Below are positions 1 through 42,563 of a stretch of DNA of 42,563 nucleotides, piece by piece. The stretch is from the NCBI GenBank assembly GCA_013821455.1, contig JACDGS010000037.1, positions 1 to 42,563 on the forward strand, written 5' to 3'. Made by a program: the position numbers and the translations under genes. This DNA comes from Chthoniobacterales bacterium. GTDB lineage: Bacteria > Verrucomicrobiota > Verrucomicrobiia > Chthoniobacterales > UBA10450. The notes under the pieces are model-generated. The model was not told the DNA's origin and did no database searches. It worked only from the letters and a program-made list of their open reading frames with translations. The first letter of the stretch is position 1. Each line of letters starts with the position of its first letter.

Positions 1-92
1 CGGTGGCGCCCTCGCCATCGCGAACTTTTCCTGCGCCCGAAGTTTTCGGCGAGGCGCCGAAAACAGCACGCGAGGGCGCGTGCGCTCCCCAG
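1..92. repeat. Truncated copy of 123-bp palindromic element, in frame in uvrA
   Basis: Right-hand part of the element described at 34786-34908, cut by the window edge. It has the CGCCATCGC half of the first hairpin, the central perfect palindrome at 42-64 (10-bp arms GTTTTCGGCG / CGCCGAAAAC around AGG), and the terminal CGCTCCCCAG at 83-92. Relative to the gene it lies in the opposite orientation to the copies in the giant uvrA, yet it is still translated through. The stretch between palindrome and right end differs (GCACGCGAGGGCGCGT type) and matches the short copy at 33656-33705. Confidence 0.85.
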
Positions 93-1700
93 ACTCCCGC
101 GTCGGCGCGCGCGGCCGGGAGTGACGCCCGCGAGCTCAACATCCACGAATTCTGCGAGCTCACGATTGCCGACGCCGCAGAGTTCGTTAGGCAAATCGAC
201 CTTCCTGAAACTCAGCGCGTGATCGTTTCCGAAGTGCTGCACGAGATTTCTTCGCGGCTGAATTTTCTCCTCGAAGTCGGGCTCGATTATCTCACGCTCA
301 ACCGCGAAAGCGGCACGCTCTCCGGCGGCGAAGCGCAACGCATCCGGCTCGCCACTCAAATCGGCGCGGGCCTGGCCGGTGTCCTTTATGTGCTGGACGA
401 GCCGAGCATCGGCTTGCATCAGCGCGACAACGCGCGTCTCATCGGCACGCTCCGTCGCCTGCGCGATCTCGGGAATTCCGTCATCGTGGTCGAGCACGAT
501 GAAGAGACGATTCGCGCGGCCGATCACATTCTCGATCTCGGCCCGGGCGCTGGTCCGCGGGGCGGTGAGATCGTCGCCCAGGGTTCGTTAGACGAAATTC
601 TCGACGCGAAAAATTCTCCGACGGCCGCCTATCTTTCCGGGCGCTCGAAGATTTCCATCCCGCGCCAGCGAGTCGCACCGCGCACGAGTCCGGGCTCGGC
701 CGACGGCTGGCTCACGATCGAGGGCGCGACGGAAAATAATCTGCAAAACGTGACCGCGCGCTTTCCGTTAGGCTGCCTAACGACTGTGACCGGCGTCTCC
801 GGCAGTGGCAAATCGACCCTCGTGGACGACATCCTGCGGCGCGCGCTTTTCCGGCATTTCTACAACTCGAAAGACAAACCGGGCACCCACCGCGCCGTCC
901 AAGGTCTCGATCAAATCGACAAGGCGATCATCATCGATCAAAGCGCGATCGGGCGCACGCCGCGCTCGAATCCGGTCACCTACACCGGCGCCTTCACGCC
1001 CATCCGTGACCTCTTCAGCCAGCTCGCGGCTTCGCGCATTCGCGGCTACAACGCGGGGCGTTTCAGCTTCAACGTCAAAGGCGGCCGCTGCGAAAATTGC
1101 CAGGGCGACGGCGTGATTAAAATCGAAATGCACTTCCTCGCCGACGCCTACGCGGTCTGCGAAGTTTGCCAGGGCAAACGCTACAACCGCGAGACGCTTG
1201 AGATTACTTACAAAGGAAAAAACATCGCCGATGTCCTCGAGATGACGGTCGATGAAGCGTCGCGTTTCTTTCGCAATATCCCGACGCTCTCAGATAAACT
1301 GACCGCGCTCCAGGATGTCGGCCTCGGCTATCTGCGCCTCGGGCAGGCCGGGACCACGCTCTCCGGCGGCGAAGCACAACGAGTGAAATTGGCGAGCGAG
1401 CTCTCGAAAAAAGCGACCGGCCGCACGCTCTACATCCTCGACGAGCCGACAACCGGACTGCACTTTGCCGACATCGAGAAGCTGCTCCAGGTCCTGATGA
1501 AATTGCGCGATGCGGGCAACACCCTGGTCGTGATCGAGCACAACCTGGAGATGATCAAAAGCGCCGATTGGGTGATCGATCTCGGCCCGGAAGGCGGTGC
1601 GGCTGGAGGAAAAATTGTCGCCCAGGGAACGCCGGAGCAAATCGCGCGCGCTCCCGGCAGTTACACCGGGGAACATTTGCGTCCATTGTTAGGCAAATGA
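1..1700 (+). CDS. uvrA: UvrA excinuclease subunit, C-terminal part (5' end outside window)
   Basis: ATPase subunit of the UvrABC nucleotide excision repair enzyme, which scans DNA for lesions and loads UvrB. The frame is open from the window edge, so the gene starts upstream; about 566 residues are visible of the usual ~950. Seen in order: an in-frame palindromic repeat (first ~31 codons), the NBD I signature [11 protein letters not shown] and Walker [10 protein letters not shown], a second Walker [10 protein letters not shown] (near base 795), the zinc-binding CENC/CEVC pairs (near 1090-1170), then [11 protein letters not shown] and [10 protein letters not shown] of NBD II. The apparent first codons are repeat-derived and are not the true start. 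The TGA stop overlaps the ATG of the next gene (ATGA), so the two are probably cotranscribed. A second, double-length uvrA lies at 30763-36852. Confidence 0.96.
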
Positions 1701-4150
1701 AGACGCCGCCTCTTTTCTACAGCGCTGCGGTCGCCTTTTTTGTTTTCGCGAGTTCGTTAGGCGCGACGCCGCTGGAGGACGCGCTCCGTCCGCTCAGTGA
1801 CGGCGTCCCGGAAGTTGCCGTCGTTAGGCTGCAACAACTGCTCACGCAAAAACTCGCGCCTTCCGAGCAACAGCTCGCGCAAAGCAAATTGCTTGAAGCG
1901 CTGGCCCGCGCCGGCCGTCCGGAGGAAGCGTTGAAGATCGCGGTCGATCCCAGCCTAACGAAAGACTGGCCCGCACAATTTTGGAAAGCTCAGGCTCTCG
2001 CCGCGCTCGGCCGTTGGTCAGAGGCGGAGCCAGCTTACGCACAGGTCGCGGCGGCGGCAGACGCACCGCTCCGCGCCGACGCCGCGTTCGGCGAAGCGCA
2101 AAGCCTGCGCGCACTCGGGCGGCGCGACGACGCCCTGCGCGTCCTCCGCCCGCTGCAGCAGGACGCGCTCTGGCAAGTTCGAGCATCGTTAGGCATCGCT
2201 GCGCTGATGATCGAGCAGGGCGATCTCGTGGGAGCCGATCGGCTCTTGCGCGCTTTCAAAATGGATCGGCCCGCCGACCGTCAGGAACGCCGTTTTCTTT
2301 TCGGAAAAATCCAGCTCGAACAGGGGCGCTACGATCGCGCCGCGGAAATCCTCGCGGTGATTTTGCAACAGCCCGCGGACGTTCCGCACCCGCTCCTCAT
2401 CGCCACGCTTTTTGCCATCGCCGACACGCATCTGCGGGGAAAAACACCGGAGCGGGGCGACGATGTCCTGGAGGATTTCATCGAGCATCACTCGGCGGAC
2501 GCCGCGCTGCCGGAGGTTTTCGCGAAGCTGGATGAGCTCTATCAAGCGGAACAAAAACCTTCGCCTAACGAACTCGCGCGCTGGACGCGCGAGCGCACGG
2601 AACCGCGCCGCGCGCTCGCCCAATGGTATCTCGCGCGCAGCCAACTGCGCGCGGGCGAGCGCGAGGCCGCGCTCAGAAACCTGACCAATCTGCGCACAAG
2701 CGCGGCGCAGTTGCCGTCGTTAGGCGAAGCACAGTTCGAATTGGCGCGTCTCCTTTTTGCGGATCGCAAATGGGACGAGGCGATTGCCGCGGGCGAAGCG
2801 GCGAAACGGCTTGATCCCATGTCGGAGGTCGGCACGCGCGCAGCGTGGCTGATTGCCGAAGCGAATTATCGCGCTGGCCGGCTCGAAGCCGCCGCGCCGA
2901 TTTTCGAACAAGTCGCAAAAGACGCGCCCGCCTTTGCGAGCGACGCGCTTTTCAATGCTGCGCTTTGCTGGCTGCGAATCGAGCAGGCGGATAAATTCTC
3001 GAGCGATTACCGGCGCATCAGCGACGATCCGACGAAGCAGTCCAGTCAGAGCGATCTGCTTCTCGAGGAAGGGATGGTGCAGGCGGCGCAAGGCAAAGCC
3101 GAAGCGGCGGAGGCCCTGCGAAAATTCATCCACGACTTCCCTAACAATGCGCGCTTGGCGGAAGCGTGGGTGGCGCTGGCCGAGCTGGCTTTTCACGAGC
3201 AAAAACCCGATCTCGCGGGAGCGCGCGCCGCTCTCGCGCAAGCGCGCCAAAGCAATCCGACCGCGAACGCGCTCGAGCGTGCCGATTATCTCGACATCTG
3301 GCTGAACGACGCCGCGGAAACGAAAGATGAGTCGCAAGTCATCGCGGCCGCGAGCGCCTTTTTGCAGCATCATCCCGGCTCGCCATTCACCGCGGAAGTG
3401 CGGATGAAACTGGCCGAGGCGTATTTTCGCCGGCAGGATTTTGCCAACGCGCAGACGCAGTTCGAACTTCTCGCCCAGCAAGACCCCGATGCCAGCCTAA
3501 CGGAAAAGGCGCTCTTTTTTGCGGCTCGTTCCGCGATGTCGAGCATGGGCGCGGCCTCGCTCGATCACGCGCTCGCGCTGCTCGATCAGGTGGTGAAATT
3601 AAACGGCGATTTGAAATGGGCGGCGCGTAATGAGGAGGCGGCAATCGAGCGGCGGCTCGGCAAGAACGAGGACGCGATCGCGATTTATGATGAGGTGCTG
3701 AAGAACAGCGCGAAGCCGCCCGAGCAGCGCGAAGCACTCTGCGGGAAGGCGGATGTGCTTTACGAAATGGGCGCGACCGATCCGCAAAATTATCGGCGCG
3801 CGATCGAGCTCTATCAGCAGTTGGCGGAGGAGCCGGGCGTGCCGGCGCATTGGCGGAATCAGGCGGGATTCAAGAAGGGCAAAGCGCTGGAGAAATCGAA
3901 CGACAAGCCGGCTGCCCTAACGACGTACTATTCCGTGCTCGAGCAGGGCGCGCAGCCGGAGCGGCAGCATGAATTTTTCTGGTTCTACAAGGCGGGGTTT
4001 AGCGCAGCGCATTTGTTGGAAGAGGCGAGCGATTGGAAATCGGCGGTAGCGGTTTACCGGAAGCTCGCAGCCGTAAATGGCGCGCGCAGCGACGAGGCAA
4101 AGACGCGGCTGACGCAGTTGCGAATGGAGCATTTTCTTTGGGACGAATAG
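1697..4150 (+). CDS. Exported TPR-repeat protein
   Basis: 817-residue protein starting [20 protein letters not shown], a clear Sec signal peptide ending near LGA, so it is probably periplasmic or outer-membrane associated. The rest is nearly continuous Ala/Leu/Glu-rich helical pairs of tetratricopeptide/Sel1 type, e.g. [38 protein letters not shown] and [13 protein letters not shown]; these act as protein-protein scaffolds. The start at 1697 was chosen because it gives a signal peptide and overlaps the uvrA stop as ATGA; an upstream in-frame start at 1568 would sit inside uvrA. It resembles YbgF/CpoB- or BamD-like TPR proteins only in general architecture; the specific partner is unknown. It is followed by a REP-like inverted repeat. 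Confidence 0.85.
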
Positions 4151-4193
4151 GGCGCCGAGTATTTGGGTCGGCGCGAGCGCCGGAAAACGCGTT

Positions 4194-4350
4194 GTCATCC
4201 CGAGCGGAGCGAAGCGGAGCCGAGGGATCGCGCCGGGTTTCGGTGCAGCGTCTGTGCGGATGGCCCCAGAAAGTTGCGCGAGAGCTGCGCGGAAAACCAC
4301 CGGGATCCCTCGACTCCGTTCCGCTTCGCTTCACTGCGCTCGGGATGACA
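4194..4350. repeat. REP-like inverted repeat (family B), intergenic
   Basis: Two long arms face each other: TCATCCCGAGCGGAGCG at the left end and the imperfect complement ending GCGCTCGGGATGA at the right, enclosing about 70 bases. It lies between the convergent TPR gene and ilvC, where it can act as a bidirectional terminator or mRNA stabiliser. Relatives are at 29498-29611, 30651-30775 and, inside uvrA, 36204-36350. Confidence 0.85.
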
Positions 4351-4376
4351 AGCTGCACGCGCCACCTCGCGACTCG

Positions 4377-5414
4377 TTAGGGCTTTTCGTGCAGCCAGGA
4401 CATGAGACTGCGCACACGCTCCCCCACTTTGTCGATCGGTTGTGCTTTTCCTTGCGCGAGCAACTTGTTGTAACGCTTCCGGCCCCCAGCCGTTTCGCGC
4501 AGCCAGCCCTGGGCGAATTTTCCGCTCTGGATTTTCTCGAGGACTCCGCGCATCCGCGCTCGCACGCTCGCGTCGATGATCGCCGGGCCGACGGTGATGT
4601 CGCCCCATTTCGCCGTTTCCGAAATGCGCTGGCGCATTCCGCTGATGCCCGCACGATGCATCAGATCAACGATGAATTTCAGCTCGTGCAGGCATTCGAA
4701 ATACGCGATCTCCGGTTGGTACCCGGCCTTGACCAGTGTCTCAAATCCCGCCGTCACCAGCGCGCTCATCCCGCCGCACAAAACCGCCTGCTCGGCGAAT
4801 AGATCCGCTTCGGTCTCCTCGCGAAAAGTCGTCTCGATGACGCCGGCGCGCGTCCCGCCGATCGCCTTCGCGTAGGCGAGCGCGAGTTGGCGCGCGCGGC
4901 CGGTGGCGTCCTGCGCGATGGCGAAAACACAGGGCACGCCTTTGCCTTCGACAAACTGCGTGCGGACCATCGGCCCGAGTCCTTTGGGCGCGACCATGAC
5001 GACATCGACGTCGTTAGGCGGAACGATGGTGCGGTAATGAATGGCGAAGCCGTGCGCGAAGAGGAGCATCTGTCCGGCGCGCAGATTCGAAGCGATCTCC
5101 GCATCGTAAATCTCCGCCATTTTCGTGTCGGGCAGGGCGAGAAAAATAACCTCCGCGCGGCGGATCGCGAGCGCCGCCGTCGTTAGGCAAAAACCGGCGC
5201 GGCGCGCGGCGGAACGACTTCGGCTTTTGGCCCGCAAACCAACAACGACCGGCACGCCGCTGTCGCGCAGGTTGAGCGCATGCGCGCGCCCCTGCGCGCC
5301 AAAGCCGAGGACGGCGCAGGTTTTCTCGAGCAGCGGCCGGAGATCGACTTCTTTGTCGTTGAAGATTTTTGCGAGCAAGCGGGCCGATGGTAACGGCGCG
5401 CGCCACGCTGTCAA
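4377..5414 (-). CDS. ilvC: Ketol-acid reductoisomerase (class I)
   Basis: Catalyses the NADPH- and Mg-dependent isomeroreduction of acetolactate or acetohydroxybutyrate in valine/isoleucine synthesis; cytosolic. Seen: the Rossmann motif GFGAQGRAHALNL, a phosphate-binding loop rich in Arg/Ser after VGLR (suggesting NADPH), HGFAIHY, the metal-binding EETEADLFAEQAVLCGG, and ECLHELKFIVDLM, all in family order, so it looks active. TTG at 5414 overlaps the stop of the upstream TPR/GT-C gene (TTGA), but family alignment (LAKIFNDKE) would fit a TTG start at 5378, giving 333 residues; neither has an obvious ribosome site. The TAA stop lies inside a CCCTAACG motif. Other ilv genes are not in the window. 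Confidence 0.93.
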   Translation of the reverse strand: MTAWRAPLPSARLLAKIFNDKEVDLRPLLEKTCAVLGFGAQGRAHALNLRDSGVPVVVGLRAKSRSRSAARRAGFCLTTAALAIRRAEVIFLALPDTKMAEIYDAEIASNLRAGQMLLFAHGFAIHYRTIVPPNDVDVVMVAPKGLGPMVRTQFVEGKGVPCVFAIAQDATGRARQLALAYAKAIGGTRAGVIETTFREETEADLFAEQAVLCGGMSALVTAGFETLVKAGYQPEIAYFECLHELKFIVDLMHRAGISGMRQRISETAKWGDITVGPAIIDASVRARMRGVLEKIQSGKFAQGWLRETAGGRKRYNKLLAQGKAQPIDKVGERVRSLMSWLHEKP

Positions 5415-7591
5415 TTCAGCGCGACAGGGCCAAACTCGCGCGCCGCGGTTTCGAGACGCGCGACGTTGGCGAGCGCGGCTCGCGCTTCCGCGATGCGGCC
5501 CATTTTTTCCAGAATGCGCGAGAGGCTGACGTAGCCGTGCGGAAGGTTAGGCTGACGTGCCACCGCGCGTTGCTGCAGAGCGCAAGCCTCGGCCAGCCGA
5601 TTTTGTTTTAACGCCAGCTCCGCGAGCAGACCGAGCGCTTCGACTTCGTGCACATCGAGCCGGCTGGCATTCCGTAAATCACTTTCGGCCTCTCCCAAAT
5701 TGCCTTCCTGCACATGTAGTCGGCCGAGCACAAGCGACGCCTCGTAGTTCCACCAATTGTCGCGCTGATATTTTTCCACGACCGGAATCGCCGCGGCCGG
5801 TCCCGCAGTCTCCCGCAAAATCTCGCTTTGCAGCGCGACGATTTCCCAGACGCGCGGGTAATCGGCTTGCGCTGCCTCCAGCGTCGCGAGTGCACCCTTG
5901 AAATCCTTTCGATTCTGCTTGATGCCGGCAAGATTCACGGCGCCAAGCCAGGTGTGTGGATACTCCGCGCGCTCTCGCGGCGCGGCCGTGCTCGCTGCAG
6001 TGAAAGCAGCTTCGGCCTCTTTCTTTTTTCCCTCGCGGAAGAGCGCATTCGCGAGATTCGTCTGCGCGGGCGCGTAATCAGGGTAGTCGTGCAGGATTTC
6101 GCGGAAGAGCCGTTCGGCGCGCGCATACTCTCCGCGCGTGGCGTAGATCTGGCCAAGATTCAGACTCACGCGGACGCTCGTGCCGCCACTCGCGATCGTT
6201 TGTTCGTAGAAGTGTTCCGCCGTCGTCCAATCGCTGCTACGGTAAAAGCTGCGAACGCTGAGTGCGAGCACGGCACCAACTGCTCCGACCGCGACCACGC
6301 GCCGAAAATGCGCGGGAAGATCCAGCGCCAGACCGGCAAGAAAAATCAGAAGGCCGACACTTGGCAAATAAAGCCAATGTTCGGCCACGGTGGCGTTGAG
6401 GGGGAAAAGGTTCGAAACCGGAAGAAAGCCGACGGTGAACCAAAGCGCGCCGAAGGTTCGTGCCTTGCGGCAGGGACTTTTCCACAAACAAGCGCCTCCC
6501 AGGAGGCCGATGAGAACTAATCCACCAACAGAGAGGTACTCGAGACTCACCGATTTTTCCCATGCGCTTTGTGACTCATAGTTCTCCGCGTTTACGACCG
6601 TTCTTTCCATGTGCAGGGTGGCGGGAAAGATCATGAGCCTTCCGTAGTCGCCGAGCGCGCGGAACATCAGGACCACACGCACCGGCGCGCTCCATCCAGG
6701 CTGGAGACTCGGGCCCGATCTTCGCTCCGGGAGCAGGCGCAAGCCGCAGTAAGTCGCGCAAATAACAACGCAACCGATACAGATCGCTACCTTCCCCCGA
6801 CGATTCCAAGCCTTCGAGAAAGCTATGGTATGGAGCAGAAAAATAACCAGCCACAGGCCGCCTGTTTCGCGGGAGCAAAAAGATAAAAGCGCCAGCGCCG
6901 CGGCTAAGCCATAGAGAGCAATTCTTACGCTAACTCTCCTGGCTTGACTGGCTTTGAACATGAGCAGCCAGCCCGCACACGCGAAGCAGAAGGCCAGACT
7001 GTCTGCGCGTCCCGAAATATAATCGACCGCCGCGCTCTGCACGGGGTGCACCATCCAGAGGAGAGCAACCACAAAAGCCGCGTGCGAATTTAGCGAAGCT
7101 GACCCCTGCGCGCTCGAGAGCGGACGAAGCAATCGGAGGAGAAGGAAATAGAGCAAAGTGCCGCTAAGTGCATGCAGACCTACATTCGTTAGGTGAAAGC
7201 CATAGGGATCATCGTTCCAAAAAAGGTAATCAACGATGAAGGATAAGTTCTGCACGGGGCGATAGTGCGGCGAGAGGGAGTCGAGGAAGAGGTGATGCCG
7301 GAAAACCTCGAAAACAAAAAGCGGACTCCTAATCAAAGGATTATCGTGCGCGAGATAAGTATCATCCCAGAGGAAGTTGCCCGAGAGTGAAGGTCCGTGG
7401 ATAACAAAAGCGACGGCGAAGAAGAGAAGGGGACACAACCAGGCCAGTCGCAAATCGCTGAGAGAACGCGAAAGAAAGCGCGGCCGTGCCGAAGCGGTCG
7501 CCGGGAGAAGTTTGCGCATGGGTGAGAACGCGCCGGTCGCAAGTGACTCATTTCCTGCCACCGCGCAGGCGATGACAGGTTTATGAGACAT
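5411..7591 (-). CDS. TMTC-like membrane glycosyltransferase with C-terminal TPRs
   Basis: 726 residues. The N-terminal ~450 residues are multi-pass membrane helices of the GT-C fold (PMT/TMTC-like), with an early extracytoplasmic acidic motif GNFLWDDTYLAHDNPLI where GT-C enzymes place the catalytic Asp, then HYRPVQNLSF and a typical HLTNVGLHAL helix. From about residue 475 it is TPRs (LGQIYATRGEYARAERLF, FREGKKKEAEAAF). Family knowledge suggests transfer of a lipid-phosphate-linked sugar to proteins or glycans on the periplasmic side, with the TPRs recognising the acceptor; substrate unknown. It lies just downstream of the pseudopilin gene on the same strand (6-base gap) and overlaps the possible ilvC start. 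An internal start (MRKLLPATAS) is possible. Confidence 0.8.
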   Translation of the reverse strand: MSHKPVIACAVAGNESLATGAFSPMRKLLPATASARPRFLSRSLSDLRLAWLCPLLFFAVAFVIHGPSLSGNFLWDDTYLAHDNPLIRSPLFVFEVFRHHLFLDSLSPHYRPVQNLSFIVDYLFWNDDPYGFHLTNVGLHALSGTLLYFLLLRLLRPLSSAQGSASLNSHAAFVVALLWMVHPVQSAAVDYISGRADSLAFCFACAGWLLMFKASQARRVSVRIALYGLAAALALLSFCSRETGGLWLVIFLLHTIAFSKAWNRRGKVAICIGCVVICATYCGLRLLPERRSGPSLQPGWSAPVRVVLMFRALGDYGRLMIFPATLHMERTVVNAENYESQSAWEKSVSLEYLSVGGLVLIGLLGGACLWKSPCRKARTFGALWFTVGFLPVSNLFPLNATVAEHWLYLPSVGLLIFLAGLALDLPAHFRRVVAVGAVGAVLALSVRSFYRSSDWTTAEHFYEQTIASGGTSVRVSLNLGQIYATRGEYARAERLFREILHDYPDYAPAQTNLANALFREGKKKEAEAAFTAASTAAPRERAEYPHTWLGAVNLAGIKQNRKDFKGALATLEAAQADYPRVWEIVALQSEILRETAGPAAAIPVVEKYQRDNWWNYEASLVLGRLHVQEGNLGEAESDLRNASRLDVHEVEALGLLAELALKQNRLAEACALQQRAVARQPNLPHGYVSLSRILEKMGRIAEARAALANVARLETAAREFGPVALN

Positions 7592-7597
7592 CTGCTC

Positions 7598-8002
7598 TTA
7601 GTAGTGACCGTAAGGCGAAAAGAAGCTGGTATCCGCCACGTCGCTCAGAGCGTTCCAGGACCCTAGGGCGACTTTCGGCAAGCTATCAACCGATTGCACG
7701 CCGTATCCGTTGCCGAGAAGATCCTTCCCCGTGTTATAGAGATAGGAGCCTTTCTTAAGATACAGGATCCAATCGTTCGTGCCGACGACAGCGCCAGTGC
7801 TTTTGTTGTTTTCGATCGCGTACTGATCGACGGCGGCGTCAATCATACGAAGATCGTTAATGATGGTGCTAGCCTGCGACCGTTTGCGCGCCCGGAGAAA
7901 TCCGGGCACCGCGATGGCCGCAAGCAGCGCGATGATCGCGACTACGATCATGATTTCAACGAGGGTAAAACCCCCGCGCTTCTTGCTGAACTTGCTAATC
8001 AT
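7598..8002 (-). CDS. Type II secretion GspG-like pseudopilin
   Basis: 134 residues. A short basic leader MISKFSKKRGG precedes FTLVEIMIVVAIIALLAAIAVPGF, the prepilin peptidase/N-methylation signature, with cleavage expected between G11 and F12 and the conserved Glu at mature position 5. A soluble domain follows (NDLRMIDAAVDQYAIEN, GTNDWILYLKKGSYL), typical of the small GspG-like pseudopilins abundant in Verrucomicrobiota. The start at 8002 was chosen because it places the leader correctly; the frame stays open upstream to 8137 but those residues are not leader-like. No pilus assembly ATPase, secretin or prepilin peptidase is nearby, so it must use machinery encoded elsewhere. It is divergent from the gene at 8172. 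Confidence 0.92.
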   Translation of the reverse strand: MISKFSKKRGGFTLVEIMIVVAIIALLAAIAVPGFLRARKRSQASTIINDLRMIDAAVDQYAIENNKSTGAVVGTNDWILYLKKGSYLYNTGKDLLGNGYGVQSVDSLPKVALGSWNALSDVADTSFFSPYGHY

Positions 8003-8171
8003 ACTATTGCTTTCTTCTTTATTTGGTTTGTTAGTTTGGTCCGCTGTTCCAGCGCGGGTTACCCTCTGTAGAGCAGCGTTGATGCCACGTGCGGGAAATT
8101 TCCTTCTTCTTGCCACGAGGGCGAACCGCGCGGCCATCTAGCATCTTCCTTGCTTTGATGGTGATCGCTCC

Positions 8172-10091
8172 ATGAAGCCTTTTCCCAAACCCCGCCTCTT
8201 CTCTCTCCTTCGTCCGGAGAGTCTGGTCTTCCTGGGGATACTTGTCCTGCGCCTGATCGTTCTGGTGCGACTCACGGATTCTCAGTTCCTCCTTCCGCAG
8301 TCCGGCGACATGCAATTTTACAACAACTGGGCGCTTCGCATCCTGCACGGCCAATGGACGACGCACACCGCCTTCTACGGCTTGCCGCTCTACGCATATC
8401 TCCTGGCGGCGATCTACAAGGTGGTGGGCTACAATCCCTTTTTCCCGGCTTTCCTTCAGGCCGTCCTCGACGGCGGAACGGGAGTAGTCCTTTACTGGTT
8501 AGGCAAGAATTTATTCACCACCAGGGATGAAACCACTTTAGCTTCGAAAGATTCGAAGCGCGGGGGGGCTATTGGCATCCTTGCGGCGACGGGCTGGGCA
8601 TTTTTTCAACCGGCGCAAGCTTACTCGGTCATTCTTATGCCGACGGCCTGGTTAGTCTTCGTCTTTTGGTTCGTTGTGGCGCAGGTCATGAAAAGAAGAC
8701 AATCGCCGACCGTGACTCTGTGCTTTCTCACCGGCGTGTTGCTCGGTTTCACGGCGATGGGTATCGCGACGATTCTGTTTCTAGTTCCCTTTTTGATCGC
8801 CGCGCTTTTTCTAAGATGGCCCGCGACATTTTCTCATCGGGCGAGCAGCGCGGCACTTATCATGGCGGGCGTTTTAGCAGGGGCTGCTCCCGCTTGGATT
8901 CATAACTATGTGGTGGCACATGATCCGGTTTTCCTTTCGGCTCATAGCGGAATTAATTTCTGGATCGGTAACAACCCGGAAGCCAATGGCTATCCGAAGT
9001 TTCCTCCCGGTCTTCACGCTGGTCAGGAAGCGATGTTACAGGACTCCATTACCGAGGCCGAGAGAGAAAAAGGAAAGCCACTCATGCGGTCCGAGGTCTC
9101 GTCCTTTTGGTCGGCGAAAGCGCGCGCTTGGATTTCGCAACATCCCTCTGCTTGGCTCCGCCTTCTGGGCATTAAGCTAAAAGACTTTTGGAATGCTTTT
9201 CAGTACGACGACATCAGCGTCATCTCAGCTCTGCGGGACGAGGGGGTTATCGTCCCCGGGTTGAGCTTTGGGCTTATCGCTGCCCTGGCTCTTCCCGGGA
9301 TGATTCTCGCCGTGCGTCGCGTCCCTGCTAGTCGCTGGATTATGGCCGCGGTCTTATTGCATATGGCTTCGCTCCTCACTGTTTTCGTTACGGAGCGCTA
9401 TCGCCTCGCGGCCGTCCCTGGCCTGCTTTTATTTGCAGCCTACGGCCTGGTCGAGCTTTGGAATAACCTAACGAGTGTAAGACTGCGGGAGGCTGGTCTG
9501 TTTCTCGTTCTTCTCTTCGCGGCGACCGCTTTCGTCGGCATGCCACAAAAGGATGCCTCCCTTTGGGCCTTGGACTCTTATAACTCGGGTTTGCATGCCC
9601 TCGATGCGGGACACCTCTCGCTGGCTCGGGGGAAGCTGGACCATGCCTACAGTTACTCGCCTTCTAATGCCGAGATCAACTTTGCCGAGGGTAACCTGCA
9701 CTTGGCGCTGGGAGAAACGAGCGTGGCCAAGAGGTTCTACTTCGATACCTTGCGGCTCGATCCCAATCATTCCGGTGCCTACAATAATCTCGGAGTATTG
9801 GCGTTGACAGAAAATCGGTCGCAGTTAGCCGTGCGTCTGTTTCAGCTATCGATGAGGGATAAGACTCAAAACGCGAAGAGTTACTTCCTCCTCGCGCAGG
9901 CGGAGTTTAAGTCAGGCGATTATCTCGCGGCGCGACAGGCTATGACACGCGCAATGAAAATTGACCCCGGTCCACGAGAATTCCGGGCTCTCCAGGATCA
10001 GTTAGCCCGTGCCAATCCCAACGGCATAGGTGTCCCAGATGATACACAAACGAGCGCTGCCGGTATTAAAGCTGCTAAGTCCAGAGACTAA
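8172..10091 (+). CDS. GT39/ArnT-like membrane glycosyltransferase with TPRs
   Basis: 639 residues. A hydrophobic N-terminus with many transmembrane helices has the GT-C acidic loop (SGDMQFYNNWALRI, YGLPLYAYLLA) after the first helix, as in PMT/ArnT families that use polyprenyl-phosphate sugars. The last ~150 residues are TPR repeats (YNSGLHALDAGHLSLARGKLDHA, AEINFAEGNLHLALGE, SGAYNNLGVLALTENRS), a layout shared with the gene at 5411-7591. Donor and acceptor are not predictable from sequence. It is the first gene of a plus-strand trio (8172-12681) of GT-C proteins. It has no exact copy of the CGTTAGGC octamer and more AT-ending codons than the flanks, suggesting a different origin. Confidence 0.8.
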   Translation: MKPFPKPRLFSLLRPESLVFLGILVLRLIVLVRLTDSQFLLPQSGDMQFYNNWALRILHGQWTTHTAFYGLPLYAYLLAAIYKVVGYNPFFPAFLQAVLDGGTGVVLYWLGKNLFTTRDETTLASKDSKRGGAIGILAATGWAFFQPAQAYSVILMPTAWLVFVFWFVVAQVMKRRQSPTVTLCFLTGVLLGFTAMGIATILFLVPFLIAALFLRWPATFSHRASSAALIMAGVLAGAAPAWIHNYVVAHDPVFLSAHSGINFWIGNNPEANGYPKFPPGLHAGQEAMLQDSITEAEREKGKPLMRSEVSSFWSAKARAWISQHPSAWLRLLGIKLKDFWNAFQYDDISVISALRDEGVIVPGLSFGLIAALALPGMILAVRRVPASRWIMAAVLLHMASLLTVFVTERYRLAAVPGLLLFAAYGLVELWNNLTSVRLREAGLFLVLLFAATAFVGMPQKDASLWALDSYNSGLHALDAGHLSLARGKLDHAYSYSPSNAEINFAEGNLHLALGETSVAKRFYFDTLRLDPNHSGAYNNLGVLALTENRSQLAVRLFQLSMRDKTQNAKSYFLLAQAEFKSGDYLAARQAMTRAMKIDPGPREFRALQDQLARANPNGIGVPDDTQTSAAGIKAAKSRD

Positions 10092-10117
10092 GGACATTTC
10101 CAAATGCCGGCGCGATC

Positions 10118-11404
10118 ATGATAGATTTATCCAATTCTGCATCAACTCTAGTCGCTATCCCGAGAGATAAGCTCGGCGATCGCCACGAGACGATCGGCCG
10201 CTCTTGCGTGATCGCGCTTGCCGGCGTCGCTCTCATCGCCAAGCTCATTATTGCCTGGACTACGATCGGGACGAATGACGTCATCTCCTTTTACCGCTTC
10301 GGCCGATCTCTCGCCACACATGGATTGGAATGGACCTATGTAAGTGACATTTCATTTAACCATCCGCCGCTGGTAGCGGCATATCTTCGGCTAATCTATT
10401 TTTTGGATCAGAACCCATGGCTGCACGAGAATGGTATCGGCTTTCCCCTATTCCTTCGTTTACCTGGGATCGTGGCCGACTTTGTCGTGGTCCTCGCTTT
10501 ACTTAACGCTGCAAAAGAGCTGCGACTGCCACTCTGGTCCCTCGCCATCCTGGCACTAAGTCCCGTCTCACTCATGATCTCGGGATTTCATGGAAATACC
10601 GATTCCATCATGGTGATGTTCCTTGTCCTCGCAGCTTCCATGTGCCTGCAAGACCGTCCTATTCTATCGGCACTCTTTCTAGCTCTGAGCTGTCAGATTA
10701 AGATTATCCCACTCCTCGTGCTACCGATCTTCCTTTGCTATTGGCTGCACCGCCGCCGCGTTCTTTTCTTCACCGTTCCATTCCTAGTCACTTTGGTTAG
10801 CTTTTGGATTCTGCCTATCCTTAAGTTTCCCGTGGCGTTCCTGCATCGTGTCTTACTCTACGGTAGCTTCTGGGGAATTTGGGGCATCACTTACTGGCTA
10901 AGACTGACTGGGGTGAAGGAACTGAGCCGGGTAACCTATTCTCACCTTCTGCCACTTCAACAAATGATCGGCGCCGGCCTGAAACTAACGATCATCGGCC
11001 TGGTCCTTCTCATCGCTTGGCGGCGTAGAAAACTGGACGGGCGTGGATTGTTTGCTTCCCTGGGATGGGGATGGATCATCTTCTTCATTCTTTCTCCGGG
11101 TGTTTGCGCCCAGTATTTGGTTTGGCTAATGCCGTTCGTGCTCGTTTTATCGCCGGGCTTTTTCGTGTGGTTAACTGCAGCCAGCTCTATTTTTCTTTTC
11201 TTCTTCTACAATAGCATCAGCGGTGGTTTGCCCTGGTATCTCGCCATCTCGACCGGTAATCTGACGGTCGAATGGGTACCCTGGTCGCTCTGGCCATGGC
11301 TTACTCTTATTGCCGGTGCTCTCTTGGTTTGGAATCGCACCCTGACTGCAAATCCCAGCTTTCGCCTTTGCAGCCTCGATTCTATTAATCCTACTCGACT
11401 TTGA
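10118..11404 (+). CDS. GT-C family membrane glycosyltransferase (mannosyltransferase-like)
   Basis: 428 residues, roughly 9-11 hydrophobic helices. The loop after the first helix holds GTNDVISFYRFGRSLATHG and then FNHPPLVAAYLRLIYF, a pattern of DUF2029/PIG-M-like or Alg-type GT-C polyprenyl-sugar transferases. GFHGNTDSIMVMFLVLAAS resembles the conserved helix of that group. No soluble domain. It starts 26 bases after the previous gene, and its TGA overlaps the ATG of the next gene (TGATG), so the three genes 8172-12681 likely form one operon. The sugar and acceptor are unknown; a role in surface polysaccharide or glycoprotein synthesis is inferred. Confidence 0.75.
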   Translation: MIDLSNSASTLVAIPRDKLGDRHETIGRSCVIALAGVALIAKLIIAWTTIGTNDVISFYRFGRSLATHGLEWTYVSDISFNHPPLVAAYLRLIYFLDQNPWLHENGIGFPLFLRLPGIVADFVVVLALLNAAKELRLPLWSLAILALSPVSLMISGFHGNTDSIMVMFLVLAASMCLQDRPILSALFLALSCQIKIIPLLVLPIFLCYWLHRRRVLFFTVPFLVTLVSFWILPILKFPVAFLHRVLLYGSFWGIWGITYWLRLTGVKELSRVTYSHLLPLQQMIGAGLKLTIIGLVLLIAWRRRKLDGRGLFASLGWGWIIFFILSPGVCAQYLVWLMPFVLVLSPGFFVWLTAASSIFLFFFYNSISGGLPWYLAISTGNLTVEWVPWSLWPWLTLIAGALLVWNRTLTANPSFRLCSLDSINPTRL

Positions 11405-12681
11405 TGGGTTCTCCTCGATCAGGGTGGGATCCGGCCTACTGTGTCGTCCTCTTGCTGACGCTCCTCCTGGGCATCTTCCTAAGATTGCCCCAGACGGCCT
11501 TTCAAGAAGGTGGCGTTTTGCATTTAATTGAAGTGGCTCATCCGGCTCCGGCATTCACCGGCATGGGCTTCGACGAACATCTCTATTCTAAGTATGTCGA
11601 TAGTGTCATACGCGAAGGACTCACCGAGTACCCGGCCATTGTCGATCGCTACATCGAGGTGCAGCAAGGATTGCCAGGATCGATTCTGCCGCCCGTCCGT
11701 TTTCTTTATATCTTATCCGCCTATCTGTGGCACTGCCTTTTCGGAAGCGGTGGATTAACTTCGTTACAGGCTGTCGCGTCGCTCTTCAGCATCCTTACTT
11801 TGCTCGTTAGTTGCGCCTTTGCCTGGCGCTTAAAAGGGCCTTTGTGGGCTCTCGGCACCGTTGCCTTGATGGCTTGCGCTCCGACACAGATTCATATGTC
11901 GCAACACGCTTTGGTCGATGGATTTTTTACCTTCTGGGCTTTGCTCTGCCTTTGGCTGCTCTGGGAGAATCTGCGCACGCCGCGTCGGCCGGTCCTGCTG
12001 GTGCTTTACACTCTTGCGCTGGCTCTGCTTGTCCTCACGAAGGAGAACTCGTTTTTCGTCTTTATAGCTATCCTTGCGCTACTTGTTAGTAACCGTTGGT
12101 TGGGATTCGGATCGGTTACGAAGGAGCTCGTCGTTTGCACCTTTGCCGGCCCATTGTTTGGCGTCGTCGTTCTTATATTTCTCGCCGGCGGGATTGAGAC
12201 TCTCCTGACAGTGTACCGGTTATCCGTGGGGAAAAATTTTACGCTGCCCTTCGCTATCGCGACCGGCGATGGCCCCTGGCATCGTTACTTGATCGACCTA
12301 CTGCTCGTTAGTCCCATCGTACTCTTGCTCGCCCTCGGGTCTCTCTTTAGACTGGCTCGCACGCAAACAGCCGAGCTTTACCTGATCGTCTTCGTCGTGG
12401 CTAGTTACGCGATCATGTGCAACGTCAGATATGGCATGAATCTGCGCTACGCCAATATGTGGGACATGCCTCTGCGCTTTCTGGCTTTCAGCCAAATTGT
12501 AACTTTTGGGGAATTAAACCCTAAGTATCGGATGACGATCGTGGGCGGACTCTTATTGTTTGTTAGTGCCTTTGAGATTCATCAGTACATCGTGCTGAGC
12601 GTGCAGTATCCTCTCTACGAGCTAGTCACGGAAGGACTGCTTCGCGCCCTGCATATCTTGAAGGGTTCGGCTCTCCACTAA
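11404..12681 (+). CDS. GT39-like multi-pass membrane glycosyltransferase
   Basis: 425 residues with about ten membrane helices. The first periplasmic loop carries GMGFDEHLYSKYVDSVI, placing an Asp-Glu pair where PMT/GT39 enzymes hold the catalytic Asp, and the helix with HMSQHALVDGFFTFWALLCLW fits the family. The ATG at 11404 overlaps the preceding stop by one base; a TTG one codon upstream is also open. It is the last gene of the plus-strand trio and converges on the GT2-methyltransferase gene with 21 bases between the stops. Substrate unknown. Confidence 0.75.
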   Translation: MGSPRSGWDPAYCVVLLLTLLLGIFLRLPQTAFQEGGVLHLIEVAHPAPAFTGMGFDEHLYSKYVDSVIREGLTEYPAIVDRYIEVQQGLPGSILPPVRFLYILSAYLWHCLFGSGGLTSLQAVASLFSILTLLVSCAFAWRLKGPLWALGTVALMACAPTQIHMSQHALVDGFFTFWALLCLWLLWENLRTPRRPVLLVLYTLALALLVLTKENSFFVFIAILALLVSNRWLGFGSVTKELVVCTFAGPLFGVVVLIFLAGGIETLLTVYRLSVGKNFTLPFAIATGDGPWHRYLIDLLLVSPIVLLLALGSLFRLARTQTAELYLIVFVVASYAIMCNVRYGMNLRYANMWDMPLRFLAFSQIVTFGELNPKYRMTIVGGLLLFVSAFEIHQYIVLSVQYPLYELVTEGLLRALHILKGSALH

Positions 12682-12702
12682 AGAGGGAATTGCTACTTCT
12701 CG

Positions 12703-14259
12703 TTAGGCCACCGTATCCAACACTTGTGTGCTCAGCAAAGCGCTGCCGGAGATTGTTTCACAAAGCAAGTTATTCACTGTCGGGATAGCCTGGGCGCGAA
12801 CGTAGATTTGGTAGGCAAAGAGGCCGCGGCTGAGGTGAATCAGAATAGAGTTAAGTTTCAAAAGGAACCGGGCAAGGAAGTTGTCTCCGATTGCTTTGGG
12901 GAAGGGTGCCGGAATACCGCGCACCTCGAGAATCTTATATCCAGATTGCTCGAGGAGCTCGCCTAACGAGTGAAAGGTGAACAAGCGGGTGTGCGTCGCA
13001 TCAAGGATGCCCTTCTTACCATAGTTGAAGTGACCCAGGAGCAACATCAGGCGGGTGACAACGAATCCTATGTTGGCCGTGGTAAGGATAACTTCCGGGC
13101 GCTTGCACGCAACGGCGAAGCGTAATTCGTCCATGAAACGCGAGGGTTTCTTTAAGTGCTCGATAATATCGAGGAGAAATATCTGATCGAACGCGGAGAC
13201 GTTCACGGGAAACTCTTCCCGATCGAGGTCCCAACAGATAAATTCAATCGGCAGCTCGCGCTCAGGAAGCTGAGGGATCAAACGATCCATCCCAGTAACC
13301 AGGCATCCTTTTCGCGCTAACTCCATGGCCAAATATCCTTGCCCACAACCGGCGTCGAGAATGCGTTGCCCAGGTTTGGCGGCTGCGATCGCCATGGTAT
13401 GGGAGGAAGGGAATCCCAGCTTCAGGTCGTAAGTCAGTTCCGGAGGCTGGACGTCAAATTTCGGATCGTAGAAAAGATTAATCTCGCAAAGTCGCGCCTT
13501 CGTCGTGGCTTTGAAGACATCCCAGGCGTAGCGCATCCCGTTCACGTGGCAGATTTCATCACCGTAGTAGGTAGGGATCGGCAACTCGGCGATGCGCAGT
13601 TTTTTCAGGACGAATTGGATGATGATCTCGGTGTCGAAATGAAAATCCTGTGTGTTCTTCTCGAAAGGGATTTGGGCCAGTGCCTTGGTCGAATAAAGGC
13701 GATAGCCCGAATGGAACTCAGAGAGAGTGGTACCAAGCATCCAGTTCTGAAACCTTGTCAGCACTTGATTGCCTAACCACTTATAAAGTGGCATGCCGCC
13801 AGCCCGCGCGGCGTGTTTATGTAGCATGCGAGAACCGAAGACGGCATCTGCTTCCTCGGCTAGGAGAGGCGCGAGTAAGGCCGGCAACTTTTCCGGGGCA
13901 TATTGTCCGTCCCCGTGGAGAAGGGCGACGATGTCGAAGTTGTTATCGATCGCGTAGCGATATCCAAGCTTTTGATTGCCGCCGTAACCCTGGTTTTCGG
14001 GAGTACGCAGCACGGTGATTTTGAGCCCGGCGTGGGTCTGCTGATAGCGGAGACCGTTGAGGAAAGTCTCATCGCGTGAGGAGTCATCGATCACAAGCAC
14101 CTCGACACCTTGCTGGTGAAGCGAGGCTGGAATGCGACTGAGAACTTTATCGAGCGTCGTTTCAGCATTGTAAGCGACGACGAAAATCAAGACGCGCTTC
14201 CGGCGTAAATTGATTCGAGCAGAGAATCCACGCGTCGTTTCGGTGCCAAGCATCCTCAT
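12703..14259 (-). CDS. GT2 glycosyltransferase fused to SAM-dependent methyltransferase
   Basis: About 518 residues in two domains. The N-terminal GT-A family 2 domain opens with RVLIFVVAYNAETTLDKVLSRIP, has VIDDSSRDET, and LLHGDGQYAPE (the DxD metal/nucleotide-sugar site), as in dolichol-phosphate-mannose-synthase-like enzymes. The C-terminal class I methyltransferase has motif I RILDAGCGQGYLAMELARKG and FDQIFLLDIIEHL, as in UbiG/Methyltransf_11 proteins. Such fusions usually build polyprenyl-phosphate sugars or decorate glycans. The frame is open to 14409, but that overlaps the upstream gene; MRMLG at 14259 or MLG at 14253 are more natural starts. The stop is the TAA of a GCCTAACG motif. 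It probably supplies a donor for the GT-C proteins around it. Confidence 0.85.
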   Translation of the reverse strand: MRMLGTETTRGFSARINLRRKRVLIFVVAYNAETTLDKVLSRIPASLHQQGVEVLVIDDSSRDETFLNGLRYQQTHAGLKITVLRTPENQGYGGNQKLGYRYAIDNNFDIVALLHGDGQYAPEKLPALLAPLLAEEADAVFGSRMLHKHAARAGGMPLYKWLGNQVLTRFQNWMLGTTLSEFHSGYRLYSTKALAQIPFEKNTQDFHFDTEIIIQFVLKKLRIAELPIPTYYGDEICHVNGMRYAWDVFKATTKARLCEINLFYDPKFDVQPPELTYDLKLGFPSSHTMAIAAAKPGQRILDAGCGQGYLAMELARKGCLVTGMDRLIPQLPERELPIEFICWDLDREEFPVNVSAFDQIFLLDIIEHLKKPSRFMDELRFAVACKRPEVILTTANIGFVVTRLMLLLGHFNYGKKGILDATHTRLFTFHSLGELLEQSGYKILEVRGIPAPFPKAIGDNFLARFLLKLNSILIHLSRGLFAYQIYVRAQAIPTVNNLLCETISGSALLSTQVLDTVA

Positions 14260-14282
14260 GAGAAGAGCTAAAAGCGGGCCAT

Positions 14283-16253
14283 CTACATAGGACGTTGCGC
14301 GCTGAGCGGGAGCCGGTTCGCGGACGAATTCCCAGACCGATATATCCAGAGAGCGCCCTGTGGGATTTGCTCGATCAACGAGAATCCATAGGAAGTGGCG
14401 TCGGGCCAAACCCGTGGAAAAACGACATAGCGATAGCCGGCCTTTTGCAGCGAAGGCTGAGCAGGCGACAGGAACAAAACATAAAGATCGGGATGGATAA
14501 GTCCTCCATCGACAGACTGCCCGCGTCCCTCTCGCGGAAGCTCACAGCTGATGTTGGCATAACGATTATAAGTGAAGGCATTTTGCCCTCCGGAATCGAG
14601 TTGAAGTAAGAGAGGCAGGTCAGGAATGATCTTTGTCCCATTGAAGACTTCGGCGCCGGTCGCCTTGACGAGCTGTGCGAAATAGCGGCTCTGGAAGACC
14701 ATCCATTTTCCATCCGGATCCGCCTTGTGAAGTCGTTCGATGCTCTTGAACGCCTCCGAATCCACCAGCGGTGCGAGGCTAGTCATGATTGGATTAATCC
14801 CCGCGCCGCTTATGACAACGAGGGCGCTCAAAACAGCCGGCAGCGATTTGCGAAGTCTTTCCCAGAAGAATAGCACCAGGATAGCCGTATTAATCACCAA
14901 CACGGAAAGCAGCCGCAGCGGATCGGAAAAAAACGTCGGATCGCGCAGGCTGAAGGACCAAAATATCGCGGCCATCGCAAGCCAACAGGCGATACCCGCG
15001 GCGAGGGCTGACCATTTCCGCAAGATCGGCTCTCGATATCGATCAAAGAAAAGGCAGCAGAAAAAAATGTTCGCCAAACCCAGGGCCAGCAACGTTCGGC
15101 GTTCCGTCGAGAAGGAAAGCAGAGTCACGTTGAGTAACCAACTCGGCCATGGCACCACGCAATAAAGGCTGAGTGAAACAAGTATGATCCCCAAAGCGAT
15201 CATGAGCGGCGAAAGACGAATGCGGCCGTGCAGGAATGCGATCAGGAGAGCGACGGCTGGCAATGGCCAGAGCGGGTAGAAATTGCTCGCCTCCGCGATA
15301 TTGCCGTAAACCCTGGGACCTACTTGCTCGGCTTCAAAAAAACCAACGAGACCGGAGAAGAGTTTGAAGACGGAAAGTTCGCCTCCGAGCGAACGCCTCG
15401 CTCCCGGATAGACAGTTTGCCTAACGAGAGCCAGCGTCGGCCAGACATCGATGAGAAAAGGAATCAGGAGAAACCCTGCGGCAGCCAGGCCCAAACCAAT
15501 CAGAGCCACAGACCTCCGAACCGAAACGCTTCCTTCTTCAGGGTCTGCTCTTCGTTCCCAGTAAACACCAACGAGAATGGCGGCCGCGAGCAAGAGAAGC
15601 GGAATTTGGTATGGCGGATAAAGGCAGAGGAAGAAATTGACCGCGAAAAAGATCAAGCCAGCCAGCGCCGCAACAACGCGCCAAGGGGTTGATCGCCGCT
15701 GGAAGCAAACGGCACAACCAAGGCACATGGCCCAGCTTGCAACCATCTCGGGCAGCATGGCTGGTGAAGAAAACCACCACTGCGTAAAACTGGAAAAGAA
15801 AATCCAAACCGCACCGAAGACCACCAGGCCCGGACTTCTCACCCCCAGCTGATGGAGACACCAGCCGGAAGCGAAAAGAAGTCCAAAAACCTTGGCGCAC
15901 CAATAGAACGAAAACCCGCGCTCAAAATCGAATACGAAAAAGCCCCAAAGCTGCGGCCGGAAAAACGTCGTGTAGTAGGCCACCGGCACGCTCATGAGCA
16001 GGGGAGATCTCCCGGCGCCGAGACTGGGATTTTCGATGGGAAAAGGCGGCTTCTGTTTCGCCTGCGAGAGCATCGCTGGCGTCCAGACACTCCACTCATC
16101 TCCTCGCACCCGTCGCGGCGACGAAAAAAGCAGGCCAGGCGGGGTCGCTTTGAGGGAAAGGAGATTGCTCCACATCCCGACGGACGAGCCGTTCAACTTC
16201 AACCCGATCGACAAGCAGAAGAAAAACAGCAGACTCCAACTGCACCAGTACAA
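14283..16253 (-). CDS. Large multi-pass membrane protein, GT-C/YfhO-like
   Basis: 656 residues, mostly hydrophobic, with about 12-13 membrane helices and a C-terminal soluble part (KSIERLHKADPDGKWMVF, NAFTYNRYANISCELP). The first loop, RRVRGDEWSVWTPAMLSQ, puts an Asp-Glu near the membrane as in GT-C fold enzymes, and FTQWWFSSPAMLPEMVA follows in a later helix. The layout recalls YfhO-like bacterial membrane glycosyltransferases, but I recognise no specific family, so the function is a guess from fold and context. It is upstream of and close to the GT2-methyltransferase gene on the same strand (23 bases to the preferred start). It holds one octamer motif, at 15419. Confidence 0.65.
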   Translation of the reverse strand: MYWCSWSLLFFFCLSIGLKLNGSSVGMWSNLLSLKATPPGLLFSSPRRVRGDEWSVWTPAMLSQAKQKPPFPIENPSLGAGRSPLLMSVPVAYYTTFFRPQLWGFFVFDFERGFSFYWCAKVFGLLFASGWCLHQLGVRSPGLVVFGAVWIFFSSFTQWWFSSPAMLPEMVASWAMCLGCAVCFQRRSTPWRVVAALAGLIFFAVNFFLCLYPPYQIPLLLLAAAILVGVYWERRADPEEGSVSVRRSVALIGLGLAAAGFLLIPFLIDVWPTLALVRQTVYPGARRSLGGELSVFKLFSGLVGFFEAEQVGPRVYGNIAEASNFYPLWPLPAVALLIAFLHGRIRLSPLMIALGIILVSLSLYCVVPWPSWLLNVTLLSFSTERRTLLALGLANIFFCCLFFDRYREPILRKWSALAAGIACWLAMAAIFWSFSLRDPTFFSDPLRLLSVLVINTAILVLFFWERLRKSLPAVLSALVVISGAGINPIMTSLAPLVDSEAFKSIERLHKADPDGKWMVFQSRYFAQLVKATGAEVFNGTKIIPDLPLLLQLDSGGQNAFTYNRYANISCELPREGRGQSVDGGLIHPDLYVLFLSPAQPSLQKAGYRYVVFPRVWPDATSYGFSLIEQIPQGALWIYRSGNSSANRLPLSAQRPM

Positions 16254-16360
16254 CCACGACCGCCTTTTCCGAACCCCGGCGGGCGTTGTCTCTCTCGCGA
16301 ATATCGGCGAAGCTTCGATCGCTTACGCAAAGCGAGAAGCATGCCGGTGCCGGCGACGGG

Positions 16361-18169
16361 CTACCTTCCGTTCTGTCCCGCGGGCTTGCGCTGGCCCAGG
16401 ACGGCGTCGGCTGTCGCGAGCATGGCCCGGTCGTCGTTGTCGCTCAGATCCCGTAGCGCTTCTTTGATTTTCCGAAGCGAGCGCCTAACGAAAAGATCCG
16501 CGGCCACGTGATCGGTGGTGACTCCGTGACCGTTGCGGCCAGCGGCGGGTAATTCCGAGTCCCAGCGACTCAGGACACACGTGGTCGCGAATAATTCCAT
16601 CGCCGCGACCGCGACGCGCTCTTGCACGAGCTGCATATCCATGACGGGTTCGCGATACGTGACGAGTGCTTTGTTGACCGCGAAATTGAAACGCCAGACG
16701 AGGCGCGCGAGCTGACTCGCGTAGGAGCGGAGCGAGTCGTGACGAACTGGTATCGTCGGAATCTTAACCGCGGCGCTCAAACGCTTGAGACCGGCGCCCC
16801 AGGCTTTGTTGCGATCCTGCCGCCACGGCTTCAACATCGTGTCGAGGATTTCCTTGAACTCCATCCCCGGCCCGCGCATGCCGACGAGGGCAATGAAAGA
16901 AGTCAGGACTTCGTTGCTCCCCTCGCCGATCTGATTAATGCGTGCGTCGCGGAGCATGCGGCCTAACGGCGAGTCGTCGAAATAAGCGGAGCCGCCGTGG
17001 ATTTGGAAGCAGTCGTTCACGGCGTCCCAAAGGCGCTCGGTGGTGAAGACTTTCAGCATCGCGGTCTCGAGCATGTAATCCTCGAAGCCGCGATCGATGA
17101 GCGAGGCGGTGACCTGCGTCATCGCTTCCATCGCGTAAACATCGGCGGCCATGCGCGCGATTTTTTTCTTCACGAGATCGAAATCGCCCAGCGTCTTTTG
17201 GAATTGCTGGCGCGCGTTGGCATGCTCGACGGCAAGACGCACGCAGGTCTTGGCGGTGCCGGTGCAGCACGCGCCGAAAGTGGTGCGCCCGAAATCGAGC
17301 ACGGTCAGCGCGACGCGCAGACCTTTGCCTAACGGACCCAGAATATTTTCCTTCGGCACTCTTACGTTCGTTAGGCGAAAACGGCCGGTGGCAGTTCCGC
17401 GGATACCGAGCTTCGGCATGCGCGGCTCGATCATTTCGAAGCCTTCCATCTCCGGTGTGACGAGAAACGCGGTGATCGCCGTCTTGCCTTCCTTGCCCGG
17501 CACGGGCGTGCGCGCCATGACGGTGAGGACCTGCGCGATGGAGGCGTTGGTGATGTAACGCTTTTCGCCATTCAGAATGAAGTGAGCGCCATCCTCGCTC
17601 GGAGTGGCCGTTGTTTGGACGTTGGCGGCGTCGGAGCCGGCTTGGGATTCAGTCAGTGCGAAGGCGGCAAGCTGTTCGCCATCCATCAGCTTTGGTAACC
17701 ATTTTTCTTTCTGCTCTTTGGTGCCGAAGAGCAGCAGCGCACGAATCCCAATAGAGTGGTGCGCATTGGTGAAGACCGCCGTCGAGGCACACCGCGCGCC
17801 GATTTCCTCGAGCACTTGGCAATACATCATTTGCGAAAAACCGCGGCCGCCCACTTCTTCGGGAGCAGTCATGCCAAGGACTCCAACGCGCCCGAGTCCA
17901 TCGATAACCTCGCGTGGGATGTCGGCATTGCGATCGATGGCCTCGGCGTCCAGATGTTCGTCGAGAAATTGCCGAACTTCGCGGATAGCTCGCTCCAGTT
18001 TCGCTTGCTGTGCATAGGTGATCTTCGGATAAGGCATTGCCCAATCCGCGATGAAGTCTCCGAGGAAAAGTCCTTTGGCGAAGCCGAGCTCCTGTTTGCC
18101 GGTGAAGAGAAGCTCTTCGGCCTGCTTAATTTCCTTTTGTCGCTGAATTTCTGTTTGAGTAAGTGCCAT
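16361..18169 (-). CDS. Acyl-CoA dehydrogenase, long (VLCAD/ACAD9-like)
   Basis: 602 residues, longer than the ~380 of medium-chain enzymes, with a C-terminal helical extension as in VLCAD/ACAD9. FAD-dependent alpha-beta dehydrogenation of acyl-CoA, the first step of beta-oxidation. Seen: FALTESQAGSDAANVQTTA (FAD/substrate segment), GEKRYITNASIAQVLTVMAR, LGIRGTATGRF, DFGRTTFGACCTG, the QIHGGSAYFDDSPLGRMLRDARI flavin motif, and QIGEGSNEVLTSFIALVG, where the Glu of GEGSNEV (about residue 419) is the likely catalytic base. Starts MALTQTEIQRQ. Not obviously in an operon; nrdJ ends 185 bases upstream of its start, on the same strand. Confidence 0.92.
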   Translation of the reverse strand: MALTQTEIQRQKEIKQAEELLFTGKQELGFAKGLFLGDFIADWAMPYPKITYAQQAKLERAIREVRQFLDEHLDAEAIDRNADIPREVIDGLGRVGVLGMTAPEEVGGRGFSQMMYCQVLEEIGARCASTAVFTNAHHSIGIRALLLFGTKEQKEKWLPKLMDGEQLAAFALTESQAGSDAANVQTTATPSEDGAHFILNGEKRYITNASIAQVLTVMARTPVPGKEGKTAITAFLVTPEMEGFEMIEPRMPKLGIRGTATGRFRLTNVRVPKENILGPLGKGLRVALTVLDFGRTTFGACCTGTAKTCVRLAVEHANARQQFQKTLGDFDLVKKKIARMAADVYAMEAMTQVTASLIDRGFEDYMLETAMLKVFTTERLWDAVNDCFQIHGGSAYFDDSPLGRMLRDARINQIGEGSNEVLTSFIALVGMRGPGMEFKEILDTMLKPWRQDRNKAWGAGLKRLSAAVKIPTIPVRHDSLRSYASQLARLVWRFNFAVNKALVTYREPVMDMQLVQERVAVAAMELFATTCVLSRWDSELPAAGRNGHGVTTDHVAADLFVRRSLRKIKEALRDLSDNDDRAMLATADAVLGQRKPAGQNGR

Positions 18170-18322
18170 AAAAAGGGAAGCCGGCGAGTGCCGGAAAGTT
18201 TACAAGATTTTAACCGCGAAGCCGCACTGTCGCCGCGACGCGTCGGTGTCGCAAACTCAGGCTTTTTTGGGGCGATATCCCAGCGGTCTCGAAGCATCAC
18301 TCGGTCGGCGCTAGGAGCAACA

Positions 18323-18342
18323 CGCGATCACAGAGGATCGCG
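18323..18342. terminator. Short hairpin after nrdJ, weak terminator candidate
   Basis: CGCGATC and GATCGCG pair across a 6-base loop just downstream of the nrdJ stop. There is no T run on the minus strand, so intrinsic termination is doubtful. Confidence 0.3.
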
Positions 18343-18354
18343 CTCGAGTTTACT

Positions 18355-21300
18355 TTAGCTGCAGCCCTGACTCGTCCCGCACTCAGTACAAACCCCGCAG
18401 GCCCCGGCGCGAATCACTTTGTCGCTGCCGCAATGCGAGCAGGTGATTTCCATGAATATGCTGCCCAGTGCCACGGTGACTCGCTCGGCATGCGAGCGGC
18501 CGTTCGCGACGGGCGTCGGATTGCCCTCGTTAGGCGCATGCTGCGTGATGATGTCTATCAACTCCCTCTCCGCGGTCCGTGACAGGTCGGCGACTGGGCG
18601 GTTTACCGCCTTTTTCTCCATGTCGGCGATCTCCTTGAGTGGCAGCTCGGGATGACTGCGATGCGGCGAGGTCGCTTCTTTGTAGCCTTTGATGAACTGG
18701 CAGCCGAGCCAGCGGAAAACATAATCGGTAATGCTGCTGGCATTGCGGATGTCGGGGTTTTTGGTGAAGCCGCTAGGCTCGAAACGCTGGTAGGCGAATT
18801 TTTTGACCAGGCTCTCGAGCGGGACGCCGTACTGCAGCGCCATGGATGTGAGCGTGGCTACGGTGTCCATGAGGCCGCCGATGGTGCTGCCTTCTTTCGA
18901 CATTTGAATGAAGAGCTCGCCCGGCTGGCCATCCTCAAACAATCCGACGGTGATGTAGCCTTCGTGTCCGGCGATCTCGAACTTATGCGTGAGCGACATG
19001 CGGGTGTCGGACATGCGGTGACGCGCCGGCACGCCAATCCGGCCGCGCAACTCGGTGATCTCCTGGTCGAGCTCGAGGATGCGCGCCGCGAGCGTTTGGC
19101 GGTCGGCGTCCGGTTTCATCGCCCCTTCCTCGAGGGCACCCATGTCTTTGGTTTTGCGCGTGTTCAAGGGCGCGGAACGCTTCGAGCTGTCGCGATAAAT
19201 TGCGATCGCCTTCAAGCCCAGCTTCCAGCCCTCGATGTAGGTGTGCATGATTTCGTCCACCGTGGCTTTCTCGGGAAGATTGACCGTCTTGGAGATGGCC
19301 CCGCTGAGGAACGGCTGAGCCGCGGCCATCATGCGCAGATGTCCCATGTAGCCTAACGAACGCTCGCCGCGATGGGCTTTGAAGGCACAGTCGAAGATTG
19401 CCAGATGCTCCGGCTTGAGACCGGAGGTGATGCGCGAGCCGTCGGTATCGGCCACGTCTTCGATCGTATCGAAGGCATCGACGTGCGCGATGATGCGCTC
19501 GATCTCGTCCGCGTCGTAGCCTAGTTTTACGAGCGCGGGACGGACCGTTTGGTTGACGATTTTCAACATGCCGCCGCCGGCGAGGAGCTTGTATTTCACG
19601 AGCGCGATGTCGGGCTCGATGCCGGTGGTGTCGCAATCCATGAGGAAGCTGATCGTGCCCGTCGGCGCGAGGACGGTGACCTGCGCATTGCGGTAGCCGT
19701 AATCCTGACCCAACTCCACCGCGCGATCCCAGACCTTCGCGGCTTCGTCCTTCAAATAGCCGAACTCGTCGTTGTCCGGAATCTCGCTCACTGCCGCGCG
19801 ATGCTGCTCGATTACATCGAGCATGGAGGCGACGTTATCCTTCGCCACTGGTTTCGGCACCCCGCTGGCGCGCGCATCTTTGTAACCGGGGAAGGGCCCC
19901 ATCGCCGCCGCCATGCGCGCACTTTCCGCATAGGCTTCGCCGGTCATGATCGCCGTGATCGCGCCACAAATCGCCCGGCCTTCCACACTGTCGTAGCCGT
20001 AACCGTAGCTCATAATGAGCGAGCCGAGATTGGCGTAGCCGAGACCGAGCGTGCGAAAGATGTGACTGTTTTCCGCGATTTCTTTGATCGGATAGCTGGC
20101 GTTATCGACAATGATTTCCTGGGCGGTGATGAAGATGCGTACTGCCGCTTTGAAACGCTCGACATCGAACGTGCCCTCGGCGGTTTTGAACTTCATCAAA
20201 TTCAGCGAGGCGAGATTGCAGGCCGTGTTATCAAGAAAAAGGTATTCGCTGCAAGGGTTGGTGGAATTCTGCCGGCCGGTGCCTTTGCAGGTATGCCACC
20301 GGTGGATGGTAGTATCGAACTGCATCCCCGGATCTCCGCAGACGTGCGTGCCTTCGGCGATTTTTTTCAACAGCCCGCGCGCTTCCTTGCGTTCGCAGGG
20401 CGAACCGTCGCGCACGCGGCGCGTCCACCATTCACGGTCCTCGATCGCGGCGTTCATGAAGTCGTCGCTCACGCGCACGCTCAGATTTTCGTTTTGGTAC
20501 ATGACGCTGCCGTAAGCGTCACCGTTGTAACTGCCGTCGTAGCCTTGCTCGATCAATGCCCACGCTTTGCGCTCTTCGTTCTGCTTGGCGTTGATAAATT
20601 CCTCGATGTCGGGATGCCAATCCTTGAGCGTATTCATCTTCGCCGCACGACGGGTTTTGCCGCCGCTCTTCACCACGTTCGCGACCTGATCGTAAACCTT
20701 GAGAAACGAGAGCGGCCCGCTCGGCTTACCTCCGCCGCTCAATTTCTCGCGCGTGCTGCGCAACGACGAAAGATCGGTGCCGGTGCCGCTGCCATATTTG
20801 AAGAGCATCGCCTCGCTCATCGCCAGGCGCATGATGTCCTCCATCGTATCCTCGACCGATTGGATGAAGCAGGCGCTGCCCTGCGGATACTCGTATTGCG
20901 TCGCCGCGCGCTCCGCCTCGCCGGTCTTGCGATTATAAAAATAATTTCCCGGCCCCGCCTCTTTGCCGATGCCGTATTGGTGGTGGAGCCCGACATTGAA
21001 CCAGACCGGACTGTTGAACGCGCCGTGCTGATTGAGGCAGAGCCAGGTCAGCTCGTTATAAAATATCTCCGCCGTCTTTGCGTTGGCAAAATAACCATCG
21101 GCCAGACCACAATCAGCAATCGTCCGGGTGACGCGATGGATCAGTTGCCTAACGGAAGTCTCGCGCCCGCCGCGATGCGGATCGGTGCCGTTTGAAATAT
21201 CGCCGTAGAAATATTTTGAGACCGCGATTTTTGTCGCCAGCGGGCTCCAGCTTTTGGGCACCTCAATATTTTCCTGTTTGAAAATAACCTTGCCGCCGTC

Positions 21301-21522
21301 GTCGGTGATTTCCGCCGTGCGCCGCTCCCATTCCATTTGGTCGAAGGGCGAAATCCCCGGCTCGCTGAAAACGTGTTCAAAACGCAAAGCGTGGCCCTTT
21401 TTAGGCGAGACCTTACGGCGTCGGTCGAGGGATTTTCGTTTCTTATCGAGGGTGGAAGGTTGAAGGCCAGGCTTTAGTTGGATCATTGGGCGAGCGACGG
21501 ATCGAGGAAAGATTGTGAACAA
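18355..21522 (-). CDS. nrdJ: Adenosylcobalamin-dependent ribonucleotide reductase (class II)
   Basis: Converts ribonucleotides to deoxyribonucleotides using AdoCbl to make the radical, independent of oxygen. 1055 residues from TTG at 21522, or 1043 from ATG at 21486 (MIQLKPGLQ), which I slightly prefer. Seen: WLCLNQHGAFNSPVWFNVG, YPQGSACFIQSVEDTMEDI, FKYGSGTGTDLSSLRS, NPCSEYLFLDNTACNLASLNL (about residue 422; active-site Cys/Glu region), APTGTISFLMDCDTTGIEPD, and a C-terminal zinc-ribbon-like tail CSHCGSDKVIRAGACGVCTECG that likely shuttles reducing equivalents. The length and tail fit the long NrdJ subtype. A strong hairpin lies upstream (21537-21598). No cobalamin riboswitch consensus was found in the leader. 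Confidence 0.95.
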   Translation of the reverse strand: MFTIFPRSVARPMIQLKPGLQPSTLDKKRKSLDRRRKVSPKKGHALRFEHVFSEPGISPFDQMEWERRTAEITDDGGKVIFKQENIEVPKSWSPLATKIAVSKYFYGDISNGTDPHRGGRETSVRQLIHRVTRTIADCGLADGYFANAKTAEIFYNELTWLCLNQHGAFNSPVWFNVGLHHQYGIGKEAGPGNYFYNRKTGEAERAATQYEYPQGSACFIQSVEDTMEDIMRLAMSEAMLFKYGSGTGTDLSSLRSTREKLSGGGKPSGPLSFLKVYDQVANVVKSGGKTRRAAKMNTLKDWHPDIEEFINAKQNEERKAWALIEQGYDGSYNGDAYGSVMYQNENLSVRVSDDFMNAAIEDREWWTRRVRDGSPCERKEARGLLKKIAEGTHVCGDPGMQFDTTIHRWHTCKGTGRQNSTNPCSEYLFLDNTACNLASLNLMKFKTAEGTFDVERFKAAVRIFITAQEIIVDNASYPIKEIAENSHIFRTLGLGYANLGSLIMSYGYGYDSVEGRAICGAITAIMTGEAYAESARMAAAMGPFPGYKDARASGVPKPVAKDNVASMLDVIEQHRAAVSEIPDNDEFGYLKDEAAKVWDRAVELGQDYGYRNAQVTVLAPTGTISFLMDCDTTGIEPDIALVKYKLLAGGGMLKIVNQTVRPALVKLGYDADEIERIIAHVDAFDTIEDVADTDGSRITSGLKPEHLAIFDCAFKAHRGERSLGYMGHLRMMAAAQPFLSGAISKTVNLPEKATVDEIMHTYIEGWKLGLKAIAIYRDSSKRSAPLNTRKTKDMGALEEGAMKPDADRQTLAARILELDQEITELRGRIGVPARHRMSDTRMSLTHKFEIAGHEGYITVGLFEDGQPGELFIQMSKEGSTIGGLMDTVATLTSMALQYGVPLESLVKKFAYQRFEPSGFTKNPDIRNASSITDYVFRWLGCQFIKGYKEATSPHRSHPELPLKEIADMEKKAVNRPVADLSRTAERELIDIITQHAPNEGNPTPVANGRSHAERVTVALGSIFMEITCSHCGSDKVIRAGACGVCTECGTSQGCS

Positions 21523-21834
21523 CTGTTAATTCACCTCTGAAAGCCCCCGTGAATATCGTGTTAGTAAAACCATAACACGATATTGGGGGCGGCTTCAGCG
21601 GGGCCACAACATGCGGTTCGCAGGCACCGGCGGGCAAGCACAAATTTGTAACATTTTTCTCCCTCGTCCTAACAATGATTCGGGTTGGAATCGGAGCTTG
21701 CAGCTATTCTTTTCTCGACTTCCCATCCGCCGAAACAAGAGCAACGACGCCAAAACATTCTCGCGCGTGACACTGCACCGAAGAATCGGGATGACGATTC
21801 GCGCGATTCCCGCTATGGTGGGCGCCAGCGAAAC
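21523..21834. other. Intergenic region between nrdJ and tRNA-Ser
   Basis: About 310 bases. It holds the nrdJ-proximal hairpin at 21537-21598 and a 10-base palindrome ACAAATTTGT near 21650. An open frame runs from 21611 into the tRNA but has no family resemblance and looks fortuitous. I see no cobalamin (B12-box) consensus and no tandem NrdR boxes. Confidence 0.6.
21537..21598 (-). promoter_or_regulatory. Long hairpin in the nrdJ leader
   Basis: Nested inverted repeat: CTGAA (21537-21541) pairs with TTCAG (21594-21598); GCCCCC (21543-21548) with GGGGGC (21585-21590); and a perfect 12-bp stem AATATCGTGTTA (21552-21563) with TAACACGATATT (21573-21584) around a 9-base loop. There is no T run, so a plain terminator is unlikely. 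The halves TATCGTGT/ACACGATA resemble NrdR half-sites but in the wrong order. It lies 15 bases upstream of the outermost nrdJ start and could be an operator, a leader RNA structure or a small mobile palindrome. Confidence 0.7.
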
Positions 21835-21926
21835 GGAAGGGTGGCTGAGCCCGGTTTAAGGCACTCGACTCGAAATCGAACGTGGGGTTAAACTCACCGT
21901 GGGTTCGAATCCCACCCCTTCCGCCA
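21835..21926 (+). tRNA. tRNA-Ser (anticodon CGA)
   Basis: Acceptor GGAAGGG (21835-21841) pairs with CCCTTCC before G and an encoded CCA (21924-21926). The T arm is GTGGG-TTCGAAT-CCCAC. The long variable arm (GTGGG/CTCAC) is of the class II serine type. The anticodon loop CTCGAAA has CGA at 21871-21873, reading UCG codons. The anticodon stem CTCGA/TCGAA has one C-A mismatch at its outer pair. Its target codon TCG is the codon most often formed by the abundant TCGTTAGGC motif. Confidence 0.93.
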
Positions 21927-21974
21927 CTCTCTGGGAGCGTACGCGGATTCCCGGGCCTGCCCAGCCTTCTGGCT

Positions 21975-22305
21975 TGTTCGTTAGGCGATTATTTCCGCCG
22001 CTCGCGTTTCCCCCGCCGCCTGCGGGCTTCCAGCTCGCCTGCTTCACGGCGATGCTCAGACCTTCCACTAACTGATCTGTCGGATTTACCACGACCGGCA
22101 TTTTCGCTTTCAAGCGGAGAGCATTCCAGCGTCGTGCCGAAGTCGCGGCCAATCTCGATTTTCTGCCAGTGAATTTTCTTGTCGTCCGTCAGCGTCGCCA
22201 CTTGCGGGCCTTCGGTCCGAAAGAGAAACGCCGTCGCCGGGATCACGAGCGGCGGCTCGGCGTCGGGTGAGCTGAAATTTCCCCAGTTGCTCGGGTGGAC
22301 GACGA
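21975..22305 (-). pseudogene. Remnant of RND efflux periplasmic adaptor (MFP), C-terminus
   Basis: Minus-strand translation shows the C-terminal part of an AcrA/HlyD-type adaptor in two frames: first SSPDAEPPLVIPATAFLFRT, PQVATLTDDKKIHWQKIEIG and RDFGTTLE, then, after a frameshift near 22120, KAKMPVVVNPTDQLVEGLSI and AVKQASWKPAGGG. A stop near 22305 closes the frame on the N-terminal side, and no N-terminal lipoyl/barrel part or RND pump is nearby. This is probably a decayed gene fragment beside tRNA-Ser. The family assignment rests on the VIPATAF...VATLTDD and VVVNPTDQLVEG patterns typical of this group. Confidence 0.7.
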
Positions 22306-22399
22306 TTTATCTCTGCTACGTGGTGCGATTCTTCAGCAAAGTGTCGCCCCTGTTTCTGCAACGGCAGGAAGAGCGCCGCGCCTTGGCGGCCGAGTCTCG

Positions 22400-23590
22400 T
22401 TAGGCTTCTTCCGCGCGCTCGGGGAGCATCCGCACCCGCCGGTCGAGGAACGGCAGCCGGATGGTCAACGTCAGTCCCTTGCCTTCGCAGCTTTCAATAG
22501 CCATTTCGCCGCCGTGCTCGCGGACGATTCGCCTAACGATAAGCAATCCCAGCCCGGAGCCACTCGTCTTCGTCGTGAAGTACGGCTCGAAAACCCGGCT
22601 CAGATTTTCCGCGGAAATCCCGCCGCCGGTGTCGGTGAAACTGATGCTGACGTGAGTGTCGTCCCGATCGGTGCGAATGCGCAGGATGCCGCGGCTTTTC
22701 ATGGCTTCGAAGCTGTTCTTGATCGCGTTGTAGAAGACCTGCTTCATTTGGTCGCGATCCAGTTGGAGCGGCGGCAGATCCGAGCGCAACTCAGTCTCGA
22801 CGACGATGTCGCGATCGCGCGTTTCCGGCTCGAAGAAGCGCACCGTTTCTTCGATCAACTCGTTCACGTTTTCCGGGCGCAACTGCGGCTGCGAAGGCCG
22901 AATCGCGCGCAGGAATTGCGTCACGATGGAGTCGAGCCGGCTGATTTCGGAGCGGGCGATATCGATCGATTCTTGGAGTTCGCGCTTGTCTATCTCGGCC
23001 GGCAATTTTCGAACTTTCCGCTCCATCAACTGCAAATGGATGTGGAGCGAGTTGAGCGGATTGCCGATCTCGTGGGCGACACCCGCGGCGAGCAAGGTAA
23101 GCGCGGAGAATCGCTCGGACTCGATCGTCTCCTGCGTCGAACGCCGGCTCTCCGTGATGTCGCGCAAAATCATCGCGTGCCCGACGGCAGCGCCAGATTC
23201 GTTAGGCGAATCGTCCGCCGCGCGGCGCTGGATGAGCAGCGGCACAACGTAAAAATTGATGAAGCGATTCGTCGGATAAAAAATTTCCATGTCCCGGCTG
23301 AGCGCGGTTTCGGTTTGCGAAAGCGCCTTCCAATCGAGTCCGCGCACCCGTTCTTCGAGCCGTTTGCCGATGGAAGTTTCGCCTTCGAGCCCGAAAATTT
23401 CGCAGGCGGCATCGTTCAAATAATTGATCCGCCCGCCCGCGTCGGTGACGATGATTCCTTCCTGGATGGAATTGAAAATCGTCTCGAGAAAACCTTTCTC
23501 CTGCGCCAGGCGCAGCAGATAATTCTGCACTTCCTCCGGCCCAATGCGGCCGAGACGTTCGATCAGCTTTTCGAGAAATCCCGATTTCAT
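22400..23590 (-). CDS. PAS-domain sensor histidine kinase
   Basis: 396 residues, no membrane segment, so a cytoplasmic sensor. A PAS fold spans about residues 33-148 (TIFNSIQEGIIVTDAGGRINYLNDAA ... GHAMILRDITESRR); HisKA has H173 in AGVAHEIGNPLNSLHIHL. The HATPase domain shows the N box FYNAIKNSFEAM, G1 FTDTGGGIS, F box EPYFTTK and G2 GSGLGLLIVRRIV. It resembles NtrB/AtoS-like kinases. The start ATG at 23590 was chosen at the PAS-linker helix; the frame is open further upstream but that stretch runs through a palindrome and the divergent gene. No response regulator is adjacent, so the partner is unknown. The TAA stop is part of a GCCTAACG motif. Confidence 0.92.
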   Translation of the reverse strand: MKSGFLEKLIERLGRIGPEEVQNYLLRLAQEKGFLETIFNSIQEGIIVTDAGGRINYLNDAACEIFGLEGETSIGKRLEERVRGLDWKALSQTETALSRDMEIFYPTNRFINFYVVPLLIQRRAADDSPNESGAAVGHAMILRDITESRRSTQETIESERFSALTLLAAGVAHEIGNPLNSLHIHLQLMERKVRKLPAEIDKRELQESIDIARSEISRLDSIVTQFLRAIRPSQPQLRPENVNELIEETVRFFEPETRDRDIVVETELRSDLPPLQLDRDQMKQVFYNAIKNSFEAMKSRGILRIRTDRDDTHVSISFTDTGGGISAENLSRVFEPYFTTKTSGSGLGLLIVRRIVREHGGEMAIESCEGKGLTLTIRLPFLDRRVRMLPERAEEA

Positions 23591-23664
23591 GTAGCGTGCG
23601 CTGTCCTCAGCGCAGAGCGCGTTGGGCTGGCGCAGCGTTCTCCGCTGAGGACAGCGGACACTAC
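23591..23664. repeat. 22-bp inverted repeat between divergent genes
   Basis: GTAGCGTGCGCTGTCCTCAGCG (23591-23612) faces its near-complement (23643-23664) with 2 mismatches and a 30-base spacer. It fills the whole gap between the starts of the histidine kinase gene and the unknown gene at 23669, so it can affect both promoters or leaders. It may be an operator or a dispersed palindrome; no second copy occurs in the window. Confidence 0.75.
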
Positions 23665-23668
23665 ACAC

Positions 23669-24283
23669 ATGACGCGCACTTTTCTCCTCTCGCCCGCCTA
23701 TGCCGGTGGACGGCGCGCACAAATGCTCCTGAATGGCCGCGGCCAGTTCGCGCTCGCACAACGCTTGCGCGACGGAGAAGAGGTATCGTTAGGCGAAGTG
23801 TTCACTTTTCTCAGCGGTTTGTATTTTCGTGGAAAGCTGGCCTACGCCAAGGTCTTCGCCCGGCCTAACGAGTCGCGCATTCTTGTCATCACCCCAACGC
23901 GCGGACTGATCCCAGCGGCAACGCCGGTGTCGTTAGGCGACCTGCGCGAGTTCGCTGAGGTCGATATTGAGGAAAGCGATCCCCGCTACCGCGAACCGCT
24001 CGCGCGCGATGCGGGCACACTCGTTAGGCAACTCACCCGGGAGTGTGACGTCGTCCTGCTCGGCAGCATCGCGACCGGCAAATATATCGACGTGTTGCTC
24101 GACCTCTTGCAGGAGAGGTTGCGCTTCCCGGCGGATTTCGTCGGGCGCGGCGACATGAGCCGCGGCGGCCTGCTCTTGCGTTGTGCCGCTGATCGAACGG
24201 AGCTCAACTACATCCCGGTCGCCGGTGCCGTGCGGAAAGGAAAGCGACCCCCGAGGTTGGAACCGCGCCGCTACGTAACATAG
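23669..24283 (+). CDS. Conserved-looking protein of unknown function
   Basis: 204 residues, soluble, no signal peptide. It starts MTRTFLLSPAYAGGRRAQML and contains FTFLSGLYFRGKLAYAKVFA, ILVITPTRGLIPA, SDPRYREPLARDA, CDVVLLGSIATGKYIDVLLDLL and FPADFVGRGDMSRGGLLLR. The LLGSIATGKY and VGRGDMSRGG stretches look like conserved loops, but I cannot assign a family or activity. The ATG at 23669 is directly after the inverted repeat; an open frame extends far upstream but antisense to the kinase and is a shadow. Gene order with the DNA ligase 24 bases downstream suggests a shared transcript and perhaps a DNA-repair-related role (inference only). Four octamer motifs fall within it. Confidence 0.75.
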   Translation: MTRTFLLSPAYAGGRRAQMLLNGRGQFALAQRLRDGEEVSLGEVFTFLSGLYFRGKLAYAKVFARPNESRILVITPTRGLIPAATPVSLGDLREFAEVDIEESDPRYREPLARDAGTLVRQLTRECDVVLLGSIATGKYIDVLLDLLQERLRFPADFVGRGDMSRGGLLLRCAADRTELNYIPVAGAVRKGKRPPRLEPRRYVT

Positions 24284-24307
24284 GCTTCGAGCCTGCCGAC
24301 TCTTCCG

Positions 24308-25345
24308 ATGGCGCCAGCCCTAAAACCTCCTCTCCCGCCGATGGAAGCCCGTTCCGCGGACGAAATTCCCGAGGGCGACGAATGGCAGTACGAACCGAAA
24401 TGGGACGGCTTTCGCTGTCTCGCCTTCCGCGACGGCGACGAAGTTTATCTGCAATCAAAATCCGGCCAGCCGCTCGCGCGTTACTTCCCGGACGTCGTGA
24501 AATCGTTAGGCGAATTATCCGCCAAACATTTCGTCCTCGACGGCGAGCTGGTCATCCCGATCGATGGCGCACTTTCCTTCGAAGAGCTGCAGCTTCGTCT
24601 CCACCCAGCCGCGAGTCGGGTGCAGAAACTCGCCTCCGCTCATCCCGCGCTTTTCATCGTCTTCGATCTGCTCGCCGAAACGAACGGGGAATCCCGCCTC
24701 GCCCTTCCGCTGCGCGAACGCCGCCCGCTCCTGGAAAAATTCGCCGCCAAATTTCTCCCTAACGAAAAGCATATTCGCCTTTCCCCCGCCACGACCGATC
24801 TCCGGCAGGCGAAGAAGTGGTTCGGGAAAGTCGGTGGCGATCTCGACGGCATCATCGCGAAACGCCTCGACGCCGCCTATGCCTCCGGCGAACGCACCGC
24901 GATGCTGAAGATCAAACAAATCCGCACCGTCGATTGCGTGGTCGGCGGTTTTCGTTACGCCAGCAGCGCGCCGGTTCTCGGCTCGCTTTTGCTCGGGCTC
25001 TATGATGACGAGGGGTTGCTGCATCACGTCGGTTTCACCTCGGCCTTCAGAGCGAGCGAGAAGCCCAGCCTAACGAAAAAGTTTGAGGCATTGAAGAAGA
25101 CGCCGGGCTTTACTGGCAACGCTCCGGGCGGCCCGAGTCGCTGGAGCACGGAGCGGAGCGCAGAATGGGAACCGGTCGAGCCGAAGGTCGTCGTCGAGGT
25201 CACTTACGACCACTTCACGGGCGATCGCTTCCGGCACGGGACGAAGATCGTGCGCTGGCGCAAAGACAAGGCCCCACGGCAATGCACGCTCGACCAAGTC
25301 GCGCAACGCGAAAGCAAATCGCTCGCGTTCTTAGAGCCGCCTTGA
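24308..25345 (+). CDS. ATP-dependent DNA ligase (LigC/LigD ligase-domain type)
   Basis: 345 residues. Seals nicks using ATP through a lysyl-AMP intermediate. Motif I is EPKWDGFR with the nucleophile Lys31; then FVLDGELVIP (motif III-like), FIVFDLL, GDLDGIIAKRLD (motif IV) and MLKIKQIRTVDCVV (motif V). The OB-fold domain follows (VLGSLLLGLYDDEGLLHHVGFT, VEVTYDHFTGDRFRHGT). It has only the adenylation and OB domains, with no polymerase or phosphoesterase domain, so it is a stand-alone repair ligase of the LigC kind. No ku gene is in the window. The ATG at 24308 gives the usual short lead before motif I. Confidence 0.93.
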   Translation: MAPALKPPLPPMEARSADEIPEGDEWQYEPKWDGFRCLAFRDGDEVYLQSKSGQPLARYFPDVVKSLGELSAKHFVLDGELVIPIDGALSFEELQLRLHPAASRVQKLASAHPALFIVFDLLAETNGESRLALPLRERRPLLEKFAAKFLPNEKHIRLSPATTDLRQAKKWFGKVGGDLDGIIAKRLDAAYASGERTAMLKIKQIRTVDCVVGGFRYASSAPVLGSLLLGLYDDEGLLHHVGFTSAFRASEKPSLTKKFEALKKTPGFTGNAPGGPSRWSTERSAEWEPVEPKVVVEVTYDHFTGDRFRHGTKIVRWRKDKAPRQCTLDQVAQRESKSLAFLEPP

Positions 25346-25373
25346 AACGAGAACTCAACCGACGCGCGGCCTC

Positions 25374-25983
25374 CTACTGTGGCGTGGTCGCTGGCAATCG
25401 CTTTCGACAATCCGCGATCATCGCATCCAGGGAGTCGGCCGAACGGCCCGCGCTGGCGTCGAGAAGCGCCGGATCTGAAAAGCGTGTGGCAAAGGTTTTT
25501 CCGTTCGCTTGCGCGACGACAACCCACCCCGTCGCTTCGCCGCCACCAGGTTTATGGAGATGTCGGAGTGGGCGTAGATAAAGGGCGCGCCTTCGCCGGG
25601 CGGTCGTGCAACGAAGTAAATCGAAGCGTCAACCGGAGAGGCATGGCCCGAAGAATCGCTCACGGTGACGACAACCTGTTTGCGCTTGGGAACCGGCCGC
25701 TCGGGGATGTTTGCCCGCGCAGTCCCGGACCGGCGTCGATCTCTTCGGCGGTAAGACGCAGACCGCGGCTTGATCGGGTCGATTCTCGCTCGGGGACGCG
25801 ATTGCCCTCGATGGGGGCGTAGGTCTTCTCGTTAGGGCTCAGCGGCACCAGCGCCGTGACTGTGGCTCCCGGCGCGACGGGCACACCTTGGAATCTCGCG
25901 CCGGAATTTTCTGCCGCAAAAACGGGGAGCGCAGCCAGCAGGCCAAGCGGGACCAGGGGCCACCTTGGCGACGAACGCTTCAC
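25374..25983 (-). pseudogene. Frameshifted gene for a secreted protein, last in tol operon
   Basis: An N-terminal signal peptide MKRSSPRWPLVPLGLLAALP (ending VFAA) is followed in frame by GARFQGVPVAPGATVTALVP. Sensible sequence then continues in a second frame (RKQVVVTVSDSSGHASPVDA, SIYFVARPPGEG, PFIYAHSDISINL) and ends in a third frame (GEATGWVVVAQANGKTF, ATRFSDPALLDASAG, DAMIADCRKRLPATTPQ, stop at 25374-25376). The total of 610 bases is two short of 204 codons, as expected for two single-base losses. The first shift lies somewhere between about 25690 and 25800, the second near 25555. It is either a real pseudogene or an assembly error. I do not recognise the family. It starts 4 bases after the tolB stop. 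Confidence 0.75.
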
Positions 25984-25987
25984 CCGC

Positions 25988-27142
25988 CTAACGACTCCAG
26001 CTCGGCTCCGTGATTTTGCCGAGAGCGCCGAGGACTTTGGTCTTCTGGCTGTTCACGGTATCGACCATGTAGAGCGTGCCGCCTTCCGTGAAAATCAAAT
26101 GCCGCGAATCCGGTCCCCACGCTGGATCTTCGCCAGTCCCGACCGTGCGTTTGCTGCCGCTCGCGAGGTCGAGCACGACAACCTGAAACTCACCGCCCGC
26201 GCGGACATTGAAGGCCACCTTTTTTCCATCCGGCGACCAGCTCGGTTCGGTGCAGTAACTGTAACCGGTAGCGATTTCGCGACCTTCGCCGCCGCTCGCC
26301 GAAATGCGGAAAAGCTGCGGCCCGCCGGCATTACTGAAGGAGTAGATAATTTCATCCCCGTTAGGCGACCAGGTCGGGCCGGACTCGACCCCACGCGAAT
26401 GCGTCAAACGCCGCGCGCCACCACCTCCCGCACTCACAGTGTAAAGCTCGGGATTGCCATCTTTGCTTATCGTTAGGGCGATGCGTCCGCCATCGGGCGA
26501 GAACGCCGCACCGCTGTTGGTCCCGGGGAAATTGACGATCCGATTCCGTGCCCCGCTCGCGAGATCGATCACGTACACATCGGCATAACCACTCTGATAT
26601 CCCGTGTAGGCGATGCGCTGTCCGTCCGAGCTCAGCGACGGATGGACGCTGATCGTATTGTCGTGCGTTAGTTGCCTAACGTGTGACCCGTCGTAATCGG
26701 CAACGTAAACTTCCTTCTTGCCGCTGCGGGTGGCGATGAAAGCAATTTTGCTCCCGGCCAGACCTTTGCTGCCAGTGAGCGTTTCGATGATGTCGTTGGC
26801 GAATTGATGCGCGTTCGCGCTCGCACTGCCGTTGTAAGTTTTCGAAAGTACCGTGCCGCCGCTATGATCGACCACCTGCCCTTGCAGGCTGCCATTCTCC
26901 GCCGTTCCCCTAACGACGAAGGAAGCGCCCGCGCCGCCGAGATTGATCTGGCCGGAAAGCGTGAGGTCCTTCTGCACGATGCTCGTGGCCGTCCCCCCTT
27001 CGCTTCCGCTCAAGTCCGCAACGTTGACACTAATTCGGTCGCCTTTGCTGATCGTGATTGTAGGAACGTCGGCGGCAAAGAGTCCTACACTCGTTAGGCA
27101 AAACAGAATCGCCGCAACAAAATTGAAAATGCTTCTCCTCAT
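25988..27142 (-). CDS. tolB: TolB-like periplasmic beta-propeller protein
   Basis: 384 residues with signal peptide MRRSIFNFVAAILFCLTSVG (ending LFAA). An N-terminal TolB domain (about residues 28-135) is followed by a WD40-like/PD40 propeller with repeated blades: GSKIAFIATRSGKKEVYVAD, HPSLSSDGQRIAYTGY, GAAFSPDGGRIALTIS, GPTWSPNGDEIIYSF, EPSWSPDGKKVAFNV. TolB works with Pal and TolA to keep the outer membrane attached to the cell wall during division. The ATG overlaps the stop of the upstream TonB/TolA-like gene as ATGA. The stop TAG lies in CGTTAGGC. No pal gene follows in the window. Confidence 0.93.
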   Translation of the reverse strand: MRRSIFNFVAAILFCLTSVGLFAADVPTITISKGDRISVNVADLSGSEGGTATSIVQKDLTLSGQINLGGAGASFVVRGTAENGSLQGQVVDHSGGTVLSKTYNGSASANAHQFANDIIETLTGSKGLAGSKIAFIATRSGKKEVYVADYDGSHVRQLTHDNTISVHPSLSSDGQRIAYTGYQSGYADVYVIDLASGARNRIVNFPGTNSGAAFSPDGGRIALTISKDGNPELYTVSAGGGGARRLTHSRGVESGPTWSPNGDEIIYSFSNAGGPQLFRISASGGEGREIATGYSYCTEPSWSPDGKKVAFNVRAGGEFQVVVLDLASGSKRTVGTGEDPAWGPDSRHLIFTEGGTLYMVDTVNSQKTKVLGALGKITEPSWSR

Positions 27143-28089
27143 TGGCCGGAACTTAATTCGAAGTTGATGTTCACGTCATAATAATCGTCGCCCAAGCCGG
27201 CAGGCAACGCGTCGACTTGTTTCACCCTCGCCGCCGCGGTCGTGACGGAATCATCGACCACGGAATTGCCCGACGATTTCGCGATCGAGTAATCGGAAAT
27301 GCGCCCGTCTTTCTGGATGCGAATGCGCAGAAGAACAGAAAGATTCGCGCTGTGCATGACAGAGGTCGGCTGCACCCATTCGCTGTAGAAACGGTCGTGC
27401 AACATCCCGCCATACCAGCCGAATTCCGACGTGCCGCCAGCGCCTTTGCCGTGACCGCCTGAGCCGGCTTCACCTTTGCTTTCACCATCGCCTTTGCCCG
27501 CGGCCGTCGCTTTTTTGACCGGCTTCTCGTTCGCCGAACCGCCGTTCTCTTCGTCGTCCTTTTTCTCTTTCCCGAGAGCGGCTTTGGCGACGGCTTTTTT
27601 GTGCGCGGTCTCCTTATCTTCTTCCGGCGTTGGTTTTGGTTTCGCCTTGGGTTTCGGCGTGCTCTTCTTTTTCGGGGTCGGTGAAGGAGACGCTTTCGGA
27701 GTTGGTTTTGGTGTCGGACGCGGAGTCGGGCTGGGAGTTGGTTTTGGTTTTGGTTTCGGAGTTGGAATCTCGGTCGGGGTCGGCGTTTCGGTGGGCGCAG
27801 GCGTGACTGAGGGAATTTCGATTTCGCTCCTCGGAGTGGAAACTGGCTCAGGCGTGGCCGTGATCTCCGGTTCGTTAGGCGTGGCCGCGGGCGGTTCCGT
27901 TGGCGGCGGAGTTTCCACCGCGGGCGGCTCCGATTTCGCGCCGCCTGCACCCGCGCCGTCTTCCATCCAAACGATGTCGTTAGGCGGCGTCTTCGGCGCG
28001 CGGCTCCACCAGAAGAGCCCGAGCAAAACCACGACGTGGATCAGCCCGACGATCGTGACGTTGCGCCAGAAACGCGCGTCGCGGGTCAT
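27139..28089 (-). CDS. TonB/TolA-like energy-transducing protein
   Basis: 316 residues. A short cytoplasmic N-terminus and one membrane helix (VTIVGLIHVVVLLGLFWW) precede a long Pro/Thr/Lys-rich periplasmic linker (about residues 55-165, many PTP, KPKP and SPTP repeats), a Lys/Glu/Gly-rich stretch, and a C-terminal TonB_C-like domain (SVLLRIRIQKDGRISDYSIAKSSGN, ending in VNINFELSSGQ). It couples the TolQ-TolR proton channel to the outer membrane. The place between tolR and tolB suggests it fills the TolA role, while the linker is TonB-like. It starts 2 bases after the tolR stop. Confidence 0.88.
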   Translation of the reverse strand: MTRDARFWRNVTIVGLIHVVVLLGLFWWSRAPKTPPNDIVWMEDGAGAGGAKSEPPAVETPPPTEPPAATPNEPEITATPEPVSTPRSEIEIPSVTPAPTETPTPTEIPTPKPKPKPTPSPTPRPTPKPTPKASPSPTPKKKSTPKPKAKPKPTPEEDKETAHKKAVAKAALGKEKKDDEENGGSANEKPVKKATAAGKGDGESKGEAGSGGHGKGAGGTSEFGWYGGMLHDRFYSEWVQPTSVMHSANLSVLLRIRIQKDGRISDYSIAKSSGNSVVDDSVTTAAARVKQVDALPAGLGDDYYDVNINFELSSGQ

Positions 28090-28091
28090 CG

Positions 28092-28508
28092 CTACTTCGG
28101 TTCTTCCTGCGTCGCGATGCCGACCTTCGTGATCTCCGCGCGCTGCAACTCATCCATCAGACTAACGAGTTTCTGCACCGGCAAATCGCGATCGGGACGA
28201 ATGACCACGGCCACATTCGGATCAGCCTGTTTCAGCGCCGCGAGCCGCGCCGGCAAATCCGCCGCGGCGACGACATTCTCATTCAGCCTAACGACTTCGT
28301 TTTTGTCGAGCGAGAGCGTCTGCACCGCGCTGGGATTGATCGGCGCGTTCGTCGTCGCGCTCGAGGGAATGATGAGCGTTTTGTTATTCTCGAGCAGCGG
28401 GGTGGTGATCATGAAAATGATCAGCAGGACAAAAGCGAGATCGAGCAACGGAGTGATGTTGATCTCCGAGAGCGTCGTTAGGCTGGTGCGATTGGAGTAG
28501 CGGCGCAT
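28092..28508 (-). CDS. tolR: ExbD/TolR biopolymer transport protein
   Basis: 138 residues from MRRYSNRTSLTTLSEINITP. One membrane helix, LLDLAFVLLIIFMITTPLL, carries the key Asp (LLDLAFVLL) that takes part in proton flow in ExbD/TolR. A small periplasmic domain follows (ADPNVAVVIRPDRDLPVQKLVSLMDELQRAEITKVGIAT), the usual ExbD C-terminal fold. An upstream in-frame start would run through the GTTGGAC-type inverted repeat and is unlikely. Confidence 0.93.
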   Translation of the reverse strand: MRRYSNRTSLTTLSEINITPLLDLAFVLLIIFMITTPLLENNKTLIIPSSATTNAPINPSAVQTLSLDKNEVVRLNENVVAAADLPARLAALKQADPNVAVVIRPDRDLPVQKLVSLMDELQRAEITKVGIATQEEPK

Positions 28509-28517
28509 TCTCTTTAG

Positions 28518-28608
28518 TTCGACGTTGGACGTTCGATGTTGGGCGTTCGACGTTTTTTCCTGGAGTTGGAGAAGCGTCCAACGTCCAACATCCAACGCCC
28601 AACGTCGA
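28518..28608. repeat. Inverted repeat built of degenerate 7-mers between tolQ and tolR
   Basis: The left arm (28518-28552) is a run of units GTTGGAC, GTTCGAT, GTTGGGC, GTTCGAC; the right arm (28575-28608) is its near-complement (4 mismatches in 34), with a 22-base spacer holding a T run. In the operon mRNA this would be a ~34-bp stem between tolQ and tolR, able to adjust relative expression by processing or partial termination. Confidence 0.85.
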
Positions 28609-28626
28609 AGTGGGGATTTGCGTTTC

Positions 28627-29391
28627 TCATCTGCGGAAATCCGAAACACGCGAACCGTGCTCGACGTATTTGTGCTCGAATTCGGAAGCCAATTCCGCCG
28701 CGAAGTTATCCATCTCCACGATCATCCCGCGAATGCTGGTGACGAGAAAATTGTAGCCAAACATCGCCGGAATCGCGACGCAGAGGGCCGTCACAGTGGT
28801 GATGAGCGCCCCGGAAACCCCCGGCGCCATCGCGGCCAAATTCGCGCTGCCTGCCTCGGCCACGCCGGTGAAAGTATCCATCACGCCCCAGACTGTGCCT
28901 AACAATCCCAGAAACGGCGCGCCGCTCACCGCGGTCGCGAGCAGGATCATTTGCGACTCCAACTTCAGCGCGGTTTCGCCGACCGCGCGCTCCATTGCGG
29001 CGTTGACTGCGTGCATTTGCGCAGGTGAAATTTTGTCCGCGATCTCGAGCCGCGCGCGAAAAGTCTCGTCGATTTCCGCCGAGCCGAGGAGATGAAAAGT
29101 CAGCTCCCGACAGCCTGCGCGATAGACGTTGAAAACCGGCGAGCCGGAAAAACGCACGCTCGATTCGAACATACGCAACGGCTGCCGGTCCTGCCGAAAG
29201 GCGGCCAGGAAACGGTCGCTCTGCTTCCGCGCGAATTGGATCACGCGCATCTTCGTCACCATGACCGACCAGGAAAAAATCGAGCCGATGCTGAGTAAAA
29301 AGAGGACGGCTTTGCCCGCGACGGTTGCGTGGGTGAAGGAAAACACGAGCCCACCTGCCGCGAAAAATCCCGGGAAGAGCATTTCCGTCAT
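28627..29391 (-). CDS. tolQ: TolQ/ExbB proton channel protein
   Basis: 254 residues. An N-terminal helix (AVLFLLSIGSIFSWSVMVTKM), a large cytoplasmic loop, and two closely spaced helices with the family signature ILLATAVSGAPFLGLLGTVWGVMDTF followed by GVSGALITTVTALCVAIPAMFGYN. It forms the pentameric motor with TolR that uses the proton gradient. First gene of the tolQ-tolR-tonB/tolA-tolB operon. MTEML at 29391 is the start; MLFPG three codons later is an alternative. Confidence 0.93.
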   Translation of the reverse strand: MTEMLFPGFFAAGGLVFSFTHATVAGKAVLFLLSIGSIFSWSVMVTKMRVIQFARKQSDRFLAAFRQDRQPLRMFESSVRFSGSPVFNVYRAGCRELTFHLLGSAEIDETFRARLEIADKISPAQMHAVNAAMERAVGETALKLESQMILLATAVSGAPFLGLLGTVWGVMDTFTGVAEAGSANLAAMAPGVSGALITTVTALCVAIPAMFGYNFLVTSIRGMIVEMDNFAAELASEFEHKYVEHGSRVSDFRR

Positions 29392-29497
29392 CCTGAATAA
29401 GAGATAGCGGAAGTGGCGCGAAACGAAAGCGACGAGATGCAGCGTCTGCTGTGCTGTGGTCTGCGCGGAGACGAAAGAGTTGGACGCAAATAAGCAT

Positions 29498-29611
29498 TGT
29501 CATCCTGAGCCGGCGCAGCGCGGCGAAGGACCTCACAAGCGTCGCTCGACGTCATTCACAAGATTGAGGCCGAGCACGCTTGCGAGGTCCCTCGCTCCGC
29601 TCGAGATGACA
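29498..29611. repeat. REP-like inverted repeat (family B) downstream of lgt
   Basis: TGTCATCCTGAGCCGGCGC at the left and CGCTCGAGATGACA at the right, with inner arms AAGGACCTC..AAGCGTCG and GCTTGCGAGGTCCCT. It fills the gap between the lgt stop and the tolQ start and probably ends the lgt transcript. Confidence 0.8.
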
Positions 29612-29615
29612 GGAG

Positions 29616-30569
29616 TTAGTGCGCTGCGTCGCGGAAAATCGGCGCGCTTTGTTCGGCGCGAATTTTGCCGACGATGATAAACGCGAGCCCGATCGCGATG
29701 AGGAAAAAGGAAAAGAATTGGCCGCGGGTGAAACCAGCGATGAGTGAAGCATCCGGCTCGCGAAAATATTCCACGACGATCCGGAAGACCGCGTAGCAGA
29801 CGAAGAACAATCCGGTGAGAACGCCGTTAGGCTGACGCGTCCGTGTGCGCACGAGCCAGAGGATGGTGAAGAGCGCGACGCCTTCGAGCAGCGCCTCGTA
29901 AATCTGCGAGGGATGCCGCGGCGTCAGGATAGAGTGCAGCTTTTCCTTAACGAGTGGATGCGTGTGCAGGCTGTCCACGATTGCATCGGGCGTCGTTAGG
30001 CTGGGATCGATCTGCTGCGCGACGGCGACGACGCGATCTGCCTCCGCGCCATTTTGAGCATCGAGGATTTCCTTGGGAAAAAGCATCGCCCAGGAGACAC
30101 TCGTTAGGCGGCCGTAAAGCTCGCCGTTAATGAAATTCGCGCAGCGGCCGAAGAACAATCCGATCGGCGCGACCACGACCAGATTGTCACCAAGATTGGT
30201 CCACGAAATTTTGTGCCGCCACGCGTAATAAAATGTAAACGCGATCAAACCGAGCATGCCGCCATGGCTCGACATGCCGCCTTCCCAAACCGCGAAAATC
30301 GAAAGCGGCTCGCGCAACATTTCTGGCCGATAAAAAAGGACGTAGCCAAGCCGGCCGCCCAGCATGACGCCGAAGAGCGCCGCCCAGGTTATGAAGTCGC
30401 CGACTTGCTCGACCCGCAGTTGGGTATAACCGCGGCGCGCCAGGATCTGCAGCAGCCAAAATCCGCAGGCGAATGCGAGCACGTAGGCGAGGCCATACCA
30501 GCGCGGCCCGTATCCGCCCCAGACGTGGAAAATGAACGGGTCGAAGTCGTCAAGGAAGTAGGCGAGCAT
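29616..30569 (-). CDS. lgt: Prolipoprotein diacylglyceryl transferase
   Basis: 317 residues, about seven membrane helices. Transfers diacylglycerol from phosphatidylglycerol to the lipobox Cys of prolipoproteins, the first lipoprotein maturation step in the inner membrane. Seen: RWYGLAYVLAF, GGRLGYVLFY, EGGMSSHGGMLG (catalytic His loop), the Lgt signature GRCANFINGELYGR, and RHPSQIYEALLEG. An insertion of ~30 residues after LFPKEI (AQNGAEADRVVAVAQQIDPS) makes it longer than the E. coli protein. ATG at 30569. Confidence 0.95.
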   Translation of the reverse strand: MLAYFLDDFDPFIFHVWGGYGPRWYGLAYVLAFACGFWLLQILARRGYTQLRVEQVGDFITWAALFGVMLGGRLGYVLFYRPEMLREPLSIFAVWEGGMSSHGGMLGLIAFTFYYAWRHKISWTNLGDNLVVVAPIGLFFGRCANFINGELYGRLTSVSWAMLFPKEILDAQNGAEADRVVAVAQQIDPSLTTPDAIVDSLHTHPLVKEKLHSILTPRHPSQIYEALLEGVALFTILWLVRTRTRQPNGVLTGLFFVCYAVFRIVVEYFREPDASLIAGFTRGQFFSFFLIAIGLAFIIVGKIRAEQSAPIFRDAAH

Positions 30570-30650
30570 CGGTGGGGCGCGACTTTCCGCGATTTTCTGA
30601 CAAGCGGCAATAGCTGGAATTGGCGCCGCGCCGCCCGGACGCCGTCATTC

Positions 30651-30775
30651 TTGTCATCCCGAACCGGCGGAGCGCGGCGAGGGACCTCGCAAGCGTTTCT
30701 CGACGTGATTTTGCCTATCACCACCGCAAGACGCTTGCGGGGTCCTTCGCCGTCTGCGCGGCTCAGGATGACAAC
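30651..30775. repeat. REP-like inverted repeat (family B) at the 3' end of the giant uvrA
   Basis: TTGTCATCCCGAACCGGCGG at the left and GCGGCTCAGGATGACAA at the right, with inner arms GACCTCGCAAGCGT and ACGCTTGCGGGGTC. The right arm covers the last codons and stop of uvrA (stop at 30763-30765), so the repeat contributes the C-terminal residues. Likely terminator or mRNA end element before lgt. Confidence 0.8.
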
Positions 30776-33700
30776 AGGTTTCGAGCGCGACTCTTGGCAC
30801 GCGGCGCTTTTGTGTTGGCGGCAATTTCCCGTCCTTGACCGAACACCTCACGCAGGAACGGCGCGGTCCGGCTCAGCCGGTTTTTTGCCACTTCTTCCGG
30901 CGTGCCGACCGCAACAACCTGTCCGCCTAACGAACCCGCTTCCGGCCCGATATCGACTACGTAATCGGCTTCCGCGATCACGCTCATGTTGTGCTCGATC
31001 ACGATGACGGTATTGCCGTCATCGACCAGCCGATGCAGCACGCGGAGGAGCAATTCCACATCAGCCATATGCAGGCCGATGGTGGGCTCTTCGATTAAAT
31101 AAAGAGTCGATTTGGGCGTGCGCATTTTGCGCAGGCGCTCGTTCGTCGCGCGGCCGATCCCGCGTGTGAGCTTGGTTGCGAGCTTGAGCCTTTGCGCTTC
31201 GCCCCCGCTCAAGGTCGGGCTCGGCTGGCCGAGTTTCAGGTAGCCGAGGCCGGTCTCGCCTAACAATGAAAGCGGACGCGCGATTTTCTGGTTTGCGGCA
31301 AAAAGTTCGGCCGCTTCGCCGATCGTCATCTCCATCACGTCGCCGATACTTTTGTCGTGGTAGAGGACTTCGAGCGTCTGCGCGTTATAGCGTTTCCCGC
31401 CGCAATCTTCGCAGGGCACGTAGCTGCTCGGGAGGAAACTCATCTCGAGCTTGAGCACCCCCTGGCCGCTGCACGTTTCGCAACGGCCGCCGTCGGTGTT
31501 GAAGGAAAAACGGCTCGCGCTGTAGCCGCGCACGCGCGAGACGGGCAACTGCGCAAAGAGCTCGCGGATTTCATCGAGGACTTTGATGTAAGTCGCCGGC
31601 GTCGAGCGCGACGTTTTGCCGATGGGCGACTGGTCCACTTCGTAGATCGCCTCGATGGCGTCCGCGCCAAAAATCCGGGGAGCGCCCGCGCCTCGCGTGC
31701 CGGCGATGGCGCCCTCGCCATCGCGCACTTTTCCTCCGCGCGAAGAGGTTTTCGGCGGGGCGCCGAAAACAGGTCCGCCGCGGCGACCGCTCCCCAGAGC
31801 TCGCTGCACTGCCGGCAGCAGCACTCCACGCATGAGAGTGGATTTTCCCGAACCGGAAATGCCGGTGATAACCGAGAGCCGGCCAATCGGAAATTTCACG
31901 TCGATGTGCTGCAGATTGTTCGTGTGCGCGTCTTCGATTTCGAGCCAGTGCGCAACGTCGCCTAACGAACGGCGCGACTTCCGCATCGGATGCGCGAGCG
32001 GCTCGCGCAGGCAGCGGCCGGTCTGCGATTCCGTCACCTCCCGGATGTCGCGCAACGTGCCCGCGGCGACGACTTCGCCGCCTAACGAACCCGCGCCCGG
32101 CCCGAGATCGATGATGTGATCGGCGCGCCGCATCGTCTCTTCGTCGTGCTCGACAATGACTAACGAATTCCCCTTTTCGCGCAACGCCGTGAGCGTTTCG
32201 AGCAGACGCACGTTGTCGCGCGCGTGCAGGCCGATGGTCGGCTCGTCGAGAACGTAAAGGACGCCGCGGAGATTCGAGCCGAGCTGCGCGGCGAGACGGA
32301 TGCGCTGCGATTCGCCGCCGCTCAAAGTTTTCGCGGAACGCCCAAGTGCGAGGTAGCCGAGGCCGACGTTTTCCATGAAACGCAACCGCTGTTCGATCTC
32401 CGGCACGAGGTCGGCCGCGATCACTTTGTGCGTGCCGCGGAAACGCAGTTTGCCCACCAAAGCGAGCGCGTCGGCCGCGGAACGCGCGCTGAATTCGTCG
32501 ATCGTTTTTCCCTGCAAACGCACATGGCGCGCTATCGGATTCAAACGCGAGCCGTGACAACTCGGGCACGGCTTCGCTTCGTGCTCTTCGACCGATTCAA
32601 ACTGCCGTTCGGCGTTGAGTTCATTTTCGAGTTGCGAGTCGCCGGTTTCCTCTTCGCCGCGCTGCACTTTCTCGTTCCAAATTTCGCCAAAACCGTTACA
32701 GGTCTCGCACCAGCCATGCGGAGAGTTGAAGGAAAACAAACGCGGATCCAATTCCTCGAAAGAACGGCCGCAACCGGGACAGCTCATCTCCGTGCTCACG
32801 GTCGTTAGGCGATTTTGTTGGTCGAGCAGACGCGCCGTCCCGCGGCCGATCTGGAGCGCGCGCTGGACGAGGTTGCGCGCCTTAAGAATGCGCTTCGCGT
32901 CGATCCCGCCGACGACTGCGTCGATGGTGTGTTCCTTAAAACGCTCGAGCTTTTGGAATTGTTTGATCGGGATGAGCTGGCGATCGACGTAGAGCGTGTC
33001 GAAGCCCTGGCGCTCCGCCCAGCGCCCGACCTCAGTGTGAAAACCTTTGCGCGCTTTCACCAGCGGCGCGAGGACCTTGAGCGGGCCGCGGAGCGCCGCC
33101 GCTTCTACCAGCCTAACGATCGCGCCGAGGCTCTGTTTTTCCACCGGCAGATCGCAATCGGGACAAAATTGCGTGCCGGTTTTGGCGAAAAGGAGACGGA
33201 GAAAATGGTAAACTTCCGTGACCGTTGCGACAGTCGATTTCCCGCCGCCGCGGCTGACGCGTTGCTCGATCGCGACGGTTGGCGGCAGGCCTTCGATCAA
33301 ATCGACGTCGGGTTTTTCGAGCTGCTCCACGAATTGCCGCGCGTAAGGCGACATGCTGTCGAGAAAACGGCGCTGGCCTTCCGCGAAAAGAAGATCGAAG
33401 GCGACAGTCGATTTGCCCGAACCGCTCAGGCCGGTGATCACGACCATCTGATCGCGCGGGATCGTCAGGCTGATGTTTTTCAGGTTGTGCTCGCGCGCGC
33501 CGTGGATGGCGATGGCGTGGGGAGATCCATTGGCGAGCGGCGAAATGCCGGGGAGCGCATGCGCCTCGCGTGCTCCGTGCGGCGCCTCGCCGAACGGTTC
33601 TTCGGCGGCACGGAGGAGTGGTTCGTCGTCGTTAGGCAAAGTGTAGCGCTGCGAGGTTTTCGGCGGGGCGCCGAAAACAGCACGCGAGGCGCGTGCGCTC

Positions 33701-36700
33701 ACCAGAAGCTTGCGCAAATATTTTCCTGTATGGCTCGCTTCTACTGCGGCGACTTCTTCCGGCGTCCCAACCGCCACGACTTTTCCGCCCTCTTCGCCGC
33801 CTTCCGGCCCGAGATCGATGATCCAATCGGCACACTTCATCACCTCGAGATTATGCTCGATTACGACGACGGAATTTCCCGCCTCGACCAAACGCTGGAA
33901 TAGCCTAACGAGTAACGCGACGTCGTCGAAATGCAGGCCGGTGGTCGGCTCGTCGAAGATGAAAAGGTCGCGCTGCTTTTTGTCAGGCTGTTCCGCCGCG
34001 GTCAGGTGCCTAACGAGTTTGAGCCGTTGCGATTCACCGCCGGAAAGCGTGTTCAACGGCTGCCCGAGTTGCAGGTAACCGAGGCCGACTTCATCGAGCA
34101 CCGCGAGCGGATCGCCTAACGAACGCGCTTCGCCCAGTTGCGTGAAGAACTGAATCGCTTCGCTCACCGTGAGCGTGAGCACGTCGTGGATTGATTTTCC
34201 TTCCAACTTGACCTTGAGCACATGCGGCTGGAAGCGGCGACCTTCGCATTCCGCGCAGCGCACGTAGAGATCGCTCAGGAATTGCATCTCGATTTTTTCG
34301 AAGCCGGTCCCGCCGCAACGCTCGCAACGGCCGCTCCCGGAGTTGAAGGAAAACGCACTCGCGGTGAGCCCCTGCGCCATCGCTTCGGGCAACGCCGCGA
34401 AAAGTTCGCGCACCCGATCGTAAACGCCGAGATAAAGGATCGGCGTCGAGCGCGGCGTGCGCGAGAGCGGGGCCTGATCGACCATCACGATCTGACCGAC
34501 GCGATGCTGGCCGGTCACGCTTTTGCAGAGGCCGGCTTCGTCGGTTTGTTCGCCGCGCTCGCGGAGCAATTTCCGGTAGAGAACATCGTGCACGAGCGTC
34601 GATTTGCCCGAGCCGGAAACGCCGGTGACGCAGGTGAAAACGCCTAACGGAAACTCGACGTCGATGTTCTGGAGATTGTGTTCGCGCGCGCCCTTGATCT
34701 TCAGTGAGTGGGTGGATTTACGGCGGGAGTCGGGAATCGGGATGCTCTTGCGGCCGGATAAATAATCGGCAGTGAGCGACGAGGTCTGGGGAGCGCACGC
34801 GCCTCGCGTGCCGGCGATGGCGCCCTCGCCATCGCGAACTTTTCCTTCGTTCGAAGAAGTTTTCGGCGAGGCGCCGAAAACAGGTCCGCCGCGGCGACCG
34901 CTCCCCAGCATTTCGCCTAACGAACCTTGGAAAACCAATTCGCCGCCGCGCTCGCCGCGACCGGGGCCGATGTCGAGCAGCTGATCTGCGGCGCGAATAA
35001 TCGCTTCCTCGTGTTCGACCACGAGGAGCGTGTTGCCTTTGTCGCGCAGGTTGTGCATCACCCTAACGAGTCGGCCGACATCGCGCGGATGCAGCCCGAC
35101 GCTCGGTTCGTCCATGACGAAGAGCGTGTTCACGAGCGAAGCGCCGAGACAGGTGGTGAGGTTGACGCGCTGAACTTCGCCGCCACTCAAAGTGCGGGTC
35201 GAGCGATCGAGGGCGAGATAGCCGACGCCGACTTCGCAGAGATAGCTTAGCCGCGTGACGATTTCCGCGCGCAGCATTTCCGCGGCGGAGTCGTTAGGCG
35301 GAATCGTTAGGCTGGTGAGAAAGTCACGCGCCTCGGAAATCGGGAGCGCGTCAAATTCCGGCAAAGTAAAAGCGATTCCGTCCTGCCTAACGAGTCGATA
35401 ATTCAACGTCTCCGGCTGGAAACGGCCGCCCTGGCAGCTCGGGCAGGTGGTGTAGGCGCGATAACGGCTCAGGAGCACGCGCACGTGCATTTTGTAGGTT
35501 TTGCTTTCGAGCCATTTGAAGAAACCGCGCACGCCATACCAGCGATCGTTCTCGTAATCTTCCTCGCTGTATTCGCCCGCGCCCTTCTCGCCGTTGATGA
35601 TGAAATCCTGGTCGTGCTGCGGGAGTTCCTCGAAAGGCGTGTTGATGTCGATCTCTTCCCGGGCGCAGGCGCGGAGCAGATCCTTTTGCGATTCGCCCAT
35701 CTCCTGTCCGCGGAAAACCCGCACCGCGCCCTGCGCGATCGAGTAGGAGCGATCGGGGATGGCGCGGTTGTAATCGACCCCGATGGTGCGGCCGAAGCCG
35801 CGACATTCCGGACACGCGCCTAACGGATTGTTGAAACTAAAAAGTCCGGGGGTGGGCGGGCGGATATCGAGGTCGCAGTGAGCGCAATGCCAGCCGGTGG
35901 AAAACGGGTGCGCTTCTTTCGTGGCGAGATCGATGACGCTGATCTGGTCTTTGCCAAAACGGAGCGCGGTTTCGAGGGCTTCGATCAGGCGCGGGCGGGT
36001 GTCAGAGCTGATCGTTAGGCGATCCTGGATGACCTGGACGCGCGCGCCGAGACGGAGGTCTTTGCGGTCGGTATCCGCCCTGACGACTTCGCCGTTTAGC
36101 CAAACGCGGAGGTAGCCTTGTTGCTGGATGAATTGGAAGAACTCGTTAGGCGGCGTTTTCGCCGGGACCGCGACCCAGAAGGTGATGAGGACGGTTCTCG
36201 CATTGTCATCCTGAGCGGAGCGCAGCGAAGTCGAAGGATCCCGTGGGGTTTCCGTGAAGTTCGCGTCTGCCGGCAGCGGGATCTTCACGGCAACTCCACG
36301 GGATCCTTCGACTCCGTTCCGCTTCGCTCCACTCCGCTCGGGATGACGAGCAGTGCTGGGCGCTCCGTATTTCTGGACGATTTCGTCGGCGATTGAGTTG
36401 GCGGTTTCCGGGCGGATTTCGCGTCCGCAACTCGGACAAAACGCATGCGCCACGCGCGGCATGAGCAGCTTCAGGTAGTCGTTGATTTCCGTCATCGTGC
36501 CGACGGAAGAGCGCGAGCTTTTGACGGGGTTGGATTGCTCGATCGCGATCGCGGGCGGGATGCCGCGAATTTCATCGACGCGCGGCTTATCCATGCGGTC
36601 GAGGAACTGCCGCGTGTAGGGCGAGAAAGTCTCGACGTAGCGGCGCTGGCCTTCCGCGTAAATCGTGTCGAAGGCGAGACTCGATTTGCCGCTGCCGCTC

Positions 36701-36852
36701 GGGCCGGTGACGACGGTCAATTCGCCTAACGGCAGGTCGAGATCGAAGCCTTTGAGATTGTTCTGGCGCGCTCCGCGGATGGCGATGCAGCCGCGCTCAG
36801 CAGGCGCGATGACGCAGGGTTTTTCGCCGTTGGAGGAAGCCACCGACGACAA
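30763..36852 (-). CDS. uvrA: Double-length (tandem) UvrA with in-frame repeat insertions
   Basis: 2029 residues, two full UvrA copies in one chain with four ABC ATPase sites. Copy 1: Walker [10 protein letters not shown] (50-58), [22 protein letters not shown], then [11 protein letters not shown], zinc [32 protein letters not shown]. Copy 2: [84 protein letters not shown]. All key residues are present, so a UvrA dimer in one polypeptide is plausible; its task (repair or drug resistance) is inferred. Repeat-derived segments sit at residues ~168-217, ~649-689, ~1050-1066 and ~1686-1726, all in frame. The start is TTG at 36852; no ribosome site is evident. Confidence 0.93.
31675..31797. repeat. 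123-bp palindromic element (family A), in frame in uvrA
   Basis: Exactly 123 bp (41 codons), coding for about residues 1686-1726. The left end TCCGGGAGCG is a decayed form of CTGGGGAGCG; the right end is CGCTCCCCAG. Inside are a hairpin GCGATGGCG-CCCT-CGCCATCGC (31703-31724) and the perfect palindrome GTTTTCGGCG/CGCCGAAAAC (31748-31770). It separates the second-NBD Walker A region of copy 2 from its continuation. Confidence 0.9.
33656..33705. repeat. Truncated family A element in the linker between UvrA copies
   Basis: Keeps only the central palindrome GTTTTCGGCG/CGCCGAAAAC (33656-33678) and a variant right end finishing CGCTCACCAG (33696-33705). The part between them resembles the copy at the window start. 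It lies in the linker joining the two UvrA halves. Confidence 0.8.
34786..34908. repeat. 123-bp palindromic element (family A), best-preserved copy
   Basis: 123 bp (41 codons, about residues 649-689). Perfect 10-bp terminal inverted repeats CTGGGGAGCG (34786-34795) and CGCTCCCCAG (34899-34908); hairpin GCGATGGCG/CGCCATCGC (34814-34835); palindrome GTTTTCGGCG/CGCCGAAAAC (34859-34881). The reading frame passes straight through. In UvrA terms it lies just before the TADYLSGR segment that ends NBD I of copy 1. Confidence 0.92.
36204..36350. repeat. REP-like inverted repeat (family B) in frame inside uvrA
   Basis: Left arm from TCATCCTGAGCGGAGCG to GGATCCCGTGG (36206-36246), right arm from CCACGGGATCC to CGCTCGGGATGA (36297-36347), about 50 bases between. 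About 147 bp, 49 codons, giving residues ~168-217 ([19 protein letters not shown] ... [14 protein letters not shown]), which match nothing in UvrA; flanking GAPSTA and [11 protein letters not shown] read as the uninterrupted protein. Confidence 0.9.
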
Positions 36853-36896
36853 TCGTTTCGGCGGTCCGAAAGCGCAAACTTTCGCACGGTTCGCAG

Positions 36897-36980
36897 AGGG
36901 AAAATAAAAAATTTGGAAGCCAGGAAACCAGGAAAAGGAATCAAAAAATCCCGCTGAATTTTCCTGGTTTTCTGGTTTTC
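36897..36980 (-). terminator. Intrinsic terminator of the exosortase gene
   Basis: Arms at 36916-36936 and 36959-36980 (CCAGGAAACCAGGAAAA and its near-complement) pair over a 22-base loop. On the minus strand the stem is followed by a T-rich run (AAATTTTTTATTTT). It lies between the exosortase stop (36985) and the uvrA start (36852). Confidence 0.8.
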
Positions 36981-36984
36981 AAAT

Positions 36985-38553
36985 TCATTCCCTGAGAACG
37001 ACTTTTTCCAGTTCGCGCTGCAAGGCTGTCTCCGCTTCGGCGTCGTTTTCGTGACCCCAGACGGCCAGCTCGAACATGCGCGCGCCCAGCTCGCGTTTGC
37101 CCTGCCAAGCGGAGTGCAGCCGGCCGCGCGCCGTCCAGTCTTCCGTCGCCGCGGCGGCGTCGGTGTAGGAAGAACGGCCGTCCCAGTAGCAGTAGAAAAT
37201 GTGCAGCGGCTGGCCGTTGTTATCGAAGCGATACGCGCGGATCGGCAGGTCGATGCCATTCGCCCTAACGACGTGAACGCCGCTCTCGTGCTGCATCGTG
37301 AGGCCGCTCGCCGGCAGACAAATGTCGGGCCGGTGATTTTTCACGAACAACGCCGCCGTCCGGCCGGGCAGCCAATGGAAGGAATACATCATCCAACGAC
37401 GCTCGTCGGCCGAACGCCAGAGCGCGGCGCCGCCTTCGTTGTAGCGGAGCAGCTCGGCCGCGGCGGCCGGAATGGGCTGGGTTTCGTAACCCTGCTCGCT
37501 CGTCGGCCAGGCGATGCTCCATGCAGCGGAGAGCTCGTGATGGCGCGGAGCGTACCAGGCGGCGACGGCAATTTCCGTCAGCCCGAGCCAGACGAGAAGC
37601 GCGAGCGACCAGCCGGGATTTGGAAGCAGCCATCCTTCAGATTTTTTTTGATCGTTAGGCAAGAGCGGCGCTTGCAACCAGAGGCTCACGCCCCAGAGCG
37701 CGAAAACACAGATGAACAAAATGGTGAAACCCGCCGGGTCGTGCCAGCGATGGATCGCCTCGAGGCCGTTGCTGGCGGCGATTTCGCAGAGGAGAAACGT
37801 GCGTCCGATGTTGCAGACGAACGCGAGCCCCGCCGCGATGACGATGAGGAGAAAACGCCGCCGCAAATTCATGCGATAAAACGCGCCGAGAAAAAGCGCG
37901 ATCATGAATGTCGCCTGGAGCGAGCGCACGCCGGTGCAAGCGTCGTCGATCCCAACCTGGCCGGTGGGCAGCTCAATGACGTTGCCGTGTTGCACGGCGA
38001 GCGTGCCGATGACGTTGAGAATTCCGATCGTGATCGCCGCGTCTGCGCGCATGAGATGTTGCACGACGAATTGCTCGATCTGCACCGGCCACGGCACGGC
38101 GACGAGGAAAAACAAAACCGGAAACGCGAAATGCTGCAGAGTGGGAAAGCCGCCCGCAAGCTGGAGCGCGCCTAACGAGATCGTCACCACGGCCAGCGCC
38201 ATGATCCAATCGAGCATTCGCCAATCGGGATTCGCGACAGCGATGAGACGGGCCGGAAAAAGCGCGAGTGCGGCGAGGAGGAACAGCGCGATCGTTAGGC
38301 CAGAGAATTTTGGCGCCGCCACATCGGGGCGGCGCGACCAGCGTTGCCAGAAAAGAACCAGCGCCAAAAACGGCACGGTCCAGCCGTAGCCATACTGCGG
38401 ATTGAGGGACCATTCGCTGCTGAGCTGGGAAATGATTTCCCACCAGAGAAAACCGAAGGCGACGACGGCGAGGAGCAGCGGCCAGGGAAAATCCCGCGTC
38501 GTCGCGGCGGCACGCGGCGCGAGCGCCCGAGCTTCCGCGGTGGAATGGGACAT
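36985..38553 (-). CDS. Exosortase fused to C-terminal EpsI domain
   Basis: 522 residues. The N-terminal ~300 form a multi-pass exosortase (transpeptidase-like sorting of PEP-CTERM proteins). Catalytic motifs: IDDACTGVRSLQ with Cys206, CNIGRTFLL with Arg251, and HRWHDPAG with His268/His271, all within membrane helices as in XrtA-type enzymes. From ~residue 310 a helix leads to a periplasmic EpsI-type domain (WMMYSFHWLPGRTAALFVKNH, HRPDICLPASGL, HIFYCYWDG), usually linked with exopolysaccharide export. The fused form is known from Verrucomicrobiota and Planctomycetota. The gene is divergent from a membrane-anchored TPR gene (38619), recalling TPR proteins beside exosortases. No PEP-CTERM substrate is visible in the window. 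ATG at 38553. Confidence 0.92.
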   Translation of the reverse strand: MSHSTAEARALAPRAAATTRDFPWPLLLAVVAFGFLWWEIISQLSSEWSLNPQYGYGWTVPFLALVLFWQRWSRRPDVAAPKFSGLTIALFLLAALALFPARLIAVANPDWRMLDWIMALAVVTISLGALQLAGGFPTLQHFAFPVLFFLVAVPWPVQIEQFVVQHLMRADAAITIGILNVIGTLAVQHGNVIELPTGQVGIDDACTGVRSLQATFMIALFLGAFYRMNLRRRFLLIVIAAGLAFVCNIGRTFLLCEIAASNGLEAIHRWHDPAGFTILFICVFALWGVSLWLQAPLLPNDQKKSEGWLLPNPGWSLALLVWLGLTEIAVAAWYAPRHHELSAAWSIAWPTSEQGYETQPIPAAAAELLRYNEGGAALWRSADERRWMMYSFHWLPGRTAALFVKNHRPDICLPASGLTMQHESGVHVVRANGIDLPIRAYRFDNNGQPLHIFYCYWDGRSSYTDAAAATEDWTARGRLHSAWQGKRELGARMFELAVWGHENDAEAETALQRELEKVVLRE

Positions 38554-38618
38554 GCTAGTTTTCTAGCAGCTTGCGCGCCTGGACGCCATCTCGGCGAACT
38601 GCCTAACGAGAATTGGAA

Positions 38619-40364
38619 ATGGATCTCCCAACCGAAGAACGCGAGATCACGCTGCAAAAGACGGAGCGCGTCTATGTTCGCATCTCGTTAGGCATAATCA
38701 TCGGGCTCGTTGTGCTCGTGGCGGTTTGTTGGGGCGGGCGGCATGCCTACCTGCGCTGGCAGGAACGCAACCTCATGCATCAGGCGCACGTCGCCTTCGA
38801 CAAGACCGATTTTCGCTGGGCCGTGATCGCGGCCCAACGCGCCTACAGCCTGGATGACACGAGTGTCGATGCCTGTCGCACGCTGGCTGACATCGCCGAG
38901 AAACAAAACAGCGATCAGGCCATCGAATGGCGGCGGCGCGCGCTTGCGCTCGATCCCAAATCTTTTGGCGATCGTCTCTCGCTCGCGAACACGGCGTTGC
39001 GCTTTTCGCAGCCGGCGATCGCCGTGGAAGCTCTCGCCCATGTTCCTCCCGGGCAGCAGCAGGACGCCGGCTACCAGGCGGCGGCGGCGCGAATTGCCCT
39101 AACGAAAAGCGACCTGACCGCTGCCGGGCAACATCTTCGCCAGGCGGTGGCGCTCGCGCCTAACGATCCCGCGCATGCGCTGGAGTTGGCGGAATTCCAG
39201 TTGCGCTCGGAAAACCGCGCGGAACGAGACGCTGGTCACACGACGGCCATGCAGTTGAAGGCAAACCCGAAAGTGCGCCTCGACGCGCTGCACATTTTAG
39301 TGAGTGCCGCGCTCGCCCGCCGCGACGGCGCCGAGGGCGTTTCGCTCGCGAAAGAACTCGACGCGCTTCCCGACACAACGCCGGCGGATCGCCTGCTCGC
39401 GCTTGGCATTTTGCATCAGACTAACGATCCTGCTTTCGCCGCCGCGCTGACGAAGTTCGAGGCCGAATCTGCAAAGTCATCCGAGCAAGCGGTGCGGCTC
39501 ATGAGCTGGATGAACAGCAACGGCCTCGCGCTTCTGGCACTCGATTGGAGCAAACAGTTGCCGCCGGAAATGCTCGGCAGCATCGCGATGCGTTTCGCCC
39601 TGGCCGATTCCTACGTGCAGCTCCGGGATTGGCCTGCGCTCACGACCCTTCTGCGCCGAGGCTCGTGGGATCGCGCGGAACCGCTTCGGATCGCGCTCGA
39701 AGCCAAGGTTGCGTATGAAACCAACGACCATGACGGCTACGAAAAATCGTGGGCCGCGGCCGTAGCAAAGGCGAGCGACGACAGCGACCGGCTCGACTCT
39801 TTGCAAAAGCTCGCCTTCCAATGGCACTGGCCGGAAAAGGGCGTCGCCATCCTTTGGCTGCTGGCGGAAAATCCCGCGCAACAGCAAGCCGCGTTGCAGT
39901 CCCTCTATAATTATTATGCGGCGGCGCGCGACACGACCGGGTTGTATCGCACGCTCACACGGCTGGTCGCGGTGATGCCGCACGATCCCATGGTGCGAAA
40001 TAACTTCGCCCAAATCTCGCTCCTCCTCCGCGCCGAATCTTTGCATGCGCTCGCGCTCGCGCGGGAGGTGCATCAGGAGCAGCCCGGGAATGCCGCCTTC
40101 GCTTCCACTTATGCCTTTGCACTCTACGAAAACAATGACGTCGCCGGCGCGCTCAAGGTCATGAACAGTCTTACTCCCCCGCAGTTGCAGGATCCCGCCG
40201 TGGCCGCCTACTACGGCGTGATTTTGGCGGAGGCAGGCCGCAACGACGAGGCCGTGAAATTCCTCGAGGCCGCGAATGGCGCGCATCTTCTGCCGGAGGA
40301 AGAAAAGCTGATCGCGCGCGCGCGGCGCATCATTTCCCGGCCGAAAGACGGCGGCGGCACGTGA
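38619..40364 (+). CDS. Membrane-anchored TPR protein
   Basis: 581 residues. A short cytoplasmic N-terminus, one membrane helix (ISLGIIIGLVVLVAVCWGG), then a long row of TPR-like helix pairs (AVIAAQRAYSLDDTSVDACRTL, AIEWRRRALALDPKSFGDRLSLA, AGQHLRQAVALAPNDPAHALELA, PAVAAYYGVILAEAGRNDEAVKFL). Probably periplasmic, N-terminally anchored. It is divergent from the exosortase gene with 65 bases between starts, and TPR proteins are common partners in exosortase/EPS loci, so a role in that system is inferred. Start ATG at 38619; a TTG two codons upstream is also open. A GCCTAACG motif lies 10 bases before the ATG. Confidence 0.82.
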   Translation: MDLPTEEREITLQKTERVYVRISLGIIIGLVVLVAVCWGGRHAYLRWQERNLMHQAHVAFDKTDFRWAVIAAQRAYSLDDTSVDACRTLADIAEKQNSDQAIEWRRRALALDPKSFGDRLSLANTALRFSQPAIAVEALAHVPPGQQQDAGYQAAAARIALTKSDLTAAGQHLRQAVALAPNDPAHALELAEFQLRSENRAERDAGHTTAMQLKANPKVRLDALHILVSAALARRDGAEGVSLAKELDALPDTTPADRLLALGILHQTNDPAFAAALTKFEAESAKSSEQAVRLMSWMNSNGLALLALDWSKQLPPEMLGSIAMRFALADSYVQLRDWPALTTLLRRGSWDRAEPLRIALEAKVAYETNDHDGYEKSWAAAVAKASDDSDRLDSLQKLAFQWHWPEKGVAILWLLAENPAQQQAALQSLYNYYAAARDTTGLYRTLTRLVAVMPHDPMVRNNFAQISLLLRAESLHALALAREVHQEQPGNAAFASTYAFALYENNDVAGALKVMNSLTPPQLQDPAVAAYYGVILAEAGRNDEAVKFLEAANGAHLLPEEEKLIARARRIISRPKDGGGT

Positions 40365-40454
40365 GTTGCTAAAAGAGATGTGGGTCGGCGTCGCCGTTTT
40401 CTTCTCTTCGGGGGGAGGAAGAGGCGGCGGCGCTGTCCTTGAAGATTTCTCCCG

Positions 40455-41024
40455 ATGCGAATCTGCCTAACGAGTCTAAGTCTCTGCGTGCTTTGCGCGC
40501 TCCACGCCCGCGCGGGCACGATCGATTTCACGCCGACCGAAGGCACGCGCACTTTGGAAGGCGTCGTCTTTAAGCAGTTACTTTTTCACCAGGACGGCCA
40601 GACCATTACCTATGAGCCGCCGCGTGGTTGGACTTGCACGGGCGACAGCAGCGGGATGCGGTTGATTTCCACGGAGACTTCGCAGGCGCAGGCGATCCTG
40701 CAGGAGAAGGCTTTGCCGGCGCCGCAGGTTCTCGATGAGGCGACGATGAAAGAACTGCAACAACTCTCTCTCGCCGCGGTGCCCGGCAACGCCACCAATA
40801 GTGCCCTCGTCGCGGAGGAGAAAAGCCCGCTGAAAATTCATCAGCAGGGGACTTACGGAGTGACGGTGAGTTACAATCTGGCGGGTCAGGATTACGAAGC
40901 GAACGATCTCTTCGTGAATCTCAACAACCTCCAACTCCATTTGCGCACCGTGGCGCGGAAGGCTGACTTCGGGAAAGTGCTGCGCGAAGTTCGCGGAAGT
41001 CTCTTCAGCCTCGCCTGGCAATAA
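40455..41024 (+). CDS. Secreted protein of unknown function
   Basis: 189 residues with signal peptide MRICLTSLSLCVLCALHARA, cleaved before GTIDF. The mature part has ITYEPPRGWTCTGDSSGMRL, a long Gln/Ala-rich helix (AQAILQEKALPAPQVLDEATMKELQQLSL), and YGVTVSYNLAGQDYEANDLFVNL. The pattern of EPP-GW followed later by a beta-strand region recalls small exported proteins that assess or present a peptide, but I recognise no family. No PEP-CTERM or membrane anchor. It follows the TPR gene by 90 bases and precedes the metallopeptidase by 95. The octamer motif falls inside the signal peptide (CLT). Confidence 0.75.
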   Translation: MRICLTSLSLCVLCALHARAGTIDFTPTEGTRTLEGVVFKQLLFHQDGQTITYEPPRGWTCTGDSSGMRLISTETSQAQAILQEKALPAPQVLDEATMKELQQLSLAAVPGNATNSALVAEEKSPLKIHQQGTYGVTVSYNLAGQDYEANDLFVNLNNLQLHLRTVARKADFGKVLREVRGSLFSLAWQ

Positions 41025-41119
41025 AGAGCGCGCGTTCCTGCCTAACGAACATAAGTCTGGTTGAGCGGCCTGGTAAAAGTGGCGCTCGCGTAGAATGGAA
41101 TTTCGTCGCATGCTGCCGG

Positions 41120-42025
41120 GTGCGTTCCGGCTTTTTTGCGGTCCTGGCGTGTCTTGGCGCGGGCCTTTTTGTTGCGCCGGCTTTTGGTGCTGCGATGGAA
41201 ATAGGCGGAGGAAAAATCGACGTCGTCATCGAAGGCGACAATGCGGATTTTCCCGAAGCGCTGGCGATGAATTGGATCACGACCGCGGCGCGCGCGGTGA
41301 CCAGCTATTATGGGACCTTCCCGGTTTCGCACGTGGTCATTCACCTGCATCCGGTCGCAGGCGATGAGATTGAAGGTGGCAGAACCTTTGGCACGAACGA
41401 CGGCGGCCGGATCAGTGTGGAAGTCGGTCGGGCCACAACCGCGGCGCATTTCCAGCGCGACTGGTTGATGACGCACGAGATGGTGCACCTCTCCATCCCC
41501 GGCGTGGCGGACGAACATCATTGGATCGAGGAAGGCATCGCGACTTATGTCGAACCGATCGCGCGCGCGGAGATCGGCAACCTTCGTCCCGAACAAGTCT
41601 GGAACGATGTCGCGCGCGACATGCCGCAAGGCCTTCCCCAAGCAGGCGACCGCGGCTTGGATTTCACGGCGACGTGGGGTCGCACTTATTGGGGCGGCGC
41701 GCTTTTTTGTTTGCTCGCCGATGTGGAAATTCGGCAGCGCACCGGCAACCGGAAAGGCTTGCAGGACGCGCTCCGCGGCATTCTCGCAGCCGGCGGCAAT
41801 ATCTCGGAAGATTGGGATTTCGAGCGCGTCATCCGCACGGGCGATCGGGCGACAGGCGTACCGGTGTTGCACGAGCTCTACGAAAAAATGCGCGCCGCTC
41901 CCAGCCCGGTGGCCTTGGATGATTTGTGGAAACGTCTCGGCCTCGAGCGCAGCGGCCGAAGCGTCGTCTTGCACGACGATGCGCCGCTGGCGGCAATTCG
42001 CCGCGTCATCGTGCCGGGTGAATAA
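41120..42025 (+). CDS. Secreted HExxH zinc metallopeptidase (gluzincin-like)
   Basis: 301 residues. Signal peptide MRSGFFAVLACLGAGLFVAP (ending AFG) is read from a GTG at 41120; no better in-frame start is visible. The zinc site MTHEMVHLSIPG gives HExxH with His119, Glu120, His123. WIEEGIATYVEPIAR supplies a likely third ligand Glu (137 or 138) 14-15 residues on, the gluzincin pattern, as in M1/M61 and many periplasmic peptidases with HE..H...EG.A.Y. The remainder (NRKGLQDALRGILAAGG, VLHELYEKM) fits the helical C-terminal domain of such enzymes. Target unknown. Confidence 0.82.
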   Translation: MRSGFFAVLACLGAGLFVAPAFGAAMEIGGGKIDVVIEGDNADFPEALAMNWITTAARAVTSYYGTFPVSHVVIHLHPVAGDEIEGGRTFGTNDGGRISVEVGRATTAAHFQRDWLMTHEMVHLSIPGVADEHHWIEEGIATYVEPIARAEIGNLRPEQVWNDVARDMPQGLPQAGDRGLDFTATWGRTYWGGALFCLLADVEIRQRTGNRKGLQDALRGILAAGGNISEDWDFERVIRTGDRATGVPVLHELYEKMRAAPSPVALDDLWKRLGLERSGRSVVLHDDAPLAAIRRVIVPGE

Positions 42026-42191
42026 TCGTGGTTGTCTTGCGTCTTTTGCCTGACTACAAACGAATTATAAAAGACGATGAAACTTCAGGCTCCAGTTCGC
42101 TTCTCCGGGAATAACGACCGCATGAGCGCGTCTTATCGGAGTGTTTCACCATATGGCCGCAAGAGCGGCCTGCGTTTCCCCTCAGCCAGCT

Positions 42192-42240
42192 TTATCCGAA
42201 ACGGCCTCGAATGAATCGAGGGGTTTCCGCCTTCGGATAA
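42192..42240 (+). promoter_or_regulatory. Structured leader upstream of bufferin-like gene
   Basis: A nested stem: TTATCCGAA (42192-42200) with TTCGGATAA (42232-42240), CGG (42202-42204) with CCG (42227-42229), and CCTCGA (42205-42210) with TCGAGG (42216-42221) around loop ATGAA. It ends 23 bases before the ATG of the gene at 42264. There is no T run, so it looks like a leader RNA structure or operator; it could respond to metal, which is speculation from the product. Confidence 0.6.
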
Positions 42241-42263
42241 TAAAACCAAAACAGAAAGCAAAC

Positions 42264-42545
42264 ATGAAATCGAAAACAATCCTCGCCGGCGCAGCTATCG
42301 CCGGATTGATGAGTGGCTCGTTCGCCGTCCAGGCGCACGCGGCTAACGTGTCCTCCAAAGCGGGCGTCTCGCTCAGCCAAATGGGTCACAAGGATAAGGA
42401 CAAGGACGTTCACTCCTGCAAAGGAAAGAACTCCTGCAAGGGCAAAGGCGGTTGCAAAACCGGCGAAAACGGCTGCAAAGGCAAGAATTCCTGCAAAGGA
42501 AAAGGCGGCTGTGCGACCGACGGCAGCAAGCCCGATCAGGGCTAG
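42264..42545 (+). CDS. Small Cys-Gly-Lys repeat protein, bufferin (BufA2)-like
   Basis: 93 residues. Signal peptide MKSKTILAGAAIAGLMSGSF with cleavage near AHA-A; mature part ends in a His/Lys/Asp linker (MGHKDKDKDVHS) and then a duplicated block CKGKNSCKGKGGC, KTGENG, CKGKNSCKGKGGC: six Cys in near-regular spacing. The two blocks are also similar as DNA (from about 42417 and 42474). This looks like periplasmic bufferin-type metallophore precursors whose Cys residues are modified by a DUF692 (MNIO) enzyme with a DUF2063-type partner and bind copper; the assignment rests on the CKGxNSCKGKG pattern. The modifying enzymes would be expected just beyond the right edge. The ATG at 42264 gives the signal peptide; upstream codons read through the leader. 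Confidence 0.78.
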   Translation: MKSKTILAGAAIAGLMSGSFAVQAHAANVSSKAGVSLSQMGHKDKDKDVHSCKGKNSCKGKGGCKTGENGCKGKNSCKGKGGCATDGSKPDQG

Positions 42546-42563
42546 TTCTCGGCTACGAGCGTT

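Follow-up and report, generated by a model that had tools for sequence, protein, structure and literature searches.

A type 2 bufferin gene cluster in a Chthoniobacterales-like bacterium and its probable place in an ECF sigma factor regulon

RESULTS

A split type 2 bufferin cluster

Near the right end of the window, the 42,563-nucleotide stretch of DNA analyzed here in full, we identified bufA2, a gene encoding the precursor of a type 2 bufferin (Buf2). We consider it probable that this gene belongs to the Buf2 cluster of a Chthoniobacterales-like verrucomicrobial bacterium and that the cluster forms part of a periplasmic copper/redox-stress regulon under the control of an ECF sigma factor. 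The window is the entire contig C59 of a soil bacterium (genome G000; 4.30 Mb in 117 contigs), and the cluster is divided between two contigs as follows.

42264 to 42545, plus strand: bufA2, ATG start, TAG stop, 93 amino acids, type 2 bufferin precursor (BufA2)
42546 to 42563, no strand: assembly break, end of C59; bufB-bufC-doxX resume at the start of contig C46
Contig C46 (locus L002), 67 to 921: bufB, DUF692/MNIO
Contig C46 (locus L002), ~884/1024 to 1894: bufC, DUF2063
Contig C46 (locus L002), ~1891 to 2367: doxX, DoxX

Gene content and operon order are read directly from the DNA. Translated from the ATG at 42264 to the stop at 42545, BufA2 reads MKSKTILAGAAIAGLMSGSFAVQAHAANVSSKAGVSLSQMGHKDKDKDVHSCKGKNSCKGKGGCKTGENGCKGKNSCKGKGGCATDGSKPDQG. 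By inspection (a hydrophobic stretch followed by an A-x-A site), residues ~1 to 26 form a Sec signal peptide with cleavage between AHA and AN, and this signal peptide is kept across the alignment of BufA2 relatives. The six cysteines lie in two CKGKNSCKGKGGC blocks (C-K-G-K-N-S-C-K-G-K-G-G-C), and all six are invariant in an alignment of nine relatives. The sole close NCBIfam match of the protein was the BufA2 model NF050166 (E = 3e-11; 43.3 bits against a curated cut-off of 60). The nine relatives also matched this model only, the best at E = 6.7e-13, slightly better than the window protein. The named relatives are from Spartobacteria, Chthoniobacterales, Opitutaceae, and Acidobacteriaceae, mostly from metagenome-assembled genomes. 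The open reading frame bears out an earlier note on this DNA, which had described an exported 93-residue protein with six cysteines that resembles BufA2-type precursors. The same note had regarded the duplicated block and a KDKDKD linker as unusual; we rejected both as novelties. Block duplication is the canonical, defining Buf2 motif: six conserved cysteines occur in ~90% of Buf2 (PMC12452194), and the two-block pattern is present in most of 109 homologues from Verrucomicrobiota and Acidobacteriota. The linker is variable and is missing from BufA2 of the closest relative, a congener (locus L015). By its sequence, the window bufA2 is thus an ordinary gene for a predicted copper-buffering peptide (bufferin) of type 2.

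Two variants were seen among the homologues. Genome G040 carries a second bufA2 (L021, 3786 to 4091), with extra cysteine at the C-terminal end of its product and no bufB found on its stretch, in addition to a complete cluster elsewhere in the genome. In two Opitutia/Verrucomicrobiota homologues (L067 and L049), long CKGKDGC-like repeat arrays take the place of the two blocks.

Since the window runs to the right end of C59, the window edge at which the gene had been placed is an assembly break. The single DUF692 match in the genome lies at bases 103 to 888 of C46, and the BufB protein scored 343.9 bits against NF050167 (MNIO_BufB), above the cut-off of 310. At the start of C46 this gene is followed by DUF2063 and then DoxX genes. 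In the same-genus genome G004 (L015), bufA, bufB, and bufC are contiguous, with 81 nt separating bufA from bufB. When aligned to this locus, the window end (84%) and the C46 start (83%) lie ~45 nt apart, and the two contigs are therefore in all likelihood adjacent, with a gap of ~45 nt. We rejected a join by sequence overlap, as none was found between C59 and C46; the join is drawn from the congener alignment. Modification enzymes had been expected to the right of bufA2, with DUF692, DUF2063, and DoxX genes as those to look for. All three stand at the C46 start, the sole DUF692 gene of the genome opening that contig across the ~45-nt gap. Both a nearby DUF692 gene and matches to bufferin models (NF050167 and NF050166, as above) were found, the joint lack of which the earlier note had named as evidence against its reading.

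The sequence cannot show modification, and some Buf2 genes stand alone (PMC12452194), so that BufA2 might be an exported, cysteine-rich protein of metallothionein-like kind that stays unmodified and has nothing to do with the MNIO genes. We regard this as very improbable: bufA lies upstream of bufB in 77 of 80 bufB loci, and in the relatives examined bufB directly follows bufA2 with few exceptions, among them the orphan second copy at L021. In addition, the BufB signature at the substrate site is E-W-D-D, in line with the Asp ascribed to Cys-Lys (Buf2) MNIOs (PMC13097082); the substrate motif fits the Cys-Lys class. For the Buf2 cluster as proposed, we infer the cysteine chemistry and copper binding. 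BufA2 would be synthesized with its Sec signal peptide, and BufB (MNIO) and BufC (DUF2063/RRE) are predicted from family membership to oxidize some of its cysteines to thiooxazoles; the modified peptide would then be exported and bind periplasmic copper.

On C46, the region 3' of doxX (2374 to 7585) holds one large cyclase-like gene and one gene each for a thioredoxin-domain-like protein and a secreted MsrA, all named by eye, and a cupin gene carrying the ECF motif described below lies ~7.2 kb into the contig.

A conserved promoter-like motif upstream of bufA2

A motif with the shape of an ECF promoter precedes bufA2.

42107 to 42135, plus strand: predicted ECF-sigma promoter, GGGAATAA at 42107 to 42114, N16, TCTTA at 42131 to 42135

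Aligned bufA2 leaders have GGGAATAA in common, followed after 16 nt by TCYNA, and the 300 nt leading up to bufA2 show a ~67-fold enrichment of GGGAATAA. The full pattern searched (GGAATA, 16 to 18 nt, TCnnA) was present in 42 of 93 non-redundant bufA2 leaders, a 70-fold excess over background, with no matches in the reversed leaders used as a control. Genome-wide, it matched 11 times in G000 versus once in the reversed control, and 10 times in G004 versus twice in the control. In both genomes the motif lies 5' of bufA2, of an ECF sigma/anti-sigma operon, and of a secreted DUF1223 gene. MsrA carries it with an exact -10 form in G004 and a looser -10 form in G000, MsrB carries it in G004, and one cupin gene and one gene for a secreted monooxygenase-like protein carry it in G000. 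From the shape of the motif (a GGAA-type -35, a short -10, and an autoregulated sigma gene) we infer an ECF promoter. Our literature search brought up nothing published about this motif or about how Verrucomicrobiota bufferins are regulated. Among the Acidobacteriota clusters with a divergent sigma after doxX (see below), a different motif, TGTTACCCTTCT ... CGTATCTAAC, seems by eye to be common to several of the bufA2 leaders.

An ECF sigma/anti-sigma pair associated with bufferin clusters

The sigma operon that carries the motif lies on contig C82 of the same genome.

Contig C82 (G000:C82:69990): ECF sigma factor, 176 amino acids, PF04542 (Sigma70_r2) and PF08281 (r4_2) above cut-off
Contig C82, following the sigma gene: predicted anti-sigma factor, 247 amino acids, one membrane helix by inspection

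The anti-sigma match of the 247-amino-acid product was weak and fell below the cut-off (E = 6e-4). Across 41 anti-sigma sequences, C167 (93%), C181 (95%), and H191 (90%) are conserved in the predicted extracytoplasmic/periplasmic part, and as a candidate this Cys/Cys/His set is plausible as a metal or redox sensor.

ECF sigma factors can have similar promoters in common. The bufferin cluster might accordingly be as proposed, with GGGAATAA read by a different ECF sigma factor of the genome, which has 24 Sigma70_r2 genes, and with the sigma found in clusters elsewhere controlling something else; among 29 bufA2 genomes, the association between presence of the strict motif and presence of the sigma was not significant (14/20 versus 3/9, Fisher p = 0.11). 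We judge this unlikely, given three observations that point to the C82 sigma. It alone among the 24 Sigma70_r2 genes of the genome has the motif upstream, the other 23 being without it. The motif also lies 5' of the sigma gene in all 11 of its closest orthologues (17 of the 30 examined). Finally, sigma orthologues are found inside bufA2BC-doxX clusters at 14 Verrucomicrobiota loci, with the anti-sigma beside them in nearly every case. The gene order takes three forms; examples are bufA-B-C-doxX-sigma-anti-sigma and sigma-anti-sigma-doxX-bufA-B-C. Motif enrichment, conservation at the sigma operon, and the presence of the sigma within clusters elsewhere are seen in the DNA itself, and from these the C82 sigma is predicted to read the bufA2 promoter.

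In a sample of 213 genomes of the order, the sigma was present in 27 of 39 genomes with bufA2 versus 31 of 174 without it (p = 1e-9, uncorrected for phylogeny). Regulation by sigma and motif is not universal, because three genomes of one genus (g7) have bufA2 with neither the motif nor a detected sigma. Sigma genes have been reported in Buf1 clusters and none in Buf2 clusters (PMC12452194; Antoine et al. 2025). In several Edaphobacter-type Acidobacteriota, we observed more distant ECF sigma genes directly after doxX in Buf2 clusters (divergent sigmas at L050, L053, L064, L065, L078, L093, and L096).

Leader hairpins

Two stem-loops lie between the predicted promoter and bufA2.

42155 to 42170, plus strand: short perfect stem-loop GGCCGC-AAGA-GCGGCC, read directly; not seen in the L015 leader
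42192 to 42240, plus strand: leader hairpin, 49 nt, ending 23 nt before the bufA2 ATG

The larger hairpin is where the earlier note had described it, together with the suggestion that it might act in copper control; the latter finds no support here. Were the hairpin the main control of the gene, either as an RNA switch that responds to copper or metal or as an attenuator of bufA2 translation, a significant fold would be in keeping with it: the z score was -2.25, and 3 of 200 dinucleotide shuffles folded as well. The congener L015 keeps all 18 pairs, with two double (compensatory) and two single compatible changes, a conservation equaled by 126 of 500 shuffles; two sequences alone cannot reach significance. 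Compared with other upstream regions at these loci (mean z of -0.51, n = 47), Verrucomicrobiota bufA2 leaders are also more structured (mean z of -1.47, n = 64; p = 6e-5). Several observations nevertheless make such a switch quite improbable. We rejected a known riboswitch as a candidate, since an Rfam scan of 41900 to 42563 yielded only a chance-level match (E = 2.4, inside the coding region) and no known riboswitch family. Between genera, the leader hairpins do not align in sequence and have no conserved loop or bulge sequence. In the predicted fold the start region is largely open, and no U-run follows the hairpin. At the loci of two close relatives (L016 and L017), the promoter begins only 46 nt ahead of the ATG, too near for a hairpin of this kind to fit, and the hairpin is therefore dispensable there. 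Nothing ties the hairpin to copper, and it is more likely to be a generic 5'-UTR feature for stability or translation than a copper switch. As a control element of bufA2, the conserved promoter of ECF type has the better support.

A candidate accessory peptidase

Directly upstream of bufA2 lies a gene for a predicted secreted metallopeptidase.

41120 to 42025, plus strand: predicted secreted metallopeptidase, M61/M1-like gluzincin with HEMVH and, further on, EEG

On its own the protein had no Pfam match at cut-off; its family weakly matches M61. H119, E120, H123, and E138, which make up HExxH and the downstream Glu, are invariant in 18 homologues. The AlphaFold model (pLDDT 91.7) had as its best PDB match the M61 peptidase 7xyo (E = 2e-7). 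From model and alignment, the product is a predicted M61/M1-like gluzincin peptidase with catalytic-fold residues. Of 80 loci, 10 have a homologue at most ~3 kb from bufB, which in six of these occupies the position after doxX, and 16 of 18 genomes of the order with the peptidase also have bufA2 (p = 1e-11, uncorrected for phylogeny); the gene is thus a candidate accessory gene of the bufferin cluster. At 18 of 19 loci, no ECF motif stands 5' of the peptidase gene, which makes it unlikely that a promoter of its own brings the peptidase into the regulon.

Other features of the window and genome

The window also encodes a protein that resembles an exosortase in its CTGVRSLQ and NIGRTF motifs.

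36985 to 38553, minus strand: exosortase-like membrane protein, 522 amino acids

The 8-base core CGTTAGGC occurs 69 times in the whole window. Across the 4.30-Mb genome we counted 4605 copies of the 9-mer TCGTTAGGC (2299 on one strand and 2306 on the other, ~1 per kb), versus 62 copies of its reversed control. The core is found at 0.6 to 0.8 per kb in the loci of close relatives and at 0.25 in another genus of the family, and it is absent from the checked loci of other families. The repeated 9-mer is reminiscent of a genome-wide signature such as a DNA-uptake sequence.

DISCUSSION

In the mechanism that we propose for the Buf2 regulon, transcription of bufA2 would most likely start at the GGGAATAA-N16-TCYNA promoter through one ECF sigma factor, which also regulates its own gene. 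A single-pass anti-sigma, with near-invariant Cys, Cys, and His in its predicted periplasmic domain, would hold the sigma back. A DUF1223 protein and methionine-sulfoxide reductases that are secreted would also belong to the regulon, which would thus be a response to copper or oxidative damage in the cell envelope.

The cluster resembles the described Buf2 (Buf_6/12Cys) clusters (PMC12452194) in its Sec signal, six-Cys spacing, bufA-bufB-bufC-doxX order, and BufB equivalog. It differs from them in a lower BufA2 model score and in the M61-like peptidase as an accessory gene, and Verrucomicrobiota clusters can, in addition, hold an ECF sigma and a single-pass anti-sigma. That peptidase has the gluzincin fold, HExxH, and downstream Glu of the M61 glycyl aminopeptidases (7xyo, 8j9c) but is about half their length, at 14 to 17% identity, and without a Pfam match at cut-off.

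A regulatory parallel is found in Caulobacter, where the sigma-F/NrsF regulon includes Buf1 operons (PMC3511200). There, too, the promoters of the sigma gene and of a bufferin operon match and are both under the control of the sigma, the negative regulator NrsF has conserved cysteines, and the regulon contains a periplasmic methionine-sulfoxide-type reductase (YedY). In contrast, the Caulobacter bufferins are Buf1 (DUF2282), whereas here they are Buf2; NrsF is a six-TM DUF1109 protein, whereas the anti-sigma here is single-TM; and the -35/-10 motif here is GGGAATAA/TCYNA. Similarly, Haemophilus RpoE2, which controls an oxazolin-type cluster and MsrAB, and Neisseria SigE each place MsrAB and a four-gene DUF692-type/DUF2063/DoxX cluster under one ECF sigma (PMC7907618), although Haemophilus has an oxazolin-type precursor, another sigma and anti-sigma, and belongs to another phylum. 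Because ECF control of MNIO clusters is already known from Caulobacter and Haemophilus, what is added here is the sigma/anti-sigma pair, its motif, and the peptidase. We found no literature report on the control of type 2 bufferin clusters.

We advance tentatively, leaning slightly against it, the further proposal that these parts make up an unreported regulatory system of Verrucomicrobiota. In it, an ECF sigma and its transmembrane anti-sigma would be dedicated to type 2 bufferins and methionine-sulfoxide repair. The anti-sigma would detect copper or oxidants in the periplasm by means of a Cys-Cys-His site, and the M61-like peptidase may, as an optional partner, process the bufferin or turn it over.

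Bufferins, which are modified peptides that bind copper, are widespread, and the motif, the sigma/anti-sigma pair, and the candidate Cys/His sensor residues provide a concrete, testable control circuit in Verrucomicrobiota. Taken together with Caulobacter sigma-F and Haemophilus RpoE2, they suggest that the joint control of thiooxazole metallophores and methionine-sulfoxide repair by an ECF sigma factor arose or persisted several times.
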